This document shows, piece after piece, positions 1-64,000 of a DNA stretch of 64,000 bases; the first letter of the stretch is position 1, and every line of letters begins with the position of its first letter. The position numbers and the translations under genes were made by a program. Origin of the DNA: Armatimonadota bacterium (GTDB lineage: Bacteria; Armatimonadota; Fimbriimonadia; Fimbriimonadales; ATM1); the NCBI GenBank assembly GCA_003577165.1, contig QEUM01000004.1, positions 62,001-126,000 of the forward strand, read 5' to 3'. The notes under the pieces are model-generated. The model was not told the DNA's origin. It was given only the letters and a program-made list of their open reading frames with translations, and did not search any database.

Positions 1-129
1 GTGGAGAAGTACAAGTCCGGCAAGGCGGGCGTCCTGGGGTTCCTCGTGGGCCAGGTCATGCAGAAGACACGCGGGCGAGCGAACCCGCAGGTCGTGAATA
101 ATCTACTGGTGGAGAAGCTGACCGAATGA
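1..129 (+). CDS. gatB: Aspartyl/glutamyl-tRNA amidotransferase subunit B, C-terminal end (partial)
   Basis: The window opens inside a reading frame whose last 42 residues include [18 protein letters not shown] and the phrase [10 protein letters not shown]. This is the signature of the YqeY-like tail domain of GatB, the subunit that grips tRNA while GatCAB converts Glu-tRNA(Gln) or Asp-tRNA(Asn) to the amide. Only the tail is present; the start lies outside the window. The stop codon overlaps the next start as ATGA, so the TPR gene downstream is probably translationally coupled. The short length makes this family-level recognition rather than proof. Confidence 0.85.
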
Positions 130-701
130 CCCTGCGGACCCTGTTGCTGCCGGCGGCGTGCTGCCTCACGGCCATCGGATCGGGCCAGCCTGCCTCGACG
201 ACGGCACCCCTCGACAGGACGGAGGGGATCTATGAACTGTACGAGGCGCGGCTTATCGCGCGAACGGAGAGCCTCTTCCACGACGGCCGATTCGAAGAGT
301 GCCTGACCATCCTTCGAATCCAGCACGGCATGAGGCCGGAAGACGCCGACGTGCATTCGCAACTCGTTTGGATGCTGGGCAACTTGGGTCGGCGGGACGA
401 GGCGGCGAGCGAGACGATAGCGTACCGGAGGCGGTACCCAACCTCCCCGGTCGCCTGTGAGGACGAGGCGAAACTCTATCTGCTCGCGAAACAGTTTCGG
501 CGGATTCCGCCGGTGCTCGAACCGGTGATTGAGTCGTCGACCGCGCTCGCAAACTTCGTCATGCTCGCACGGGCCTACGAGGAACTCGGACTGTATCGCA
601 GCGCTCTGCGGGTCTGGGAGTTGCGAGCCGCGAAGATCGGCGACATGCAAAACATCACACTCAATATCGAACGTCTAAAGAAGAAGCTCGCCGGCGGATA
701 G
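126..701 (+). CDS. Secreted TPR-like repeat protein
   Basis: 191 aa. Residues 1-22 form a signal-peptide-like stretch ([19 protein letters not shown]). The rest is predicted helical, with tetratricopeptide-like pairs around residues 40-75 ([14 protein letters not shown] followed by [21 protein letters not shown]) and 130-175 ([22 protein letters not shown]). It is probably exported and used as a protein-protein scaffold; no catalytic motif is visible. Its ATG overlaps the gatB stop and it is followed 24 bp later by the divIVA-like gene. No specific function can be assigned. Confidence 0.7.
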
Positions 702-725
702 ACCGGCGCGCCAAGGAGGGCGCAA

Positions 726-1181
726 ATGAGCAAGGGCCACATCAAGGCTTTGGACATAGAGAAAAAGGAGTTCTCGACAGGACTTCGCGGCTACAACTCT
801 GCCGAGGTCGACGCTTTTCTTGAGAGGATCGCCGCGGAAGTGGAGCGCCTTTCGGAAGAGAACGCGAAACTCACGCAAAGGGCGGCGAACGCAGAGGCGG
901 AGTGCCAGAGGCTGCGACTCGTCGAAGAGAAACTTAGAGACGCCTTCGTTCACGCGCAGACCGCCGCGGACGAGATCAAGGCGTCGGCGCGGAAGGAGGC
1001 TGAACTGATCCTCCGCGAGGCGGAGGTCGAGCGAGTTCGCATCGCCCAGCAGATCGAGTCGCTGCGGGCCGAGAGGGACGCGTTCGTCGCGCAGCTGCGC
1101 GGCATCACGGAAGCCTTCGCTTCGCGGCTCGATTCAGTCGCTGCGAAGCCTGGTGAGGCGTCTCGGGCCGAGAGTGCCTGA
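726..1181 (+). CDS. DivIVA-domain coiled-coil protein
   Basis: 151 aa. The N-terminal ~50 residues match the DivIVA membrane-curvature domain (ALDIEKKEFSTGLRGYNSAEVDAFL, then ERIAAEVERL). A continuous acidic/basic coiled coil follows to about residue 135. DivIVA/GpsB proteins oligomerise at negatively curved membrane, such as septum and poles, and recruit division or envelope partners. The length is close to Bacillus DivIVA. It is preceded by a ribosome-binding site (AAGGAGG, ending 7 nt before the ATG) and is directly followed by a DUF167 gene. DivIVA and DUF167/YggU-type genes are often near each other in Gram-positives. Confidence 0.88.
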   Translation: MSKGHIKALDIEKKEFSTGLRGYNSAEVDAFLERIAAEVERLSEENAKLTQRAANAEAECQRLRLVEEKLRDAFVHAQTAADEIKASARKEAELILREAEVERVRIAQQIESLRAERDAFVAQLRGITEAFASRLDSVAAKPGEASRAESA

Positions 1182-1446
1182 GGCCACTTTGGACGTCCGG
1201 GTGCATCCCCGGGCCTCGAGGGCAAGGCTCGAGCTTCGGGATGGCTTGCTGCATGCGTACGTTACGAGCCCTCCGGTCGAGGGGGCAGCGAACGAGGACG
1301 TGATCCGGCTGGTCTCTCGCTGTCTCGGCGTCGCCCCGAGCCGGCTGGCGCTCCGTTCGGGATCAAGGTCACGCAACAAGTCGCTCGTCGTTTCTGGTAT
1401 GACTCAGTCCAGCCTGGAGAAGAAACTGGAGGAGCAACTGTTATGA
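1153..1446 (+). CDS. DUF167 / YggU family protein
   Basis: 97 aa from a GTG at 1153. The core reads LDVRVHPRASRARLELRDG then AYVTSPPVEGAANEDVIRLV, and ends with the conserved SRNKSLVVSG stretch of the DUF167 (YggU) fold, a small alpha/beta protein of unknown role. The length is typical. The start region overlaps the DivIVA gene by 29 bp. A second in-frame GTG at 1174 would reduce the overlap to 8 bp and is equally plausible. The stop overlaps the next start as ATGA, so these genes form one transcript. Confidence 0.85.
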   Translation: MRRLGPRVPEATLDVRVHPRASRARLELRDGLLHAYVTSPPVEGAANEDVIRLVSRCLGVAPSRLALRSGSRSRNKSLVVSGMTQSSLEKKLEEQLL

Positions 1447-1823
1447 GAAGGTTCATGTTGTGCGTTGTCGGGATCGCGACGATTTCGCTCGCCTTGGCAA
1501 TCAACCCGCCGGTGCGGTTGGGTCAGCTCCGCGACTGCGATCGATTGATCATCAAGTACGAAGGCCACGAGGACATAGAGTTGTTCACGAAGGACTCCGT
1601 CCGCAGTATCCTCCGTTACATCGACGTGGACTCGTCGTCGGCCAATCGAACGTCTGCCGGCAAGCCCGCGTTCACGTTGGTCTTCTACAGGGGTTACTCC
1701 GAGAAGCCGACCGAAACGCTCTGGGTGGACAAAGCCGGACAGTGGGGATTTCACAAGGTCCGAACGGTCTACGGACAGAAGCGCGACCTGGTCGAGAAAC
1801 TCGAAAAGCTCTTCAAGCAGTAG
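1443..1823 (+). CDS. Small secreted protein of unknown function
   Basis: 126 aa. Residues 1-20 are a signal peptide (RRFMLCVVGIATISLALA). The mature part alternates short strands and helices (DCDRLIIKYEG, PAFTLVFYRGYSEKP) and ends in a Lys/Glu-rich helix. No known family or catalytic motif is recognised. It is the last gene of the + strand gatB/DivIVA/DUF167 run, coupled by an ATGA overlap, and it converges on the DUF1844 gene with only 5 bp between them. Confidence 0.6.
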   Translation: MRRFMLCVVGIATISLALAINPPVRLGQLRDCDRLIIKYEGHEDIELFTKDSVRSILRYIDVDSSSANRTSAGKPAFTLVFYRGYSEKPTETLWVDKAGQWGFHKVRTVYGQKRDLVEKLEKLFKQ

Positions 1824-1828
1824 CCGGA

Positions 1829-2146
1829 CTACGCTTCGGAGCCCTCGTCCTTCGGCTGCGCATCCTTCTGGCGAACGAAGTTGATTCTGAGGTTGCTCAG
1901 GAGGGCTTGAATCTGGCGACGTTCGTCGTCAGTTAGCTTCGGGTCGAGAGCCTCCGCCAATTGAGCCGCGACGTCGATGGCAAGCCTCGCCTCTGCCATG
2001 TCGGTGGCGGGCTGGCGCGTGAGGGGGTCGGGCTGGAGTCCCATCTTCACCCAGGCGATGTCGACCAGGGCGTAGAGCGCGCTCGCAACGAGATCATAGA
2101 CGCTAACCGGTTCGGGCTGCTTTTCCTCTTTTTCTTCCCTTTCCAT
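1829..2146 (-). CDS. DUF1844 family protein
   Basis: 105 aa. A charged N-terminus (MEREEKEEKQPEPVSVYDLV) precedes a helical core with WVKMGLQPDP, ARLAIDVAAQLAEAL and LTDDERRQIQALLSNLRINF. This is the pattern of DUF1844, a small helical family found in many phyla and of unknown function. Its start lies 44 bp inside the upstream nfo frame, so it is likely translated by coupling as the last gene of the minus-strand operon beginning at 9614. It converges on the + strand gene ending at 1823. Confidence 0.8.
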   Translation of the reverse strand: MEREEKEEKQPEPVSVYDLVASALYALVDIAWVKMGLQPDPLTRQPATDMAEARLAIDVAAQLAEALDPKLTDDERRQIQALLSNLRINFVRQKDAQPKDEGSEA

Positions 2147-2993
2147 CGCCTGACCCCAAGTAGGATTTTAGACGACCGACATTCGTTTCGTGCATGGTCT
2201 CAGCGTCGGGAGTTTCGACAATGATCGGAGCGTGTGCGAGCCTCTGGTCGTTCACGAGGAGGCGGAAGGCGAGTTCGCCGATCTCTCCCTGACCGATGTG
2301 CGCATGCCGGTCCTTCCGGGAGTTGAACGGTCGGAGCGAGTCGTTCGCGTGGATGACCCTCACTCTGTCAAGGCCGATGATCTTCTGGATCTGTTGAACG
2401 GTTTCCTCGTATGCTTGCTCCGTTCTTAGGTCGTAGCCGGCCGCGAAGAGGTGACAGGTGTCTATGCAGACGACAAGCCGAGAGTTGCCCTTGTTCTTCT
2501 CAATCACATAGGCGAGGTGTTCGAGTTTGTATCCGAGACAGGTGCCTTGGCCTGCGGTCGTTTCCATCGCGAGAGAGACGGACTTCGGAGAATTGGCGAG
2601 AACTTCGCGTGCCGATTTGGCGAGAAGTTCCAGCCCATTCTGTTCGCCTGCGCCCGTGTGGGCGCCCATGTGAGAAACGACATACGGGATTTGAAGCGCG
2701 TGGCATCGCTCCAACTCGGAGGTGAGTGCGCCAATGCTCTTGTTGCGGAGTTCCGTGTCTGCGGCCGCCAGATTCACGAGATACGAGTCATGGGACACCA
2801 GCGCGTCAATCTCGGACTCCTTTCGCGCGGCCAGGAAGGCGTCACGAACATCTTCGGTGATGGCCTTCGCTTTCCATTGCTGCGGGCTGGAGGTGAACAC
2901 TTGGACGGCAGTGCATCCGATCTCCTTGCCCTTGGTCACGGCTTTCGCGAGACCGCCGGATGTCGGCATGTGCGCGCCGATCAACCTTGACAT
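2103..2993 (-). CDS. nfo: Endonuclease IV (AP endonuclease, base excision repair)
   Basis: 296 aa, the usual size. It cleaves the phosphodiester 5' of abasic sites using three metal ions. All nine metal ligands of the E. coli enzyme are present with a shift of one: H68, H108, E144, D178, H181, H215, D228, H230 and E260. The surrounding motifs are ETTAGQG, CIDTCHLFAAGYD and DRHAHIGQG. The tail after about residue 280 is Lys/Arg/Gly-rich and may add DNA affinity. It sits 9 bp after the LURP-one-like gene and overlaps DUF1844 by 44 bp. Confidence 0.96.
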   Translation of the reverse strand: MSRLIGAHMPTSGGLAKAVTKGKEIGCTAVQVFTSSPQQWKAKAITEDVRDAFLAARKESEIDALVSHDSYLVNLAAADTELRNKSIGALTSELERCHALQIPYVVSHMGAHTGAGEQNGLELLAKSAREVLANSPKSVSLAMETTAGQGTCLGYKLEHLAYVIEKNKGNSRLVVCIDTCHLFAAGYDLRTEQAYEETVQQIQKIIGLDRVRVIHANDSLRPFNSRKDRHAHIGQGEIGELAFRLLVNDQRLAHAPIIVETPDAETMHETNVGRLKSYLGSGDGKGRKRGKAARTG

Positions 2994-3002
2994 GGACGGA
3001 AC

Positions 3003-3578
3003 TTACCCTTGCCGGCCTTCGATTGCGGCCAGCAGAACGGCCGCAGCGAGCCCGAGACGGCGGTCGAGGAGCCCGTCTCCTGAGTTTGGAAACTCGATGT
3101 CCATTCGAAAGACGAAAGGATTGAACCTCTGACTGTAGTACGCGACGGGCACGCCGTTGATGTCCGCGTGGAACTTCTGCGGAACTAAGTTGGTCAAGAG
3201 CCTTCTTAAGAGCGCAAGGGCCGTGCTGTCTTCCACGATGCGGCCGATCTCCACGTCGAGATCGTTCATGAGGACCCAGTTGTCTCTCACGAGCGACGAC
3301 CAGCCTTTTCGTTTGAGTGCGCCGACCTTCTGGCCCGATGCTGTGTCGAAGACGTCATAGGCGGCGGAGAAGTCTACGATCTGCCGCGCACGAATGTAAA
3401 GGACCTCGCGCGATTTGGATTCATCGCTGTAGAGGCGTATGTCTTCGCGGAGCCGGAACGCCTTCTGATGCGAGAACGCGACGAGACGATTCGCCGCGTC
3501 GTAAATCCTGAAGTTGGAACCGAACAGCTGCCAGTACTGCTTCTTGAGCAGCAGTTGTCGGGACTCGAAGTTCATCAT
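3003..3578 (-). CDS. LURP-one / scramblase-like beta-barrel protein
   Basis: 191 aa. The sequence is strand-rich with the layout of the LURP-one-related / tubby-like fold: LLLKKQYWQLFGSNFRIYD, then ALKRKGWSSLVRDNWVLMND, DVEIGRIVEDS and a final hydrophobic helix (GLAAAVLLAAIEG). Family members resemble phospholipid scramblases but their bacterial role is unknown. It lies 13 bp downstream of the VWA gene and 9 bp upstream of nfo, so it belongs to the FHA/VWA operon. Either of the two consecutive ATG codons could be the start. Confidence 0.7.
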   Translation of the reverse strand: MMNFESRQLLLKKQYWQLFGSNFRIYDAANRLVAFSHQKAFRLREDIRLYSDESKSREVLYIRARQIVDFSAAYDVFDTASGQKVGALKRKGWSSLVRDNWVLMNDLDVEIGRIVEDSTALALLRRLLTNLVPQKFHADINGVPVAYYSQRFNPFVFRMDIEFPNSGDGLLDRRLGLAAAVLLAAIEGRQG

Positions 3579-3591
3579 CCGATCTGCGGCC

Positions 3592-4944
3592 TCAGTTCTG
3601 CGACTTCTTACCCTGGTCGAGCGATGTCATCGTGCCGATGAGCGTCTTCTCGACTTGGCCTGTGTTGCCCTGCTGAAGTTCGCGAATCGCTTGCGTGACC
3701 TCTTGCGCTTCTCGAGTGCGCCCATCTTGAATCAGCAGCATTTGCGTTTTCTGCAAGTCGGCGACGGCCATGGCGGCCGTGATCTGGCCCGACTTCAGGC
3801 CCATTACCGTCTTTTCGACGATTCGACTCGCGAGCGAAATCTCGACGAATCGCGCAACCCTCGGATCTTGGGGCACGCTGCACTTCGCCTGATCGGCCGT
3901 GAATTCGATAACGAAGTCGATGTCCACTCGTTCCGTCTTGCCCGTGACTGAATCGTCGTACGTTAGAGTTCCGTTCATCACCCTGTAATGGCCGAGCGGG
4001 TGATTTTGAAACTCTAAGTCCACCGCCACGTCCAACTCGGTGCCCTTCTCCACGTCCGCAAGCGCAATCGTCGTCTCGCGCGTACCGGGCTGGATGTCAT
4101 GTCCGTAGACCTGTCGAAGATTGACCCAGCGAGCCGTTTTGAGGGTCAGAGACAGGTTGCGAGCAGCCACCGTCATCAACTTTTCCAACTCCGCGCGGAA
4201 AACTTCCGGGATCAGTTCCGGCCGTTGAATGAAGTAGTAGTTGCCTCCGCCACGCTTCGCCATCCCCGCCAACAACTCCTCATTGAATTCGTATCCGAAT
4301 CCCAAGAAGGTGGTGGTGATGCCCCTCGACTTGATGTCGCCGACATGGTTCACCAGAGACGTGTAGTCCTTGATGCCCGTCGTAGGATCGCCGTCGGTGA
4401 AGACGACGAGCCTCTCGACGCGTCCGTCAATGTGGGAGTTGAGAATCTGCTGCGCGCCCAAAGCAAGTCCGTCGTAAAGATTCGTCGTGTTCCCCGGCAC
4501 GATTCGATTGATATAGTCTTTGACCAACTGCTTGTCGAGAATCCGCCCCGGCGGCATCAGCACGTCTACGGTTTCCTCAAAGGTGACGATGCTGAGAATG
4601 TCGTCCGGCGATAGCAGATCGATGACGTAGCCGCATGCGCGCTTGACGTAATCCAAGGGCTCGCCTTCCATCGAACCGCTTCGATCGATGACGAGGCACA
4701 AGTTGAGCGGCGTTCTCACTCCGCCGAATCCCTCGCCCGCACCAAGCATCGAGATGAGAAACTGCTCGCGCGCCGGCGCGTTGGCGAGCGCGGCGGGGCG
4801 ACCTGCGATCACGTCCACTTTCAGGCCGTGAATCCCACCCGGTGGTGGCGCACCGCCCATCTGCGTCCGATTGGGATCTCCCAACATCTGCGTCTTGTTC
4901 GGGTCCCCGGTGGGGATCATCTGAGTTCGATTTGGATCGTTCAT
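3592..4944 (-). CDS. VWA-domain protein with N-terminal TQM repeats (candidate FHA ligand)
   Basis: 450 aa, no signal peptide, so probably cytosolic. A von Willebrand factor A domain spans about residues 80-260, with a complete MIDAS metal site: DRSGS at 87-91, Thr153/154 and Asp184 (FTDGDP). A beta-rich region follows to ~375, then a helical tail. The first 30 residues carry three copies of DPN(R/K)TQM, with Thr at 7, 18 and 27, and a further KTQM occurs near residue 402. Thr-Gln in a flexible acidic/basic tail is typical of phosphothreonine sites read by FHA domains, and two FHA proteins lie directly upstream. The start overlaps the FHA gene stop by 4 bp. Function is unknown; phospho-dependent assembly is inference. 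Confidence 0.85.
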   Translation of the reverse strand: MNDPNRTQMIPTGDPNKTQMLGDPNRTQMGGAPPPGGIHGLKVDVIAGRPAALANAPAREQFLISMLGAGEGFGGVRTPLNLCLVIDRSGSMEGEPLDYVKRACGYVIDLLSPDDILSIVTFEETVDVLMPPGRILDKQLVKDYINRIVPGNTTNLYDGLALGAQQILNSHIDGRVERLVVFTDGDPTTGIKDYTSLVNHVGDIKSRGITTTFLGFGYEFNEELLAGMAKRGGGNYYFIQRPELIPEVFRAELEKLMTVAARNLSLTLKTARWVNLRQVYGHDIQPGTRETTIALADVEKGTELDVAVDLEFQNHPLGHYRVMNGTLTYDDSVTGKTERVDIDFVIEFTADQAKCSVPQDPRVARFVEISLASRIVEKTVMGLKSGQITAAMAVADLQKTQMLLIQDGRTREAQEVTQAIRELQQGNTGQVEKTLIGTMTSLDQGKKSQN

Positions 4945-6302
4945 GGTTCTATCCGAAATGTCGTGGATCCGATTCTGACTGTGTCTCCCGGCTTCGCCGT
5001 CGCCTCCTGAATTCGAACGCCGTTCAGCAGAGTTCCGTTCGTGCTTCCCAGATCGCGTACCAGCACACCGCCCTGCGTCAATTGGAGAGACGCGTGCCGG
5101 CGACTCGCGCTCGGGTCGAACGACAAGGTTACACCGGGAGCCTCGCGGCCCAACACTAACTCGGTGAGGCCGATCTCAAATCTCTGGCCCGTAATGGGCC
5201 CGTCCAGCGCGACGAGCGAGAGGCCCGAAGATGTCGGCGCTTGGACGACTGCCGTCGCTGGCTGGGACTGCGGGGGCTGCGATATCGGCTGCATGCCAGG
5301 GATTGGGCCCATCGCCACCGGCGATGCGGACGGGCGCAGGGCGTCTACAGGTCGCGGTGCGATGCTTGGCGCGCCGCGCATCATGAAGCGGAGGCTGTAG
5401 GAGCCGACGTTGATGACGTCGCCGTGATTGAGGAAAGCCTCCGGAACTCGAATTCCGTTCACGCCGATGCCGACCGGCGACCCTCCGTCCACGAGCCGAT
5501 ATCGGCCGCCCCCCCGGACGATGCAAGCGTGCATCGGAGCGATGCTGGGATCGCCGAACAGCGGAATGTGCGCGTTCTCGCTTCGGCCGATGAAGGTGCT
5601 ATGGGCGTCGACGATCCATTCTTTCCCCTCGTTTCTTCCGAGTTCGAGTCGAACCCACGCCTTGCGCGCCATCCGCTCGACGATGCCGACAAAGAGCCCG
5701 ATGAACGCCCCCATGGTGACGCTCGCAGTCGCGCGCGATACTTCGCCGACCTCGCCCATCGTCTCAGATCGCGCGGCGAGGATAAGTTGACCGAAGACCT
5801 CGCCGAGGATGTCGAACGCGGCGCCTCCCATCGCCCCCCCGATAAGCCCGCCGATCATCCCTTGAATTCCTCTTTGCAGCGAGCGGGTGGCGATCCCCTG
5901 CACCATGCCGATCAGCGCGCCGAATGGCAAGAACACGAGCGTCCTCGCCATCATGCGAACCGGAAGCGCGCTTGGATCAGGGGACGGCACGAACACGGCT
6001 GGGCCGAAAAAGAGCGTAGCGAGAACGCCGCCGATCTTGAGACCGATCACCGCGCCGATCGCCCCGAGCAGCAGCCCGCCGATCAATCCCCTTAGCAGGT
6101 GAGCCCGGCTCCCTTGCACCTTCCCGCTGGCTCCGCCGACGGCGAGGCCGATGAATCCGCCCACGGAGAGGCTGAATAACAGTTCCCAACGCGCCCACCC
6201 GGCTTCGTTGAACAGATCGTCCGGCGAAAACGGCTCTGTGATTCCCCAGCCGAGTAAGCCGCCCAAGCCGCCGCAGAGGAAGAGGAAAAAGATCTGGCTC
6301 AT
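4941..6302 (-). CDS. Membrane protein with two C-terminal FHA domains
   Basis: 453 aa. Residues 1 to ~215 hold several glycine-zipper-like hydrophobic segments (LCGGLGGLLGWG, GLIGGLLLGAIGAVIGLKIG, GMIGGLIGGAMGGAAF), giving a multi-pass membrane anchor. FHA domain 1 (about 230-310) has GRS and an SxxxMH site but lacks the usual STNG motif. After a Pro/Gln linker, FHA domain 2 (about 370-453) is canonical, with GRE, SRRHA, STNGTLLNG. FHA domains bind phosphothreonine peptides. It is 3 bp downstream of a second FHA gene and overlaps the VWA gene, so the three probably act together at the membrane. Confidence 0.88.
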   Translation of the reverse strand: MSQIFFLFLCGGLGGLLGWGITEPFSPDDLFNEAGWARWELLFSLSVGGFIGLAVGGASGKVQGSRAHLLRGLIGGLLLGAIGAVIGLKIGGVLATLFFGPAVFVPSPDPSALPVRMMARTLVFLPFGALIGMVQGIATRSLQRGIQGMIGGLIGGAMGGAAFDILGEVFGQLILAARSETMGEVGEVSRATASVTMGAFIGLFVGIVERMARKAWVRLELGRNEGKEWIVDAHSTFIGRSENAHIPLFGDPSIAPMHACIVRGGGRYRLVDGGSPVGIGVNGIRVPEAFLNHGDVINVGSYSLRFMMRGAPSIAPRPVDALRPSASPVAMGPIPGMQPISQPPQSQPATAVVQAPTSSGLSLVALDGPITGQRFEIGLTELVLGREAPGVTLSFDPSASRRHASLQLTQGGVLVRDLGSTNGTLLNGVRIQEATAKPGDTVRIGSTTFRIEP

Positions 6303-6305
6303 GGC

Positions 6306-7559
6306 TTACGCTTCGAAGCGAAGTTCAGCCGAACCCAAGTGGATTCGGTCGCCGGGCTGCAAAGTCGTCTCCCCCTCAATGCGGCTGCCGTTGACGTACG
6401 TCCCATTGCTGCTTCCGACATCCCTTATGATGACCGCATCTCCCTCCCGCCTCACTTCTGCGTGTTTGCGGCTGACCGTCGGGTCTGAGATGAGGATGAC
6501 CCCCTCTCCCGCTTCGCGGCCGAGGAGCACGGCTCCGTCGGGGATTTCAACGGTTGCTCCCTGGACGAGCAGGCGTGGAGCGCTTGGCTTCGGCGTGGGC
6601 GCCGCCGCTCCCGTGGCTCCCACGGGCGCGAACGCCTCATGGGGTAGGGGTTCCGGGCGCTGAGCTCTCGGATCGAACGGCGGTGCCTGTCCTGGAGGCG
6701 CGTCTGCGCCGTCATCGTCACTTTGTGTACCGTCCGGAACACTAACACCGACGCTCCGCAACTTCTCGGCAACCTTGCTCTCGTTCGCCTTGAGCCAGCG
6801 GAACAAGGCGTAAAGCGCCCCGATGCCGATCCCGAGTGCGAGCAGCCAGACGATGGCGTTGGCGACAGGGGACCTCACGCCCTGGTCCGCTCCCTCCGCC
6901 TGACCTCTGCCTGTGCGGCCACCTTTGTCGGCCGCCTGACCCTCCTTCGCCTCGGGTTTGCCTTCGCCTGCCTTGCCGGCAGGGACTGCGACCGCGAGAA
7001 CAGGCGCGGCCTCGTCTCGGTCGAGGGCCAGCGTGTACTTCTGAGGAGTGGTGGCCTTCTTCGTCTTGCCCTCAAGATACTGTACTGAAACGGACACTTC
7101 TCCTGGAGGGACCCCGAAGAACAGGGCTTCTCCGCCCGAGATGAGGGCGGAGGCTGACCAACCCTTAGCTTCGAGCACCGCCATTCCGCCGTCGAGGGGA
7201 TCCGAGCCCTGGGTGGCGTTCACTCGGACCTCGCCGATCCTCCAGATATTGGACTGAATAGTCCAGATACCGGTCTTGACGGAACTGATGTCAGACCAGG
7301 CGACGTTTCCTCGCCCGTCCTTCACCAGTAGAAACCCGCTTTCACCGTCTGGCACGGTGAGCTTGAACGGCTGGTTCTTGAACGCCAGACCATCGGCGGG
7401 CAGCTGGCTCGGCAGCTCTTTCAGGACCCATGCCTCGAACGGTCCGGTCGCGCCAGAGCGCACCTCGATCTCCGCCGCGAAGGCCGCGGAGGTCACTGCC
7501 AGGGCGCTAATTGTCGCCAGCGCCTTCTTGCTCAGGGAACCAGTCATCCTCGTCACCAT
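6306..7559 (-). CDS. Exported/membrane FHA-domain protein
   Basis: 417 aa from the ATG at 7559. This start is chosen because GGGAGGAA lies 8-9 nt upstream and it places a signal peptide at residues 1-28 (ending AVTSAAFA); the open frame runs further upstream into the nnr gene. A beta-rich domain (~30-190) and a Lys/Gly-rich linker are followed by a transmembrane helix (NAIVWLLALGIGIGALYALF) and a C-terminal FHA domain with GRE, SRKHA and SSNGTYVNG. The predicted topology has an outside N-domain and a cytosolic FHA, so it could relay an envelope signal inward. The start overlaps the nnr end by 53 bp. Confidence 0.82.
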   Translation of the reverse strand: MVTRMTGSLSKKALATISALAVTSAAFAAEIEVRSGATGPFEAWVLKELPSQLPADGLAFKNQPFKLTVPDGESGFLLVKDGRGNVAWSDISSVKTGIWTIQSNIWRIGEVRVNATQGSDPLDGGMAVLEAKGWSASALISGGEALFFGVPPGEVSVSVQYLEGKTKKATTPQKYTLALDRDEAAPVLAVAVPAGKAGEGKPEAKEGQAADKGGRTGRGQAEGADQGVRSPVANAIVWLLALGIGIGALYALFRWLKANESKVAEKLRSVGVSVPDGTQSDDDGADAPPGQAPPFDPRAQRPEPLPHEAFAPVGATGAAAPTPKPSAPRLLVQGATVEIPDGAVLLGREAGEGVILISDPTVSRKHAEVRREGDAVIIRDVGSSNGTYVNGSRIEGETTLQPGDRIHLGSAELRFEA

Positions 7560-9120
7560 CGTCCCACGTTCCTCCCAGTCGGTCGAGATACCGTGCGACC
7601 AGCCCGGAGGCCGCCGCCGGGATCCCGTTCGCGATCTCCCGCGCAATCGCTCCAAATTGTCCTCCAATTTCCGCGGCTTCCCAGTCCTCGCCGGCCGTGC
7701 CATGGAGAAAGACAGCCGTCGCGGCTGCTTCGATTGTGGGGCAGCATCTGCGGGCGATGAGCGCGCCGATTGCGCCTGCCAGCACGTCGCCCGTGCCCGC
7801 AGTTGCGAGCGCAGTCGAGCCCCTGGGCCCGATCAGCAGATCATGTTCGGGGGCGCAGATGAGGGTGTGCGGGCCCTTGAGCACTGCGACCGCGTCGAAC
7901 TTCTCCGCGAGTTGCTTCGCAGACTCCACCCGGTTTGCGCGGACGTCGCCCGGGGACCACCCCAGAAGCCGTGCCGCCTCCCCCTCATGGGGAGTTAGAA
8001 CGATCGTTCCCTTCGGCCGCGCCTTGAGGTCTGGCAGCCAATAGAGGGCGTCTGCGTCGAGGACCCAGTGGGTCGGTTCGCCCTCTTGGAACAGTTTCTC
8101 AAGGAAGCCTCGAACCCCCGCTTCGCGGCCCAGTCCAGGGCCGAGGATGGTGCAGTCAAAGTCCGAAGCGGCCCGCGCCACCGACTCGGCTGCGACTTCG
8201 GCAATCGAGCCTGCGGACTCTGGGAGGGGGAGGTGGATAGCCTCCGGGAGGGTGTTCCGGACGCCTTCGAGGACGAAGTCGATCGAGGCGATGGACACGA
8301 GGCCAGCCCCCGACCTGTAGGCGCCCAGAGCTGCGAGGGACGGGGCCCCTGGGTACGACCTCGAGCCGCCTACGACGAGGGCTGTTCCAACCGACTTCTT
8401 GTGTGCTGTTACGGGCATGGGCTGGAGCCGACGAAGCGCCCAGGGCTCGTCGAGCAGTTCGGCGCGGCCCGCTCCCTCCACCAACTCGAGCGGGAATCCG
8501 ATGTCCGCGACGAACCACTCCCCAGCCGCCGTGACACCCTCGCCCTGGAACAGGTACGGCTTCGGAAACCCGAGGACGACGGTCTCGTCTGCCTGGATGT
8601 AGGGGCCGACGGCCGCGCCTGTGTCGCAGTCGATCCCCGTGGGAACGTCCACCGAGATCGTGTGCCCCAGAAAGTCGTCCACCGCAGTCACGAGGTCGGC
8701 GATCGGGCCGCCGAGCGGCGCCCTCTGGCCGGTTCCGAGGAGCGCGTCGACCAGAACTGCGAAATCGTCGAGGCTGCCCTTCGCTTTGCGCGCGAACTTT
8801 GAGTCCGCGCCGAGGATCCGAACGCCGGATTCTGCCGCGCGACGATACTGGGCGAGCGCCTCGCCCTTCAGGTCGTCCGCTGGTGCGGAGAGCAGGACGG
8901 TGACATCGCAGTCCTCCTCGTGCAGAAAGCGCGCTGCGGCAAGTCCATCTCCGCCGTTGTTTCCTGGGCCGCAGAGAATCAGCACAGGTCCCTCGCCCAC
9001 GGTGGCCGAGCGGGCCACCTCGCGTCCGGCGGCTTCCATCAGAGCCTTCGTGGAGATGCCGAATTCGGCTGTCGTTCGCCGATCGATCTCGCGCATTTCT
9101 GCGGAAGTGACGACCCTCAC
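7507..9120 (-). CDS. nnr: Bifunctional NAD(P)H-hydrate epimerase / ADP-dependent dehydratase
   Basis: 537 aa, the normal size for the fused enzyme. The N-terminal half is the YjeF-N epimerase (GPGNNGGDGLAAARFL around residue 51, VDVPTGIDCDTG near 158). The C-terminal half is the ribokinase-like NnrD dehydratase (GGSRSYPGAPSLAALGAYRSG, LTPHEGEAARL, and the nucleotide loop AGTGDVLAGAIGALIA). It repairs hydrated NADH and NADPH. The last ~20 residues are acidic. It is coupled to the SprT-like gene by a 4-bp overlap and overlaps the following FHA gene. Confidence 0.95.
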   Translation of the reverse strand: MRVVTSAEMREIDRRTTAEFGISTKALMEAAGREVARSATVGEGPVLILCGPGNNGGDGLAAARFLHEEDCDVTVLLSAPADDLKGEALAQYRRAAESGVRILGADSKFARKAKGSLDDFAVLVDALLGTGQRAPLGGPIADLVTAVDDFLGHTISVDVPTGIDCDTGAAVGPYIQADETVVLGFPKPYLFQGEGVTAAGEWFVADIGFPLELVEGAGRAELLDEPWALRRLQPMPVTAHKKSVGTALVVGGSRSYPGAPSLAALGAYRSGAGLVSIASIDFVLEGVRNTLPEAIHLPLPESAGSIAEVAAESVARAASDFDCTILGPGLGREAGVRGFLEKLFQEGEPTHWVLDADALYWLPDLKARPKGTIVLTPHEGEAARLLGWSPGDVRANRVESAKQLAEKFDAVAVLKGPHTLICAPEHDLLIGPRGSTALATAGTGDVLAGAIGALIARRCCPTIEAAATAVFLHGTAGEDWEAAEIGGQFGAIAREIANGIPAAASGLVARYLDRLGGTWDDGDEDDWFPEQEGAGDN

Positions 9121-9614
9121 CGAGCCGCCTTCGCTCGGCCAAGCGGCTTAATCCGCCCTCCGCATCCCGTATGCACGTAGATGTAGTTTCGCTTCAACGG
9201 CCTGACGCGGCGAATCTTCGCTCCGCAAGTCGAGCATGCGTAGACCAGGCGTCTCGGTACTCGGTTTCGTTGCACCGCGTACTGGTGAGTGACGGACGGG
9301 TCTGCGCCGAGGACGCGCATCGCGTGCTGCCACTCTGTTCCGTGCGGCTTGGCTCTGCCCCCGTAGCGCATATGCACCCAGAGGTGCGCGTACTCGTGGA
9401 GCACCGTTTCGTGGATACGATCGCCATCCGTGAGTAGGATCGAACTCAGGCGGATCGTGTTTTCATCGAAGTAAGCGCGACCGGCGGTGGTTCGATACGG
9501 CCTCCATTCGACCGAGGGCGGAGTTGGCATCGGCAGAAGGCGCATCGCCAACTCGAGTGCGTACTCGACCGCGTGATCCGGGCTCGGCGCGAACAGATTG
9601 GGCCGAAAAGACAT
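9117..9614 (-). CDS. SprT-like zinc metalloprotease-domain protein
   Basis: 165 aa. It carries the HExxH motif (HEYAH, residues 73-77) with a third likely ligand at H91 (HGTEW). A C-terminal zinc ribbon has C127-x2-C130, H148 and C151. This is the SprT/Spartan arrangement; eukaryotic Spartan cleaves DNA-protein crosslinks, while the bacterial role is less clear. It heads the minus-strand operon that continues to DUF1844. The ATG lies 2 nt after a strong hairpin and shows no free Shine-Dalgarno, so a later start (Met24, position 9545) is possible. Confidence 0.8.
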   Translation of the reverse strand: MSFRPNLFAPSPDHAVEYALELAMRLLPMPTPPSVEWRPYRTTAGRAYFDENTIRLSSILLTDGDRIHETVLHEYAHLWVHMRYGGRAKPHGTEWQHAMRVLGADPSVTHQYAVQRNRVPRRLVYACSTCGAKIRRVRPLKRNYIYVHTGCGGRIKPLGRAKAAR

Positions 9615-9616
9615 AA

Positions 9617-9644
9617 GGCCGCGAGTGATTATGCACTCGCGGCC
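9617..9644 (-). terminator. Hairpin terminator after the sigma/HtrA operon
   Basis: A perfect 11-bp stem (GGCCGCGAGTG at 9617-9627 pairing with CACTCGCGGCC at 9634-9644) closes a 6-nt loop. On the minus strand it is followed by TTATGTCTTTT, an imperfect U-rich tract. It lies 19 bp beyond the htrA stop, so it should end that transcript. The U tract overlaps the ATG of the SprT-like gene. Confidence 0.7.
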
Positions 9645-9662
9645 CCGAAAGACCCGCTCCCG

Positions 9663-11162
9663 TTAGAAGCGGACTGTGACGGACGTCACGGCAGTTCCCG
9701 CTCGGGTGACCTGACCGAAGGTGAGTTGCGCCGTTTGTCCACGCTTGTATTTGCCCACGGCCTCTCGAAGGGACTCGGGACTCGTGATCTTCGTGTCGCC
9801 AAGTTGCGTGATGACCATTCCGGGCTTGACACCTGCGCGCTCTGCGGGCGATCCCGGTTCGACGGACTCGACGTACACTCCCGATTTGGTCGGCGAGAGG
9901 TTCACTTCATCCTCGGCGAGCGCCCGCACTTGGACTCCGAGTCGGGCAGGGCCGACGGCCTGTGGGGGCTCGTTTGTCGGCGGCTGGGTGGGGTCACCGA
10001 AGAACTCGCCGAACGGGTCGGGAATGTCACCGAAGGGGTTGACACCTCCGCCTCGCGGAGCCGTCGCCGCGCGCGCACGCGACCAGTGATCGTCGGGCAG
10101 GGGCGCGAGTTTCGCGCTTACTGTGACGGTCTTCCCGTCGCGAATCGCCTTGATCGAAATCGTAGATCCCGGACGGTGGACGAGCATCATATTGCGAAGG
10201 TCGGCTTCGCCGCGAATCGGTGTGCCCGCGATCTCGATGACGACGTCTCCGGATTTGAGCCCCGCTTTCGCCGCGGGCGAGTCCGGCGTGACCTCTGCGA
10301 CGTAAGCGCCGCTCTTCAAGCCCAACTCCTGTCGCTGGTAACCCGTGAGATTCTGCGGAGCCACGCCGAGGAAGGCGCGCTCGACCTTTCCGAATTTGAC
10401 TAACTGATCTGCGACCGTCTTGGCGGTGTTGCCTGCAATGGCGAATCCGACGCCGCTGTTCGTGCCGGTTGCGCTCGCAATGACGGTGTTAATTCCGATG
10501 ACTTCGCCTTTGTAGTTGACGAGCGGTCCGCCGGAGTTGCCCGGGTTGATCGCAGCGTCCGTTTGGATGGCGTCGAAGTAGGGTCGAATGCCGCTTGCAA
10601 GGGATCGATCGGGAACCTGCGTGTTGCGTCCAAGTCCGCTGACGTGTCCCCATGTGACAGTCTGCTCGAGTCCGAAGGGCGATCCGATTGCGATAGCGAG
10701 CTGACCGACGCGCACCGATTCACTGTCGGCGAATTTTGCGGCGGTGAGGTTCTTTTCGGCGACCTTCACGATAGCGAGGTCGCTTGCAGGGTCGGCGATG
10801 ACGGACCCCTTTACTTCGCGTCCGTCGCTGAAGCGAACCGTCACTTCGTTGGCCCCGGCCACGACATGTTGGTTCGTCAAGATGTATCCGTCTTCACGGA
10901 ATACGACGCCGGATCCGCCGGACATCCGATTGTTGATCTGGACGACGGAAGGTGCGATGCGCTCGACGAGTTTCGTTCCTGCAGCGTCGAGTTGCGCAAG
11001 CACGGCCACCTCGTCCGGCGCCAAGAGCGGCGAAGCGTTCGGGTCCGCGAAGGCGCGAGGCTGCGTGTTAAGGAAAACGGCAGTGCCGACCGCCCCGAGG
11101 GCGACGCCGGCGATCAGCGTCAATCCTACAGGAGACTTTAGTGCGTTTTTGAATGCTCTCAT
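9663..11162 (-). CDS. HtrA/Deg-type serine protease with two PDZ domains
   Basis: 499 aa from the ATG at 11162, which has GAGG upstream and overlaps the RseB-like stop as ATGA; the frame stays open further upstream. Residues ~10-33 are a signal anchor. The trypsin-like domain has the full triad: H99 (NQHVV), D128 (SDLAIV) and S210 (GNSGGP). PDZ1 is at about 265-355 and PDZ2 at 415-497, separated by a Pro-rich linker. It acts outside the cytoplasmic membrane on misfolded envelope proteins. As the last gene of the ECF sigma operon it matches MucD/DegP in proteobacterial sigma-E systems. Confidence 0.94.
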   Translation of the reverse strand: MRAFKNALKSPVGLTLIAGVALGAVGTAVFLNTQPRAFADPNASPLLAPDEVAVLAQLDAAGTKLVERIAPSVVQINNRMSGGSGVVFREDGYILTNQHVVAGANEVTVRFSDGREVKGSVIADPASDLAIVKVAEKNLTAAKFADSESVRVGQLAIAIGSPFGLEQTVTWGHVSGLGRNTQVPDRSLASGIRPYFDAIQTDAAINPGNSGGPLVNYKGEVIGINTVIASATGTNSGVGFAIAGNTAKTVADQLVKFGKVERAFLGVAPQNLTGYQRQELGLKSGAYVAEVTPDSPAAKAGLKSGDVVIEIAGTPIRGEADLRNMMLVHRPGSTISIKAIRDGKTVTVSAKLAPLPDDHWSRARAATAPRGGGVNPFGDIPDPFGEFFGDPTQPPTNEPPQAVGPARLGVQVRALAEDEVNLSPTKSGVYVESVEPGSPAERAGVKPGMVITQLGDTKITSPESLREAVGKYKRGQTAQLTFGQVTRAGTAVTSVTVRF

Positions 11163-12397
11163 ATTCCGACCTCGATGTTGTCGAAGCTCGTCTCGAGTCC
11201 CTTCCAGAACTTCTGCAGGGCCACCGTCGCTTTGGATACAGGAACGCGCACGGCGGCTGCAATGTCCTCGAGGCACTTGCCGCTTCGCATAAGGCTTAAA
11301 CACACGGCAAGCTGCCGCTCGTTCCCAGAAGCGAGCGAAATGAGTCCGACAGCATCATCGAAGGTCAGGCCCATGGACCTCAGGGAGGCGATTCGTTCGC
11401 TTGGAAACGACGTCATCTCCTCCAGTCGCTTGGTGAGGGAGGCCTCTGCCGAACTTCCGCTCAGCCGAATCGTGTCCGCCAGCACGGATCTCATGACCGA
11501 GGGCAAGTCGCCCTCGACTCGGATGTAGATGCCGTCCACGGTTGCGTCCACGCGGCTCGGACGAGACTTCCTCTTGAATTGATAAAACGTGACGTTGGCC
11601 GCTCCGTCGGTGTACCGGAGGGCGGCCGTGTAACTGCCGTCGCCTGCCAGCAGCGCCTCGGCGCGAGTGAAGGTGAACCCAGCGGGCATGCGGATGGGCT
11701 GCACGACCCGGAAACCGACTTTCTCGGAGAGTTTGGCGATCGAGGAGCATCGCTCCGGTCCCTTCATCCGAATCTCGCGCGGTTCGCCGGAGAGCCTCAG
11801 TTCGAAGGTCTCCTTTGGAAGGCTCTGGAGGAACGAAATCGAAATCGTGTCAGAGACAGTTCGTGAGGTGCCGGACGGATGCGTTTCCGAGACTCGAAGA
11901 ATCACGAGTTTCTCGGTGTCGACCCAGTATTTCCGTGCGAAGAGCTTCTCTCGCTCTTTGGGGACGATTCGAATCCGCACGGCCTCTCTTCCGGCGATGA
12001 ACTCCGTTCCCTCGATCGAGGCTTCGTAGTTTCTGCGAAGGAGTTCGTAGCGTAAGTCGAGTTCTCGGCCCGAGGGTCGAGGCATCGGAGATTCTTGAAT
12101 CAGTACTAAATTCTGGTCCGGCTTGAAGGCGTACCATTGCTTGCCGTCGTTGAGGAACGTTCGGCCCTTCATCGAAACCGGGGACAGCACCTGCATCAAG
12201 TATCGGCCGCAGTTGCTTTGATCTATCTTGACTCTGGACGCTTCCTCATTCCACGGATTGAGATCCACGATCGCCGTGTAGGTGCGTCTCGCATCCAACT
12301 CCATCGCCTTGTGGAGAAGCGCAAAGGCGTCCGCATCGGGGTATTGCCCGAACATCCCCGGCACAAAGGAGGCTGCGATGACGAACTTTGCAGGCAT
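11159..12397 (-). CDS. RseB/MucB-like periplasmic regulator (lipoprotein-localisation-fold protein)
   Basis: 412 aa. A short hydrophobic N-terminus (PAKFVIAASFVPGMFG) precedes a long strand-rich region (~20-330). Phrases such as GRTFLNDGKQWYAFKPDQN, KYWVDTEKLVILRVSE and FTFTRAEALL resemble the two-domain MucB/RseB layout, whose N-domain has the LolA/LolB fold. Unlike RseB, it has an extra helical C-terminus (~330-412) ending with a putative helix-turn-helix-like stretch (CLEDIAAAVRVPVSKATVAL). Position supports the role: 10 bp after the anti-sigma gene and overlapping htrA. RseB-type proteins shield the anti-sigma factor from proteolysis. Similarity is by pattern and context. Confidence 0.65.
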   Translation of the reverse strand: MPAKFVIAASFVPGMFGQYPDADAFALLHKAMELDARRTYTAIVDLNPWNEEASRVKIDQSNCGRYLMQVLSPVSMKGRTFLNDGKQWYAFKPDQNLVLIQESPMPRPSGRELDLRYELLRRNYEASIEGTEFIAGREAVRIRIVPKEREKLFARKYWVDTEKLVILRVSETHPSGTSRTVSDTISISFLQSLPKETFELRLSGEPREIRMKGPERCSSIAKLSEKVGFRVVQPIRMPAGFTFTRAEALLAGDGSYTAALRYTDGAANVTFYQFKRKSRPSRVDATVDGIYIRVEGDLPSVMRSVLADTIRLSGSSAEASLTKRLEEMTSFPSERIASLRSMGLTFDDAVGLISLASGNERQLAVCLSLMRSGKCLEDIAAAVRVPVSKATVALQKFWKGLETSFDNIEVGI

Positions 12398-12407
12398 TGA
12401 GCGCGCT

Positions 12408-12851
12408 CTACCTCGGTCTGTCGAAACTCACCGGAACGCCGGGCGAGAGCGGGTTCGACGCGCCGTCATAGAACCGATCCGGATGCAACTGCGCGCCTGC
12501 GGTGATTTCGCTTCGAGGCGCCTCGTCCCGCTTCAGGAAGGTGTTGTAAACGGCAAAGCCCGCTATGACTGCGGCCGCAGCGACGAAACCGAATTTCAAG
12601 TTGGAAACGGACGCTTGCTTCGTTGCGGTGGATGAACTCAGAACGGTTGAAACTAATCGCGCTTCCAAATCTCCGGGTGGGGGGGACGCGGGCAGGGCCG
12701 CGACCAACTTCTTTACAGACCTGTGGCGCGCGAGTTCTGATGCGCAATTCGAACATCTTGCGACGTGCGAACGGATTGCGGCGATCTCGTCGGCCGGCAA
12801 CTCTCCGTCGATGTACGGGTCAATTCGCGAGGAAACGTATCGGCAACTCAT
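12408..12851 (-). CDS. Zinc anti-sigma factor (ZAS/zf-HC2), membrane anchored
   Basis: 147 aa. The N-terminal domain shows the complete zinc set C3, H29, C33, C36 (SHVARCSNC), the anti-sigma signature that clamps ECF sigma factors. A Pro-rich linker follows, then one transmembrane helix at about 86-105 (KFGFVAAAAVIAGFAVYNTF) and a ~40-residue outer tail. This is the RseA-like topology: cytosolic sigma-binding domain and extracytoplasmic sensor tail. The start overlaps the sigma gene stop by 4 bp, so the pair is made in fixed ratio. Confidence 0.9.
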   Translation of the reverse strand: MSCRYVSSRIDPYIDGELPADEIAAIRSHVARCSNCASELARHRSVKKLVAALPASPPPGDLEARLVSTVLSSSTATKQASVSNLKFGFVAAAAVIAGFAVYNTFLKRDEAPRSEITAGAQLHPDRFYDGASNPLSPGVPVSFDRPR

Positions 12852-13444
12852 AGCACTTCACAAAGCTTTTCGTATTTTTCTGGACACTTTGCCAAAAGAT
12901 GCCTGCGCAGTTGCTTTCGCCCACGGTGGATTCGCGAGCGGACGGTTCCAATGGAAGTGCGCATGATTTGCGCGACCTCTTCATAGGACATCCCTTCTAA
13001 ATCAGCGAGGAGCACGGCGATTCGGAAGTCGGGCGTCATGTTTGCGAGCCCGTCTTGGATTTCGGCTTCCATCGCGCCTTCGAGGAGAAGTCTCTCGGGG
13101 GATGCGGACTCGTCGGGCAGATCCCATCCACCGCCGGTTTCCGGGTGCGGCTCGTCGAGGCTGCTCGTCTTCAGGCGGCCCGAGCGCCGAACGTGGTCGA
13201 TGTGAGCGTTGACCATGATTCGGTACAGCCAACTCGTGAACGGTAAGGTCTCGTCATATCGGTGGAAGAACCGATAAGCCCTCAAGAACGCTTCCTGGAC
13301 CAGGTCCTCGGCGTCCGTTCGCGACCCAGTGAGGCGGTATGCCAACTGAAACGCTTGAGCGTGCGTGGTGCGGATCAGGGTTTCAAAGAGCTTAGCCCGG
13401 TCCTGCCCTTGCCCGGCGCTTGATGCTGTGTCCGCAAACGACAT
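12848..13444 (-). CDS. ECF (sigma-70 family) RNA polymerase sigma factor
   Basis: 198 aa. Region 2 is clear (QLAYRLTGSRTDAEDLVQEAF, then PFTSWLYRIMVNAHIDHVRR), as is region 4 (FRIAVLLADLEGMSYEEVAQ, then IGTVRSRIHRGRKQLRRHL). There is no region 1.1 or 3, as usual for ECF (group IV) sigma factors. It directs transcription when released by the anti-sigma protein encoded immediately downstream. AGGAG lies ~9 nt before the ATG. A candidate ECF-type promoter (13471-13496) suggests autoregulation. It is first gene of the sigma / anti-sigma / RseB-like / htrA operon. Confidence 0.95.
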   Translation of the reverse strand: MSFADTASSAGQGQDRAKLFETLIRTTHAQAFQLAYRLTGSRTDAEDLVQEAFLRAYRFFHRYDETLPFTSWLYRIMVNAHIDHVRRSGRLKTSSLDEPHPETGGGWDLPDESASPERLLLEGAMEAEIQDGLANMTPDFRIAVLLADLEGMSYEEVAQIMRTSIGTVRSRIHRGRKQLRRHLLAKCPEKYEKLCEVL

Positions 13445-13470
13445 TCAGTAACTGCTCCTAAGTTCCATTG

Positions 13471-13496
13471 TACGCGAACGGGTCGGTGGCAGTTCC
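13471..13496 (-). promoter_or_regulatory. Candidate ECF-sigma promoter for the sigma operon
   Basis: On the minus strand GGAAC (13496-13492) is separated by 17 nt from CGTA (13474-13471). This is the GGAAC-N16/17-CGTA style typical of many ECF sigma targets, and it lies 27 nt upstream of the sigma start codon. Autoregulation of such operons is common. The same bases also contain TACAAT, so a housekeeping promoter cannot be excluded. Confidence 0.45.
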
Positions 13497-13535
13497 TCAG
13501 CCGCCGGAACCCAGCATCCTGTTAGAATCCGACCT

Positions 13536-14471
13536 ATGCCGCAAGCGGCAAGACTTCGGCCAACCAGGGTCGCTCCTTCGGACGTTTCGGTCCTCAGGGC
13601 GATACTGGCGAAACCCGGCGCGACCCGGTCGGCGGTCGCGGCGGCGGCCGGAATCGGGCGCAGGGCGGTGGCCGCGTCCGTCAGGCGACTGGAAAAGCTG
13701 GGGGCGATCCAGCCGACGGCCGTCGAAGGCAAGGCGTCTTCGAGGTCGACCGGGCTCCTGCCGAACCCGTCATTTGGCAGCGTGACGGCCGTCTGGGTCG
13801 AACCTGGGAGGGTGAAGGCGGCCTCGGTGGACTTCTCCGGCGGCCTGGGGCCCCACGTTCTGCTCTCTGCGCCGACGGCCGAAGATGTGCCGGCCGCGAT
13901 CGCCGAGGCGACCGCCCGGCTCGCTCGGACCGGAGGGCATGCGCCGGAACTGGGTCGGAGGTGCGTGATCGCGGGGCCGCTCGCGCGGCGGTCCGCGCGG
14001 ATCGAGGGAGGGCCTCTGGATCTGACCGAGATGGAAGCCTGCACTTCGTCGTCTGCAGTCGGCCTGGTCTACTCTGCCGCGCCAAGCCCCGCAAACGTCC
14101 GACTCTCTGTGGATCTGGCCGCCGGGACGGCGAGCCTTCTTTCTGGCGGCAGGCCGACGGCGGACCTCGACCTTACGGCTTTCCCGGCGTGGGCCGACGC
14201 GCGCAGACCCGAGACCGGGTCTGAGGCGAGACTGAGGGCGTTCCACGACGTTGTGATGTGGCTTCTCGCCTGCGTCCACCCCGACGAGTGCATCCTCTTC
14301 TTCAGCCGGGCGGTGGGCCAAGAGTGGGACTTCCTCGAGGACTTCCGGTCGCGCGTCGCCCGGTCCGGGCGGGAAGAGGGGTGCTTCGTTCGCATCGTGG
14401 AGCCCGCGGAGTGGGACTGGGCGGAGGGCGTGCGCCGCATCGTGCTCGCGGACTGGCTGGACGAGGCTTAG
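13536..14471 (+). CDS. Winged-helix DNA-binding protein, divergent ROK-like regulator
   Basis: 311 aa. Residues ~15-65 form a MarR/ROK-type winged helix (VLRAILAKPGATRSAVAAAA, then IGRRAVAASVRRLEKLGAI). The remainder is alpha/beta with the general length of an ASKHA/ROK domain but without its ATP or sugar motifs, so it is probably a non-kinase relative or an unrelated sensor. Gly/Ala/Arg usage is higher than in neighbours. It is divergent from the ECF sigma gene, and TAGAAT lies only 7 nt before the ATG, suggesting a leaderless transcript. It ends 4 bp into the convergent holB gene. No target is known. Confidence 0.6.
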   Translation: MPQAARLRPTRVAPSDVSVLRAILAKPGATRSAVAAAAGIGRRAVAASVRRLEKLGAIQPTAVEGKASSRSTGLLPNPSFGSVTAVWVEPGRVKAASVDFSGGLGPHVLLSAPTAEDVPAAIAEATARLARTGGHAPELGRRCVIAGPLARRSARIEGGPLDLTEMEACTSSSAVGLVYSAAPSPANVRLSVDLAAGTASLLSGGRPTADLDLTAFPAWADARRPETGSEARLRAFHDVVMWLLACVHPDECILFFSRAVGQEWDFLEDFRSRVARSGREEGCFVRIVEPAEWDWAEGVRRIVLADWLDEA

Positions 14472-15397
14472 CGAAGCGACTCTGCGAACATCAGGTCGGT
14501 CACGGACTCGAACTGAGCGTTTCCAGTTACTGCCCTGTGCGCTTCGAGAATCCTTTCGAGGAGGCGGCGTGAGCGTTCATCGGAACCGAGGCTTTGGGAA
14601 ACGAGGTTGCCCAGCATCTCGAGAACCTTGCACCGAGTCGTGCGGAGGGGCGTGCCGGGGGGGGCGGAGATCTCGTGGAAACGGTCACACCATTGGGACA
14701 ATTCGTCCGAAAGCCTGACGGCCTCGGGGCGACCCGCCCTCGGAATTTGGTCTGCCCACGCCACGAAGTCCTCTGCAAAGGTTCGGCAGCGTTCCTCTTC
14801 GAACTGGTCGGCCAACTCGGGCGCGCCGCGCGTCAACCGGGCGACCGCCGTCGACTCCTCCGAGGGACGATAGCCGCAGGCGACGATGAGGCACCGACTG
14901 CGAATGGTCGGCAGGATGTGACCGAGCGCTGACGTGGTGAGGATGAACCGGCACCAGGCCGGATGCTCTTCCAGGAATCGAAGCAGAGTGTTCGCCGCGT
15001 CCGACTGGAGTCGCTCCATGTGGCGGACGATGACCACCTTTGCGTTTCCGACTAGTGGCCCAACGCGGAGGAACTCGCTCATAGGGAACGGATCATCTTT
15101 CCTGCGGTCCTTTGTCATGACCAGCGCAGCCTTGCGGATAAACCCGCCGTCCCCCTGGGGTTCGACCACGAAAAGATCGGCGTGATTCGAACGTTCGACC
15201 GAGAGACAGGACGAGCACTCGCCGCAGCCCACGCCGTTTATCGGTGACCTGCAAAGGTAGGCCTTCGCCAACTCGCGCGCCACGGAGTTCTGGCCCGCGC
15301 CCTGTGCCCCAGCGAGCAGGACTGGGACTGCGACTCCGGCCTTCGCAATGGCCGAAGCGAGAGCGACGGCCTCAGAATCTTTCGAACTGATCGACAT
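14468..15397 (-). CDS. holB: DNA polymerase III delta' subunit (clamp loader)
   Basis: 309 aa. It has the clamp-loader AAA+ layout: the four-Cys zinc module (CRSPINGVGCGECSSC, around residues 48-63), sensor-type and SRC motifs (TTSALGHILPTIRSRC), and the helical C-terminal collar. The Walker A position reads GAQGAGQNS, with Gln where Lys is needed, so it probably does not hydrolyse ATP. That fits delta', a stator rather than a motor. It overlaps the darA-like gene by 26 bp; the tmk-darA-holB order is as in Bacillus and relatives. Confidence 0.88.
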   Translation of the reverse strand: MSISSKDSEAVALASAIAKAGVAVPVLLAGAQGAGQNSVARELAKAYLCRSPINGVGCGECSSCLSVERSNHADLFVVEPQGDGGFIRKAALVMTKDRRKDDPFPMSEFLRVGPLVGNAKVVIVRHMERLQSDAANTLLRFLEEHPAWCRFILTTSALGHILPTIRSRCLIVACGYRPSEESTAVARLTRGAPELADQFEEERCRTFAEDFVAWADQIPRAGRPEAVRLSDELSQWCDRFHEISAPPGTPLRTTRCKVLEMLGNLVSQSLGSDERSRRLLERILEAHRAVTGNAQFESVTDLMFAESLR

Positions 15398-15701
15398 TGA
15401 TGACCCAGGCGATGGCTCCGCCGACCGGCACTTTGATTGGGTTCGGGACGAAGGTGCCGACCGGGGACGCGTCAGGGGGAAGGACGTTGATTAGCTGCTC
15501 TCGCGCCTTGCAGTTCTGCTGGATCAACTTCAGGACCATGTCCTTCTCTGAGTCCTCGACGCCGATGAGGAACGTCGTGTTGCCCTCCCGAAGGAACCCG
15601 CCCGTCGAGCCGATGATCGTGAATTTGAACCCTGATCGGACGAGGTCCTCGACCACCCGGTTCTTGTCCCGGTTGTGCACTATCGCTATGATCAGCTTCA
15701 C
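15372..15701 (-). CDS. darA: Cyclic-di-AMP receptor, DarA/PstA family (DUF970)
   Basis: 109 aa. PII-like fold with the family's hallmark phrases: KLIIAIVHNRDKNRVVEDLV, FKFTIIGSTGGFLREGNTTF and, after a long loop, VPVGGAIAWVINVDQFERF. DarA trimers bind c-di-AMP between subunits; the downstream effector is unknown. It lies 24 bp after tmk and overlaps holB, a conserved neighbourhood. It implies that the organism uses c-di-AMP signalling, though no cyclase is in the window. Confidence 0.9.
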   Translation of the reverse strand: MKLIIAIVHNRDKNRVVEDLVRSGFKFTIIGSTGGFLREGNTTFLIGVEDSEKDMVLKLIQQNCKAREQLINVLPPDASPVGTFVPNPIKVPVGGAIAWVINVDQFERF

Positions 15702-15725
15702 GGCTCGGCCCCGGCGCCGGGCGGA

Positions 15726-16343
15726 TTATAGCCGCGTGGGCTCGAACAGCCGCCGCATCTCCTGCAACGCCGCCTGGAAGACCTCGTCAGCGGGCAGGGA
15801 GGCGTCGAGGACGCGGTAGCGGCCTGGGTCTCGGCGGCTCTCGGCGAGGAAGCCCTCTCTCACCGCGCGGTGGAATTCGATCGGTTCCTGATCGAGGCGG
15901 TCTTTCGCTCCGAGGCGATTGAGTCCGACCGCCGGGTCGAGGTCGAGCAGGAGGGTGAGGTCGGGGCGGACCTCACCGGTCGCGAGGTCGTTGAGTTGCC
16001 GGAGGACTTCGATGTTCAGTCCGCGAGCGTAGCCCTGGTAGGCGAGTGTGGAGTCGGCGAATCGGTCACAGAGGACGAGGGCGCCACGGCCGAGCGCGGG
16101 ACGGATCACCTCCCGGCAGTGTTGGGCTCGATCCGCGAGAAACAGGAAAGTCTCCGTCCAGGGATCGAGAGACGACCCTTCGAGCAGCACCTTTCGGATG
16201 CTGGGGCCCGCGGGGCCGTCGCCCGGCTCTCGGGTGACGAGGACTTCGTCAAAGTCGCCCTGTGCGGCTTGCGCGAGGCGTGAGATCAGGGTGGTCTTTC
16301 CGGATCCCTCCGGCCCTTCGAGGGTGATGAACACTCCCTTCAT
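15726..16343 (-). CDS. tmk: Thymidylate kinase
   Basis: 205 aa, standard length. The P-loop is EGPEGSGKTT (residues 9-18), the dTMP-binding DR(F/Y) motif appears as DRFADSTLAYQG, and TREPGDGPAG carries the conserved Arg-Glu-Pro. It phosphorylates dTMP to dTDP in the cytosol. The start overlaps the upstream R3H ATPase stop by 4 bp and it continues into darA and holB, a replication-linked operon. Confidence 0.95.
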   Translation of the reverse strand: MKGVFITLEGPEGSGKTTLISRLAQAAQGDFDEVLVTREPGDGPAGPSIRKVLLEGSSLDPWTETFLFLADRAQHCREVIRPALGRGALVLCDRFADSTLAYQGYARGLNIEVLRQLNDLATGEVRPDLTLLLDLDPAVGLNRLGAKDRLDQEPIEFHRAVREGFLAESRRDPGRYRVLDASLPADEVFQAALQEMRRLFEPTRL

Positions 16344-17917
16344 ATCGCTTCAGGCAGCACCCTGACTCTTCGCTGGTCGTTCTTGCCGACGCTCTCGCTG
16401 CGAAGGCGATGCGCTTCGGCAACCTCATGTTGGATCACGCGAAGTCCAAACTCCCGGGGGGACAATTCGAAGGGCTTTCCCTTTTGCCGGACGAATTTCA
16501 CCGCTTCGAGCGCCTCGGCTCGCGCGTCCTGCTCCGCGGCGGTGTTGACTTCGCGAGACGAGAAGATGTCGTCGAGCGCGCCCGCGATCTGAGAGAGCGT
16601 GTTGCTCTTGATGATCACGGTCGGCACGGTGCGCCCCAACCTTTCCTTCAGTTTTTCAGGTCGCCGCTGCATGGAACTTCGGATTGCGATGATCGCGTCT
16701 GCGACGGACATGTCGTCCGCGACGACTGCGGGAACCTTTCGTTCTCGAATCGCGCGGTCGAGCCTGGTGCGAGCGATGCCGTATCCGAAGATGCGCATGA
16801 CTCGCGAGGGCTGACGTTCCTGAGGCGTTGTGGTTGGCGCAGCCTGTTCGTGTCGGGGGGGGCGCACGGTTGGCTTCGGGCGGCCCGCAGGTGTGGAAGG
16901 CTCCGGTACTCGCTCCTGACGAACGACCGAGACTCCGCCATCGGCGGCGCGGACGCGGATTTCCGGTTGCGGCGCAGTGCCTCGCAACAGAGCGTCCACT
17001 GTGCGCTGCACGTCGTGATGAACTGCAAGTTTGTCGTAGTCCATGAGTTCGATGACGACATCGAAGGTCGGAGGCGCTTTTCTCTCAAGTACGGTCTTCT
17101 GAGTCCCTCTCCGCTTCGCCTCTTCATCGGAAAGCGTTACGGCCTGGATCCCGCCGACCAGGTCGCAGAGGGTCGGGTTCATCATGAGGTTTTCGAGCGA
17201 CCGGCCGTGCGCGGTTCCTACCAACTGCACGCCCCTTTCTGCGATCGTGCGGGCCGCGTAGGCTTCGGCCTCGGTTCCGATTTCGTCGATGATGATGACT
17301 TCGGGCATGTGGTTCTCGACGGCTTCGATCATGATCTGATGCTGTCGAGCAGGATCCGAGACCTGCATCCTGCGCGCGGATCCGATCGACGGGTGGGGGA
17401 TGTCGCCGTCGCCCGCGATTTCATTGGACGTGTCTACGATTACGACGCGCTTCTTCAACCCATCGGCGAGGAGGCGCGCCACTTCTCTCAACTTCGTCGT
17501 CTTGCCGACTCCAGGCTTTCCTAAGAGAAGCACGGAATGCGTGCTCTCGACGATGTCGAGAATCATGTCGATGGTGCCCTGAATGGCGCGGCCGACCCTG
17601 CACGTTAGGCCGATGACCTTGCCTTGGCGGTTTCGGATTGCGGAGATTCTGTGCAGCGTTCGCTCGATGCCTGCGCGATTGTCTCCACCGAAGGCGCTGA
17701 CGCGATCGCTGACATAGCGAATGTCGTCGTCGCTGACGATGTAGTCTTCGTAGCGCTCGACTCGATCCATGAATCGGATTTCGGCGGGTCTTCCGTAATC
17801 CAACACGACCTCGATGAGACGCTCGTAATCCGGAGCGCGCAGGATCCTTTCTCGAACGACGGGGGGAAGCGATTCGAGCAGGGCAGTTAGGTCTTGGAGG
17901 TTTTCCGTCACGTCCAT
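16340..17917 (-). CDS. SpoIIIAA/Ycf45-type AAA ATPase with R3H domain
   Basis: 525 aa. A ~110-residue N-domain is followed by a RecA-like ATPase with Walker A GKPGVGKTT (133-141) and Walker B VIIIDEIG (207-214). The middle (~330-370) is a Pro/Arg/Thr-rich linker. The C-terminus has a KH/Jag-N-like stretch and an R3H-like domain (LSPREFGLRVIQHEVAEAH) that binds single-stranded nucleic acid. Cyanobacterial and plastid Ycf45 share this architecture. The role is unclear and nucleic-acid binding is inferred from the R3H match. It is coupled to tmk by a 4-bp overlap. Confidence 0.85.
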   Translation of the reverse strand: MDVTENLQDLTALLESLPPVVRERILRAPDYERLIEVVLDYGRPAEIRFMDRVERYEDYIVSDDDIRYVSDRVSAFGGDNRAGIERTLHRISAIRNRQGKVIGLTCRVGRAIQGTIDMILDIVESTHSVLLLGKPGVGKTTKLREVARLLADGLKKRVVIVDTSNEIAGDGDIPHPSIGSARRMQVSDPARQHQIMIEAVENHMPEVIIIDEIGTEAEAYAARTIAERGVQLVGTAHGRSLENLMMNPTLCDLVGGIQAVTLSDEEAKRRGTQKTVLERKAPPTFDVVIELMDYDKLAVHHDVQRTVDALLRGTAPQPEIRVRAADGGVSVVRQERVPEPSTPAGRPKPTVRPPRHEQAAPTTTPQERQPSRVMRIFGYGIARTRLDRAIRERKVPAVVADDMSVADAIIAIRSSMQRRPEKLKERLGRTVPTVIIKSNTLSQIAGALDDIFSSREVNTAAEQDARAEALEAVKFVRQKGKPFELSPREFGLRVIQHEVAEAHRLRSESVGKNDQRRVRVLPEAI

Positions 17918-17924
17918 AAGTTTT

Positions 17925-17944
17925 GACGCGCGACACGGCGCGTC
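17925..17944. other. Intergenic hairpin between second htrA and R3H ATPase
   Basis: A perfect 7-bp inverted repeat (GACGCGC, GACACG loop, GCGCGTC) fills the 37-bp gap between the htrA-like stop (17955) and the ATPase start (17917). Neither strand has a proper U tract after it, so it may be a processing or weak attenuation site rather than a terminator. Confidence 0.35.
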
Positions 17945-17954
17945 TGTGCCTGCC

Positions 17955-19055
17955 TTAGCGTGGCATCTCCTCCAACACGACGGTTGCCGTCTTGACTTCG
18001 CCCCTTTGCCAGTACTTTATCTGGGCTTTGTGGCCGATCTCGACCTTGAGCAAGTAGGCCAGGTAATCGTCCACCGTGTCGATCTGTTTGCCGTCGAGTT
18101 CCATGAGGATGTCGTACTTGCCGATGCCAGCTTTCTCGATCGGAGTCCCTGGGATCGTGCCTCGAATCATGAGGCCCCCCTCCGGCGGGTTAGGCCCGAT
18201 CTGCTCCTCCACCTGCTGCCTCGCGAACTGCCAGTTCGGCACGAAACTCTCGATCCCCAGGTTCGGGTGGCGCATTCGGCCGTACTTTCTGATCTCGGAC
18301 ACGAACTTCAGCACGCGATTCGAGGGGATCGCGAAGCCGAGGCCGATGCTGCCTGCGACTTCGGTTGCAATTTGGGTGTTGATGCCGATGACCTGTCCCT
18401 GGACGTTTCCGAGCGCGCCGCCGCTATTGCCGCGATTGATGGCGGCGTCCGTTTGGATCGCGTCCACCAGTGGGAAGTTGCCGCCTCCGATCAGATCGCG
18501 ATCCAGTGCGCTCACGACTCCCACGCTTACCGTGTTCTCAAAGCCAAGAGGATTCCCGACCGCAATGACCCATTCGCCGACTTCGATTTCGCTGCTGTCG
18601 GCCAGTTCCGCTGAGGGCAGGTTCTTTGCGGCGATCTTCAGCAGGGCCAAGTCCGTCGGTTGGTCCCCCCCGACGAATTCCGCATCATAGGTTTTGCCGT
18701 CGAGCATCCTCACGGCGATCTTGTCGGCGCCCTGAACGACGTGGAAATTCGTGACGATGTAGCCATCGCTTGCTATGATGACGCCCGACCCCTGGCCCGC
18801 TTCAGCTGGGCCGCGGTCGAAGCGGAACATGCTGTATTCGTAGGTGATCACGCTCACGACCGAAGGCCGCAATTTCTCCGCAGCCTCAGAGAACGCGACT
18901 TGTCCGGCAACCTTCGAGGTCTTGACGGGCCCTTTCGATATGAGCGAGTCGAGCCCTGTGGCTTTGGGCTGCAACCTGTCATGGACCCAAAGGGCGCTAA
19001 GCACGCCCAGGAAGCAGGCGACGAAAAGCAGCACGAAGTGAGCAGCGCGGATCAT
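17955..19055 (-). CDS. Second HtrA-type serine protease with one PDZ domain
   Basis: 366 aa. A signal anchor spans residues 5-24 (AHFVLLFVACFLGVLSALWV). The trypsin-like domain has the triad H105 (NFHVVQG), D135 (TDLALL) and S211 (GNSGGA). One PDZ domain lies at about 265-360. It should face outside the cytoplasmic membrane and handle protein quality control. Unlike the first HtrA it is not in the sigma operon: its start overlaps ribH by 4 bp and it lies between riboflavin genes and the R3H ATPase. The link to riboflavin synthesis looks positional only. Confidence 0.93.
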   Translation of the reverse strand: MIRAAHFVLLFVACFLGVLSALWVHDRLQPKATGLDSLISKGPVKTSKVAGQVAFSEAAEKLRPSVVSVITYEYSMFRFDRGPAEAGQGSGVIIASDGYIVTNFHVVQGADKIAVRMLDGKTYDAEFVGGDQPTDLALLKIAAKNLPSAELADSSEIEVGEWVIAVGNPLGFENTVSVGVVSALDRDLIGGGNFPLVDAIQTDAAINRGNSGGALGNVQGQVIGINTQIATEVAGSIGLGFAIPSNRVLKFVSEIRKYGRMRHPNLGIESFVPNWQFARQQVEEQIGPNPPEGGLMIRGTIPGTPIEKAGIGKYDILMELDGKQIDTVDDYLAYLLKVEIGHKAQIKYWQRGEVKTATVVLEEMPR

Positions 19056-19504
19056 GGTCCCACCTGTCTAACGACGGACGCCATCTCGATCGCTGCATTC
19101 GCGGCCTCTTCGCCCTTGTTCCCCAACTTCATTCCTGCTCTCTCAATCGCCTCGTCTTGCGTGCTGCACGTGAGGATGCCCCACGTGATCGGTTTGCCAG
19201 TGCTAAGGGCAAGTTCCGAGAGCGCTGCGGCCACAGAGTTCGAGAGTTGCTGGGCGTGAATAGTCGCGCCTTCGAGGATGCAGCCGACGCAAACGATCAC
19301 ATCGTAATCGGCCAGCGCCGCGGATCGAGCAGCGATGGGGATCTCCCAGGTACCGGGCACCCAGATGATCTCCGGTACTGTTCCGCCGGCCATGCGAAAA
19401 GCCCTCTTCGCGCCTTCGACGAGCATGTTGACGACGTACTCGTTCCAGCGCGATGCGATTACGGCTGCCTTGATTCCCTCGGCGGAGCGGATGCCTTCTA
19501 TCAC
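19052..19504 (-). CDS. ribH: 6,7-dimethyl-8-ribityllumazine synthase
   Basis: 150 aa, typical length. Conserved stretches include SRWNEYVVNMLVEGA, VPGTWEIPIAARSAA, CVGCILEGATIHAQQLSNSV and TWGILTCSTQDEAIERAG. It joins the ribBA product DHBP to the pyrimidine intermediate, the penultimate step of riboflavin synthesis, usually as a 60-mer. The start overlaps the ribBA stop by 4 bp. The ribD and ribE genes are not in the window. Confidence 0.95.
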   Translation of the reverse strand: MIEGIRSAEGIKAAVIASRWNEYVVNMLVEGAKRAFRMAGGTVPEIIWVPGTWEIPIAARSAALADYDVIVCVGCILEGATIHAQQLSNSVAAALSELALSTGKPITWGILTCSTQDEAIERAGMKLGNKGEEAANAAIEMASVVRQVGP

Positions 19505-20733
19505 TCTCCCCCGTTAGGGCCGGTCTCGGGAATCAGGTGACCGAGTTTCTCGCGCTTCGTTTTTAGATACTTCTCGTTGTGTTCGGTCGGCTGCGTGACG
19601 AGTTGCACGTGTTCGACGATTTCGAGACCGTGTCCGGCGATTCCTGCGATCTTGCTCGGGTTGTTCGTCATGAGGCGGATCTTTTTGATTCCCAGATCCG
19701 AAAGAACTTGTGCGCCTTGCCCGTAGTCTCGAAGGTCCGCTTTGAAGCCGAGCGCATGGTTGGCTTCAACGGTGTCCATGCCTTGATCTTGCAACCCGTA
19801 GGCTCGGAGTTTGTTCACGATTCCGATGCCGCGTCCTTCCTGTGCGATGTAGAGCAAGCAGCCGCGTCCTTCGTTCGCGATCTTGGTGAGAGCGGCCTCG
19901 AGCTGCGAACCGCAATCACAGCGGAGCGAGCCCAAAATGTCGCCTGTTAAGCAACTCGAATGGACGCGAACCAACGTGGGCTCTCCGTTCGCAATTTCGC
20001 CCATGGTGAGTGCGATGAATGGGGATGGGTCCACGTCGCTCTCGTAAACGTAGAGGGAAAATGTGCCGTAGCGAGTGGCAAACGAAACGGGACCGACCAC
20101 TCGCTTGACCAACTTCTCCGTTCGTCGTCGGTAGGAGATCAGGTCGCTGATCGTGATGAGCGACAGGCCATGCACTTTCGCCATCTCCTGCAGTTTCGGC
20201 AGTCGAGCCATTCGGCCGTCTTCATCCAAGATCTCACAAAGCACTCCGACAGGCTGAAACCCCGCGAGCATACAGAGATCGACGGTTGCCTCGGTGTGTC
20301 CCGCGCGCTTCAGAACGCCGCCATTTTCTGCGCGGAGAGGAATCACGTGGCCGGGGCGGGCGAGGTCGTTCGGCGTGGCGTTCGGATCGCAAAACACTTG
20401 GACTGTTCGGGCACGATCGAAGGCTGAAACGCCCGTCGTCGCTCCGACCTTCGCGTCTACTGTCTCGCCCATGGCGGTTCCAAGACGCGACGTGTTGTCC
20501 TTCGTCATCATTGGAATTCCCAGGGCTTCGAGACGCTCGCCGGTCGTCGGCACGCATGGAATCCCGCGTCCGAACTTCAGCATGAAATTCATCGCGTCCG
20601 GAGTCATCTTCTCGGCCGCCATCACGAGGTCGCCTTCGTTCTCGCGGTCCGGATCGTCGACGACGATCACAAACTTGCCTTCCCGGATGTCTTCGATTGC
20701 CTTCTCGATCGAGGCGAATCCTGTCTCAGTCAT
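19501..20733 (-). CDS. ribBA: Bifunctional DHBP synthase / GTP cyclohydrolase II
   Basis: 410 aa from the ATG at 20733, giving the family's usual beginning (FASIEKAIEDIREGKFVIVV). The N-half makes 3,4-dihydroxybutanone phosphate (DDPDRENEGDLVMA, GHTEATVDLCMLAG). The C-half opens GTP, with the zinc cysteines in CLTGDILGSLRCDCGSQL and the catalytic stretch LLYIAQEGRGIGIVNKLRAY. An upstream in-frame ATG at 20778, preceded by AAGGG, would add 15 residues and has the better ribosome site; the choice is open. I see no FMN riboswitch signature upstream. Confidence 0.93.
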   Translation of the reverse strand: MTETGFASIEKAIEDIREGKFVIVVDDPDRENEGDLVMAAEKMTPDAMNFMLKFGRGIPCVPTTGERLEALGIPMMTKDNTSRLGTAMGETVDAKVGATTGVSAFDRARTVQVFCDPNATPNDLARPGHVIPLRAENGGVLKRAGHTEATVDLCMLAGFQPVGVLCEILDEDGRMARLPKLQEMAKVHGLSLITISDLISYRRRTEKLVKRVVGPVSFATRYGTFSLYVYESDVDPSPFIALTMGEIANGEPTLVRVHSSCLTGDILGSLRCDCGSQLEAALTKIANEGRGCLLYIAQEGRGIGIVNKLRAYGLQDQGMDTVEANHALGFKADLRDYGQGAQVLSDLGIKKIRLMTNNPSKIAGIAGHGLEIVEHVQLVTQPTEHNEKYLKTKREKLGHLIPETGPNGGE

Positions 20734-21055
20734 ATGGTGAAAGTGCGGGAATTCGAGTTCAAAGTATACCTTTGGCATGGCCGATGCCCTTCGTCGGGGG
20801 AAGCATCCGGAAGGCCCCATTCGGCCCAGGACGCACGGTTCGAAGGACGAATTCAGAGACTTTCTCCGCTTCGGAACGGTCACCGGCAGGCGATCGGCAT
20901 TGGCGTGGCAGCGCCAGTGCGGCGGCGCAAGACGAGCCTCCGGTCCCCCGAAGCCACTGTCGACAGAGAGAGCCGCGATTAACCGCGGCTCTCATTTTTT
21001 CGTTTGCACCCCTCTTCACCCGGTTGCGACGACCCACGGTCATAATTCGGACTCG
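20734..21055. other. Divergent intergenic region between ribBA and the isochorismatase gene
   Basis: 322 bp. It contains GTATAC at 20764-20769, a hairpin at 20897-20920 (GCATTGGCG and CGCCAGTGC with one G-U pair) and a strong + strand terminator at 20968-21000. No convincing gene is present, although an open frame runs through from 20777. On the + strand this could be a structured 5' leader or a small RNA ending at the terminator. No RFN, cobalamin, TPP or SRP consensus was recognised. Confidence 0.5.
20968..21000 (+). terminator. Strong intrinsic terminator upstream of the isochorismatase gene
   Basis: Perfect 10-bp stem GAGAGCCGCG (20968-20977) and CGCGGCTCTC (20984-20993), loop ATTAAC, followed by ATTTTTT. 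It is oriented + and lies 55 bp before the GTG start at 21056, with no + strand gene upstream since 14471. It must therefore end an unannotated short transcript or act as an attenuator in a leader. Confidence 0.85.
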
Positions 21056-22057
21056 GTGCAACCGTACATTCCAAATTCGAATGAGCCAAGAGGGAGTCCG
21101 AGCGCGACAGAGCGGTTGTCCACAGCGGTCCGGGACGCTCTCTATGAAGCCACCAAGACGGCACAAAGTCTGAAAAGGGCGACGGTGGAGCCGGAAGATT
21201 TGCTGGCTGCGCTGGCGCGCCTCGCGCCGACGGACTTTGTGAGGGCTTTCGGAAGAGCCGAGAGGTGGGAGGACCTGCAAGCAGCGCTCGCCGTCGGCTC
21301 TCTTGGCGCGGATGAGGCGGTGGTGATCGGCCCAGCCACACTCGAACTTCTCGAAAACGCGGGGCGTTCGACAGGGGGGGAGATCGCAGTTCGCGACGTG
21401 TTGGAAGAGCTCGCTCGCCGGGGGGGCGATCCCCCGCAGGTCGAGCCAGTCGCCGCGCAAAGTTCAGTCGGTCGTTCGCGGTCGCGGCGACTGGCCAACC
21501 GAGCCGATTCAGTTCTCGTTGTGATTGACCTTCAGGATTCGTTTCTGCGCCCGATCCAGAATCGAGAGCGGGTTACCGAGCGTTCTGCGTTTCTCATCGA
21601 GATCGCGAATCTGCTGCAGATCCCGGTGATCGCGACGGAGCAATATGCCGAGAGGATGGGCGGAACGACGGCGCGGATCGCGGACCTACTGAAGAGCGGC
21701 CCCGAGCCCGTGGACAAACTCTGTTTCTCGTCCTGCGGTTCGGACGCGTTCTTGAGTCTTCTGTCCGAGACGCGAAGGCCGTCGGTCATCATCGTGGGCA
21801 TCGAGACGCACATCTGCGTCAATCAGACGGCTCACGACTTGCTCTCCAGGGGCCATCGCGTATTCATCTGTTGGGATGCGGTCGCGTCCAGGCTCAGCGA
21901 AGCGGACGACATGAGGGCACTCGACCGGATGAAGCAGGCCGGAGCCATCGTGTGCCACTCGGAATCCATCGCATACGAGTGGCTCGAACGCGCGGGAACA
22001 GAGGAGTTCAAAGCCGCACTCGATGTGGTCAAAAGATACTCGGAGGGGGGAAAGTGA
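21056..22057 (+). CDS. Isochorismatase-family hydrolase with N-terminal Clp-N-like domain
   Basis: 333 aa from the GTG at 21056, chosen because the terminator at 20968-21000 makes earlier starts unlikely. The N-terminus (~17-122) resembles the Clp-N double repeat: AVRDALYEATKTAQSLKRAT then VEPEDLLAAL, and later LELLENAGR with VRDVLEELARR. The C-terminal domain (~150-325) is a cysteine hydrolase with the triad D158 (VIDLQDSF), K221 (KLCF) and C254 (THICVNQTA), like nicotinamidases and isochorismatases. The substrate is not deducible. The combination of a chaperone-type adaptor domain with this hydrolase is unusual. It overlaps the next gene as GTGA. Confidence 0.8.
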   Translation: MQPYIPNSNEPRGSPSATERLSTAVRDALYEATKTAQSLKRATVEPEDLLAALARLAPTDFVRAFGRAERWEDLQAALAVGSLGADEAVVIGPATLELLENAGRSTGGEIAVRDVLEELARRGGDPPQVEPVAAQSSVGRSRSRRLANRADSVLVVIDLQDSFLRPIQNRERVTERSAFLIEIANLLQIPVIATEQYAERMGGTTARIADLLKSGPEPVDKLCFSSCGSDAFLSLLSETRRPSVIIVGIETHICVNQTAHDLLSRGHRVFICWDAVASRLSEADDMRALDRMKQAGAIVCHSESIAYEWLERAGTEEFKAALDVVKRYSEGGK

Positions 22058-22419
22058 GACGGAAAGCAATGGACGCTCGCGCCTATCGCGAGAAGATGAA
22101 CGAGCGCATCTTGTCTGAGGGCAATAAGCAGATCAATCGGTTCTTCGCCCTCGACACTTCGGCCTACGAGCCCGGTGCGTTGGATCGCAAGTCGAAGGAA
22201 CTCATGGGCCTTGTGGGCTCGCTCGTGCTCCGATGCAACGATTGCATCTTCTATCACTTGGACCAATGCGTCGGTTGCGGATGTTCGCGCGAGGAGATCA
22301 TCGAGGCGATGAACATCGGCCTCGTGATCGGCGGCAGCATCGTGATTCCTCATCTGCGTTTCGCGTTCGAGGCTCTCGATGAATTGATGAGCGAAGTGGA
22401 GGACGCGGAGTTGGAATGA
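22054..22419 (+). CDS. Carboxymuconolactone decarboxylase / AhpD-like protein
   Basis: 121 aa from the GTG at 22054, which has GGAGG 7 nt upstream and a GTGA overlap with the previous stop; an ATG at 22069 is the alternative. The active-site signature CxxCxxxH is present as CNDCIFYH, followed by CSREEIIEAMNIGLVIGGSI. AhpD-type proteins use the CxxC pair for peroxide or disulfide chemistry, while CMD relatives decarboxylate lactones. The retained CxxC suggests a redox role. Cys count is high (five within 20 residues). Confidence 0.87.
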   Translation: MRRKAMDARAYREKMNERILSEGNKQINRFFALDTSAYEPGALDRKSKELMGLVGSLVLRCNDCIFYHLDQCVGCGCSREEIIEAMNIGLVIGGSIVIPHLRFAFEALDELMSEVEDAELE

Positions 22420-22865
22420 AGGTTTATGAGATTGAGCGGGGGGAGTATCGAATCACGACCGACCCTTCGCAGTTGGACTTCGAGGCTTGCTGTCGAATGC
22501 TTCACAGCGTGTATTGGGCGAAGACGAGGAGTCGTGAGCGCATCCGCAAGTCGTTCGAGAACGCAATCGTCTTCGGAGTGTTTTGCTCCGGTGAGCAGTG
22601 CGGCATCGCCCGCGTCGTAACGGACCGCGCGACGTTCGCTTGGCTGTGCGACGTGGTGATTTCCGAAGAGCACCGAGGAAAGGGTGTTGGGAAGTGGGTG
22701 GTCGAAGCGATCCTCGAACACCCCGACTTGCAGGATCTGCGATATTTCCTGTTGGCGACGAGGGATGCGCACAGTCTCTATGAACAGTATGGCTGGACGC
22801 CGCTTCCCAACCCCGCTCGGTGGATGATTCGGCTCGACGAAGAAGCCAAGTTGGCGATGCAGTGA
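22416..22865 (+). CDS. GNAT family N-acetyltransferase
   Basis: 149 aa. Motif A for acetyl-CoA binding is EEHRGKGVGKWVVEAI (~88-103), preceded by the strand TFAWLCDVVIS and followed by RYFLLATRDAHSLYEQYGW, the motif B tail seen in many small-molecule or peptide acetyltransferases. It is close to the single-domain GNATs whose C-terminus ends with PLPNPARWMIR. Substrate unknown. The start overlaps the AhpD-like gene by 4 bp. Confidence 0.9.
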   Translation: MKVYEIERGEYRITTDPSQLDFEACCRMLHSVYWAKTRSRERIRKSFENAIVFGVFCSGEQCGIARVVTDRATFAWLCDVVISEEHRGKGVGKWVVEAILEHPDLQDLRYFLLATRDAHSLYEQYGWTPLPNPARWMIRLDEEAKLAMQ

Positions 22866-23722
22866 TCGTCGGGATCTGTCTCGCTTTCGCGGTGTATTTG
22901 GCGATCCTGTGGGTCGTCGCGCGGTCAGCGTTATATCCGCCGCGCTCGCCCATCTTCCTCTCTCCGGCGGCGGTCGGCGCGCCCACCGAAGAGGTGGAGT
23001 TCCAATCCGGCTCTCTCAGTCTGCGCGGTTGGTGGGTGCCGTTCCACTCGCCTCGCGCTGTGTTCGTGATGCTGCACGGCTACGTGATGAATCGGGCCGA
23101 GAACGCATGGCTCGCTGCCGAACTACACAAGCGCGGTTTCGCGTGCCTTCTGTTCGACTCGCGGGCGAGCGGCAAAAGCGACGGCCGAAAGGTCGGCATC
23201 GGATGGCCGGAGCGCCTGGACGCGATTGCCGCGTGCAAAGAGGCGGAGCGGCGGTATCCGGGAGTTCCGAGAATCCTAATTGGTTCGAGCATGGGCGCGG
23301 CTGCGGCGGGGCTTGCGGTGGGGGAAGACCCGACGTGCGCGAGCGCGGTCATCTTGGACAGCGCGTACCACACGCTGCCAACTGCAACATTGGGTTGGTG
23401 GAGGTTTCTTGGAGGAACGGCGGCCGCTGTGATGCTCGCTCCGGTGGTGGTGGTCGCTTGGCCGATGGCGGGCTTCAACCCGTTCCGCGTGAACGTGGGC
23501 GAGTCGCTGAAGAAGGCGAACCTGCCGACGCTGATCCTCCACGGTCGGCTCGACTCATTGGTGAACCCCGTCCACGCGGTCCGAAACCGAAGTGCCGCGG
23601 GTCATGCGGAGATCGAGTGGTTCGAAGACGCTGGACATTCGGAGGCGCGTTGGACTCATCCGGAGGAGTTCGTGAGCCGCGTGCTTCGATTCGTCGAGCG
23701 AGTGCCCGGTCTCGGAGATTGA
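22862..23722 (+). CDS. Membrane-anchored alpha/beta hydrolase
   Basis: 286 aa from the GTG at 22862 (GTGA overlap); an earlier in-frame start at 22820 would add 14 residues. A transmembrane helix opens the protein (VIVGICLAFAVYLAILWVVA). The alpha/beta hydrolase domain follows with the oxyanion region VMLHGY, nucleophile elbow GSSMGAAAAG, acid in GRLDSLVNP and histidine in DAGHSEARW. It resembles the BAAT/YqkD-type esterases facing the periplasm. The middle has a second hydrophobic stretch (AAVMLAPVVVVAWPMAGF). Last of the coupled four-gene set. Confidence 0.87.
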   Translation: MIVGICLAFAVYLAILWVVARSALYPPRSPIFLSPAAVGAPTEEVEFQSGSLSLRGWWVPFHSPRAVFVMLHGYVMNRAENAWLAAELHKRGFACLLFDSRASGKSDGRKVGIGWPERLDAIAACKEAERRYPGVPRILIGSSMGAAAAGLAVGEDPTCASAVILDSAYHTLPTATLGWWRFLGGTAAAVMLAPVVVVAWPMAGFNPFRVNVGESLKKANLPTLILHGRLDSLVNPVHAVRNRSAAGHAEIEWFEDAGHSEARWTHPEEFVSRVLRFVERVPGLGD

Positions 23723-23763
23723 TTTCGTAACGAAGCTGCGTTTGGGCTCGCGCAGCGGCGGCT

Positions 23764-25191
23764 TTGCTCCGACCGGGGGCGTCCTTCTTCCTGGTGAAGG
23801 AGGCCGGATCAACTCGAGGCGCGCCGAGCGCCGGGCTGCAGTTAATCCGAGGCTATCAGCGCCTGGCCAGTTCCCATGGCGGGCGATGTCTCGCGGCCCT
23901 CTTCCTGCTCACCCTCGCCTCCAATTACTCTGAGGCGCCGATCGGCGGTCTTGTCTTCGGGCTGCTTGTCCTGATGGCGTGGGTATCGGACCGTGTCGCC
24001 CTGATGGCGCTCTTTTCTGCGACGTTTCTGCCCTATGCGTGGCCGTTCACTCTGACGGTTGGTTTTCCGCTCGTGTTTTTCGTGGCCGCGCCGCTGCTGC
24101 TCGACTTGAAGCGCGTGGCCGAGTTGCCTCGCGTGCTCGTCGTCGGCTGCTTTCTTCTCGGAGGCTTGATTCTCGCAGGCTTCGCCTTCACAAAGTCGCC
24201 GGATCTTCTTCTTCTCGCATCGGGCGTGGTGGCCATGCTTGCTGCGGCGGTCTTCGTTCGCCGAAGCAGCTTGCTCCCTCTGACAATCCTCTACGACTTC
24301 GCTCTGGTGTTGGTCTCCGTCGTTGTTGTGCCGCTGATCTTCAACGCGTTCATGTTGGAGGGGAGTCCCTTCCGAAGCGAGAGGCTGCTCTCCCAACTCT
24401 TCGTCGGTCGTGTGACCGTGGGAGTTGCCGAGCCGAACGTGATTGCCGCGTTTCTCGCGGTGAGTTCGGTGATCGCTCTTCTTTCTGCTCGAACGCACGA
24501 ACGGCAATCCCTCGGAGTTCTTCTTCACGGCGCTCTGGCGATCTTGTTCTTGTATGCGAGTTCGCTCGTCGGATCGCGGATCGCGCTTGTTGTCGCAGGC
24601 GCGGCGATTCTCGCGACCGGAATGGCGTCGCTCGGGCTGGCAGGAACGCGAGGAGCGATCCACTGGGGCTCGGTGCGCGCGGCCTTTCTTGGGATCGTGT
24701 TCGGGTTTGCTGGGCTCGCGACGGTGACCACAGCGGTGACCGGCGCGCCGCCTGCGGCCGTTTCTCGCCTGGTGAGCACCACATCGTTCGAGGACACTGG
24801 CAGGCCGCTTTCTTTTCGCTACGCCCTGCCCTTGCTCGATGAGGTCCCCCTGGTCGGCGTGAACCAAGAGGAGTATCACTTGCAGGTTTCGCCGCTCTCG
24901 CCGCATTTGAGCGTCGTTGCCGCCGCACTGTATATGGGTGTGCTCGTAACGATCGCCACCTACGTCCTCCTCCTGATTCCGGCGCTCGACATCGTGATCG
25001 GGAGGCGCCTTGCGCCGGATCCGCTGCTCGGCATCGCAGTTCTTCTGCTTCTTATCGCGACTTTGGCGATTCCGCTCACGAGTGACAGGTCGCTCCTGTG
25101 CGTGGTCGGGGCTTGGTACGGGCACAGTTGGCTGCAGAGGTTTCGGGAGGCCGCGCCTCCCGCAGTCCGAGCGCCGTCCCTATCTGCGTAG
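23764..25191 (+). CDS. Wzy/O-antigen-ligase-like polytopic membrane protein
   Basis: About 475 aa with roughly 10-12 hydrophobic segments, for example LAALFLLTLASNY, GLVFGLLVLMAWV, LLASGVVAMLAAAVFV, and the C-terminal LLGIAVLLLLIATLAI. A long loop around residues 325-385 contains RPLSFRYALPLLDEVPLVGV, as in the O-antigen polymerase/ligase (PF04932-type) periplasmic loop. It probably polymerises exopolysaccharide repeat units. The start is a TTG at 23764 with no clear ribosome site; a GTG at 23797 is possible. It is followed 4 bp later by the Wzz-like gene. Confidence 0.78.
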   Translation: MLRPGASFFLVKEAGSTRGAPSAGLQLIRGYQRLASSHGGRCLAALFLLTLASNYSEAPIGGLVFGLLVLMAWVSDRVALMALFSATFLPYAWPFTLTVGFPLVFFVAAPLLLDLKRVAELPRVLVVGCFLLGGLILAGFAFTKSPDLLLLASGVVAMLAAAVFVRRSSLLPLTILYDFALVLVSVVVVPLIFNAFMLEGSPFRSERLLSQLFVGRVTVGVAEPNVIAAFLAVSSVIALLSARTHERQSLGVLLHGALAILFLYASSLVGSRIALVVAGAAILATGMASLGLAGTRGAIHWGSVRAAFLGIVFGFAGLATVTTAVTGAPPAAVSRLVSTTSFEDTGRPLSFRYALPLLDEVPLVGVNQEEYHLQVSPLSPHLSVVAAALYMGVLVTIATYVLLLIPALDIVIGRRLAPDPLLGIAVLLLLIATLAIPLTSDRSLLCVVGAWYGHSWLQRFREAAPPAVRAPSLSA

Positions 25192-25195
25192 CCGA

Positions 25196-26545
25196 ATGAA
25201 CCTCCGAGAGAAGTTCACCGACGGCAGCACCCTTTGCGTTGCGCTTTGGACGATTCTCACAGGCGCAGCCGGATTCGTGCTGGCAACTCTGTGGCCCAAG
25301 ACTTATGAGGCCACGGCTACGCTGCTGTTTCCTCAACCCGGCAACATGAACCCGCAAACGGGCAGGGCCCTACTTCCCCTCGCCCAGGCGCAGCAGCCTG
25401 GTGCCTACCTGTACGGCGGCCAAGTCGTCATCCCGACAGTGGGGATGAGTCCGAATTCCGTAATCGACATTCTCGAGAGCCGGGCGGCCGCAGTCGCGGT
25501 TGCGGGGAAGCACGCGGATTCACTCTTCGGGGGCCCACCGGACGATTACGACCTCGAAGAGTTCTCCGACGCGGCGCTGTTTCAGGTCACCGAGAACGGG
25601 AGCCTTCGGGTCGCCTTTCGTTGGTCGGATCGTGAGTTGTGCGAGAAGGTCGCGGCGGACTTGATCGAGTTTGCGGAGAAGAGGTCGGAAGAAGCGGGCC
25701 GCGAGTTCGCCGCAGAGAGCCTCGAGTATCTCGAGGATCAAGTCGTGCGCGCGAGGCGCGAGGTGGACGACAAGGCCGAGAATCTGTTGAACTCCGTTCG
25801 CAAATCGCCCGAAGCGCTGGCTGCGGCGGGGAGGGTCGAGGCGATATCCGCACTCGTCGAGGCGTCTTCCCGACTGAATCTCGTCGAAGCGGAATTTGCG
25901 GCTGCGCAGGCGAGGCTTTCCGCCACGTTGGGAGCATTGCGAAGGGCGGCCGACAACGGTGACTTCGGTGACGCGTTCACCGAAAGCGCGAAGACGCTTC
26001 AGAGCCAGGTCGCAGATCTCAAACTGAAAGTCGAGAGGACGTCGGCTCAGGTGACGGTCGGCAGTCCGGACCTGCGGCGCTTACAGTCCGAGTTGGAGGC
26101 GACGAGCGAAGCGTATGTCGCGGAACTCGAGAGGGTTGCCAGAGCGGCCATGGAGAAGCGGCTTCCGCTCACCACGTCCGTGGAGACGGAACGGGCTGCC
26201 CTTTCGGCGCAGATCGCTGCGACTCGGCGGGCGCTCAAAGAGATGCGCGACGAACAGATGACAATGGCGTCCGCAGAAGTCGAGCAGAGAGGGCTTGCCC
26301 GCGATTTGGAGCGTGCGGAGGGACAACTGGACTTCATGGTTTCGCAATTGGAGCAAGCGCGAATTGCGGAGGACAAGAAGTTTCGTTCTTTCGTCGTGCT
26401 GGATCCGCCTGCTGCGTCAGAGCGGCCCTACTTTCCTCGCAGGGGAATCTTCACGTTGGCGGGCCTCGGCCTCGGTTTCTTGATCTCCATGTTCTATGTG
26501 GTCAAGAAACTGGGCGCGGAAGTCGAGCAGCAGGATGGCGCTTAG
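25196..26545 (+). CDS. Wzz/PCP-type polysaccharide chain-length protein
   Basis: 449 aa. The start ATG at 25196 follows the Wzy stop by 4 bp and gives an N-terminal transmembrane helix (LCVALWTILTGAAGFVLATL) right after a basic tail. The periplasmic part is a long coiled coil (~170-400). A Pro-rich motif precedes the second helix (RPYFPRRGIFTLAGLGLGFL). This is the polysaccharide co-polymerase layout, setting chain length together with Wzy and Wza. There is no cytosolic tyrosine-kinase domain, so phosphorylation control must be absent or encoded elsewhere. Confidence 0.85.
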   Translation: MNLREKFTDGSTLCVALWTILTGAAGFVLATLWPKTYEATATLLFPQPGNMNPQTGRALLPLAQAQQPGAYLYGGQVVIPTVGMSPNSVIDILESRAAAVAVAGKHADSLFGGPPDDYDLEEFSDAALFQVTENGSLRVAFRWSDRELCEKVAADLIEFAEKRSEEAGREFAAESLEYLEDQVVRARREVDDKAENLLNSVRKSPEALAAAGRVEAISALVEASSRLNLVEAEFAAAQARLSATLGALRRAADNGDFGDAFTESAKTLQSQVADLKLKVERTSAQVTVGSPDLRRLQSELEATSEAYVAELERVARAAMEKRLPLTTSVETERAALSAQIAATRRALKEMRDEQMTMASAEVEQRGLARDLERAEGQLDFMVSQLEQARIAEDKKFRSFVVLDPPAASERPYFPRRGIFTLAGLGLGFLISMFYVVKKLGAEVEQQDGA

Positions 26546-27747
26546 GCTTTGACGGGCTGATACTCGAGGTAAAGGTTTTCCAGCCGCGTGACGATGTTGT
26601 CCCAGTCAAATCGCTCAGCAGCCAGTTTTCTCGCGTTTTCGCCCATTTCTGCGGTTCGGTGCGGGTCGTCGAACAGGGCCGCCAAAGCCTGAGCGACGGC
26701 TTCGACGCTGCGCTCGCACACGATTCCAGCGTTCGAGTCCTCGATTTCTGGGAAGTACGCTCCCGGAGTCACGACGGCAGCGCACCTGTTCGCAAGCGCT
26801 TCCAACACTGCCATCGAGAAGCCCTCCGACTCGGTGGGAAGTACGAAGGCGTCGGCTCGCTGCAGCAGCGCGCGCTTCGTCTCGCCGTGCACGGGTCCGA
26901 CGAAGTGGACATAGGGCGCCGACTCCGTCGCGGAAACGGTGTCCGCCAATTTCTTCTGTATCTCGAATTCGTCCGGGCCGGCGACGACGAGCCTCACGTT
27001 CTTCCGGCCCCTGCGCGCACGACAGAACGCTTCGATCGCGATGTCCGCGCCCTTGGTCGGATGAAGCCTGCTCAGGAAGAGAACGACGAGATCGTCGGTG
27101 GAAACTGGAGAATCGCTGAGAGGCCACTCCAGGCGGTCGTCGGGGGGGATTTCGATCCCGTTCGGGATCACTTCAACCCTGTTGGTGAGGCCGAGTTTTC
27201 TGTAACTCTCCCTCTCGTACTCTGTGAGGGCGATGAGCGCGCTCGCTCGACGGCAGCACTGCAGTTCCCATCCGAAAAGCGCAAGTCGCTTCTTCAGAGC
27301 GCGATTCCGCAAGCGCACCGGATCGAAGACTCCTCTGGAGTGGTAGAAGTATGGAACTCTGTATCGTTCTGCGAACACCGAGCACACCCGGTTGCTGTAG
27401 ACAAACGGGAGTTGGGAGTGGATGACGTCGAATTTGATCCCGCAGGTTTCGATCCAAGAGTCCAAGTCGGGGGTTCGATAATCCGCGTTGCTCTTCCTGA
27501 AGTAGTCGAGGGGCAACTTCTTCGTCCAAGAGTCCTGCATCCGGAAGTAGCGAACCTGAACTCCTTGGACGTCGTGCCAGCGTTCCGTATCGACGTCCAG
27601 CCGTTCGGTCAGGTTTGAATTGGACGCCGCCACCCACACACGATGCCCTCTCTGAACCAGCCTCTCGGCAACTGCGCTTACGGAATGGATCGGTCCACCG
27701 ATGTTGTACGCAGGCTTGTATCCCGGCGTGTTGAAGAGTACGTTCAA
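26542..27747 (-). CDS. Glycosyltransferase family 4 protein
   Basis: About 401 aa from a TTG at 27747, which gives the family start LNVLFNTPGYKPAYNIGGP. An in-frame ATG at 27774 adds nine residues but nearly abuts the divergent gene. The GT-B fold is clear: VIPNGIEIP and FLSRLHPTKGADIAIEAF for donor binding, then the E-x7-E motif TESEGFSMAVLEAL. It transfers a sugar from a nucleotide donor during exopolysaccharide assembly in the cytosol. TATACT lies 9 nt upstream of the TTG, consistent with a leaderless message. It converges on the Wzz-like gene with a 4-bp overlap. Confidence 0.9.
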   Translation of the reverse strand: MNVLFNTPGYKPAYNIGGPIHSVSAVAERLVQRGHRVWVAASNSNLTERLDVDTERWHDVQGVQVRYFRMQDSWTKKLPLDYFRKSNADYRTPDLDSWIETCGIKFDVIHSQLPFVYSNRVCSVFAERYRVPYFYHSRGVFDPVRLRNRALKKRLALFGWELQCCRRASALIALTEYERESYRKLGLTNRVEVIPNGIEIPPDDRLEWPLSDSPVSTDDLVVLFLSRLHPTKGADIAIEAFCRARRGRKNVRLVVAGPDEFEIQKKLADTVSATESAPYVHFVGPVHGETKRALLQRADAFVLPTESEGFSMAVLEALANRCAAVVTPGAYFPEIEDSNAGIVCERSVEAVAQALAALFDDPHRTAEMGENARKLAAERFDWDNIVTRLENLYLEYQPVKA

Positions 27748-27784
27748 CCGGCACAAAGTATACTCAGTTGACACCGAGGGGCGA

Positions 27785-29080
27785 ATGGAGAAGATCGGCG
27801 TGATCGGAACTGGCTACGTTGGACTCGTTACGGGCGTGGTGTTTGCGCACTGGGGCCACAAAGTGGTTTGCGCAGACCAGGATGCGGGCAAGGTGGAACA
27901 GCTGAGGAAAGGAGTTCCTCCAATTTATGAGCCTGGATTAGCAGACCTTTTAGTTCGTTCGCTGCGAGACGGAAACATCGAGTTTACGAACGATGTGACG
28001 GACACGGCTTCCAAGTCCGACATCATCTTCATCGCCGTCGGCACGCCGGACAAGGGAAACGGCGAAGCCGACGTGTCTCAGGTCGAAGCCGCCATACAAT
28101 CCATAGCGGGATGCATCGACCGCAAGAAGATCATCGTGATGAAGTCCACGGTTCCTGTCGGCACCAATGATTGGGTGCGGTCGGAACTCCTGCGGTTGGG
28201 AGTTCCCGAGAGCCGTGTGTGCGTCGTCAGCAATCCAGAATTTCTCCGGGAGGGGAACGCCCTCTACGATGCGATGAATCCAGACCGCATCGTCGTAGGC
28301 GGCGCGGACGACGACGCGATGCGGACGATGTCACAGATTTACGACGCCGCAGGATGCAGAATCCTGTACACGGACGCGAAGACGGCCGAACTCATCAAGT
28401 ACGCGAGCAACTGCTTTCTCGCGATGAAGGTGTCGTTCATCAACTCGCTCTCGGTGCTTTGCGAGAGGTTCGGCGCAAACGTCACTTCTCTGGCGGACGG
28501 CATGGGCCTCGACGGGCGAATCGGGAGGTCGTTCTTGAATGCTGGATTGGGCTGGGGGGGGAGTTGCTTCCCGAAAGACGTGTACGGGCTAATGCGTCAA
28601 TCGGAGGCCGCCGGCTACGAGTTCGGTCTGCTGCGGGAGACCATCACAGCGAACGACCTGCAGATCGATCGCTTCGTAGACGCGGTTCGCGCACTCGCAG
28701 GCGGTTTGGAGGGAAAGACGATCTCTCTGTGGGGTCTCGCGTTCAAGCCCGACACGGACGACATTCGAGAGTCGCGTGCGGTTCGTGTCGCCCAAAGACT
28801 GATCGAGGCGGGGGCGAAGGTGAAAGCTTTTGATCCGGCGGCCATGGACGCGTTCTCCGAGCAGTTTCCCTCTGTGGAGATGTGCCGCGACGCCTACTCC
28901 TGTGCGCGGCAATCGTCGTGTGTCGCTTTGATCACCGAGTGGCCCGTGTTTCGACAGGTGGACCTCGGCGTCGTGCGCGACACGATGTCAAATCCGGCGA
29001 TCGCCGACGGAAGGAACGCTCTCGATCCGGCACACGTGCGCGGCCTCGGGTTTGAATACTGGTCGTTTGGAAGGCAATGA
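27785..29080 (+). CDS. ugd: UDP-glucose 6-dehydrogenase
   Basis: 431 aa, typical. NAD-binding GTGYVGLVTG (8-17), the NPEFLREGNA motif, the catalytic cysteine in GWGGSCFPKD, and the C-terminal Rossmann domain (KTISLWGLAFKPDTDDIRES). It oxidises UDP-glucose twice to UDP-glucuronate, supplying acidic sugar for the polysaccharide. GAGGGG lies 3-5 nt before the ATG. The stop overlaps the following epimerase by 4 bp, so the UDP-glucuronate made here is probably the epimerase substrate. Confidence 0.96.
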   Translation: MEKIGVIGTGYVGLVTGVVFAHWGHKVVCADQDAGKVEQLRKGVPPIYEPGLADLLVRSLRDGNIEFTNDVTDTASKSDIIFIAVGTPDKGNGEADVSQVEAAIQSIAGCIDRKKIIVMKSTVPVGTNDWVRSELLRLGVPESRVCVVSNPEFLREGNALYDAMNPDRIVVGGADDDAMRTMSQIYDAAGCRILYTDAKTAELIKYASNCFLAMKVSFINSLSVLCERFGANVTSLADGMGLDGRIGRSFLNAGLGWGGSCFPKDVYGLMRQSEAAGYEFGLLRETITANDLQIDRFVDAVRALAGGLEGKTISLWGLAFKPDTDDIRESRAVRVAQRLIEAGAKVKAFDPAAMDAFSEQFPSVEMCRDAYSCARQSSCVALITEWPVFRQVDLGVVRDTMSNPAIADGRNALDPAHVRGLGFEYWSFGRQ

Positions 29081-30078
29081 AAACTGCTTCGCTGCGATTA
29101 AGTGGTTCGACGGCGCTCGTTACCGGCGCAGCGGGCTTCATCGGCTCGCACCTCTGCGAGCGGCTCTTGTCCCTGGGTTCGAGGGTCACGGGAGTGGACA
29201 ATTTCGACGACTACTACTCCCCGGCACTCAAAAAATCGAACGCCTCTCTCCTACAGGCCAACTCGACGTTTCGAATGGTGGAGGCGGACATTCGCGACAG
29301 GGCCGTGATGGCGGCACTGTTCGAAAGTGAGAACTACGACTTCGTGTTCCACCTCGCCGCGCGAGCGGGAGTTCGGCCGTCCATCGAGTATCCTGTTTTG
29401 TACGCGGATGTCAACGTGACAGGAACGGCGGTGATGCTCGATCTTGCGGCGAAGGCGAGCGTCGGCCATTTCGTGCTTGCGAGTTCGTCAAGCGTGTACG
29501 GCAACCAGAAGAAGACGCCTTACTCGGAGTCGGACGACGTTCGGCAGCCGATTTCGCCATATGCCGCGACGAAACTAAGTTGTGAACTTCTCGGCGCGAC
29601 TTTTCAGCATCTCTACGGTTTGAACGTCTCTTGCCTGCGCTACTTCACCGTCTACGGCCCTCGACAGAGGCCTGAGATGGCCGTCGCGAAGTTCACAAGG
29701 TGCATTATTGAGGGCAAGCCGATTGACGTGTTCGCGCAGGGCGAACTTTGCCGCGACTTCACCTACATCGAGGACATCGTCACAGGGACGACCCGAGTCG
29801 CAGAGCGGCCTGACGGATATCAGATCGTCAACCTGGGAAACTCGCAATCCGAGAGCGTGAACTCACTCATCTCGATTCTCGAAGATATTCTGGGAAGAGA
29901 CGCCATCCGGAACGAATTGCCGATGCAGCCGGGCGACGTCGAGCAGACGTTTGCCGACATCAGCAAAGCCAGGTCGGAATACGGCTACGAGCCGACCACT
30001 CCACTCGGGTTTGGCGTCGCCAAGTACGTGGAATGGGCGCAGCAGAATCTATTTGAGGAAGTTGCCGATTCCGATTAG
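29077..30078 (+). CDS. UDP-glucuronate 4-epimerase-like SDR
   Basis: 333 aa. Extended short-chain dehydrogenase: GAAGFIGSHL near residue 18, SSSSVYG, the YxxxK pair in PYAATK, and RYFTVYGPRQRPEMAV. The DNFDDYYSPALKK phrase after the first strand is typical of UDP-glucuronate 4-epimerases, which make UDP-galacturonate. Coupling to ugd by a 4-bp overlap supports that substrate. The last 30 bp overlap the convergent Wza-like gene. GDP-mannose dehydratase is a less likely alternative. Confidence 0.88.
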   Translation: MKTASLRLSGSTALVTGAAGFIGSHLCERLLSLGSRVTGVDNFDDYYSPALKKSNASLLQANSTFRMVEADIRDRAVMAALFESENYDFVFHLAARAGVRPSIEYPVLYADVNVTGTAVMLDLAAKASVGHFVLASSSSVYGNQKKTPYSESDDVRQPISPYAATKLSCELLGATFQHLYGLNVSCLRYFTVYGPRQRPEMAVAKFTRCIIEGKPIDVFAQGELCRDFTYIEDIVTGTTRVAERPDGYQIVNLGNSQSESVNSLISILEDILGRDAIRNELPMQPGDVEQTFADISKARSEYGYEPTTPLGFGVAKYVEWAQQNLFEEVADSD

Positions 30079-31431
30079 GCCGAGGACTCCGCTCATCACC
30101 TGGCTGAACTCGAGGCGCGGCGTTTCGCCGACCATGATGACGTCGGCAGGCTGAAGCAAGGGGTTGAATTCCGATTCGCCGTTCTTGAGGAACCGCGAAA
30201 AGTCAACCGGGATCTTCTCGGTCTTTCCGTCACCCGCGGCGCGCAGAATCCAGACCCGATTCGCGGGGCCTCGCTTTGTCAGCCCGCCCGCCAAGGCGAT
30301 GGCGTCGGAGAGGCGCGCGTCGAACTCGTCACGGAGCGTGTGCACGCCCGGCTTGACGACCTCGCCGAAGACGGCGACGCGATTCGCGTTTTCGGGAACG
30401 ACGAGGATGTCTCCGTCGCGAACGGGGATCGAGGCGTCGTCGAGAGACTGACCTGGGACCAGGTTCACTTCGCGAGAACCTCCGGCACGAAGGAGCCGCA
30501 CTCTGCGCAGGCTGGCCTCGGGTTTCACGCCCCCCGATTCGGCGAGGGCGAGTGCGACGGTCGCCGAGGCTGGGATGTCATGCTGCCCTGGGTCTGCGAC
30601 CGCGCCGAACACCCAAATGCGGACGGACTCTTCGGGAGCAAGAGAAACGAAGTCGCCGTCGGAAATCGGAAACGGCGGAACCCTGCCGTGGGTTAGGTCA
30701 TAGACGGAAGCACGAAAAACGGGGTTGCCGGATCGAACTACCGTGACGAAGGTCTTCTCGGATCGCTGCACGGGGGGGGCTGAATCGGCGACCAGTTGCT
30801 GCACCGTCGTCCCATCTTCGACCGTCTTCGCACCAACCTCACCGGCGAATCCGCTGAGCCAGACTCGTTCTTGTCTTCGTGTTTGGATGCTGATCACGTC
30901 GCCGGGTTCGAGGGCCACTTCACCGAGCCGACTGGTCGAGGACGACACGGTGAAGAGGTCGAACTCCTGCGCAGGCTTTCCCCTGCGGAACAGCACGGCG
31001 CGCAGCGTTTCGGGTCGCCTCGAATACCCCTTTCCCTGGGCGAGGGCTTCACGCAGCGTGAGGCCAGGTTCGAGGGGAAATTGGCCGCCGTTCGTGACTT
31101 CTCCGATGAGGGAGTAGAAATCCTGACGGACCTTCGAGAGAACGACGAACGCCTCGGGCGAGCGAAACCTATTGCTGAGCCGGCGCGTGATTTCTGCCTG
31201 CAGTTCGCTCACCGTTCGGCTCGCGGCCATCACTTCACCCGCATAAGGAAGGGTGAGCATTCCGCCCGGCGGGACCTGGAGTTCCATCTGTACGGGGCCG
31301 ATGACCGCAAGGTCTTCAATGCCGAGCACGTAGCGAATGCTGAGCGTGTCTCCCTCGCGCACCGAATATGCGCCGAGCGCTCCGCTTGCCACTGTGAAGA
31401 GAGCGAGGATGCCAGCGAACTTCCGAACCAT
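30049..31431 (-). CDS. Wza-like polysaccharide export protein with SLBB domains
   Basis: 460 aa. Signal peptide at 1-20 (RKFAGILALFTVASGALG), no lipobox Cys seen. The Poly_export domain comes first (VREGDTLSIRYVLGI, LTLPYAGEVMAASRTVSELQ). Four SLBB-type repeats follow (for example YSLIGEVTNGGQFPLEPG, VWVFGAVADPGQHDIPASA-like and VAVFGEVVKPGVHTLRDEFD). Export proteins of this class form the outer-membrane channel for capsule or EPS, implying a diderm envelope. It converges on and overlaps the epimerase gene by 30 bp. Confidence 0.88.
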   Translation of the reverse strand: MVRKFAGILALFTVASGALGAYSVREGDTLSIRYVLGIEDLAVIGPVQMELQVPPGGMLTLPYAGEVMAASRTVSELQAEITRRLSNRFRSPEAFVVLSKVRQDFYSLIGEVTNGGQFPLEPGLTLREALAQGKGYSRRPETLRAVLFRRGKPAQEFDLFTVSSSTSRLGEVALEPGDVISIQTRRQERVWLSGFAGEVGAKTVEDGTTVQQLVADSAPPVQRSEKTFVTVVRSGNPVFRASVYDLTHGRVPPFPISDGDFVSLAPEESVRIWVFGAVADPGQHDIPASATVALALAESGGVKPEASLRRVRLLRAGGSREVNLVPGQSLDDASIPVRDGDILVVPENANRVAVFGEVVKPGVHTLRDEFDARLSDAIALAGGLTKRGPANRVWILRAAGDGKTEKIPVDFSRFLKNGESEFNPLLQPADVIMVGETPRLEFSQVMSGVLGLIGIGNFLK

Positions 31432-31484
31432 CTCATACTTAGGGACAGATTTCGCGCCCGAGACGGCTCAGGTAATCTCGCACC

Positions 31485-32414
31485 ATGCCCGAGGGACGTC
31501 GCGTGCTCGTAACTGGAGGCGCAGGGTTCATCGGGTCGCACCTCGTCGACTCCCTCATCGAGTCCGGGTTCGTCGTTCGCGTTTTGGACGATCTCTCCAC
31601 CGGAACGGAGAACAACCTCAACAGAGACGCAGAGTTAGTATGTGGATCGATCCTCGATCCGGGGCTCTGCGACAAAGCGTGCGATGGAATTGAGGTCGTG
31701 TTTCATCTCGCAGCCAGCGTGAGTGTGCCCGCCAGCGTCAACAACCCGAGGGAGAGTCTCGAAACGAACGCGCTGGGGACGATCAACGTTTTCGAGTCGG
31801 CGAGAGGAGCAGGAGTGCGGACGGTCGTGTACTCGTCCAGTTCGGCAGTGTACGGCGACTCGCCGGACTTGCCCAAGAGCGAACAGATGGCGCCCAGTCC
31901 AGTTTCGCCGTATGCTGCGGGGAAACTCGCGGGCGAACACATAGCGGCCGCCTACGCTCGGTCCTATGGGATGGAAACAGTTTCGCTTCGGTATTTCAAC
32001 GTCTTCGGCCCGAGACAAAGGCCCGATTCGCCTTACGCGGCCGCCATCCCGATCTTCTTCGATCGCATTCTGCGAGGTGAGGAGGTGATCGTCTACGGTG
32101 ACGGAGAACAGACGCGAGATTTCACTTATGTAGACAACGTGGTGGAAGCGAATCTGATCTGCTTGGAGGCGAAGGAACTGCGAGGGCAAGCCGTTAACTG
32201 CGCTTGTGGTGAACAGATTTCCATCAACGAATTGATCGCCGAGATCGAAACGGTTACTGGGCGCAGCGCGACAATTCGGAACGAACCTCCTCGCGCGGGT
32301 GACGTTAGATTCTCGGTTGCCGACTGCAAACTCGCGGAGGCGCTGCTCGGATTCCGTCCACGAATCGGTTGGAAAAATGGCCTAAGGCTGACCTCGGCCT
32401 ATTATTCAACGTAG
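31485..32414 (+). CDS. UDP-glucose 4-epimerase-like SDR
   Basis: 309 aa. NAD-binding GGAGFIGSHLV (10-20), DDLSTGTENNL, SSSAVYG, YAAGK active pair and RYFNVFGPRQRPDSPYAA. This matches the GalE/WbpP group of NAD-dependent epimerases acting on UDP-hexoses or UDP-HexNAc. TAATCT ends 6 nt before the ATG with no Shine-Dalgarno, so the mRNA may be leaderless. The final 13 bp overlap the convergent glycosyltransferase gene. Confidence 0.88.
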   Translation: MPEGRRVLVTGGAGFIGSHLVDSLIESGFVVRVLDDLSTGTENNLNRDAELVCGSILDPGLCDKACDGIEVVFHLAASVSVPASVNNPRESLETNALGTINVFESARGAGVRTVVYSSSSAVYGDSPDLPKSEQMAPSPVSPYAAGKLAGEHIAAAYARSYGMETVSLRYFNVFGPRQRPDSPYAAAIPIFFDRILRGEEVIVYGDGEQTRDFTYVDNVVEANLICLEAKELRGQAVNCACGEQISINELIAEIETVTGRSATIRNEPPRAGDVRFSVADCKLAEALLGFRPRIGWKNGLRLTSAYYST

Positions 32415-33484
32415 AGTTCGAGCGTCTTCTCAAAGGCCTTCGCGATGTGAACCGTTTCGGGAAGTTCATTCTCGCGACCCATGCGGGCAACTCGGAGGAT
32501 CTCTTGTGCCCAAGCCTGAGGACTTGAGAGATCGAGAAACGTCTGGGTCGGATACAAATCCTTTGCATCGCATGATGCACTGCAAACGAAGGGCAGGCCA
32601 GATGCAGAGGCTTCCGCCAATACGCGAGGCGAACCCTCGCTGAGTGAGGGAAGGATGAGCACGTCGCAGGCGGACATCAAGTCCGGCAGGTCCGTCCTGG
32701 GTCCCAGGAAACGAACTCGATCCATGAGTCCGATTCTTTCGGCCAGCGATTCGACGCGGATTCGCGTCGGCCCGTCGCCTGCGAAGAGCATCGTGACCGA
32801 GTCCTCCCCATCGGCGAAGGCCCTTGCGATGTGCAATGCGAACTCGTGGTTCTTGACAGGGTCGAATCGTGCAGCGTGAAGCGCTGCAGTTTCGTCTTGG
32901 CGAAGGCCCAGACTTTCACGCACGCTCGCGCGGCGCGTTCTCGCATCCACCCAGGGCTTCGGATCGAGGCCGATCGGGATGATGCGACAGTGGCTCGAGT
33001 GATTCGCTCCAAATGCAGCTGCGGTTCGGCCGGAAACGGCGGCGAGTTGGGTCGCGTGTCGCACGGTGACGCGGCGAGACCAAGCGCGATAGGGAACCAG
33101 GAAGGGAGAAATCCGAGATCCGACGTTGTGTGACTGGGCGATGCGCCTCGCAATCCCAAAGCGCGCCGCGAGTTTCATGGCGTCGCCGGAGAGATCCCCG
33201 AGGTGCGAGTGCACGACGTTCGTCGAGTTGCCGAGAGCTCGGAAGAAGTCGTTCGCCAATGTGCGCCGGCTGCGCAGGGCGTGGGCCGAGAAGACCTCTG
33301 CTCCTCGCTTGCGGAACTCGGCCGCGAGGGAGCCTTCTCGACGCTCAAACATCGTGAGCACCTTTGATGTCACACCCTGCCCTGTGGCATAGGTGACGAA
33401 GTCGAGGAGATAGGTTTCGACGCCTCCAACGTCCAGGCGTCCAACTACGTGAAGCACCGAGAGCCTATCCGCGCCGGGGGTCAA
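32402..33484 (-). CDS. Glycosyltransferase family 4 protein
   Basis: 360 aa. GT-B fold with an N-terminal HVVGRLDVGGVETYLLDFV motif, RIAQSHNVGSR, VLRQDETAALHAARFDPVKN-like donor region and the E-x7-E motif LSEGSPRVLAEASASG. It probably adds a sugar to the exopolysaccharide repeat unit at the cytosolic face. The start overlaps the stop of the upstream 264-residue protein by 4 bp, so the two are co-translated. Confidence 0.9.
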   Translation of the reverse strand: MTPGADRLSVLHVVGRLDVGGVETYLLDFVTYATGQGVTSKVLTMFERREGSLAAEFRKRGAEVFSAHALRSRRTLANDFFRALGNSTNVVHSHLGDLSGDAMKLAARFGIARRIAQSHNVGSRISPFLVPYRAWSRRVTVRHATQLAAVSGRTAAAFGANHSSHCRIIPIGLDPKPWVDARTRRASVRESLGLRQDETAALHAARFDPVKNHEFALHIARAFADGEDSVTMLFAGDGPTRIRVESLAERIGLMDRVRFLGPRTDLPDLMSACDVLILPSLSEGSPRVLAEASASGLPFVCSASCDAKDLYPTQTFLDLSSPQAWAQEILRVARMGRENELPETVHIAKAFEKTLELYVE

Positions 33485-34275
33485 AACTTCATTCCCGCTG
33501 CGAGGTAGGCGCGATCGAAGTCGACGTATCCGATTTGCAGAACAGAGTTACTCCCAATTTCAACGGACACGGCCACGTTCCATCCTAAGCCGTCGTATTC
33601 GACGACGCCGTTGCAATAGCCGCCGAGAGGGCCCGAGAGGGCCAGGAAACCCTTCTCGAATCGATGAGTGCCAATTCCAAGGGTGGCGTGGGCGAAACCG
33701 AAACGCCGCGTCGCTGCTGCGTAGAAACTTCGGTTCTCCTGTCTCGGGTTCGCGCCGGCGAGCGCAAACGCGTCCTGCACGCCAATGGCGAACTGCGTGT
33801 TCGCGATGCTCGTCGGCACGAGGTATTGCATGGAGTACACGTCCGGGAGCGAGATCTCGGTGAGCGCGAGACTGACGGCGAGCCGAGAGGATGCCAGATC
33901 GAATCCGACGAGACTCCAGAGGTGGCCGTTTACCGTGTCTTCGCTCGAACCGGACAGTTCGGATCGGAACGGCAAGCGAAAGCGAGAGTCGGAACTCAGT
34001 CCGGCAAACGCGATCGATCGAGTCCCCCCACCCGGAGTGTAGGCAATCGGCGCGCTGACGGCGCTGGCTCCGGAGAAGTCAATCGTCCCGTCCACTCCGA
34101 TCGGAAAAAGAGAGCCGGGGAGTCCGGATGCGCCTCGGAAGTGTCCGTTCTCGATGTCGGTCGCGAGCGCGCCGACGGCGAGAAAGGCAGCGGCGACGGC
34201 CGCTACATTGCGTAAGGAGGCGCGTTCCCGGGTTTCCACTTGATGCTGCATCCTATGCTTGGCTTTTGCTCCCAC
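33481..34275 (-). CDS. Predicted outer-membrane beta-barrel-like protein
   Basis: Up to 264 aa. A signal peptide-like segment (NVAAVAAAFLAVGALATD) is followed by repeated amphipathic strands rich in Gly, Ser, Ala and aromatic residues (WNVAVSVEIGSNSVLQIGYV), ending in a C-terminal Phe (AAGMKF), a common barrel feature. No family is recognised. It overlaps the thioredoxin-like gene by 73 bp if the first ATG is used; an internal start at 34251 or a GTG at 34239 is more likely. Coupling with a glycosyltransferase suggests an envelope or EPS-secretion role. Confidence 0.55.
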   Translation of the reverse strand: MGAKAKHRMQHQVETRERASLRNVAAVAAAFLAVGALATDIENGHFRGASGLPGSLFPIGVDGTIDFSGASAVSAPIAYTPGGGTRSIAFAGLSSDSRFRLPFRSELSGSSEDTVNGHLWSLVGFDLASSRLAVSLALTEISLPDVYSMQYLVPTSIANTQFAIGVQDAFALAGANPRQENRSFYAAATRRFGFAHATLGIGTHRFEKGFLALSGPLGGYCNGVVEYDGLGWNVAVSVEIGSNSVLQIGYVDFDRAYLAAGMKF

Positions 34276-34781
34276 GTCGGCTTCTCCCCTACGAGGAGCG
34301 CTTCAAGAGCGTGCCTCAGGTCCGCGCCGTTGACTGGAAGGCCGTTGTTTGGTCGGCTGTCATCCAATTGTCCGCGATAAATCAGTATGCGATCCGCGTC
34401 GAAGAGGAAGAAGTCGGGCGTGCACGCTGCGCGGTAGGCCTTCGCGACCTCCTGAGATTCGTCATGGAGGTAGGGGAACTTCCATCTCCACTCGATCGCG
34501 CGTTCTTTCATATTTTCGAAACTGTCGTCTGGATACTCATCCGCGTCGTTTGGGTTGATCGCGACGACCGCCACGCCTTGCGTCATGTAATTGTCGGCGA
34601 TGCGAGCGATTTCATCTTTGACGTGAATTACAAAGGGGCAGTGGTTGCAGGCGAAGATGACGAGCAAGCCTTTTGCGTCGGCGTAGTCCGTGTCGGAGAC
34701 GATCTTTCCGTCTGTGCTCGGCAAACGGAACGGCGGCGCTGCCGTTCCAAGAGGCAGCATCGTAGACGGAGTCGGTGGCAT
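34203..34781 (-). CDS. Thioredoxin-fold redoxin (AhpC/TSA-like)
   Basis: 192 aa. Thioredoxin fold with the active site CNHC (FACNHCPFVIHVKDEI, ~44-59), followed by VAVVAINPNDADEYPDDSFE and a cis-Pro region TPDFFLFD. Family members occur as cytosolic thiol-disulfide or peroxiredoxin-like proteins of poorly known role. GGAGG lies 6 nt before the ATG. It is located between the RND efflux operon and the EPS genes; the 34782-34849 gap holds no gene. Confidence 0.88.
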   Translation of the reverse strand: MPPTPSTMLPLGTAAPPFRLPSTDGKIVSDTDYADAKGLLVIFACNHCPFVIHVKDEIARIADNYMTQGVAVVAINPNDADEYPDDSFENMKERAIEWRWKFPYLHDESQEVAKAYRAACTPDFFLFDADRILIYRGQLDDSRPNNGLPVNGADLRHALEALLVGEKPTWEQKPSIGCSIKWKPGNAPPYAM

Positions 34782-34849
34782 AGGGTCCTCCTAATGCGGA
34801 AGGAGTCTAGCATGGTGAGCCCACTGCGGGCCCCCCGTCTGAGCGCAGA

Positions 34850-36148
34850 TCACGACTGCGGAGTGAGCCTCATGCCGATCGCGCGCCTGAGTTGCGCCCA
34901 CGCCATCCGCTTGTAGGCGACGGCCTCCGCGGCAGAGCGGCGGGCGGACGCCACTTGGGCTCGCGCATCGGTCAGTTCAGCGAGGATGGACTTGCCTTCT
35001 GTGTATCGAAGGAGCGCGACACGATACGCCTCTTCGCTCGCACTGACTTCGGCGCGAGCGGCTGCGAGGACGGCGTCGCTCGCGTTCCACATGGCCCAGG
35101 CTTCTGAGACTTCGGCACGCACTTCGAGCACCATGGATTGATAGTCGGCCTCCATGCGGTTTGCCATGGATCGAAGTTCTTTGGCTATCGAGCGTCGCTC
35201 GCCTCCGTCGGCGACCGGAATGCTCATGACGAGCCCGATTCTCGATCCCGACTCCTCCTCGCCTCCGTCCATCCAATTCGCGTCGCCCATCGCCATGAAG
35301 GAGACTTTCGGAAGAAGTCCGCGTCCGGCGAGGTCGGCGCGATTCAACAGTGCGAGCCGAGCCGTGCGCATCTCCGCGAGTTCCGGCCGCAGAGCAGTGG
35401 CGCGCTCGACGGCTTCCGCAAGAGACGGCGGGGCGGCCATTTCGAGGTCCCAGTCGCCAGGCAGAGCCTCCTCACCTAAGTCACGGGCGGCAGAAGATAG
35501 GAGTCTTGCGGTGACTGCTTCCAACTTCGCCCTCTCCATCGCGAGTTCACGTCTCGCAGCGGCCAGGTCCGCATTCGCTCGGAACACGAAGGCCTCCGGC
35601 ACCTTGCCGACCTTGAACATCTCCTCGGAGATTCGAGCGACCTCTTCGGCGTTCGCGACGGACGCTTCATATGCGCGGACGATTTCGAGTTGTGCAGCCG
35701 ATTCCGCGAACCGCAGGGCGACAGCAACTTCGACATCGAGTTCCGTCGTTCGGAGGCGTTCGCCTGCCGCAGCCGTGTCGGCCTGACTCGCTTTCCGCGC
35801 GGCTGTGTCCCTACCGAAATTGAGAACTGGGAACATCAGAGTGACGTTTGCGGTGGACATCGAATCGCCTTGCTGCCAGGAATAGTTGAACGGCATGGCC
35901 TCGGATTGGAACAGCATCGGCATGTCTCCCGACGAGATATATCCGTTGAGCGAGATCTTCGGATTGAATTCGCTCCGCAGCATCGCGCCGCGCGCTCTCG
36001 CAGCCTGCACCTCCTCGCGAGCCGCACTCAACTTGGGGTTCTTCTCGATTCCCCAGCGGAGCCAGTCGCTCAGCGGTGCGCTCGTCTGCGCGCTCGCAAA
36101 CTGAAGCATGCAGATCCACAACGTTGCTATGAGAGTCTTAGTTTTCAT
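34850..36148 (-). CDS. TolC-family outer-membrane efflux protein
   Basis: 432 aa from the ATG at 36148 (GGAGG 6 nt upstream), which begins a signal peptide (KTKTLIATLWICMLQFASAQ). The rest is largely helical with two OEP repeats (~30-215 and 225-425), as in TolC/CusC. Members form trimeric channels spanning the outer membrane and periplasm. The start overlaps the RND pump stop by 11 bp, giving the order adaptor, pump, channel in one operon. Confidence 0.9.
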   Translation of the reverse strand: MKTKTLIATLWICMLQFASAQTSAPLSDWLRWGIEKNPKLSAAREEVQAARARGAMLRSEFNPKISLNGYISSGDMPMLFQSEAMPFNYSWQQGDSMSTANVTLMFPVLNFGRDTAARKASQADTAAAGERLRTTELDVEVAVALRFAESAAQLEIVRAYEASVANAEEVARISEEMFKVGKVPEAFVFRANADLAAARRELAMERAKLEAVTARLLSSAARDLGEEALPGDWDLEMAAPPSLAEAVERATALRPELAEMRTARLALLNRADLAGRGLLPKVSFMAMGDANWMDGGEEESGSRIGLVMSIPVADGGERRSIAKELRSMANRMEADYQSMVLEVRAEVSEAWAMWNASDAVLAAARAEVSASEEAYRVALLRYTEGKSILAELTDARAQVASARRSAAEAVAYKRMAWAQLRRAIGMRLTPQS

Positions 36149-39100
36149 CGGTTGCCTCCACAGGCGGCAGTGTCTTCGGGTCATGTTTCAAAATGTGAAC
36201 TCGGCACCACCGCAAGATGTCGTCCACGATCGCGTGCATGACAGGAATGTCCAGAAGTGAGAGCACGGTTCCCACCAGCAGGCCGCCGATTACGACGGTG
36301 CCGAGTGGCTGATAGGCATCGAGACCGCTCTTCGGCCAGAACGCGACTTGAGCCATCACGAAGATCGTGATGAGCGACGTCATGAGAATCGGCCTAAGTC
36401 GTTGCGGTGCAGCCTTTGCAATCGCCTCGTTCCTCGGCAGTCCGGTTGCCCTGAAATGGATGATGAGGTCGATCAGGAGGATCGCGGTCACCACGTCCAT
36501 TCCGCTGAGAATGATGATGCCCAGGATCGACACGGTCGAAAAGTGTTGGTGCACCAGCCAAAGCAGGAAGAACACGCCGCTCAATTCGAGAGGGATGCTG
36601 AAAATCATCTGCAGCGGTTGGAGGAATCCTCCGAACTGGGCTACGAGGATCAGGTACATCAGAATGAGCGCAACGATCAGTCCCAACAGCATGACGCGGA
36701 AACTGCTCATCATTTGAGTCATGTCGCCTCGTGCTTCGATGCCGTACCCTTGCGGCCAGTTGATCTTTGCAAGGGCCTGCATTTGCAGGTCCATCGTGAG
36801 GTCCATACTCGGTCGCCCGTCGAGGCGATAGTAGCCGCCGATACTAATCACACGGCGCAACTGATCGTGTTCGATCATGCTGGGCGCGGGCCTCGTTTCG
36901 AGCCGCACGAGTTCGCGCAATGGCACCTGCTCGCCGTTCATGCCCGCGACGAACATGCCGTCGAGATCGTCGAGCGTAGCGCGCTGATCGTCCTGATATC
37001 GGATCCGAACCGTCGTAGGCCTTTTGTTCGGCAACCTGTAATACGAGGTGGCAAGCCCGCCGCGAAGCGCGTAGTATGCCTGGTCCGCGATCATCGCTGG
37101 CGTTAGCCCGTGGCGCAGCGCCTTCGCGCGATCCACGACGAGCGTCGCCGTCGGCTGACTCATCTCCCAACTCAGGAACGGCTGGGCGAGGTCGTGTTTC
37201 TTGCGCCGTGGGTCTATGACATCGTTCTTCGCGATGCGAAGCGTCTCCTTTCCGATTTTGTCGAGGATCTCGAGGTCTCGGCCATAGATGACGAGGGCGA
37301 CGGGCGCCAACGCGGTCGCCATCAGGTCGCTTCCCATCTCTTTAAACTGGATGCGGCGTATTCCTGGAATCTCGCTCATCGCCCGGTGATGAATCGTGTC
37401 GATGATCTTCCAGATGTTCGGTCGGCCGGAATCCTTGTCCGTGAACGTGAGCATGGCCATCGCTCCGTTGACAAACTTCATTCCGTATCCTGTGAAGTAG
37501 GTGCCTCCCGTCATTCCGGGGCCGCCCTCCACGCCCAACTCGATTGCCGCGTGTTCGAGCCAACCTTGTCGCCCCCCCTCTTCGATCATGATCTCTTCGA
37601 GTTTGCGGACCGCCTTCTCCGTTTCCGCAAACGATGTGCCCGGCTTCATCTCCATCTGCATGCTCGCCTGGCCGACATCTGCGAGCGGCATCATCTCTGA
37701 TCCGATGAAGTAGTAGAAGGTGAAGCCCGCGATCACGGTCAAACCGATTCGCACAAAGTTGCCCACCGGGTTGCGCAGCATGTAACGCACGAGCCGCTCG
37801 TAGCCAGCCTCCATGCGCCCTAACCCGCGGTCGAACGGCTGCAGCACAAGACGCGAAAACCACGTCGACCGACGCTCGGAAGGCTGCTGCATAAAGCGCG
37901 AGCACAGGACCGCCGTCAGTGTCATCGACACCAAGTAACTAAAGATAAGGCCGAAGATGATGGGCCAGCAGAGGCCCACGAACATCAGTTGTGTGATGCC
38001 ACCGCTCAGCATGAGCGGAATGAGGGCTACGATGAGCACGATGGTCGCGGCAAGCACCGACCTTCGCACTTCCGTGATTCCGTCGATGGTGGCCGTCACT
38101 CGATCCTTACCCATCCTCATATGTCGCTCGACCGCGTGGATGTCGATGATCGCGTCGTCCACCAGGCGTCCGATTGCGATGAGCAGTCCAATGAGTGTGG
38201 ACGAGTTAAGGCTCATCCCGAGCGCGGACATGCCGAGAAGCGCCATAGCAAGGGATGTCGGAATCGCGGTGAGCGCGATGAGCGTTCCTCTCACCTCTCC
38301 CAAGAAGAGGAGCACCGCGATACCTGTGAGGAGAATCGCCAATGCGAGTTCTTCCCACATGTTTTCGAAAAGCGTGTCCACGAAGCCTGCGTTGTCGTAA
38401 GCGACCCTGAAGGTGATGCCGGGATGAGCCTCCTCCAGTTCGGCGACCGTACGCATGACGGCGTCTATGGTTTCCGGAGAACTCGCATCCGGATTCTGCA
38501 ACACGTTGATGGCGATGCCTTCGTGGACGCTGGTGCCTTCCAAGTGGTGGAACGCGGACCTGCGTTCGAATATCGAGTCGGTCACGTTCGCGACGTCGCC
38601 GATCTTCACAATGCCGTCTCCCACGGCTCGAATCGGATACTCGCGGACCTCATCGGCTCCTCTCGCGAGGCTGTCCACTCTTAGAATCGTTTCGGACGTT
38701 TCGTTCGTGACGCGGCCTGCGGGCATGGAGAGGTTGTTCTCGTCGATCGCTTCGCGAACGTCCATGATGCTCAGGCCGTACGCGGCGAGTTTCTCGCGAT
38801 CTACGTTGACCACCAACTGCCGTCGGTGTCCACCATAAGGCGACACCGACCAAACCGATCGGCTGACCGCCTTCAGGCGATTCGTGACCTCGTTGTCAGC
38901 AAGGTCTCTGAGGCGAGCGAGAGTCCAGCCTTTCGATTCGTCTCCGGTGAGCGACAAGGTGAGCACCGGGATGTTCAGCGGGTCGATGGGCAGAATCCAA
39001 CTTGGCTTCAAGTTCGCGCCCATCGCCGGAAGTTCCGCCTGCACGGATGACATCAGGCTCTGCACTTCGGTTTGCGCGGCCTTCATGTCGCTGCCGTAGT

Positions 39101-39422
39101 TGAATTCCAGGACGACCATGCTGAACCCGTCCTGGCTCACCGAACGGATGTACCGCACGTTCTTCACGTTGACCATCTTCTGCTCGATGGGCGACGCGAA
39201 GTACATCTCCATCTCTTCGGCGCTCAGGCCCTCCATCTCGGTGATGATTCCGAGCATCGGGCTTTCGACATACGGCATGAATCGCTTCGGCATCAGATAG
39301 CCGATCGCGATGATGCCGAGGACGATCATCGCCAGAAAGAACGAAATGACTGTGTAGGGGTGCTCGACGGACCACCGAACGAGATTGAAGCCGGCGCCAG
39401 GTGTTGTTCGTTGTTCGTTCAC
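36138..39422 (-). CDS. RND efflux pump (AcrB/CusA superfamily)
   Basis: 1094 aa, starting at a GTG with AGAGG upstream. Twelve-helix RND layout: first TM IVLGIIAIGYLMP, two large periplasmic loops, and the TM4 proton-relay pair in GRLVDDAIIDIHAVERH, followed by the second half (LMYLILVAQFGGFLQPLQMI). The acidic pair in TM4 and the neighbouring adaptor with heavy-metal modules suggest a CusA/CzcA-type cation exporter, but drug efflux cannot be excluded from sequence alone. It begins 3 bp after the adaptor gene. Confidence 0.93.
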   Translation of the reverse strand: MNEQRTTPGAGFNLVRWSVEHPYTVISFFLAMIVLGIIAIGYLMPKRFMPYVESPMLGIITEMEGLSAEEMEMYFASPIEQKMVNVKNVRYIRSVSQDGFSMVVLEFNYGSDMKAAQTEVQSLMSSVQAELPAMGANLKPSWILPIDPLNIPVLTLSLTGDESKGWTLARLRDLADNEVTNRLKAVSRSVWSVSPYGGHRRQLVVNVDREKLAAYGLSIMDVREAIDENNLSMPAGRVTNETSETILRVDSLARGADEVREYPIRAVGDGIVKIGDVANVTDSIFERRSAFHHLEGTSVHEGIAINVLQNPDASSPETIDAVMRTVAELEEAHPGITFRVAYDNAGFVDTLFENMWEELALAILLTGIAVLLFLGEVRGTLIALTAIPTSLAMALLGMSALGMSLNSSTLIGLLIAIGRLVDDAIIDIHAVERHMRMGKDRVTATIDGITEVRRSVLAATIVLIVALIPLMLSGGITQLMFVGLCWPIIFGLIFSYLVSMTLTAVLCSRFMQQPSERRSTWFSRLVLQPFDRGLGRMEAGYERLVRYMLRNPVGNFVRIGLTVIAGFTFYYFIGSEMMPLADVGQASMQMEMKPGTSFAETEKAVRKLEEIMIEEGGRQGWLEHAAIELGVEGGPGMTGGTYFTGYGMKFVNGAMAMLTFTDKDSGRPNIWKIIDTIHHRAMSEIPGIRRIQFKEMGSDLMATALAPVALVIYGRDLEILDKIGKETLRIAKNDVIDPRRKKHDLAQPFLSWEMSQPTATLVVDRAKALRHGLTPAMIADQAYYALRGGLATSYYRLPNKRPTTVRIRYQDDQRATLDDLDGMFVAGMNGEQVPLRELVRLETRPAPSMIEHDQLRRVISIGGYYRLDGRPSMDLTMDLQMQALAKINWPQGYGIEARGDMTQMMSSFRVMLLGLIVALILMYLILVAQFGGFLQPLQMIFSIPLELSGVFFLLWLVHQHFSTVSILGIIILSGMDVVTAILLIDLIIHFRATGLPRNEAIAKAAPQRLRPILMTSLITIFVMAQVAFWPKSGLDAYQPLGTVVIGGLLVGTVLSLLDIPVMHAIVDDILRWCRVHILKHDPKTLPPVEATDEN

Positions 39423-39425
39423 CGG

Positions 39426-41348
39426 CTACCTCTCGTACGGAATCAAGTCCATCTTGCAGATGGGACAGGAGCCGGGCTTGTCCGCAACGACCTCCGGATC
39501 CATTGGGCAGGTCCACAACTTGGCATCGCTTGGGAATCGTGCCGCGGCCTGCTTGCGAATCTCGTCGTCCGTCATTCCGCCCGAACTGTTACCCCCCCCG
39601 GCCGCTCCGCCGTGGCCGGAGTGATCTTCTTGAGTCGGCGTCCCGGACCCGTGTTCGTGGCCCGAAGATCCGCTGCCAGGCGGGAGTTGCGCCGGTCCCG
39701 ACTTGTCCCAAGGCACTTCCGCAACGGCTGCGCCCTCAAATAGGTCCTTGTGTCCGGCGTAGATGACAGCGTCGCCTTCGGAGACGCCGCTGAGTATCTC
39801 GACTTTCTCCGTGTTTCGCAGGCCGGTTTCGACCTTCACTCGGCTCGCATAGAATTCGCCCTTCGCTTCGCGAGGAACGAGGTCCATCTTGCAAATTGGG
39901 CAGATTCCCGGGCCGGGATTCGAGACTTCGGGGTGCATCGTGCACGTGTAATCCGTGGGTTCCGAGGCCCCGCCTTCCCTCCGCTTCATGACCCAGACAA
40001 ATTCGTCTCCGTTTTCGTCCTCGAATAGCGCGGATCGGGGAACGACCAATGCGTCCGGTCTAGATCCGCTCTTCACAAGAACGGATGCGAATGCGCCGAC
40101 CAAGAGTTTCTTGTCGGCGTTTTCTACGACGGCCTCGACCGTGAAGGTGCGAGTCATCGGATCCGACGCGGCGAACACGGAAGTCACTTTCGCTTCCCGT
40201 TTCACGCCACCCGATGTGATCGTGACCGGGGTCCCGGTCCGAACGACTGCGAACAGCTGTTCAGGCAGCCTCGCTTGGACGCGCACTTTGTGGATGACCT
40301 TGAGTCGGTAGAGGATGTCACCGGGCTCCACGAGGGTTCCCGGACTCACGAGTCTTTCCGTTACCACTGCGCGATCGAGCGCTCGCAATTCTCGATAGCC
40401 GCTGATCACGATCGCGCCGCGCGCGTCGGCCGCCATCGCGCCCTGCTCTGCCCGCCGTCCGCCCACTTCGGACTTCGAAGCGGCCAGTTCCCGGTCTGCT
40501 TCTTCGACTGCTGCGGCCGCGCTCCTGGCTTTCGCCTTGGCTTCCGCGACTGCGAGTTCCATCGCTCGCACCCGGCTTCGCGCTGCGAGAACTTCCTTTT
40601 TCGTCACCTGAACGTGCGCGTGGTGCGCGTCTCGGCGCGCTGCGGCGCTCTTCGCTTCCGCTTCGGCGGCCTGCGCCTCATCCAGAGAAGAGGCGCCTTT
40701 TTCGTAGAGCGCTCTTTCTCTCGCAGCGGCCTTCGCCTTGTAATCCGCCTCTGCGTCGAACTCGGCGTGCTCCGCCTCAGCGCGAGTCGCCTCAGCTTCT
40801 GCGGCAGAAAGCGATGCACGCTCGGAATCGAGTTCAGCGTCCGCTCTCTGCGCTGCCGCGGACATCGCGGAGGCCTCCTCGACCATGCGCAGCCTCGCTG
40901 CCATCATCCGCTGCACTTGCTGCTCGGCGGTCGTGACCATCGCGCTGGCCGCTCTGCTTCGGGCGCCCGCGGAGGCCGCCTGCGCCGCGTACTCATCCGC
41001 GTCGAGCCGGGCGAGCAGTTGGCCGGGACGCACCTCATCGCCCGGATACACGGCGGCTAGGGTAACCCTTCCAGGAATCCTGGCGATGGCCTCTTCGTCG
41101 GCGAAGGCCGCCACCGTTCCGGGGAAGGCCTCCGCACCCACGATCGCCTCACGCTGGGCGCGTACAACTGCGACCGGCTGAGTGCCCAGGGGGGCCTTCA
41201 TCGTCGTCATGTCCATCGCCTGCGCTTCGACGACGGTCATCGAGCCCGGGTACCTCTGGGTCGTGACGATCCATCGGACGACGAGCAGACTCGCCACCAG
41301 AAGGAGGAGCGTTATCCAGTGCTTGCGCAAAAAAGAAGTTATCGCCAT
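39426..41348 (-). CDS. RND adaptor (membrane fusion protein) with two heavy-metal-binding modules
   Basis: 640 aa, long for the family. An N-terminal anchor (WITLLLLVASLLVVRWIV) is followed by a biotinyl-lipoyl half, an extended Ala/Glu-rich coiled-coil hairpin (~115-310), then barrel regions. Two YHS-like heavy-metal-binding modules are present: TCTMHPEVSNPGPGICPIC (~468) inserted within the barrel part and TCPMDPEVVADKPGSCPIC near the C-terminus, each with a CxxC plus CxM set. A His/Gly-rich stretch (GHEHGSGTPTQEDHSGHGG) precedes the second. This points to Cu/Ag or similar export with the adjacent pump. GGAGG precedes the ATG. Confidence 0.9.
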   Translation of the reverse strand: MAITSFLRKHWITLLLLVASLLVVRWIVTTQRYPGSMTVVEAQAMDMTTMKAPLGTQPVAVVRAQREAIVGAEAFPGTVAAFADEEAIARIPGRVTLAAVYPGDEVRPGQLLARLDADEYAAQAASAGARSRAASAMVTTAEQQVQRMMAARLRMVEEASAMSAAAQRADAELDSERASLSAAEAEATRAEAEHAEFDAEADYKAKAAARERALYEKGASSLDEAQAAEAEAKSAAARRDAHHAHVQVTKKEVLAARSRVRAMELAVAEAKAKARSAAAAVEEADRELAASKSEVGGRRAEQGAMAADARGAIVISGYRELRALDRAVVTERLVSPGTLVEPGDILYRLKVIHKVRVQARLPEQLFAVVRTGTPVTITSGGVKREAKVTSVFAASDPMTRTFTVEAVVENADKKLLVGAFASVLVKSGSRPDALVVPRSALFEDENGDEFVWVMKRREGGASEPTDYTCTMHPEVSNPGPGICPICKMDLVPREAKGEFYASRVKVETGLRNTEKVEILSGVSEGDAVIYAGHKDLFEGAAVAEVPWDKSGPAQLPPGSGSSGHEHGSGTPTQEDHSGHGGAAGGGNSSGGMTDDEIRKQAAARFPSDAKLWTCPMDPEVVADKPGSCPICKMDLIPYER

Positions 41349-41360
41349 GTAAAGCCTCCG

Positions 41361-41388
41361 AACATACGGGCGTTTCCACCCGGGTCAA
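41361..41388 (-). promoter_or_regulatory. Candidate promoter with dyad operator for the efflux operon
   Basis: Minus strand TTGACC (41388-41383), 16-nt spacer, TATGTT (41366-41361). The spacer itself is an imperfect inverted repeat (CGGGTG...CGCCCG, one mismatch). A dyad between -35 and -10 is how MerR-type metal sensors sit, though they usually need a 19-20 bp spacer, so the regulator type is unclear. Confidence 0.4.
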
Positions 41389-41424
41389 TTAGGGACTCGA
41401 GAGAGTGCTTCGTCCTAAAGGACG

Positions 41425-41826
41425 TTACGCGACGTAAGGTGGAGCCCGGCCGGAGTCGGGATGTTGGGGCCGAATGTCCACCGCACCGGGTGGAGAGCCA
41501 GCCTCGATCTGCCTTGATCGGGCCACTGGGAGCACAGGCTGCTCCGGTTCGGGCGCGGCTGCGGGGATTTCCGGCGTGAGTGGTGAGGCCGCTACCCCGA
41601 GGGCGCCGGCGGGAGCCGGATTCGCCTCACCGACAGAGCAGCCGCATTTGTGCTTTTGGATCTCGGTCGCACTTTGACAGCAGCCCTTGGCCTTGGCAGC
41701 GCAGGCGTCGGCGCATTCCTGGGTCAGGCATCGGAAGGTTCCGGCAGCCGACAGGGAGCCGGTGGCCAGGACCATCGCGAATAGAGCCAGGAGCCAGCGG
41801 ACGGGCTGCCGTCGAGATCGCACCAC
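41425..41826 (-). CDS. Small Cys-rich secreted protein (possible metal binder)
   Basis: About 133 aa if it starts at the GTG at 41826 (41823 is also GTG), 8 bp after the GNAT stop; the open frame extends upstream but would overlap that gene. A signal peptide (WLLALFAMVLATGSLSA) is followed by a compact Cys cluster: CLTQECADACAAKAKGCC then CGC. A Pro/Ala-rich tail of low complexity follows. The Cys cluster directly upstream of a heavy-metal efflux operon suggests periplasmic metal binding. No family recognised. Confidence 0.55.
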   Translation of the reverse strand: MVRSRRQPVRWLLALFAMVLATGSLSAAGTFRCLTQECADACAAKAKGCCQSATEIQKHKCGCSVGEANPAPAGALGVAASPLTPEIPAAAPEPEQPVLPVARSRQIEAGSPPGAVDIRPQHPDSGRAPPYVA

Positions 41827-41833
41827 TACAAGA

Positions 41834-42355
41834 TTATGGACGCCGAGGGCCCTCCGAGGAGTTCCTGAGACCGTCGAGTTCCTTGGTGCAGAAGTAAGTT
41901 CTCGGGCGGGTAGCCGGTTCCTCGCAGCCGAGAAACCCAGCGGCGGCATAGAGCCGCCTCGCTGGGTTGTGTTCGAGAACTTCGAGGGACATCCGGCAGC
42001 ATCCGAGTTCGAGGGCGAGGCTTTCGGCTGCCGCGAGCAAGGCGCGGCCGATGCCCTGACCCCGAACCTCCGGCCTCACGGCGATATCGTGAACGTTGAG
42101 AATTGGCTTCGCAGCGAAAGTGGACAGGCTGAGCAGGCACGTGATCAGCCCGACCGGTTCCGATTCCAGGTACGCGAACAACACGTAGGCGCACGGATGG
42201 CCGAACACGCACTCGGCCAGCCTTGACTTCACATCGTCACTCAGCGAGGCTCCTCCCCCCATTTCGTCGAGGGCGTACATTTCGGTCAACTCGACTAAGT
42301 GCCGACGGTGTCGCTCGGAGCGCCCGTCCCCCCTTTCGATCACGAGTCCGTTCAC
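41834..42355 (-). CDS. GNAT family N-acetyltransferase (RimI-like)
   Basis: 173 aa. Acetyl-CoA motif A is VRPEVRGQGIGRALLAAAES and motif B LEVLEHNPARRLYAAAGFLGCEE, the layout of RimI-type or small-molecule GNATs. It is preceded by ILNVHDIAV on the beta4 strand. Substrate unknown. It precedes the Cys-rich protein by 8 bp and is divergent from the PSD1-type gene at 42418 with 62 bp between them. Confidence 0.88.
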   Translation of the reverse strand: MNGLVIERGDGRSERHRRHLVELTEMYALDEMGGGASLSDDVKSRLAECVFGHPCAYVLFAYLESEPVGLITCLLSLSTFAAKPILNVHDIAVRPEVRGQGIGRALLAAAESLALELGCCRMSLEVLEHNPARRLYAAAGFLGCEEPATRPRTYFCTKELDGLRNSSEGPRRP

Positions 42356-42417
42356 GAGGGGAGTTTTTCACAAACCGTCGGGCGTTGAAAACCGACGTCG
42401 GTTAGAATGCACGTCGG

Positions 42418-45400
42418 ATGTCAGGAAGCCGCTGGCAAATCTGGGCAGGCATCCTGCTTGTTTGCGGGATCGCCTCGTATGCCGCGTGGGCGAATGCTCC
42501 CGACAAAACGGTCGATTACGCCCGGGACATCGCTCCGCTCTTCCGCGCAAAGTGCGTGAGCTGTCATTCGACCCAGAAGGCCGACGGCGGACTCGACCTC
42601 TCGACGAAGGCGGGCATTCGCAGAGGCGGGCTAACGGGCAAATCCGTGATTCCGGGGAATGCGGACGCATCCGAACTTCTCATGCGCGTGCGCGGCGTCC
42701 CGGGGCATGCCCTCATGCCGCCAAATGCTCCGCTTCCGGCGGAGCAGATCGATCTGCTCGCCGCCTGGGTCACTCAGGGGGCCAGCCTTCAGTCGGTGGT
42801 GGACTTCGACTCGGAGGTCAGGCCGATCCTCGAAAAACGGTGCGTGAGTTGCCACTCGCCAACGAAGAAAGACGGCGGGCTCGATCTCTCCACTAAAGAA
42901 GGCATTGCGCGAGGCGGGACGCGCGGAAAGATCCTCGTGCCTGAATCGGTCGAACGATCCCTGCTGACCTTGTCGCTGCGCGGCCTCGGAGGAGTTCCGC
43001 AGATGCCGCCGTCCGGGAAGCTGGATGAGTCAGAGATCGCGGTCCTCGAAGCGTGGGTCGCAAACGGCGCCTTGATGGAGCCTGGCGTTTCGTTCGCATC
43101 CGACGTTCTCCCGCTGCTTAAGGCGAAATGCGGAACGTGTCACTCAGGATCGGAGCCGAAGGCGGGACTCGATCTCACCACCCAGGAGGGAATCCAGCGG
43201 GGGGGGATGAGCGGCGCGTTGTTCGAGCCTGGAAACCCGGCGAACTCGCTGATCGTGAGGCGCCTCCGAGGGTTGGACGGTTTGGCGCAGATGCCGATGG
43301 GATTCGTTCCTCTTCCCGAGGAGCAGATCGGAATCGTCGAGTTGTGGATTGCGTCGGGCGCGCAGTTCGACGCCAACGTACGGCCCCACTGGGCTTACAT
43401 CTCGCCGACACGGCCTGCGTTGCCGCCGGTCCGAGACGAAGAGTGGTGCCGGAATCCAGTCGATCGCTTCGTGCTCGCGAGACTCGAAGGTGAGGGCCTG
43501 CGACCAACGGGCGAAGCGGATAGGGAGATCTTGGCCAGGCGGCTGTATTTAGACTTGACTGGACTCCCCCCCTCGATCGAAGAGCTCGATGCGTTCTTGA
43601 GCGACGAATCGGAAGACGCCTACGAAAAACTCGTCGATCGCCTTCTTGCGTCTCCGCACTACGGAGAGCGGCAAGCGAGGATCTGGCTGGACCTCGCGCG
43701 GTACGCGGACAGCAACGGCTTCGAAGCGGATGCGAACCGCGTCGCGTGGAAGTTCCGAGACTGGGTCATTGATGCTTTCAATCGAAATCTGCCTTACGAT
43801 CAGTTCACGATCGAGCAGATCGCAGGCGATCTTCTGCCGCAGGCGACGGTCAATCAATTGGTCGCGACCGGATTCCATCGCAACACGATGCTGAACCTCG
43901 AAGGAGGTGTCGACCCGGACGAAGCCCGGTATCACATGATCGTGGACCGAGTCAATACGACATCGGCCGTCTGGCTCGGGCTGACCATGGAGTGCGCGCG
44001 CTGCCACGACCACAAGTACGATCCGATCAGCCAGAAAGACTATTTCGGGATGTATGCGATCTTTGCGAACACCCAGTACGAAGTTCGTGGTGACGGGAAG
44101 ATCGGCGCGAAGCAGTACTTTGAGCCGACCATCGAAGTGCCCGACCCCGAGCAGTCGAAAGCGCTCGCGGACCTGGAAGTCCAACAGACGGAAGCACGAA
44201 CATCGCTCGCAGATGTCGCGAAGCAGTTGGACAAGAGACTGGATCAAGTCGCCCGCCAACTCAGAGGGGATTCCGTCACGTGGACGAGGTCGGCAAGTTT
44301 GTCCGCCGCGAACGGAGCCTTCCTTACCCAGTTCAAAGACGGCACGATCTCAGCGGGGGGGGCCAATCCTGAGAAGACGACCTACGCATGCCGATTCGTG
44401 TTGCCGAAGGGAACATGGACGGCAGTGGTCGTGGAAGCCCTTCCGGATGCCGCGTTGACGCGAAACGGCCCTGGCAGGTCGGAAAGCGGCAACTTCGTTC
44501 TGTCGAAACTGACCGTCCTCCTCGACGGCAGCGCGGCGAAGGTGGCAAGGCCTGTCGCAGATTTTGTGCAAGGCGGTTACGATCTCTCAGGCCTGGCGGA
44601 CTCCGATCCAGAAACCGGCTGGGCAATCTATCCGCAGTACGGCAAGGCTCACCGTCTCGTCGTGCCGCTCGCCCAACCTGTGACCTCTTCGGGGAAATCC
44701 GAGATCACGGTGGAGTTCCGCTTCGAATCGAGGTGGGCACAGCATTCGTTCGGCAAGTTCCGGATTGGCGCGACGCGGCACCAGTGGCCGCAAGCGCTTG
44801 CAATGCCGGAAAACGTCAGGGCCGTACTCGCGAAGCGGTCGTGGACACAGCAGGACCGCAAGGTGATGCTCGACTACGTCGTGTCCATCGCGCCGGAGGC
44901 GCAAGCGGCACGCGAGAGGCTTAGCGCGATCGAAACCCAGATTCAAACCGTTCGCTCACAGGTGCCCACCGCAATGGTCCTCAAGGAAAACCCAGCGAAT
45001 GGAACCCTCAGGGCGCACGTTCGGGTGAGAGGGGAGTTTCTCAACCTCGCTGAAGAGGTGCCGGCCACCACGCCCGCCGCATTCCCGCCGCTGGCCGAGG
45101 GGGAGAAAGCCAACCGATGGAGTCTTGCAAAGTGGCTCGTCAGTCGCAACAATCCGTTGACCGCCCGCGTCGAAGTCAACCGAATTTGGGAACAGTATTT
45201 CGGACGAGGCATCGTGGAGACTTCTGAGAACTTCGGCATTCAAGGGGCCGCGCCGACTCATCCGGAACTTCTCGACTGGCTTGCGGTCGAGTTCATGGAG
45301 AACGGATGGGACAGGAAAGCCATTCACCGACTGATCGTCACTTCGTCCACCTATCGGCAGTCATCGGATGTCACGCAGCGGAGGCTGGAGCGCGATCCAA

Positions 45401-46017
45401 ACAACGAGTTGCTCAGTCGAGGACCGAGATTCCGAATGGAAGCCGAGATGATTCGGGACAACGCCATGGCGATTTCCGGGCTGTTGAATCGAAAGATCGG
45501 CGGGCCAAGCGTGTTCCCGCACCAGCCGGATGGGATTTGGGACACTCCGTACAGCGGAGAGACGTGGCGGACGAGTTCGAACGGCGACGAATTTCGCCGC
45601 GGTCTGTACACATTCATCAAGAGAACGGCTCCCTACCCGATGTTCCTCGCATTCGACGGCACAAGCCGAGAACTATGCACCGTGAGGCGAATTCGAACGA
45701 ACACGCCGCTTCAGTCGCTCGCGCTTTTGAACGATGAAGTCTTCTTGCTCGCGGCAAAGGGACTCGCCGACCAGATGAGGCGGATCGAAGCAGATTCCGT
45801 CGCAGAGCGCATTCGATACGGATTCCGCGCCTGCACGGCGAGGTTCCCCACGGACGACGAGCTCTCGATCCTGACCAAGACCTACGACAGTTTGTTGCTA
45901 AAGTACACGACGGATCCGGAAGCGGCGAAGCGACTCTCGGATTCGCCCGAGGGCGCGGCCCTCGTGTTGATTGCAAACGTGCTGCTGAATCTAGACGAGA
46001 CGATAACTAAGGGATGA
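42418..46017 (+). CDS. PSD1-type protein with three planctomycete cytochrome C domains, DUF1549 and DUF1553
   Basis: 1199 aa. An N-terminal membrane segment (IWAGILLVCGIASYAAWA) is followed by three tandem ~96-residue PSCyt1 domains, each with a c-type haem motif: CVSCH at 46, CVSCH at 142, CGTCH at 238, and each followed by a GGLDLST-like phrase. DUF1549 begins at about 345 (ARLWLDLARYADSNGFE-like) and DUF1553 lies near the C-terminus (~920-1190), with a concanavalin/jelly-roll-like middle. Members are exported and probably act in redox or polysaccharide degradation. The function is not established. One haem domain is the norm; three is odd. TAGAAT ends 9 nt before the ATG. Confidence 0.92.
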   Translation: MSGSRWQIWAGILLVCGIASYAAWANAPDKTVDYARDIAPLFRAKCVSCHSTQKADGGLDLSTKAGIRRGGLTGKSVIPGNADASELLMRVRGVPGHALMPPNAPLPAEQIDLLAAWVTQGASLQSVVDFDSEVRPILEKRCVSCHSPTKKDGGLDLSTKEGIARGGTRGKILVPESVERSLLTLSLRGLGGVPQMPPSGKLDESEIAVLEAWVANGALMEPGVSFASDVLPLLKAKCGTCHSGSEPKAGLDLTTQEGIQRGGMSGALFEPGNPANSLIVRRLRGLDGLAQMPMGFVPLPEEQIGIVELWIASGAQFDANVRPHWAYISPTRPALPPVRDEEWCRNPVDRFVLARLEGEGLRPTGEADREILARRLYLDLTGLPPSIEELDAFLSDESEDAYEKLVDRLLASPHYGERQARIWLDLARYADSNGFEADANRVAWKFRDWVIDAFNRNLPYDQFTIEQIAGDLLPQATVNQLVATGFHRNTMLNLEGGVDPDEARYHMIVDRVNTTSAVWLGLTMECARCHDHKYDPISQKDYFGMYAIFANTQYEVRGDGKIGAKQYFEPTIEVPDPEQSKALADLEVQQTEARTSLADVAKQLDKRLDQVARQLRGDSVTWTRSASLSAANGAFLTQFKDGTISAGGANPEKTTYACRFVLPKGTWTAVVVEALPDAALTRNGPGRSESGNFVLSKLTVLLDGSAAKVARPVADFVQGGYDLSGLADSDPETGWAIYPQYGKAHRLVVPLAQPVTSSGKSEITVEFRFESRWAQHSFGKFRIGATRHQWPQALAMPENVRAVLAKRSWTQQDRKVMLDYVVSIAPEAQAARERLSAIETQIQTVRSQVPTAMVLKENPANGTLRAHVRVRGEFLNLAEEVPATTPAAFPPLAEGEKANRWSLAKWLVSRNNPLTARVEVNRIWEQYFGRGIVETSENFGIQGAAPTHPELLDWLAVEFMENGWDRKAIHRLIVTSSTYRQSSDVTQRRLERDPNNELLSRGPRFRMEAEMIRDNAMAISGLLNRKIGGPSVFPHQPDGIWDTPYSGETWRTSSNGDEFRRGLYTFIKRTAPYPMFLAFDGTSRELCTVRRIRTNTPLQSLALLNDEVFLLAAKGLADQMRRIEADSVAERIRYGFRACTARFPTDDELSILTKTYDSLLLKYTTDPEAAKRLSDSPEGAALVLIANVLLNLDETITKG

Positions 46018-46376
46018 TCAAAACGCTCAACCTCGCCGACGCCTTCGAGGCCATCCAGGATTGCTGGAAGCCGACGATCGCCTTCGAACTCAACGGCCAA
46101 GAGGTGCGACTGGCGAAGTTGAAGGGGAGGTTCGTTTGGCACAGGCACGAAGATGCGGACGAACTGTTCTACGTCGTGCAGGGGTCTCTGACGATCAAAC
46201 TGCGAGACGGCGACATCGTGCTCAAGGAAGGCGACCTCACCGTGGTGCCTCGAGGCGTCGAGCACTGTCCCGAAGCCAATGAAGAGGCGTGGGTGTTGCT
46301 CTTCGAACCGACGGGCACCTTGAACACAGGCAACGTTCGGTGCGAGCGGACGATCGAGGAACTGGAACGATTATGA
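46014..46376 (+). CDS. Cupin-domain protein
   Basis: 120 aa. Single cupin barrel: motif 1 [19 protein letters not shown], motif 2 [17 protein letters not shown]. The three metal-ligand His and one Glu are in place (H, H, E in motif 1; H in motif 2), so it likely binds a divalent metal. Small mannose-6-phosphate isomerase-like or dioxygenase-like roles are known, but the substrate cannot be read. It overlaps both neighbours by 4 bp, between the PSD1 and DUF1501 genes. Confidence 0.9.
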
Positions 46377-47842
46377 ATGAACGCGAGAGCCAGAGGCAAG
46401 AGAGACTAAGAGAACTGACCCGGCGCACCTTTTTCAAGGAACTGGGTTACGGCATCGGGTCGTTGGCTCTGTCTCAAATCCTTCACGAGAGTCTCTTTGC
46501 GAATCTGCAATCACTTCCGGCGCAAAGGGATCCTCTGTTTCCGAAGCCTCCACACTTCGCTCCGCGTGCGAAGTCGATCATTTACCTCTTTATGGCGGGC
46601 GCGCCGTCGCAGCTGGACCTCTTCGACCCTAAGCCGGAACTCTCGAAGCGCGATGGAGAATCCTGTCCGGAGGAGTTAATCAAAGGCGAGCGGTTCGCTT
46701 TCATCAAAGGAGTGCCGACACTGCTCGCTTCCCCATATCAATTTCGACAGCATGGGCAAAGCGGCCAATGGGTGAGCGAACTCCTTCCGCACTTCTCCGA
46801 AATCGTGGACGACGTCGCCGTGGTCAGGTCGGTATACACGGAGCAGTTCAACCATGCGCCCGGACAACTGTTCCTCAACACGGGATTTCAGCAGCCGGGG
46901 CGACCGAGTCTCGGTTCGTGGTTGACTTACGGACTCGGGACGGAGAACCGAGACTTGCCGGGATTCGTGGTTCTCATCTCAGGTCAAAACAACCCGGACG
47001 GGGGCAAAGCGTGCTGGAGCAGCGGCTTTCTTCCCTCTATCCATCAAGGCGTCGAGTTTCGGTCGCAGGGCGATCCGGTTCTGTTCGTATCGAATCCGTC
47101 CGGTGTGTCGCCGGAGGTGCGTCGCGAGACGCTCGACGCGATTCGCGAATTGAACCGGTTGAAGTACGAGCAGTCGCTCGACCCTGAAATCCAAACTCGA
47201 ATCGCGCAATACGAACTTGCGTATCGAATGCAGACGAGCGTTCCTGAACTGATGCAGATTGAACAGGAGCCAGCAGCGATTCACGAGATGTACGGGACAG
47301 AACCAGGAAAGCGCAGTTTCGCTAACAATTGCCTGCTCGCGCGGCGGCTTGTCGAAAGGGGAGTGAGGTTCGTTCAACTCTATCACCGCGGCTGGGATCA
47401 CCACGGCGAGGCGGAAGCCACGGACCTCAAGCACGGCCTTCCTCGGCTGTGTAAAGAGACGGACCAAGCGGCGGCCGCCCTCATCAAGGATTTGAAACAA
47501 CGTGGCCTTCTCGACGAGACTCTCGTTATTTGGGGAGGCGAGTTCGGACGAACTCCCATGAAAGAAGGGAGAGGCGGCTCGCAACTTCCCGGAAGAGACC
47601 ACCATCCGCGGGCGTACACGATGTGGATGGCTGGTGGCGGCATCAAGCCGGGCGTGAGCGTCGGGAAGACCGACGACTTTGGCTACACAATCGCCGAGGA
47701 CCCAGTGCACGTGCACGACCTGCACGCAACGATTCTGCACCTCATGGGCCTCGACCACACTCGGCTCACGTTCGAGCACATGGGCAGGCACTTCCGCCTT
47801 ACCGACGTGAGCGGCGTCGTGGTCAACAAGCTGCTTCGATAG
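46373..47842 (+). CDS. DUF1501 (sulfatase-like) exported protein
   Basis: 489 aa from the ATG at 46373 (ATGA overlap). The N-terminus has a Tat-like signal [17 protein letters not shown]. The core has the DUF1501 phrases [51 protein letters not shown] and the C-terminal [17 protein letters not shown]1501 is related to the alkaline phosphatase/sulfatase fold and nearly always pairs with PSD1-type partners, as here. The enzymatic reaction is undemonstrated. It converges on the ABC permease gene with 4 bp between stops. Confidence 0.93.
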
Positions 47843-47846
47843 AGAC

Positions 47847-48671
47847 TCAGCCCTTCAGCGCGCCTGCGAGCATGGTCTCGTGGATCTTCTCGCGGAAGAT
47901 CCAATACACGAACAGCACGGGCGCCATGACAATGACTAATCCAGCAAAAAGCGCTCCCCAGTCGCTCTGATACTGCTGCGTCATCGTTAGGTTGGCGATT
48001 CCGAGCGGGAGGGTTCGATTCTCTGCGCTTGGCAGAAGCACGAGGGCTAAGCCGTACTCGTTCCAGAGGCCGATCGCGTCGAAGATTGCGACGACGAGCA
48101 GGCCCGGCCTCGCAAGCGGCAGCATCACGCGCCAGAAAGTTCGCGCGTGTCCGCATCCGTCCATCATGGCGGCCTCGCCGAGTTCGTTGGGCAGAACTTG
48201 AAAGAACCCAGTTAACACGAACACTGTGAAGGAAAGAGAATAGGCGACATACACGACGACCAGCCCCGTCATCGTGTCGAGCAGGGACAAGTCCCTCAGG
48301 AGGAAGAAAAGCGGCACGATGACCAAGAAGTGCGGGAACATCATGCCTCCGAGAAACGTGGCGAGTATCGCCTTCGATCCGCGAAACTCGTACTTAGCGA
48401 GAACATACGCCGCCATCGCGCTGATGGGCATCAAGAAGACGAGCGTCGCGCCGGTCGCGATGAGGCTGTTGACGAACGCGCGGCCTATGCCGGCCTTGCT
48501 CCAGGCGTTGGAGAAGTTCTCGACGGCGAGATTCGACAAATCGGGAGGCGCCCATGGGGAGGAGACGATCAGATGCCCGGATTTCACGGACGACATGAGG
48601 ACCCAGAGAAGGGGCAGCACGACGGCGAAGCCGAAGAGGAGCAGCAGCGTCGTCGAAACCGCTCGCGTCAA
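47847..48671 (-). CDS. Carbohydrate ABC transporter permease, MalG-like
   Basis: 274 aa from a TTG at 48671, which overlaps the upstream stop as TTGA and has GGAGG 7 nt before it. Six predicted membrane helices and the EAA loop appear (GEAAMMDGCGHARTFWRVML), the contact with the transporter ATPase. CUT1 permeases carry oligosaccharides. It pairs with the MalF-like gene upstream and a lipoprotein binder. No ATP-binding gene is present here, so a shared MsiK/MalK-type ATPase encoded elsewhere is expected. Confidence 0.9.
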   Translation of the reverse strand: MTRAVSTTLLLLFGFAVVLPLLWVLMSSVKSGHLIVSSPWAPPDLSNLAVENFSNAWSKAGIGRAFVNSLIATGATLVFLMPISAMAAYVLAKYEFRGSKAILATFLGGMMFPHFLVIVPLFFLLRDLSLLDTMTGLVVVYVAYSLSFTVFVLTGFFQVLPNELGEAAMMDGCGHARTFWRVMLPLARPGLLVVAIFDAIGLWNEYGLALVLLPSAENRTLPLGIANLTMTQQYQSDWGALFAGLVIVMAPVLFVYWIFREKIHETMLAGALKG

Positions 48672-49555
48672 CGGCGTGCCTCCATCGGGCTTCGGCGAAA
48701 GTAGAAGAGGATGCCGAGACTGAGAGCCATGATGATCACGAAGTTCGCCACAGCAAGCGAAGTCGCGTATCCAAATTGACTGTTCGTGAATGCCTGCTCG
48801 TAAAGGTAAGTCAGCATCACTTCCGTCTTGCGGTCCGGCCCGCCGCGCGTCATCAACAGCACCAGCGCGAACACGTTCATTACGTTGATGACCATGTAAA
48901 CGACGGCGACACGTTTTACGGACCAGAGCATCGGCCAGATGACAGTGCGGAAGCGGCGAAAGCCGTGCGCGCCATCGAGTTCGGCAGCCTCGAAGACCTC
49001 GGAGGGGATCGACTGAATTCCCGCCGCGAACAGCATCACGTAGAACCCTGAGACGTACCAAACGAACGCGATGCCGACTGCGGCGAGCGCTGTGCTCGGC
49101 TGGCCGAGCCAGGGCTTTGCGAGGGAATCCAGGCCGATCGCCCTCAGCCCACCGTTGAGCAGGCCGATCTCGGGGCTAAAGACGAAGTACCATAGGATCG
49201 CGACCACAACGAGCGAGATGACCTGTGGAAACAGGTACACGCCGCGGAGGGAGCGACTCAGCAGTGACTTTCCCCGCGCGCCGGTCGCCACTCCGACGGA
49301 GATCGCGATCGCTATCGCGCCGGCAACGAACAGGAGCCACAAGTTGTTCTTGACCGCCTGCCAGAACACGGGATCCGAGAACAGGTTGCGGAAGTTCTCG
49401 ATCCCGACGAACTGTTTGTTCTGAGAAAGCCCGCGCCAACGGTAAGTCGAAAACAGAACCGCTTGGAGAAACGGATAGATGACGAAAAACGCATAAACGC
49501 CCAGCGCGGGCGCGAGGAACGCTCCGATGAAGGCGCCTCGGCTTCGGTCTCTCAC
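48668..49555 (-). CDS. Carbohydrate ABC transporter permease, MalF-like
   Basis: 295 aa. N-terminal helix GAFIGAFLAPALGVYAFFVI, then five more membrane helices and the EAA motif EAAELDGAHGFRRFRTVIWP. Classic sugar-permease layout without a long MalF periplasmic loop. It overlaps the binding-protein gene stop by 4 bp and the MalG-like gene by 4 bp, forming one importer operon. Confidence 0.92.
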   Translation of the reverse strand: MRDRSRGAFIGAFLAPALGVYAFFVIYPFLQAVLFSTYRWRGLSQNKQFVGIENFRNLFSDPVFWQAVKNNLWLLFVAGAIAIAISVGVATGARGKSLLSRSLRGVYLFPQVISLVVVAILWYFVFSPEIGLLNGGLRAIGLDSLAKPWLGQPSTALAAVGIAFVWYVSGFYVMLFAAGIQSIPSEVFEAAELDGAHGFRRFRTVIWPMLWSVKRVAVVYMVINVMNVFALVLLMTRGGPDRKTEVMLTYLYEQAFTNSQFGYATSLAVANFVIIMALSLGILFYFRRSPMEARR

Positions 49556-50880
49556 GAGCCGAGTTTGTACTTCGGTATGTTAGGATCGTCGCGCGTCGCG
49601 GCAGCGGCAGCCTCGCATCGATCGCAGAACTGCTTCGCCGTGATTTCACCGTTCAGCATCGAAGTCATCGCCCCCTCGATCTCCTTCTGCATCGCCGGAT
49701 ACCACATTCGGTACTGAACCGACCAAACCGTCTTGCTCTTGTTCACCGCTTCGGCGGGCTTGATGAGCACTGCCGGGAGTTTCGCCTTTTCGCTTCCGAC
49801 GATCGCCATCATCGTGCCCTTCGTCTCGACGAACTCTTTGGCTTTCTCAAGCGACGTCATGTACTTAAACAACTCCACGGCCATCTCTTTGTTATTCGCA
49901 TCTTTCGGAATCATCCAGGGCTCGATCCCGATGAGAATCGCGGTTGGGTCCCCCTTGCCGCCTTCGACGCGAGGGCACATCATGAATTCGATCTTGGCGT
50001 CCGGCGGCATCACGTCTTTCATTTCCGAGGACAGCCAGGAGCCGCAAGGAAGCATCGCTGCTTTGCCGTTGAGGAACTGCGTTTGCGATTCCGTGTGACT
50101 CATGCCGGTTGCGCCATCTTGGAAGTAGCCTCTGTCTCGGAGTTCGCAGATCATCTCCGCAGCGCGCACCATCGCGGGCGAATTCCATGCGCCGGGTTCC
50201 AAGTTCTGCGCCGCGTCCACCGCCTCGATTCCGCCGATGCTGACGGCCCAAGGCAGGAGCATTCCCTCGATCATGTAGTAGGGATACTGGCCTTGAAATG
50301 TGATCGGAGCGATGCCCTTAGCCTTGATCTTGTCGCAGAGCGCGAGCAGTTCGTTCCAGGTTTGTGGTGGAGTCCAACCGTTCTTCGCGAATACGCCTGG
50401 GTCGTACCACCAACCGTAAATCATGTAGTAGTACGGCAGCATCCAAGTCTTGCCGTCCTTCTGGCACAACTTGAGGATTTCAGGCATGAACGTGTCGCGC
50501 CACTTTCCTTTCCCGCCCCACGCCGGCCCATCGAGCGCTTCATCGAGAGGCATCAACTGACCTTCTTCAACGAGCGACCAGTGGTCCATCCCCCACCCGG
50601 GGAACATGAGGTCCGGCGGATCTCCGGCAACGAGACGCGGCCGCAGTTTCTCCCAAATGCGCGGATCGCCCTCGACCTTCACCTCCAGGCCGGGATGCAT
50701 CTCGCCGAATTCCTGCGCCGCCTTCTCATACGCGTCGATGCCGTAGCCCCCTTGGAAGGCAGCGACCGACAGTTCTTTAGAAGAGCCGCCTGAGGAGTTC
50801 GCTCCTGATCCGCACCCGGCAACAAACCCAACGCCGAGCAACAAGCCGCCAGCCAAACAAACCGTCTTCGACACTCTCAT
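49552..50880 (-). CDS. Extracellular sugar-binding lipoprotein (ABC, family 1)
   Basis: 442 aa. Lipoprotein signal with lipobox VAGC (Cys23), a Gly/Ser linker, then a solute-binding fold: KELSVAAFQGGYGIDAYEKA, DLMFPGWGMDHWSL, NGWTPPQTWNELLALCDKIK and FLNGKAAMLPCGSWLSSEM. Typical of CUT1 binding proteins for oligosaccharides. GAGGAGAA precedes the ATG. First gene of the importer operon and divergent, with 154 bp between, from the CBM9-like gene. Confidence 0.93.
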   Translation of the reverse strand: MRVSKTVCLAGGLLLGVGFVAGCGSGANSSGGSSKELSVAAFQGGYGIDAYEKAAQEFGEMHPGLEVKVEGDPRIWEKLRPRLVAGDPPDLMFPGWGMDHWSLVEEGQLMPLDEALDGPAWGGKGKWRDTFMPEILKLCQKDGKTWMLPYYYMIYGWWYDPGVFAKNGWTPPQTWNELLALCDKIKAKGIAPITFQGQYPYYMIEGMLLPWAVSIGGIEAVDAAQNLEPGAWNSPAMVRAAEMICELRDRGYFQDGATGMSHTESQTQFLNGKAAMLPCGSWLSSEMKDVMPPDAKIEFMMCPRVEGGKGDPTAILIGIEPWMIPKDANNKEMAVELFKYMTSLEKAKEFVETKGTMMAIVGSEKAKLPAVLIKPAEAVNKSKTVWSVQYRMWYPAMQKEIEGAMTSMLNGEITAKQFCDRCEAAAAATRDDPNIPKYKLGS

Positions 50881-51034
50881 TTCTCCTCGGCCGAGCGGCG
50901 ACTCCTGGGTCCTTCGGAGCGCCGGACGGCGTCACTCCGCAGGATACCGTCGTTCATGACGGATTCGGACGAGGATCGCACGAGGGGTCCCGATGGTTGA
51001 AACGAACGCCAGGCCAGCGCCGTAGATACCGACA

Positions 51035-52993
51035 ATGCGCTGGGCGTTCGCCGTTGGGGCTCTGTTCTTCGCACTCTCGGCGTCCGGGCAGGGCGTGCGC
51101 ACGATTGCGGGATTCAGGGCTGAATCCCGGCCTAACATCGACGGGAACCTCGACGATCCTCTCTGGTCTGCGGCCCCCAAAGCCGTGGACTTCGTGGATG
51201 TGTTCTCGGGAAAGCCCGCGGAGGACGCGACGGAGGCGTGGATCGCCTTCGACGACGAGGCCGTCTTCGTCGCCTTCTACGCTCACGATTCAAGGCCCGA
51301 CGCTCTCATCGGCCGCGAAATCCGGCCAGGCACAGACCTCGAAGGCGAGGACTTCGTCGTCGTTCGGCTGGACCCCTTCAAGACGCTTCAGAACGATTCG
51401 ATCAATCGCTTCCACGTGAGTTGCATCGGGACACAAAACGATGAGATCGCGGGGGGGCGAGCCGCGAAGCGCGAGTGGAGGGGCGATTGGCAAGCGGCAG
51501 CGCGAATCGTCGAGGACGGATACACCGTCGAAATGCGAATTCCCTGGTCGGTGATGACCTGTCCTACGGGCACCGAGCCTCGTGACATGACGGTCAATTT
51601 CGTTAGGCTTCATGCGAGGCTGAAGACGACGACGATTTGGAGCAACACGACTTCCGCTGCGAGAGCGGAACTCAACGGCGTGTGGCAAGACGTCGTTCCC
51701 GGGAAGTCCGGACAAGCGCCGAAGGTTCAGACCCTCGCCTATGTTCTTGCAGAGCAGAACGAGGACTCGACAAAGGGAGACGCTGGAGTGGACTTCCGAT
51801 TTCCAGCGACATCGCAGTTCACGTTGGTCGGCAGCCTCAACCCTGACTTTCAGAACGTCGAACAGCAGGTCGAGACCATCGACTTCTCTCGCTCGGAGCG
51901 GTTCTTAGGCGACGCGCGGCCGTTCTTTGCCGAGGGACAGGCTCTGTTCGACATGACCGAGCGGTTTGCGATCGGCCGTCTGTTCTACAGTCGCAGGATC
52001 GAAGATTTCATGATCGGAGCGAAGTCCTACGGTCGCGTAGGCCAGAACTGGAACGTCGCAACGCTCTTGACACTCGATGAAGGCGACGAAATCAACGGCG
52101 CATTCAACGTCGTTCGCGAATTTGGGCCATCGCAGGGCATGTCCGTGTTCGGAACGCTCCACCATGCCGAAGGGATTCGCAACAACGCAGTCGGCAATGG
52201 CGGGTGGTATCGCCTGGGCAACTGGTCCGCAAGTTACGAGTTCATCGCATTGGATGACGACGACGATGCCTCTCAAGCCTACACATACTCGCTCGACTAT
52301 CAGGTCCCGAAGTTCTTCGTGACGTGGCGATACAGCCGCATTGACGAAGACTTCACTCCCGCACTCGGGCTCATCCCATTCCGAGACAGGAAGGGCTACT
52401 ACGTATTCACCGAGTATGAAGATCGCTTCGAGGGATCGCCGATCGCGAGTTTGCGTGCGGAACTTTATGCGTCGCGATTCGACCACCTCGACGGCAGTCA
52501 GTTCGATGATGGCTTCGACTTCACCGTCGAAGCAGAGCTGCGCAATGACAACGGCTTTCGCGTTACTTACGAGGATCGCGAATTCGAGGGCGAGAGGGAT
52601 CGGGTCACCGGAGTTGCATACGGGTGGGGGGTCAACAACCGCTTCCGGCAACTCATCGTTGGGTACAGCACAGGAACAAGGGCGGGCGAGGATTTCACCT
52701 TCATCGAGACCATGGGCAGCATTCGTGTGCTAAGGAAGCTCGACCTCAGCGTGACCGCACGAATCGTGGACTACCTCGGCACGACGGAACAGTACATCGT
52801 CACCGTGGGCTGGGAGTTCGATGCGAGGCGAGCGATCACCGGAAGAATCGTGCGAACGGGCGACAAGACGAACGGGTACTTGGCGTTCCGGAATTCCGGC
52901 TTCAAGGGCCAGGAACTCTACGTGATCCTCGGAGATCCGAACGAAGACGAGTGGCGTACCCGCCTCGTCGTGAAGTGGGTAATCCCGATTTAG
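51035..52993 (+). CDS. Exported CBM9-like / DUF5916-type protein
   Basis: 652 aa. Signal peptide 1-18 (RWAFAVGALFFALSASG). Residues ~25-215 resemble a family 9 carbohydrate-binding module (IDGNLDDPLWSAAPKAVDFV, TEAWIAFDDEAVFVAFYAHD). The remainder is strand-rich with DFRFPATSQFTLVGSLNPDF and SRRIEDFMIGAKSYGRVGQN, resembling the DUF5916 beta-barrel. It may bind polysaccharide at the outer membrane. It is divergent from the sugar importer, so a joint polysaccharide-use role is plausible. Confidence 0.8.
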   Translation: MRWAFAVGALFFALSASGQGVRTIAGFRAESRPNIDGNLDDPLWSAAPKAVDFVDVFSGKPAEDATEAWIAFDDEAVFVAFYAHDSRPDALIGREIRPGTDLEGEDFVVVRLDPFKTLQNDSINRFHVSCIGTQNDEIAGGRAAKREWRGDWQAAARIVEDGYTVEMRIPWSVMTCPTGTEPRDMTVNFVRLHARLKTTTIWSNTTSAARAELNGVWQDVVPGKSGQAPKVQTLAYVLAEQNEDSTKGDAGVDFRFPATSQFTLVGSLNPDFQNVEQQVETIDFSRSERFLGDARPFFAEGQALFDMTERFAIGRLFYSRRIEDFMIGAKSYGRVGQNWNVATLLTLDEGDEINGAFNVVREFGPSQGMSVFGTLHHAEGIRNNAVGNGGWYRLGNWSASYEFIALDDDDDASQAYTYSLDYQVPKFFVTWRYSRIDEDFTPALGLIPFRDRKGYYVFTEYEDRFEGSPIASLRAELYASRFDHLDGSQFDDGFDFTVEAELRNDNGFRVTYEDREFEGERDRVTGVAYGWGVNNRFRQLIVGYSTGTRAGEDFTFIETMGSIRVLRKLDLSVTARIVDYLGTTEQYIVTVGWEFDARRAITGRIVRTGDKTNGYLAFRNSGFKGQELYVILGDPNEDEWRTRLVVKWVIPI

Positions 52994-55128
52994 AGCGTTC
53001 GCCCGAGAAGTTGATCCACTTCCGTCGGGCTTACAAGCACTTCGCGGGGTCTCGGGCCGTCGCGCGGAGCGACGATGCCGCGTTCCTCCATTAGGTCGAG
53101 CAGCCGTGACGCTCGTTGGAAACCGATGCTAAATCTCCGCTGCAGCATGGACGTGGACGCTTGCCCGCGATCTGCGACCCATCGAACCGCTTCCTCCCAC
53201 ATCGGGTCAGACTCCTCGGACTCCAGCCGTATCTCCTCGCGTTCGATCGCCGCTGCCGCCGGATCGAGGGTGTACTCCGGCTCCGCTTCCTTTCGCCAAT
53301 GCTCGCAAATTGCGGCGATCTCCTGCTCGGAGACATAGCATCCCTGGATGCGGGTCGGCTTGTGCGCGTCGATCGGAAGGAACAGCATGTCTCCCATTCC
53401 GATCAACTGATCCGCGCCAGCAGCATCGAGGATCGTTCTCGAGTCCACCTGACTTGAAACTGCGAAGGCGATTCGGCTCGAGATGTTCGCTTTGATCGTT
53501 CCCGTGATGACGTCCACACTCGGCCGCTGCGTGGCGATAACCAGGTGGATTCCCGTCGCGCGTGCCAGTTGCGCAAGGCGGCAGATCGAAGTCTCTACTT
53601 CGTTCGCTGCCTGGATCATGAGGTCCGCCAACTCGTCGATCACAACGACGATGTAGGGCAACTTGTCCGCAAAGGACGCCTTCGCGTTGAAGGCCTCGAT
53701 GTTGCGACACTTCGCTTCCGCGAACACGTCGTAGCGTCGATCCATCTCCCTCCAGATCATCTTGAGAACGCCAGGCATCTGCTTGATGTCTCTGACGACC
53801 GGGCACATGAGGTGCGGGATCTCATCGAACAGAGTCAGTTCCACCCTCTTCGGATCGAGCAGCACAAGACGCAAGTCCTTCGGCGTGTTCCTGAGCAGGA
53901 GGCTTGTGATGATGGACGCCAGCCCGATGGACTTTCCGCTATTCGTCGCCCCCCCGATAAGAAGGTGAGGCATCTGCGCAAGGTCGGCGTAGACGTTGTT
54001 GCCCGCGACATCCTGGCCGAGACACATGACTGTTCGGCTCTTGTGGTTGAGGAACTCTTCGCTGGCTGCGACTTCGCGCAGACGAATGACCGCACGCTTT
54101 GAGTTCGGAACCTCGATCCCGATCGCAGGCTTGCCAGGAATGGGCGCTTCCACACGCACCTGGATCGCGGCAAGGCTCATCGCGAGGTTGTCCGCAAGGC
54201 TCTTGATTCGCGAGACGCGGATTCCAGGGCCCAGCTGAATTTCATATCTCGTTAGAGTCGGCCCGTGAGCGACTTCGACGACGTTGGCTTCGATGCCGAA
54301 CTCCTCCAACGTTTGCTCGAGCGTGTCGATGTTGGCCTGAATCTCCGACTGCGTTCGCTTCGGCTTCGCGTCGGGTTCGCTGAGCAGGCTCAGAGCGGGC
54401 AGGTTGTAGCCTTCCTTCGGAATAGATCGCGTTGGGTTCGCTGCGAGGCGCGTTTCCTGCGGCGCGGACTCGCTGCGACGGATCGGTTCAGGCCTCGGCT
54501 GTTCGCTCTGGCGAGGCGCCATCTCGACGACTGCGCGAACGGGCTTCGGCTGTTTGTTGGGTTCGCGGAGTTTCGCTTTCAGAATTCGAGTGTCTTTGAG
54601 TCGAGCCGCTCGATCCTTGAGAGCCTCGACGAACACCTGCATCGGCACGTTCAGGCAGAGGATGACTCCGACCATGGCGATTGCGCCGAGGCCGACCCAC
54701 TTCGCGTCTCCGAGCAGGCCCTGGAAACTCCATCCAACTAATGCGCCGAAATATCCGCCGCTCGACGACGCCACTGTCGGATCGAAGTAATCCCCTTCGA
54801 AAGCTCGCGCGATGAATCCGAGGAAGGCGAGGTAGAGGAGGACGCTTCCCCACACCAAAGACGACGCGCGAAAACTTCTGTGGCCGAGGATGAGCGCGAC
54901 GCCGAACGAGGCTAACACGAAGGGAAACGCCCATGCGCCTCCACCGAACAGACCGCGCAACGCCCCGCCGGCAGCAGCGCCGAGGATTCCTGTGTCGAAG
55001 AATGCGAGGCTAAGACCCGTGACGAGCCCGAGCGTAATGAGCAGCACGCCGACGATGTCGAACGTACGATGCTCTCCCTCTGGTCGCACCTTCCGTGCGA
55101 CACGGCTCTGCCTCATGCTTGTCCCCAT
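52990..55128 (-). CDS. ftsK: DNA translocase FtsK/SpoIIIE
   Basis: 712 aa. Four transmembrane helices in the first ~165 residues, a Pro/Arg/Glu linker (~185-260), the alpha/beta motor with Walker A GGATNSGKS (392-400), RecA-fold Walker B (VVVIDELADLM), and a C-terminal gamma winged helix (about 645-710) that reads KOPS/SRS-type sites. It pumps chromosomal DNA through the septum. An in-frame ATG five codons in is an alternative start. Overlaps the CBM9-like gene convergently by 4 bp. Confidence 0.96.
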   Translation of the reverse strand: MGTSMRQSRVARKVRPEGEHRTFDIVGVLLITLGLVTGLSLAFFDTGILGAAAGGALRGLFGGGAWAFPFVLASFGVALILGHRSFRASSLVWGSVLLYLAFLGFIARAFEGDYFDPTVASSSGGYFGALVGWSFQGLLGDAKWVGLGAIAMVGVILCLNVPMQVFVEALKDRAARLKDTRILKAKLREPNKQPKPVRAVVEMAPRQSEQPRPEPIRRSESAPQETRLAANPTRSIPKEGYNLPALSLLSEPDAKPKRTQSEIQANIDTLEQTLEEFGIEANVVEVAHGPTLTRYEIQLGPGIRVSRIKSLADNLAMSLAAIQVRVEAPIPGKPAIGIEVPNSKRAVIRLREVAASEEFLNHKSRTVMCLGQDVAGNNVYADLAQMPHLLIGGATNSGKSIGLASIITSLLLRNTPKDLRLVLLDPKRVELTLFDEIPHLMCPVVRDIKQMPGVLKMIWREMDRRYDVFAEAKCRNIEAFNAKASFADKLPYIVVVIDELADLMIQAANEVETSICRLAQLARATGIHLVIATQRPSVDVITGTIKANISSRIAFAVSSQVDSRTILDAAGADQLIGMGDMLFLPIDAHKPTRIQGCYVSEQEIAAICEHWRKEAEPEYTLDPAAAAIEREEIRLESEESDPMWEEAVRWVADRGQASTSMLQRRFSIGFQRASRLLDLMEERGIVAPRDGPRPREVLVSPTEVDQLLGRTL

Positions 55129-55176
55129 GCCATCCTCCCTGACGGCTAACCGGGTCCGGCTCGATTCAGAAGTCGG

Positions 55177-55548
55177 TTATCCCGATGACGATTTCTTGTT
55201 AGTTCCGAGCTCTTCGTCGGGAAGAGGAGTCTCTGCTCCCTCAAACCAACGGCCCGACGGCAGCGTGTCCTGATCGGGGTTCGGTGGACGGAACTTCTCG
55301 CTGGGCGGAATCATCCCGCCACTGCCTTCCTGCTCCGTGAGGATCGTGTTGCCGAGTTCGGATCTCAATTCATCCACCGTCGGGACCAAGCGCTCCTTCT
55401 CCTTCCCGGAGAGTTTCTCGAGCGCTTCTTTATGCTCATCTTGAACGGGCGGCGCCGCTGGCGCGTTCGCGCCCGCTTGGATAAACACCATCGCCCCGAT
55501 GAGCGCCACTAAGATGCTGCCGATCACGAACGGATTCGATCGTCTCAA
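55177..55548 (-). CDS. Small membrane protein of unknown function
   Basis: 123 aa from the TTG at 55548, preceded by GGAGAA at a good distance; the open frame extends further upstream but lacks a ribosome site. One N-terminal transmembrane helix (PFVIGSILVALIGAMVFIQA) is followed by a Lys/Glu helix and a Pro/Glu/Ser-rich tail. No known domain. It is 48 bp upstream of ftsK and may be co-transcribed; an envelope or division-associated role is conceivable. Confidence 0.5.
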   Translation of the reverse strand: MRRSNPFVIGSILVALIGAMVFIQAGANAPAAPPVQDEHKEALEKLSGKEKERLVPTVDELRSELGNTILTEQEGSGGMIPPSEKFRPPNPDQDTLPSGRWFEGAETPLPDEELGTNKKSSSG

Positions 55549-55625
55549 TTCAACTTCTCCTGCCGGAAATCGGCGTCCTGCGTTCAGTATACGGTACCGA
55601 AGCACGTTTGAGGCCAAAATCCCCC

Positions 55626-56708
55626 ATGCCTGGGCCGCTTTGCGCTCTCGACGCCTCCCTCGTGGGGACGGAGAACACAGGCGACTCAGCGTACTGGGCC
55701 GGCCTCATCGGCGCGCTCGGAAGGGTCGCACCGAACGACGAGTTCCTACTACTGTCAAACGCCCAGCCGCCCTCGTGGGTTTCCGATCTGCCGGCCAACT
55801 TGCGGTGGATCGTGCTCCCCCCGAGGCCGGGGAGGTGGCTGCGCGCCGTTACGATGCCGCTCGCGGCGAAGCGGCTCGGGGCCAGAACGTTCCACACCCA
55901 GTACACGCTGAGCCCACTGGCGCGGAACGGCGTCACGACCATCCACGACGTCAGCTTCTTCGTCGGGCCGGAGTGGTTCCGGTGGAAGGATCGGCTGCTC
56001 CTCCGGTCGCTGGTTCCCGGCTCGGCGAGGCGGGCCAGGAAGGTCATCACCGTCAGCGAGGCGAGCAAGGCCGACATCGTCCGGCATTTGCGAGTGCCCG
56101 CTCAGAAGGTGGCGGTGACCTACAACGCCCCCGATCCGAGGTTCCAGCCGGTTGGCGAGGCGGACCAGGAGGCGACGCTCGAACGGCTCGGCATCCGGAG
56201 GCCGTTCCTCCTGACGATCGGCACGCGATGGCCGAGAAAGAACCTGCGCCTGGCGATCGCGGCCGCGGGGATGCTGCCGGAGTCGCTTCCGCATCGGCTG
56301 GTGGTGGTTGGGAAGCAGGGTTGGGGCGAAGAGGGGAGCAATCCGCGGGTGGTCGCGACCGGCTACGTCCCCAACGATGTCCTCCCAGCGCTCTACTCGG
56401 CTGCGGATCTGTACCTGTGCCCGAGCCACTACGAGGGATTCGGGATCCCGATCGTCGAAGCGTTTGCGTGCGGGACGCCCGTGATCACGTCGCCTGGAGG
56501 CGCGCTGCGCGAGGTCGCGGGCGGCGCGGCTGAGGTGATGGACGACTGGACCGCTGAGGCGTGGTCGTCGAAGATCGTTGAGCTGCTGTCCGATTCGAGT
56601 AAATTGCACGCGATGCGCGAACGGGGACTTGCGCGCGCTCGGGACTTCTCATGGGAAAAGACGGCTGCACTCACGGTGGACGTGTATCGCGAGGCTGCGG
56701 GTGATTGA
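55626..56708 (+). CDS. Glycosyltransferase family 4 protein (mannosyltransferase-like)
   Basis: 360 aa from the ATG at 55626 (a TTG at 55608 is alternative). GT-B fold: DASLVGTENTGDSAYWAGLI, TTIHDVSFFVGPEWFRWKD, VSEASKADIVRHLRVPAQKV, LTIGTRWPRKNLRLAIAAAG and the E-x7-E motif YEGFGIPIVEAFACGTPVI. WbaZ/PimB-like mannosyl- or rhamnosyltransferases share these phrases. It begins a + strand run ending at 58416. Confidence 0.9.
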   Translation: MPGPLCALDASLVGTENTGDSAYWAGLIGALGRVAPNDEFLLLSNAQPPSWVSDLPANLRWIVLPPRPGRWLRAVTMPLAAKRLGARTFHTQYTLSPLARNGVTTIHDVSFFVGPEWFRWKDRLLLRSLVPGSARRARKVITVSEASKADIVRHLRVPAQKVAVTYNAPDPRFQPVGEADQEATLERLGIRRPFLLTIGTRWPRKNLRLAIAAAGMLPESLPHRLVVVGKQGWGEEGSNPRVVATGYVPNDVLPALYSAADLYLCPSHYEGFGIPIVEAFACGTPVITSPGGALREVAGGAAEVMDDWTAEAWSSKIVELLSDSSKLHAMRERGLARARDFSWEKTAALTVDVYREAAGD

Positions 56709-56901
56709 TCCAAAGTTGCTCGAACTCCTTGCGTGTCCGAGGTGTGAGTCGAGGCCGCCGGTGGAACTGAACGGCGACCTTCTCGTCTGCACCGAGTGCC
56801 AGTACGCGTATCGCATCGAGGACGGCATTCCGGACATGCTTCCCGAGAGCGCGATTCCGCCGGACGAGTGGAAGCGGGAGGCGAATTCCAGTCATGCCTG
56901 A
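56701..56901 (+). CDS. Trm112-family zinc-binding protein
   Basis: 66 aa from the GTG at 56701, overlapping the previous stop by 8 bp. Two CxxC pairs (ACPRCESRPP and VCTECQYAYRIEDGIPDML) form the Trm112 zinc site. Trm112 proteins activate methyltransferases in eukaryotes; bacterial single-domain versions (YcaR-like) often sit near envelope genes. The tail is charged. It overlaps aroQ by 8 bp. Confidence 0.88.
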   Translation: MIDPKLLELLACPRCESRPPVELNGDLLVCTECQYAYRIEDGIPDMLPESAIPPDEWKREANSSHA

Positions 56902-57346
56902 AACCAAAACGTGCCTCGTGCTTCACGGGCCGAACCTGAACCTTCTCGGATTTCGCGAGACGGACGTGTACGGCAAACGGCCTCTCGTCGACATTGACGC
57001 GGACATTCAAAAGTGCGCGAAGGACCTGGGCATCGAGGTTCGCATTCTGCAGAGCAACAGCGAGGCGCAGTTGATCGATGCGATCCATGAGCACAGGATC
57101 TGGGCGAGTGGCATCATCATCAATCCTGGCGGTTTGTCGCACTATTCGATTTCGCTTCGCGATGCGCTGGCGGCGGTTCGGCTGCCCGTCGTCGAAGTTC
57201 ACGTTTCGAACATCTACTCTCGTGAGGAGTTTCGTCGCGAGTCCGTCATTTCGCCTGTCTGCGTGGGCGTGATTAGCGGATTCGGCGGATTCGGTTACGA
57301 GATGGCTCTCCATGCACTGAACGACTTATGGGAACGACTGATCTAA
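56894..57346 (+). CDS. aroQ: Type II 3-dehydroquinate dehydratase
   Basis: 150 aa. GPNLNLLGFRETDVYGKR is the active-site loop (with the Tyr), then NPGGLSHYSISLRDAL carrying the catalytic His, EVHVSNIYSREEFRRESV and VISGFGGFGYEMALHAL. Forms a dodecamer that dehydrates 3-dehydroquinate in the shikimate pathway. Usual size. It overlaps the peptidase gene by 19 bp. Confidence 0.96.
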   Translation: MPETKTCLVLHGPNLNLLGFRETDVYGKRPLVDIDADIQKCAKDLGIEVRILQSNSEAQLIDAIHEHRIWASGIIINPGGLSHYSISLRDALAAVRLPVVEVHVSNIYSREEFRRESVISPVCVGVISGFGGFGYEMALHALNDLWERLI

Positions 57347-58416
57347 TCGCAACTTCGCTTGCGCGTGCGCGCGAGCGTTTGGCCGGCATGTCTGTCGACG
57401 CCGCGCTCGTCACGAACATCGAAAACGTCCGGTGGATGTCCGGATTCAGCGGGTCAAGCGCGGCCATCGTCTTGTCGCCATCGGAAGCGGTGTTCATCAC
57501 GGACTCGCGATACGACGAGCAGGCTCACGAGCAGGTGAAGGGCTTCGAAATCCATGTTTTCGCCAGTCCGACTCGGCAGGCACAGGCGATCGGCGCGGTC
57601 ATCCATCGGCTGGGACTGACCTCGGTTTCGTTCGAGGCGGAGCACGTGACTTTCGCCACGATGAACTCGTGGGCCAACGACATCCCGGGCATCGAGTTCA
57701 CTCCCGTCGAGAAGATGATCTCTCCGCTTCGGATGGTGAAGTCGGCTGAAGAGATCGAAAAGATCCGGCGCGCATGCGGAATCGGAGACGCGTGCTTCGA
57801 GCACGTGCTTCGGATGCTCAGGCCGGGCGTCACCGAGTACGACGTCGCGCTCGACATCGAGTTCTTCATTCGAAGGCAGGGCGCGAAGATCGCGTTCGAC
57901 GTCATCGCGGTGAGCGGCGAGCGAAGCGCGAGACCTCATGGAACGCCGAGTGAAAGAAAACTCGAGGTCGGCGATTTCGTCACGCTGGATTTCGGCGCAT
58001 GCGTGGACGGATGGAACAGCGATTTGACGCGCACTGTGGTCATCGGCGAGGCGACGGATCGGCATCGCGAGGTATTCGACGCGGTTCTGCGCGCCGAGGA
58101 GTCGTGCATCGCGGCGATGAAGCCGGGTGTGGCGGCAAAGGACGTGGACGCGCTCGCACGACGGATTCTCGCGGAGAGGGACTTCGACAAGTATTTCGGC
58201 CACGGGCTCGGACACGGGCTCGGCAGCGCGGTTCACGACGTAGCGAGCATGAACCCGAACTCGACGGACGTCCTGGAGCCGGGGCAGGTGTGGACCGTGG
58301 AGCCGGGCGTGTATATCCCGGGATTCGGCGGCTGCCGGATCGAGGACGACGTCGTGGTCACGAGTGACGGCGTCGAGGTTCTGACTCACGCGAGTAAGCC
58401 GTTCGTCGTTCCTTAG
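57328..58416 (+). CDS. pepQ: M24 family metallopeptidase (Xaa-Pro aminopeptidase-like)
   Basis: 362 aa. Creatinase-like N-domain (1-130) and a pita-bread C-domain with all five metal ligands: two Asp in [17 protein letters not shown], His in [14 protein letters not shown], Glu in [11 protein letters not shown] and Glu in CRIEDDV. Cleaves Xaa-Pro dipeptides or N-terminal residues with two Mn/Co ions. Adjacency to aroQ (and efp in many genomes) is a common bacterial arrangement; efp is not seen here. Confidence 0.94.
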
Positions 58417-58422
58417 GGCCGA

Positions 58423-58472
58423 GTTGCACGGGTGCACGGTGCACGCTCCGCGCGTAGGAAAGCGTGCAGGTT
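58423..58472. repeat. Stem-loop repeat copy 1
   Basis: About 50 bp starting GTTGCACGGGTGCAC. It contains a perfect 8-bp stem, TGCACGCT (58440-58447) and AGCGTGCA (58461-58468). A second copy lies 126 bp downstream with two differences, both inside the loop. Confidence 0.8.
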
Positions 58473-58548
58473 CTGGGTGACTCGAACGCAGGATGCCCCA
58501 GGGACGAAAGGGACTAAGCGACCTAAGGGGCTTCCGGAATCGAAGGGG

Positions 58549-58598
58549 GTTGCACGGGTGCACGGTGCACGCTCCGCGTGTGGGAAAGCGTGCAGGTT
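58549..58598. repeat. Stem-loop repeat copy 2
   Basis: Same ~50-bp unit as 58423-58472 with the stem arms intact at 58566-58573 and 58587-58594; two loop bases differ (C to T, A to G). Preservation of the arms and variation in the loop suggest selection on, or recent spread of, a REP-like element. Confidence 0.8.
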
Positions 58599-58763
58599 TT
58601 GTGCGTGCAGCCGGCCATCAGGTCGTTGAGTCTTTTGGGCGGCACTACGCTTTCGGGGAGGCAGGATTTGGTGCACACCCTTAAGGACAGGGAGGCGGGG
58701 GAAGTCAACCTGGTTCACGGTGGAGCGGTCGAGGGGATGAATGTGGCGTGCAGGTTCAGCAGG

Positions 58764-58797
58764 CTCTGCACGGGCGCGGTTCGGTTGACTGTGGCAC
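58764..58797. repeat. 34-bp direct repeat, copy A
   Basis: Begins CTCTGCACGGGCGCGG and ends GTGGCAC. Thirty of 34 bases match copy B at 58842-58875, 78 bp downstream. A weaker related sequence is seen near 61054-61081. Confidence 0.65.
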
Positions 58798-58841
58798 CCG
58801 ATTTCGGGGATAAATTGGAGGCCGCGGCTATTGTAGGAACT

Positions 58842-58875
58842 CTCTGCACGGCCGCGCTTCGCTTGACCGTGGCAC
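58842..58875. repeat. 34-bp direct repeat, copy B
   Basis: Begins CTCTGCACGGCCGCGC and ends GTGGCAC; four substitutions relative to copy A at 58764-58797. No gene spans the two copies. Confidence 0.65.
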
Positions 58876-59193
58876 ACGCTGCCGGCCCTGACACCCAACG
58901 ACAGCATTTGCCACCCGCTGCAGGGCATGCCACGATGGCAACGGGACAATCCATCGAGAATATACTTTGACGATGAGGTCAGGCGAGAAGTCATGGAGTC
59001 CTATGTGCGCGCCCAGGGGCACGATCTTGGCCGTCGCTCCTCTCCGATCGTCGCAGCGACAGAGCGACATCACGAATTCACGCCCCGAAGCCCCAGATTC
59101 CCTCATCCAGAGTTCAGGCACAGACAGTCGCGGGACCTGACTCGGGATTCAGCGATTTCTCGACCCTTGTACTATTAGCCGAGGAACCACAGG

Positions 59194-59748
59194 ATGCGAA
59201 CAAAGGGGCGGACGAGTGCATTTCGCATAGGGATGTTTGTGGGTGCAGCATTGCACGCCGCCATCGCGGTGCCCCTGTTCTTGTCCGTCATGCGTCAGCA
59301 TGCTACGGAGTTCAGTTCGACTGTCCGCCTGGGACCATTTAGGATGGCAGTGGCGAGGGGTTGGGTGGCAACTGCTTTCGGTAACGAGATCCGCCTGCAA
59401 CGGACGAGCGGCCAGCGGGGCTCCCTGCGCATATGGATCAAAGGTGATGCGACGCTTCGATCACCATCCTTCGAATCACTGTATAGAGCCAATCGAGACC
59501 TTTACGAACTTCCATTTGAGCAATTGCTGCGGGTGCGGACTGAGTACGGGTTGCTTTTGACGGAGTGGCTAATTGCCCAAGACGGAGGCAAGCACGTTGC
59601 AAAGATGAGTGGGTGTTATCTGCTTAACGGGACGACTCTGGTGCTCTCTGGATACCACGATCTGGCGCAGGCACCGAGCGAACTCCGATCAGGGCTCGAC
59701 CTCGGACACATGATCCGAACTATCACACCAATACCACATGAGGCATGA
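59194..59748 (+). CDS. Small membrane-anchored protein of unknown function (paralogue 1)
   Basis: 184 aa. GAGGAACCACAGG lies just before the ATG, giving a usable ribosome site. One transmembrane helix (~12-33, IGMFVGAALHAAIAVPLFLSV) is followed by a strand-rich domain containing RTEYGLLLTEWLIAQ and LLNGTTLVLSGYHDL. It resembles the 60083-60658 protein in layout and in the RT(E/D)YG motif, so the two are likely diverged paralogues. No family recognised; the context is an accessory, toxin-related region. Confidence 0.6.
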   Translation: MRTKGRTSAFRIGMFVGAALHAAIAVPLFLSVMRQHATEFSSTVRLGPFRMAVARGWVATAFGNEIRLQRTSGQRGSLRIWIKGDATLRSPSFESLYRANRDLYELPFEQLLRVRTEYGLLLTEWLIAQDGGKHVAKMSGCYLLNGTTLVLSGYHDLAQAPSELRSGLDLGHMIRTITPIPHEA

Positions 59749-59751
59749 ACC

Positions 59752-59820
59752 ATGCTGCGAAGCGAACACATGAGCCTTGATGCAGATGAAGCAGTTGTGA
59801 CCTTTGACAGAGACGAATGA
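59752..59820 (+). CDS. Possible 22-residue small ORF
   Basis: ATG at 59752 to TGA at 59820, encoding an acidic peptide (MLRSEHMSLDADEAVVTF and four more residues). It starts 3 bp after the previous stop and its TGA overlaps the next ATG at 59817 as ATGA. The spacing fits a coupled or leader peptide, but there is no ribosome site of note and this could be chance. Confidence 0.25.
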   Translation: MLRSEHMSLDADEAVVTFDRDE

Positions 59821-60086
59821 AGAAGATTGAAGTGCTTAGAGCTTTCACGCTGATGGTGGTGACTGTCACTATCATCTGCTTGACGATTGCTGCAATCCCG
59901 CGGATTGGGCGAATTGTCGCGCCACCACACTGGAGCAACTGGAATGCCGATCGCATCACGCCAGAACGTGTAGGAGGCCATGTTGAGCCGATCGAAGCGC
60001 TACCAATTAGAACATCTGAGACTTCAGGCGAGCGCAGTCTTGCCTCTCGAATGGCTGGCCCCCTGAGTCAGGAGTCCGAGGCTTGA
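59817..60086 (+). CDS. Small single-helix membrane protein
   Basis: 89 aa. One transmembrane helix (FTLMVVTVTIICLTIAAI, ~10-27) followed by a polar tail. Its stop overlaps a TTG start of the next gene as TTGA. It shares the short-tail, one-helix form of its neighbours but lacks their strand-rich domain, so it may be a truncated relative or an independent small protein. Confidence 0.45.
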   Translation: MKKIEVLRAFTLMVVTVTIICLTIAAIPRIGRIVAPPHWSNWNADRITPERVGGHVEPIEALPIRTSETSGERSLASRMAGPLSQESEA

Positions 60087-60658
60087 ACGCGCCAGGTGTC
60101 TCTGGATTTCTCCGATGGTTCTTCTGTCCGCGCCTGCAGTTCGGAATCGCTGTTGGGGCGGCTTTCTCCGCGGCCTTATGCTTCATTGTTCCTCTTTCCG
60201 TCGCGTACTTCATACACCCAGGAATCGTACGAGAACTGCCGCTATTAGAACTGCGGGTGCCTCAGCCCGAGGGATGGGTTGCCAGCTATGAACCCCGAAC
60301 CGTCGTACTGCGCCACACCGAAGATGCGGTTTCATCCGTTCGCATCGAGCGTCTTGGCCGGATTGCACAACCAGTGAGCAGCCGGGACGGTCTGTACAGG
60401 CTGTCGCCGGAGACATTCGACGTGACGGCACAGAGCTTGGTCTTCGTTCGAACCGATTACGGTTGGATGCTCGCCCAGGAGTCGCACGGAAACACAGGCA
60501 GCGTTACGATCGCCAGAGTCAAGGCTCTTCTACTTCTCTCGAACACTGTCCTTCGTGTTGACGGCTCATACACAGTAGGTGGCCCCCCCGGGTCAGGCGT
60601 CTCAAATCGGAACTATGAATTCGGGCTGATTGTACACAACATCCGTCTGGCCAGATGA
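60083..60658 (+). CDS. Small membrane-anchored protein of unknown function (paralogue 2)
   Basis: 191 aa from the TTG at 60083, with GGAG 8 nt upstream and a TTGA overlap. Transmembrane helix at ~20-43 (FGIAVGAAFSAALCFIVPLS), then a strand-rich domain with VRTDYGWMLAQESHGNTGS and LLLLSNTVLRVDGSYTVGG, matching the layout of the 59194 protein. Function unknown. The pair could be immunity-like membrane proteins, but that is only suggested by the region. Confidence 0.55.
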   Translation: MNAPGVSGFLRWFFCPRLQFGIAVGAAFSAALCFIVPLSVAYFIHPGIVRELPLLELRVPQPEGWVASYEPRTVVLRHTEDAVSSVRIERLGRIAQPVSSRDGLYRLSPETFDVTAQSLVFVRTDYGWMLAQESHGNTGSVTIARVKALLLLSNTVLRVDGSYTVGGPPGSGVSNRNYEFGLIVHNIRLAR

Positions 60659-60681
60659 CAAGGGTGGGAAGCCGATAGTGA

Positions 60682-60849
60682 GTCAATCTCCAATCGAAGC
60701 TGACGTTGGCGGCAAGCGTCGTGTTTCTGCCGGAGGGTGTTGCGCCGAACATCCTGGGTCCTGTGACTGCGACATGGGCGGAGACAGATTTGGACGCCAG
60801 ATTCGTCTTAGAACCGCCTACTCGCGCGGGTGGCGATGAGATGGAGTAG
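60682..60849 (+). pseudogene. Fragment of an exported repeat/Ig-like or Rhs-associated protein
   Basis: Open frame with no start codon, flanked by TGA at 60679 and TAG at 60847. The translation (LTLAASVVFLPEGVAPNILG, then PVTATWAE and FVLEPP) reads like a beta-sandwich domain of a secreted or Rhs-linked protein. It is probably a remnant left by rearrangement. Low certainty, since identification rests on texture alone. Confidence 0.35.
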
Positions 60850-60958
60850 GCCGTGCATACCACGAGTGAAAACCGCCTCGGTCTCAGAGTCACGCGGCGG
60901 CGTGGTAAGGGACTGGGCGGTGGGGGCGGTTCGGTTGGGTGTTGCGCACGTGCGGACA

Positions 60959-60982
60959 CCTTCCACGGCAAGCCGTGGAAGG
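60959..60982. repeat. Perfect hairpin, 11-bp stem
   Basis: CCTTCCACGGC (60959-60969), AA loop, GCCGTGGAAGG (60972-60982). No U tract on either strand. It looks like a REP-type or cruciform element within the non-coding stretch. Confidence 0.6.
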
Positions 60983-61111
60983 ATAGAGAGTCCTGGCGTC
61001 CGATCTCAGGGGCATCTCGGCACCCGACCGCTGCACACAGGTGTGCCCGTGGACGGCTGTGCGCGGGCGTGATTCACTTGACCGGGCCCCCGGAGGATTT
61101 GGGAAAATGGA

Positions 61112-61822
61112 GTGACAGGACTGATGCTGCCAATTACGAAGCGCTTCCACAGTATCGTCGAGGAAGGATTCAAGAGCGTTTTCAAGCGGCACGGTTATCG
61201 CTGCAAGGGACTGCGATGCGCGCAGGGCGACACAATCGTCCGAGTCGCGGAGATCGAGAAGGCGACCTGGTGCTATGAAGACGCGGTCGGCTTCTCGGTG
61301 GGTCTCGGCGTTTATGTGCGTGGCAGAGCGACCTGGTCAGGCTGGCCGGAGGGAGAGAAGCCGTTTCCGGCCGCGATCCAAGGGGCCTTTCGAACGGATC
61401 TTGACGCGCTCAATAGCGAACCGAATCGCCATAGATACGACTTGGAGTCCAAAGATCGGAAGGCGAAGGAGCACGACAGACTTCTCATAGAGCAGCTGGC
61501 CTACGAAGTTGAATGTTATGCGATTCCGTTCTTAGGTCGGTTCCAGACAATCGAAGACATCATCGAGTACTTGGAGGCGGTACCTAACGTTCACCCGATT
61601 CCCTCGCATCCGGACTTCCCATTCAGCCGGGTCTTTGAATTGGCGTCTCTCTACTCTCTGGCAGGCGATGAGCGGAAGTCCATCGAGTGCTTGGAGCGCG
61701 CGGTTCAGCTTGCGGAGGCTCAGGGGGCAAGTTACTTCATCGAGGCGTACAGAAAACTCTTGCAGCAGAAGCTGCGAGGCCCGAGAGTGGATCAGCCCGG
61801 GGTGCAGCTCGAGTGTGAATGA
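61112..61822 (+). CDS. DUF4304-like protein, candidate immunity protein
   Basis: 236 aa from GTG at 61112 (ATG at 61124 is possible). The N-terminal ~150 residues match the DUF4304 style (FHSIVEEGFKSVFKRHGYRC, KGLRC, FSVGLGVYVRGRATWSGWP), a family frequent beside polymorphic toxins. The C-terminal 60 residues form a TPR-like pair (FELASLYSLAGDERKSIECL). An Rhs remnant with a candidate toxin end lies 1 kb downstream, which supports immunity. The exact partner is unknown. Confidence 0.6.
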   Translation: MTGLMLPITKRFHSIVEEGFKSVFKRHGYRCKGLRCAQGDTIVRVAEIEKATWCYEDAVGFSVGLGVYVRGRATWSGWPEGEKPFPAAIQGAFRTDLDALNSEPNRHRYDLESKDRKAKEHDRLLIEQLAYEVECYAIPFLGRFQTIEDIIEYLEAVPNVHPIPSHPDFPFSRVFELASLYSLAGDERKSIECLERAVQLAEAQGASYFIEAYRKLLQQKLRGPRVDQPGVQLECE

Positions 61823-62174
61823 AGACTCATGGGGCTACAGGTTCGGCCGTTTGGGCGGGACAATTCATGGCTCGTACATCGCTGGCGCGGCTGCAGGAAG
61901 GATTTGGACAGGGGCACGCTCTATGCTTGGAAGACCGAACACATGGAAGCTAAGGATAGGCGGACAACAGGCTATCAGGGTAGAGGCCGGGAACGTACAC
62001 CTTGTGCCCGGCTTTCGTCGCAGTGCAATCGGCAACGTCCTGCACTTCCACATTCTCGACGCCGAGCTGCACCTGCCGTACCAGACTTGGCCGATTCTCG
62101 CCACCATGTATTTGGATCTCCTCCGCACCGAGGACTACTTCAAAATGAAGCGAGGAGCAGTACCGCTCGAGTGA
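61815..62174 (+). CDS. Small protein of unknown function (possible orphan toxin tip)
   Basis: 119 aa from the GTG at 61815, overlapping the DUF4304 gene by 8 bp. Aromatic and His-rich (GYRFGRLGGTIHGSYIAG, NTWKLRIGGQQAIRVEAG, LHFHILDAELHLPYQTWP). Coding texture is good but no family is recognised. The lack of a leader and the neighbourhood fit a displaced Rhs C-terminal domain; it may equally be an immunity partner. Confidence 0.4.
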   Translation: MNEDSWGYRFGRLGGTIHGSYIAGAAAGRIWTGARSMLGRPNTWKLRIGGQQAIRVEAGNVHLVPGFRRSAIGNVLHFHILDAELHLPYQTWPILATMYLDLLRTEDYFKMKRGAVPLE

Positions 62175-62211
62175 TGGAGCGGTGTTCGGAGAGGTAAGGG
62201 AACTTCAAACG

Positions 62212-62787
62212 ATGCGGATGCGAGTCAAAGCGCAGGCGAGTCAGCACGAAGACGCAGTTATCGAGGCGGATGCAGAAGCCATTCGTGCACTCGCAGCTGC
62301 GCTCCAGCGGGCTCGAAACGAAAGGCACGCCCAGTGCGGGCCGTTCGATAGCGATGGGCGGAACCTCGAAATAAAGATCGTCGTCGATGATTCGCGGATA
62401 TTTTCGCACAGGTGGAGAAGGGCGAAACTCCCCTACACTGATCCGGAGGCAGCATCGTGGCGTACCGGCCCTGATTCGCTCGCGCCTGAGGAACACGCGC
62501 GTATGGTGCTAGCTAGCGAAGGCACAAGCGCGCACGTGACGGCCTGCAATCTTCTCGATCTTCTCCACACAGTCACCTGGCAGATCTTTTACTATGGTCC
62601 GATCCTCAACTTACACGAACCCAGTCGAGACGACGGCACGGCGTGGATCGTGACGAATGGCCCGGGGTGTCAGGATCTCGTTCGGGCCCTCGAGCGAGTC
62701 CTGGAGAGCGGCTCTTTCAAGCTGAGCCTTATTGCTTCCGATGACGAAGGCTTTGACCTCCGCGTTCGCTGCCTCGACTCACCGTGA
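62212..62787 (+). CDS. Hypothetical protein in toxin/immunity region
   Basis: 191 aa from ATG at 62212, with AAGGGA ~10 nt upstream; a GTG at 62182 is the alternative. Predicted alpha/beta with acidic segments (QHEDAVIEADAEAIRALAAA, VIDDSRIF-like strand, LLDLLHTVTWQIFYYGPILN). No recognised domain. Its location directly before the Rhs fragment suggests an immunity gene from an earlier cassette, but this is positional only. Confidence 0.45.
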   Translation: MRMRVKAQASQHEDAVIEADAEAIRALAAALQRARNERHAQCGPFDSDGRNLEIKIVVDDSRIFSHRWRRAKLPYTDPEAASWRTGPDSLAPEEHARMVLASEGTSAHVTACNLLDLLHTVTWQIFYYGPILNLHEPSRDDGTAWIVTNGPGCQDLVRALERVLESGSFKLSLIASDDEGFDLRVRCLDSP

Positions 62788-62983
62788 CCAGAAACCGGCA
62801 TTCTTTTCGTGGGATTGCAGTGCCGTTTACCGCGGCAGGACCCTGGCCTCTTCGGGCGCGAGCATTCGCATGGCCGCGATCGGCCAATTGCTCTCGGAGA
62901 CGAAGGCCGGATATGCGGCGAGTTACACCTATGATGCCAACGGGAACCGTTTGACGAAGACCTTGAACGGCGTGGGCGGGTGA

Positions 62984-63002
62984 CCCCGATCTCGCATCGG
63001 GG
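62984..63002. repeat. 19-bp palindrome copy 1 in Rhs remnant
   Basis: CCCCGAT-CTCGC-ATCGGGG: 7-bp arms around a 5-nt centre. It directly follows the stop that ends the first YD-repeat piece. Confidence 0.85.
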
Positions 63003-63126
63003 AGCAGTGGTCAGGTGACTTCGCTCACCTACGATTACGAGGATCGGGTGACGAGCATCACCTACCCGGGTGGGGGCGCGAACACTTTCGCGTATAGCGG
63101 GCTCGGGGCGAGAGTCTCGGAGCCTG

Positions 63127-63145
63127 TCCCGATCTTGCATCGGGG
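63127..63145. repeat. 19-bp palindrome copy 2 in Rhs remnant
   Basis: TCCCGAT-CTTGC-ATCGGGG: same element with two changes. It sits where the reading frame changes from the second to the third Rhs piece; about 23 extra bases here would explain the shift. Confidence 0.85.
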
Positions 63146-63232
63146 ACGGACAGCACGGGGTCTTACACCTACCGCCGCAACGGCTCTTCTGTCACGTCGC
63201 CCGTTCTTTCGGACGGATCGGCGGTGTACACA

Positions 63233-63251
63233 CCCCGATGCGAGATCGGGG
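63233..63251. repeat. 19-bp palindrome copy 3 in Rhs remnant (inverted centre)
   Basis: CCCCGAT-GCGAG-ATCGGGG: the reverse complement of copy 1. It lies in-frame in the third piece, encoding RCEI between YTP and GERRSG. Confidence 0.85.
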
Positions 63252-64000
63252 AGAGGCGTTCGGGGGTGTCGAAGTTCTATCACTCCGACGGATACGGATC
63301 GCTGTGTACCGCTATTGACGGCGGGCAGGTTCCCATTGCGCAGTATAGATTCGACGCATGGGGAGTGCCGACGAGCACTGCTGGAGGGTTGATCACTCCT
63401 TACAGATTCCTTGGCTTAATTGGTAACGAGTCCGATCATGACTCAGGCCTGGTGACGACTCCTGTCGGACCTTACGATCCGAGTATCGGCCGCCACCTAA
63501 TTTGTGTGTCCCGTGCAGCCGGAGCTTCCCAACCCATCCAGGCTGGCCTGCAAGCGGGCTCTGGGCGCGTACTGAGACCGCGACCTAGGATCTCGGACTT
63601 CGGCGGGAGGGACTATGGCCAGTACACCGGGACGCCGGGAGAGTACACAGAAGGGCATGACCCCCTACTCGAGACACTTCCCCCGGTTGCCGCCTCAGTG
63701 TGGCTCCAGCCGACCGACATAGACAAGCTCTGGTGGCTTGAGGAGCAACTGATCCGTGGCGCAGTCGACATGGTGTTTGTCGCTGGCTTTGCGGACGACG
63801 CAGTTCGATTTGCTTCGCTGGGCAGGCTCGGAGGATCCCAACACCGGGCTGCGGTCAAAGCCTATGCGGACAAATTGGAGGCACAAGGCCATAAAATTCT
63901 AGCCGGAGGCGGCAGGAAATTCCCGTGGGGGTCGGAACGAGCCGTCAAGATCAAGGGGACCAACCGGCGCCGCGATCAGGACATCATTGCGCTGATCGAC

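Follow-up and report, generated by a model that had tools for sequence, protein, structure and literature searches.

A three-gene FHA/VWA locus in Armatimonadota is probably half of a six-protein phosphothreonine module resembling the archaeal ArnAB switch

Here, we identify three consecutive genes of an Armatimonadota genome, encoding two membrane FHA proteins (FHA-A and FHA-B) and a VWA protein, as what is probably a fragment of a larger phosphothreonine module of this phylum, contributing three of its six proteins. We think it likely that the module is a bacterial switch of the ArnAB type, in which a kinase phosphorylates threonine arrays, FHA domains bind them, and a PP2C phosphatase resets the system. 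The genes lie in a window of 64,000 nucleotides, the whole stretch of DNA that was analysed. Outside the window's order, most Armatimonadota encode FHA-A, FHA-B, the VWA protein, a zinc-ribbon/FHA protein, a PP2C phosphatase and a membrane Ser/Thr kinase in a single run of genes. The source genome itself (2.75 Mb, 97.5% complete) encodes three Hanks kinases, and a total of six FHA domains spread over four proteins.

The triplet named in the preliminary description is confirmed, with all three genes on the minus strand, and its features within the window are as follows:

6306..7559, minus strand: FHA-A, 417 aa, counted from the ATG at 7559; a signal-peptide-like start, a predicted extracytoplasmic region and one predicted transmembrane segment precede the C-terminal FHA domain
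4941..6302, minus strand: FHA-B, 453 aa; glycine-rich multi-pass membrane domain, degenerate FHA1, canonical FHA2
5403..5594, minus strand: FHA1 of FHA-B, a probable pseudo-FHA domain, from the orthologue alignment
4967..5155, minus strand: FHA2 of FHA-B, with canonical phosphothreonine-binding residues in 46/46 orthologues
3592..4944, minus strand: VWA protein, 450 aa, ArnB-like; threonine-array tail, split beta-sandwich with inserted VWA domain, four-helix bundle
4837..4944, minus strand: N-terminal tail of the VWA protein, residues 1-36, with DPNRTQM, DPNKTQM and DPNRTQM
4926-4924, 4893-4891 and 4866-4864, minus strand: codons of tail residues Thr7, Thr18 and Thr27
4198..4704, minus strand: VWA domain, residues 81-249, with the MIDAS motif DRSGS
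3613..3864, minus strand: C-terminal helix bundle of the VWA protein, residues 361-444, with invariant Thr379, Thr400 and Thr434
7507..9120, minus strand: nnrD (NAD(P)HX epimerase/dehydratase), overlapping the start of FHA-A

Pfam assigns one FHA domain to FHA-A, two to FHA-B and one VWA domain to the VWA protein. Of the 3- and 4-bp spacings reported earlier, the first is indeed a 3-bp gap between FHA-A and FHA-B, and the second is an overlap, FHA-B and the VWA gene sharing 4 bp (ATGA). The nnrD gene adjoins module genes in most relatives as well; it is probably a housekeeping passenger outside the module that we describe.

The preliminary description treated the locus as a three-gene system, observed that no kinase gene is present in the window, and proposed a search for one elsewhere in the genome. 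One of the three Hanks kinases belongs to the module run in relatives, and what the window misses is the other half of that run. Outside the order, the VWA gene is followed by genes for a zinc-ribbon/two-FHA protein, a PP2C phosphatase and a Hanks kinase whose N-terminus reads LGKYQIIREIARSNDIVYEA (for example at loci L114, L117, L123, L128 and L134). In the source genome, the zinc-ribbon/FHA and PP2C genes have been relocated to contig C18 (locus L016, 4622-6353) and the module kinase to contig C6 (locus L018, 4783-6567); the VWA and zinc-ribbon/FHA genes, which occupy different contigs here, are adjacent in the outgroup families and in families f4 and f5. The C18 protein begins MTDPNRTQMLPTDPNRTVM, has one DPN-x-TQM motif in this tail, and combines an N-terminal C-x2-C-x10-C-x2-C zinc ribbon with two FHA domains. 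Hydropathy places one transmembrane segment in the kinase, ahead of a TPR-like part.

Several of these genes also travel together at the level of genomes. Of 36 genomes outside the order, 30 have the kinase gene no more than 8 kb from the VWA gene; four of the remaining six pairs are on different small contigs, one is on separate contigs of a larger assembly, and one, in genome G045, is clearly unlinked. At E-value thresholds of our own choosing (1e-60 for the VWA protein, 1e-16 for the zinc-ribbon/FHA protein and 1e-76 for the kinase), these three proteins occur together or are missing together in 131 of the 145 genomes scored outside the order: 80 encode all three and 51 none, and 14 are mixed, several of these being fragmented MAGs. 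Three genomes without the VWA protein (G132, G133, and G221 or G236) are also without FHA-B. No NCBIfam model reached its cut-off for any module protein, the PP2C falling just under that of Stp1. The contig scan covered the best 80 of 444 relatives, all of them close (best identity 73%) and from MAGs of Fimbriimonadales or other Armatimonadota, a few carrying other labels (e.g. L200, L263); other phyla were sampled solely through plasmid records.

Two proteins of the module carry an array of threonine motifs in their tails. The VWA protein starts with MNDPNRTQMIPTGDPNKTQMLGDPNRTQM, in which DPN[RK]TQM occurs three times within residues 1-29, at Thr7, Thr18 and Thr27, exactly as first described. 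The repeats are not accidental: in pattern searches of the whole genome, DPN-x-TQM is encoded at four places, this tail accounting for three and the C18 FHA protein for the fourth, and the reversed control pattern has zero matches; across the phylum, DPN-x-T-x-M is encoded in 98 of 291 genomes, with the reversed control rare. The N-terminal threonine array is universal among the 59 VWA orthologues examined, which represent some 30 families: none is without a D-x0-2-[RK]-T motif, and 53 carry more than one. These tails hold 161 such motifs, against 5.7 +/- 2.2 after shuffling (maximum 14 in 500 shuffles), an enrichment that overstates the independent evidence since shuffling leaves the kinship of the orthologues in place. 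Tail length and motif spacing vary freely between genera, which argues that the motif was retained as its surroundings in the tail diverged. The favored sequence around the threonine is D(-4) P(-3) N(-2) R/K(-1) T Q(+1) A/M(+2), and Thr27 is invariant in an alignment of 36 VWA sequences (A1). The hydrophobic residue that follows the threonine shifts position (TQM or TQAM) and does not point clearly to one FHA specificity.

Motif density is concentrated in the same two proteins. Per 100 aa, D-x0-2-[RK]-T occurs 0.73 times in the VWA protein and 0.47 times in the zinc-ribbon/FHA protein, compared with 0.04-0.05 when the same sequences are reversed. Arrays in the kinase linker, the PP2C and the membrane FHA proteins were also considered and rejected, as density in the kinase, PP2C and FHA-B is close to the reversed control and that in FHA-A is modestly raised (0.16 versus 0.06). 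Single threonines are conserved elsewhere: the one just before the zinc ribbon is nearly invariant (42/43 orthologues), and the PP2C carries a tail of the form E-[IT]-T-A-[EKR]-[FY]-x4-L, with its threonine in 36/36 and its leucine in 33/36 sequences.

Candidate readers for these threonines are present in three of the proteins. The phosphothreonine-binding residues (G-R, S-x-x-H, S-x-N-G) are invariant in FHA-A (45/45) and in FHA2 of FHA-B (46/46), and are invariant or nearly so in both FHA domains of the zinc-ribbon protein (43 orthologues). FHA1 of FHA-B retains its fold residues, and its phosphothreonine-binding Ser and Asn are replaced in nearly all of the 46 orthologues; on these losses, we regard it as a degenerate, conserved pseudo-FHA domain that is probably non-binding in 46/46. 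The earlier account of FHA-B as a multi-pass membrane protein with two FHA domains agrees with Pfam in the number of domains, one of the two being without the binding residues. By hydropathy alone, the FHA domains of both FHA-A and FHA-B follow membrane segments. FHA-A, earlier called an exported or membrane protein, has a signal-peptide-like start and another hydrophobic segment at about 235-253; this segment precedes the FHA domain, which is therefore predicted to be cytoplasmic and not exported.

The VWA tail is disordered in an AlphaFold2 model (pLDDT 43-62). Given this disorder, the conserved repeats, the intact FHA sites, and a kinase and PP2C in the same run, we infer that phospho-dependent docking on FHA domains is the best reading of the threonine tails. 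The docking of the VWA protein on its FHA neighbors, as originally suggested, survives in this form, with the degenerate FHA1 removed from the list of likely sites.

Behind its tail, the VWA protein model (pLDDT 87) has the complete three-domain architecture of ArnB, and ArnB (8s05_A) is its top full-length PDB match (Foldseek E 8.5e-26; Z 34.8 over 373 residues, rmsd 3.6). A VWA profile also recovers ArnB by sequence (E 1e-15). The next structural matches are vWA2/ArnE (5a8j) and, tied, a Catenulispora VWA protein (4fx5, Z 34.5), so the fold is not confined to the Arn system and is more widespread than it, as the ArnAB authors have likewise remarked (PMC12852372). ArnB_C gave no Pfam-A match at E up to 0.05, yet the fold of this domain does match, an HMM miss not being the same as an absent fold.

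The comparison with Sulfolobus extends beyond the fold. Contact between the ArnA FHA domain and the ArnB VWA protein depends on phosphorylation: phosphothreonines in the ArnB helix bundle bind the ArnA FHA domain, and the ArnA zinc finger holds the unphosphorylated complex (PMC6509490, PMC12852372). ArnA and the zinc-ribbon protein both join a C-x2-C-x10-C-x2-C zinc ribbon to FHA, the FHA domain of ArnA being recovered by phmmer (E 2e-7), and the Arn network (ArnC/ArnD, PP2A) has, like the Armatimonadota module, a Hanks kinase with a TPR-like part and a phosphatase. The preliminary description knew of no described system with this layout; ArnA/ArnB, with their Hanks kinase and phosphatase, come close. 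The differences are nonetheless substantial. ArnB has no N-terminal threonine array, its mapped phospho-sites lying in the C-terminal bundle, whereas the Armatimonadota partner of the VWA protein has two FHA domains and an array of its own. The module is bacterial, uses PP2C instead of PP2A, includes two extra membrane FHA proteins, and has no archaellum to serve, archaella being archaeal; sequence identity is 15-18%.

We propose that a signal would be received at the outer, extracytoplasmic TPR-like part of the C6 membrane Hanks kinase, which would then phosphorylate the threonines of the DPN[RK]TxM tails in the VWA and zinc-ribbon/two-FHA proteins. FHA-A, FHA2 of FHA-B and both FHA domains of the zinc-ribbon protein would bind these tags. 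The membrane FHA proteins would do so in trans; within the zinc-ribbon protein, binding may be in cis, as in GarA. Binding would assemble a VWA/zinc-ribbon complex and bring it to the membrane, changing both the VWA complex and its localization, and the PP2C, probably tethered via its own E-x-T-A tail, would strip the phosphates to reset the system. Several points count against this ArnAB-like reading, which we still consider probable: the source genome has two other candidate kinases, the assigned kinase is unlinked in the window's order, the hydrophobic residue after the threonine varies in position, the phosphothreonines mapped in ArnB are not in an N-terminal tail, and distant VWA relatives beside an FHA protein are without the array. 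A more tentative possibility is that the same components form a multivalent scaffold. At least four FHA domains on three proteins would read near-identical phosphothreonine tags on two other chains, with the kinase switching the VWA/zinc-ribbon complex in a graded manner between soluble and membrane-clustered states and the phosphatase recruited through a GarA-like tag. Such a scaffold, if real, would be the FHA-based equivalent of multivalent SH2/pTyr or PTB scaffolds and would have been retained throughout a bacterial phylum.

Since the phosphothreonines of ArnB are in its C-terminal bundle, the Armatimonadota tail could serve another purpose. Under this alternative, the functional phosphothreonines would be Thr379, Thr400 and Thr434, as in ArnB, and the N-terminal array would be secondary or a kinase-docking element that mainly raises phosphorylation efficiency. 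All three residues are invariant in the orthologue alignment (EKTVMG, LQKTQ and EKTLxGT; the second overlaps the extra KTQM formerly placed near residue 402, its threonine being Thr400), and the bundle is the counterpart of the RHB/ArnB_C region, where ArnB is phosphorylated. ArnB moreover has no N-terminal extension, its residue 2 aligning to residue 39 of our model. Invariant threonines within a folded bundle can, however, be structural, and it is the array, not the bundle threonines, that is selected as a motif and common to the zinc-ribbon protein. We view this alternative as unlikely while keeping both tail and bundle as candidate sites, the invariant threonines lying in a bundle homologous to the phosphorylated one of ArnB.

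Less probable still is a phosphorylation-independent role in which the tails bind a non-FHA target such as the VWA MIDAS, the kinase, a metal or the membrane. A VWA MIDAS can take acidic ligands, the motif opens with Asp, and the tail is rich in Asp, Pro, Asn and Met; but Asp is often displaced (DRTQ and EKTQ forms) while Thr stays fixed, and the arrays accompany intact FHA domains, a kinase and a PP2C. Assignment of the triplet to a type VI secretion threonine-phosphorylation pathway (PpkA/PppA/Fha), whose regulation likewise employs a kinase, a PP2C and an FHA protein, or to a defense system is largely refuted and very improbable, given vertical conservation in a fixed neighborhood across the phylum, unlike defense islands, no VipB/TssC in this 97% complete genome (the E. 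coli control was positive), and no PADLOC match for the VWA or FHA proteins, the matches of the kinase to PD-T4-6 profiles mainly reflecting its kinase domain.

Other known systems share parts of the phosphothreonine module. Like GarA and OdhI, actinobacterial FHA regulators that are substrates of PknG/PknB, the zinc-ribbon protein joins a disordered N-terminal tail with candidate threonines to FHA; unlike them, it has a DPN[RK]TxM array in place of a single ETTS, a zinc ribbon and two FHA domains, and shows no sign of controlling oxoglutarate dehydrogenase. Membership in the GarA/OdhI family was rejected on the tail motif, the zinc ribbon and the two FHA domains, together with an NCBIfam OdhI score far below cut-off. 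The phosphorylatable peptide of GarA, SDEVTVETTSVFRADFL (PMC8546545), finds its nearest likeness on the phosphatase: E-x-T-A-x-[FY]-x4-L and ETTSVFRADFL have in common the threonine, a small residue, an aromatic at +3 and a leucine at +8, a short resemblance that may reflect convergence. FHA genes, PP2C and kinase also form one run in the mycobacterial FhaA/FhaB-PstP-PknA/PknB operon, which has neither a VWA protein nor threonine arrays; the NCBIfam FhaB model matched below cut-off only. That operon is linked to RodA/PbpA.

We found no description of FHA signaling in Armatimonadota, or of paired threonine arrays, a conserved pseudo-FHA domain or a tagged phosphatase, in open-license PMC papers. 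The module combines known parts, and its paired arrays, membrane FHA pair, conserved pseudo-FHA and tagged phosphatase tail appear to be new. Natural ligands are known for few bacterial FHA domains, and here conservation alone singles out, for one module across a phylum, candidate ligands (two threonine-array tails and a phosphatase tail), readers, writer and eraser. If our reading is right, the ArnA/ArnB-type FHA/VWA switch, until now examined in Sulfolobales alone, exists in bacteria too, with its likely phospho-sites placed differently, and the role of an ArnB-like VWA protein becomes testable in cultivable bacteria such as Fimbriimonas.

Outside the module, some related VWA proteins start directly at the core. 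A paralogue in the source genome (contig C12, 32% identity) and plasmid-encoded relatives in Deinococcus, Meiothermus and Cyanobacterium are without the tail and adjoin MerR or other genes, with no FHA gene in their annotated flanks; such YfbK-type or MerR-linked proteins share the VWA core with the module protein. The preliminary description asked whether the repeats are conserved only beside FHA genes, and would have taken homologues without repeats beside FHA genes as a refutation. The array is in 59/59 orthologues. Fourteen loci keep the tail with neither FHA-A nor FHA-B in the retrieved flanks, some of which are short or cut by contig ends; in each of these genomes, a relative of FHA-B is encoded at another place. 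FHA neighbors without an array occur among distant relatives in the phylum, next to a lone zinc-ribbon FHA gene (L271) or a DnaJ-FHA gene (L277), and not among the 59. The array thus appears to go with the full module and not with FHA adjacency as such. Pairs of the L271 and L277 type look like a minimal ArnAB-like pair, to which the array and the membrane FHA proteins would have been added as a further layer in a large portion of the phylum.

The first FHA domain (FHA1) of FHA-B, the membrane protein with two FHA domains, is degenerate, and this degeneracy is conserved in 46/46 orthologues; from its sequence, we regard FHA1 as a predicted pseudo-FHA domain that is retained phylum-wide. The module's ArnA-like zinc-ribbon/FHA protein carries an N-terminal DnaJ (J) domain in some Armatimonadota, an unusual fusion of J and FHA domains.

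5403-5594 (-), degenerate FHA1 of FHA-B
Locus L134, 7326-8585, J-domain zinc-ribbon/FHA protein (DnaJ by Pfam, E 2.9e-12)
Locus L277, 617-1327, J-domain zinc-ribbon/FHA protein
Locus L136, J-domain zinc-ribbon/FHA protein

On contig C12 of the window's own genome, a MerR-type regulator gene adjoins the VWA paralogue, a pairing also found on plasmids of Deinococcus, Meiothermus and Cyanobacterium.

Locus L017 (C12), 561-2909, MerR-type regulator and VWA paralogue

For the ORF directly 3' of the VWA gene, neither Pfam (E up to 1) nor NCBIfam nor PADLOC gave a match, and BLAST against the fetched relatives' loci returned no relative; by eye, its putative product recalls LURP-one/scramblase-like proteins. 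Elsewhere in the window, by-eye reading gives a sigma factor gene and a putative anti-sigma ORF, followed by genes for envelope-stress-like and HtrA-like proteins.

3003-3578 (-), 191-aa ORF
12408-13444 (-), ECF-type sigma factor and putative zinc-finger anti-sigma ORF
9663-12397, 412-aa envelope-stress-like protein and HtrA-like protease
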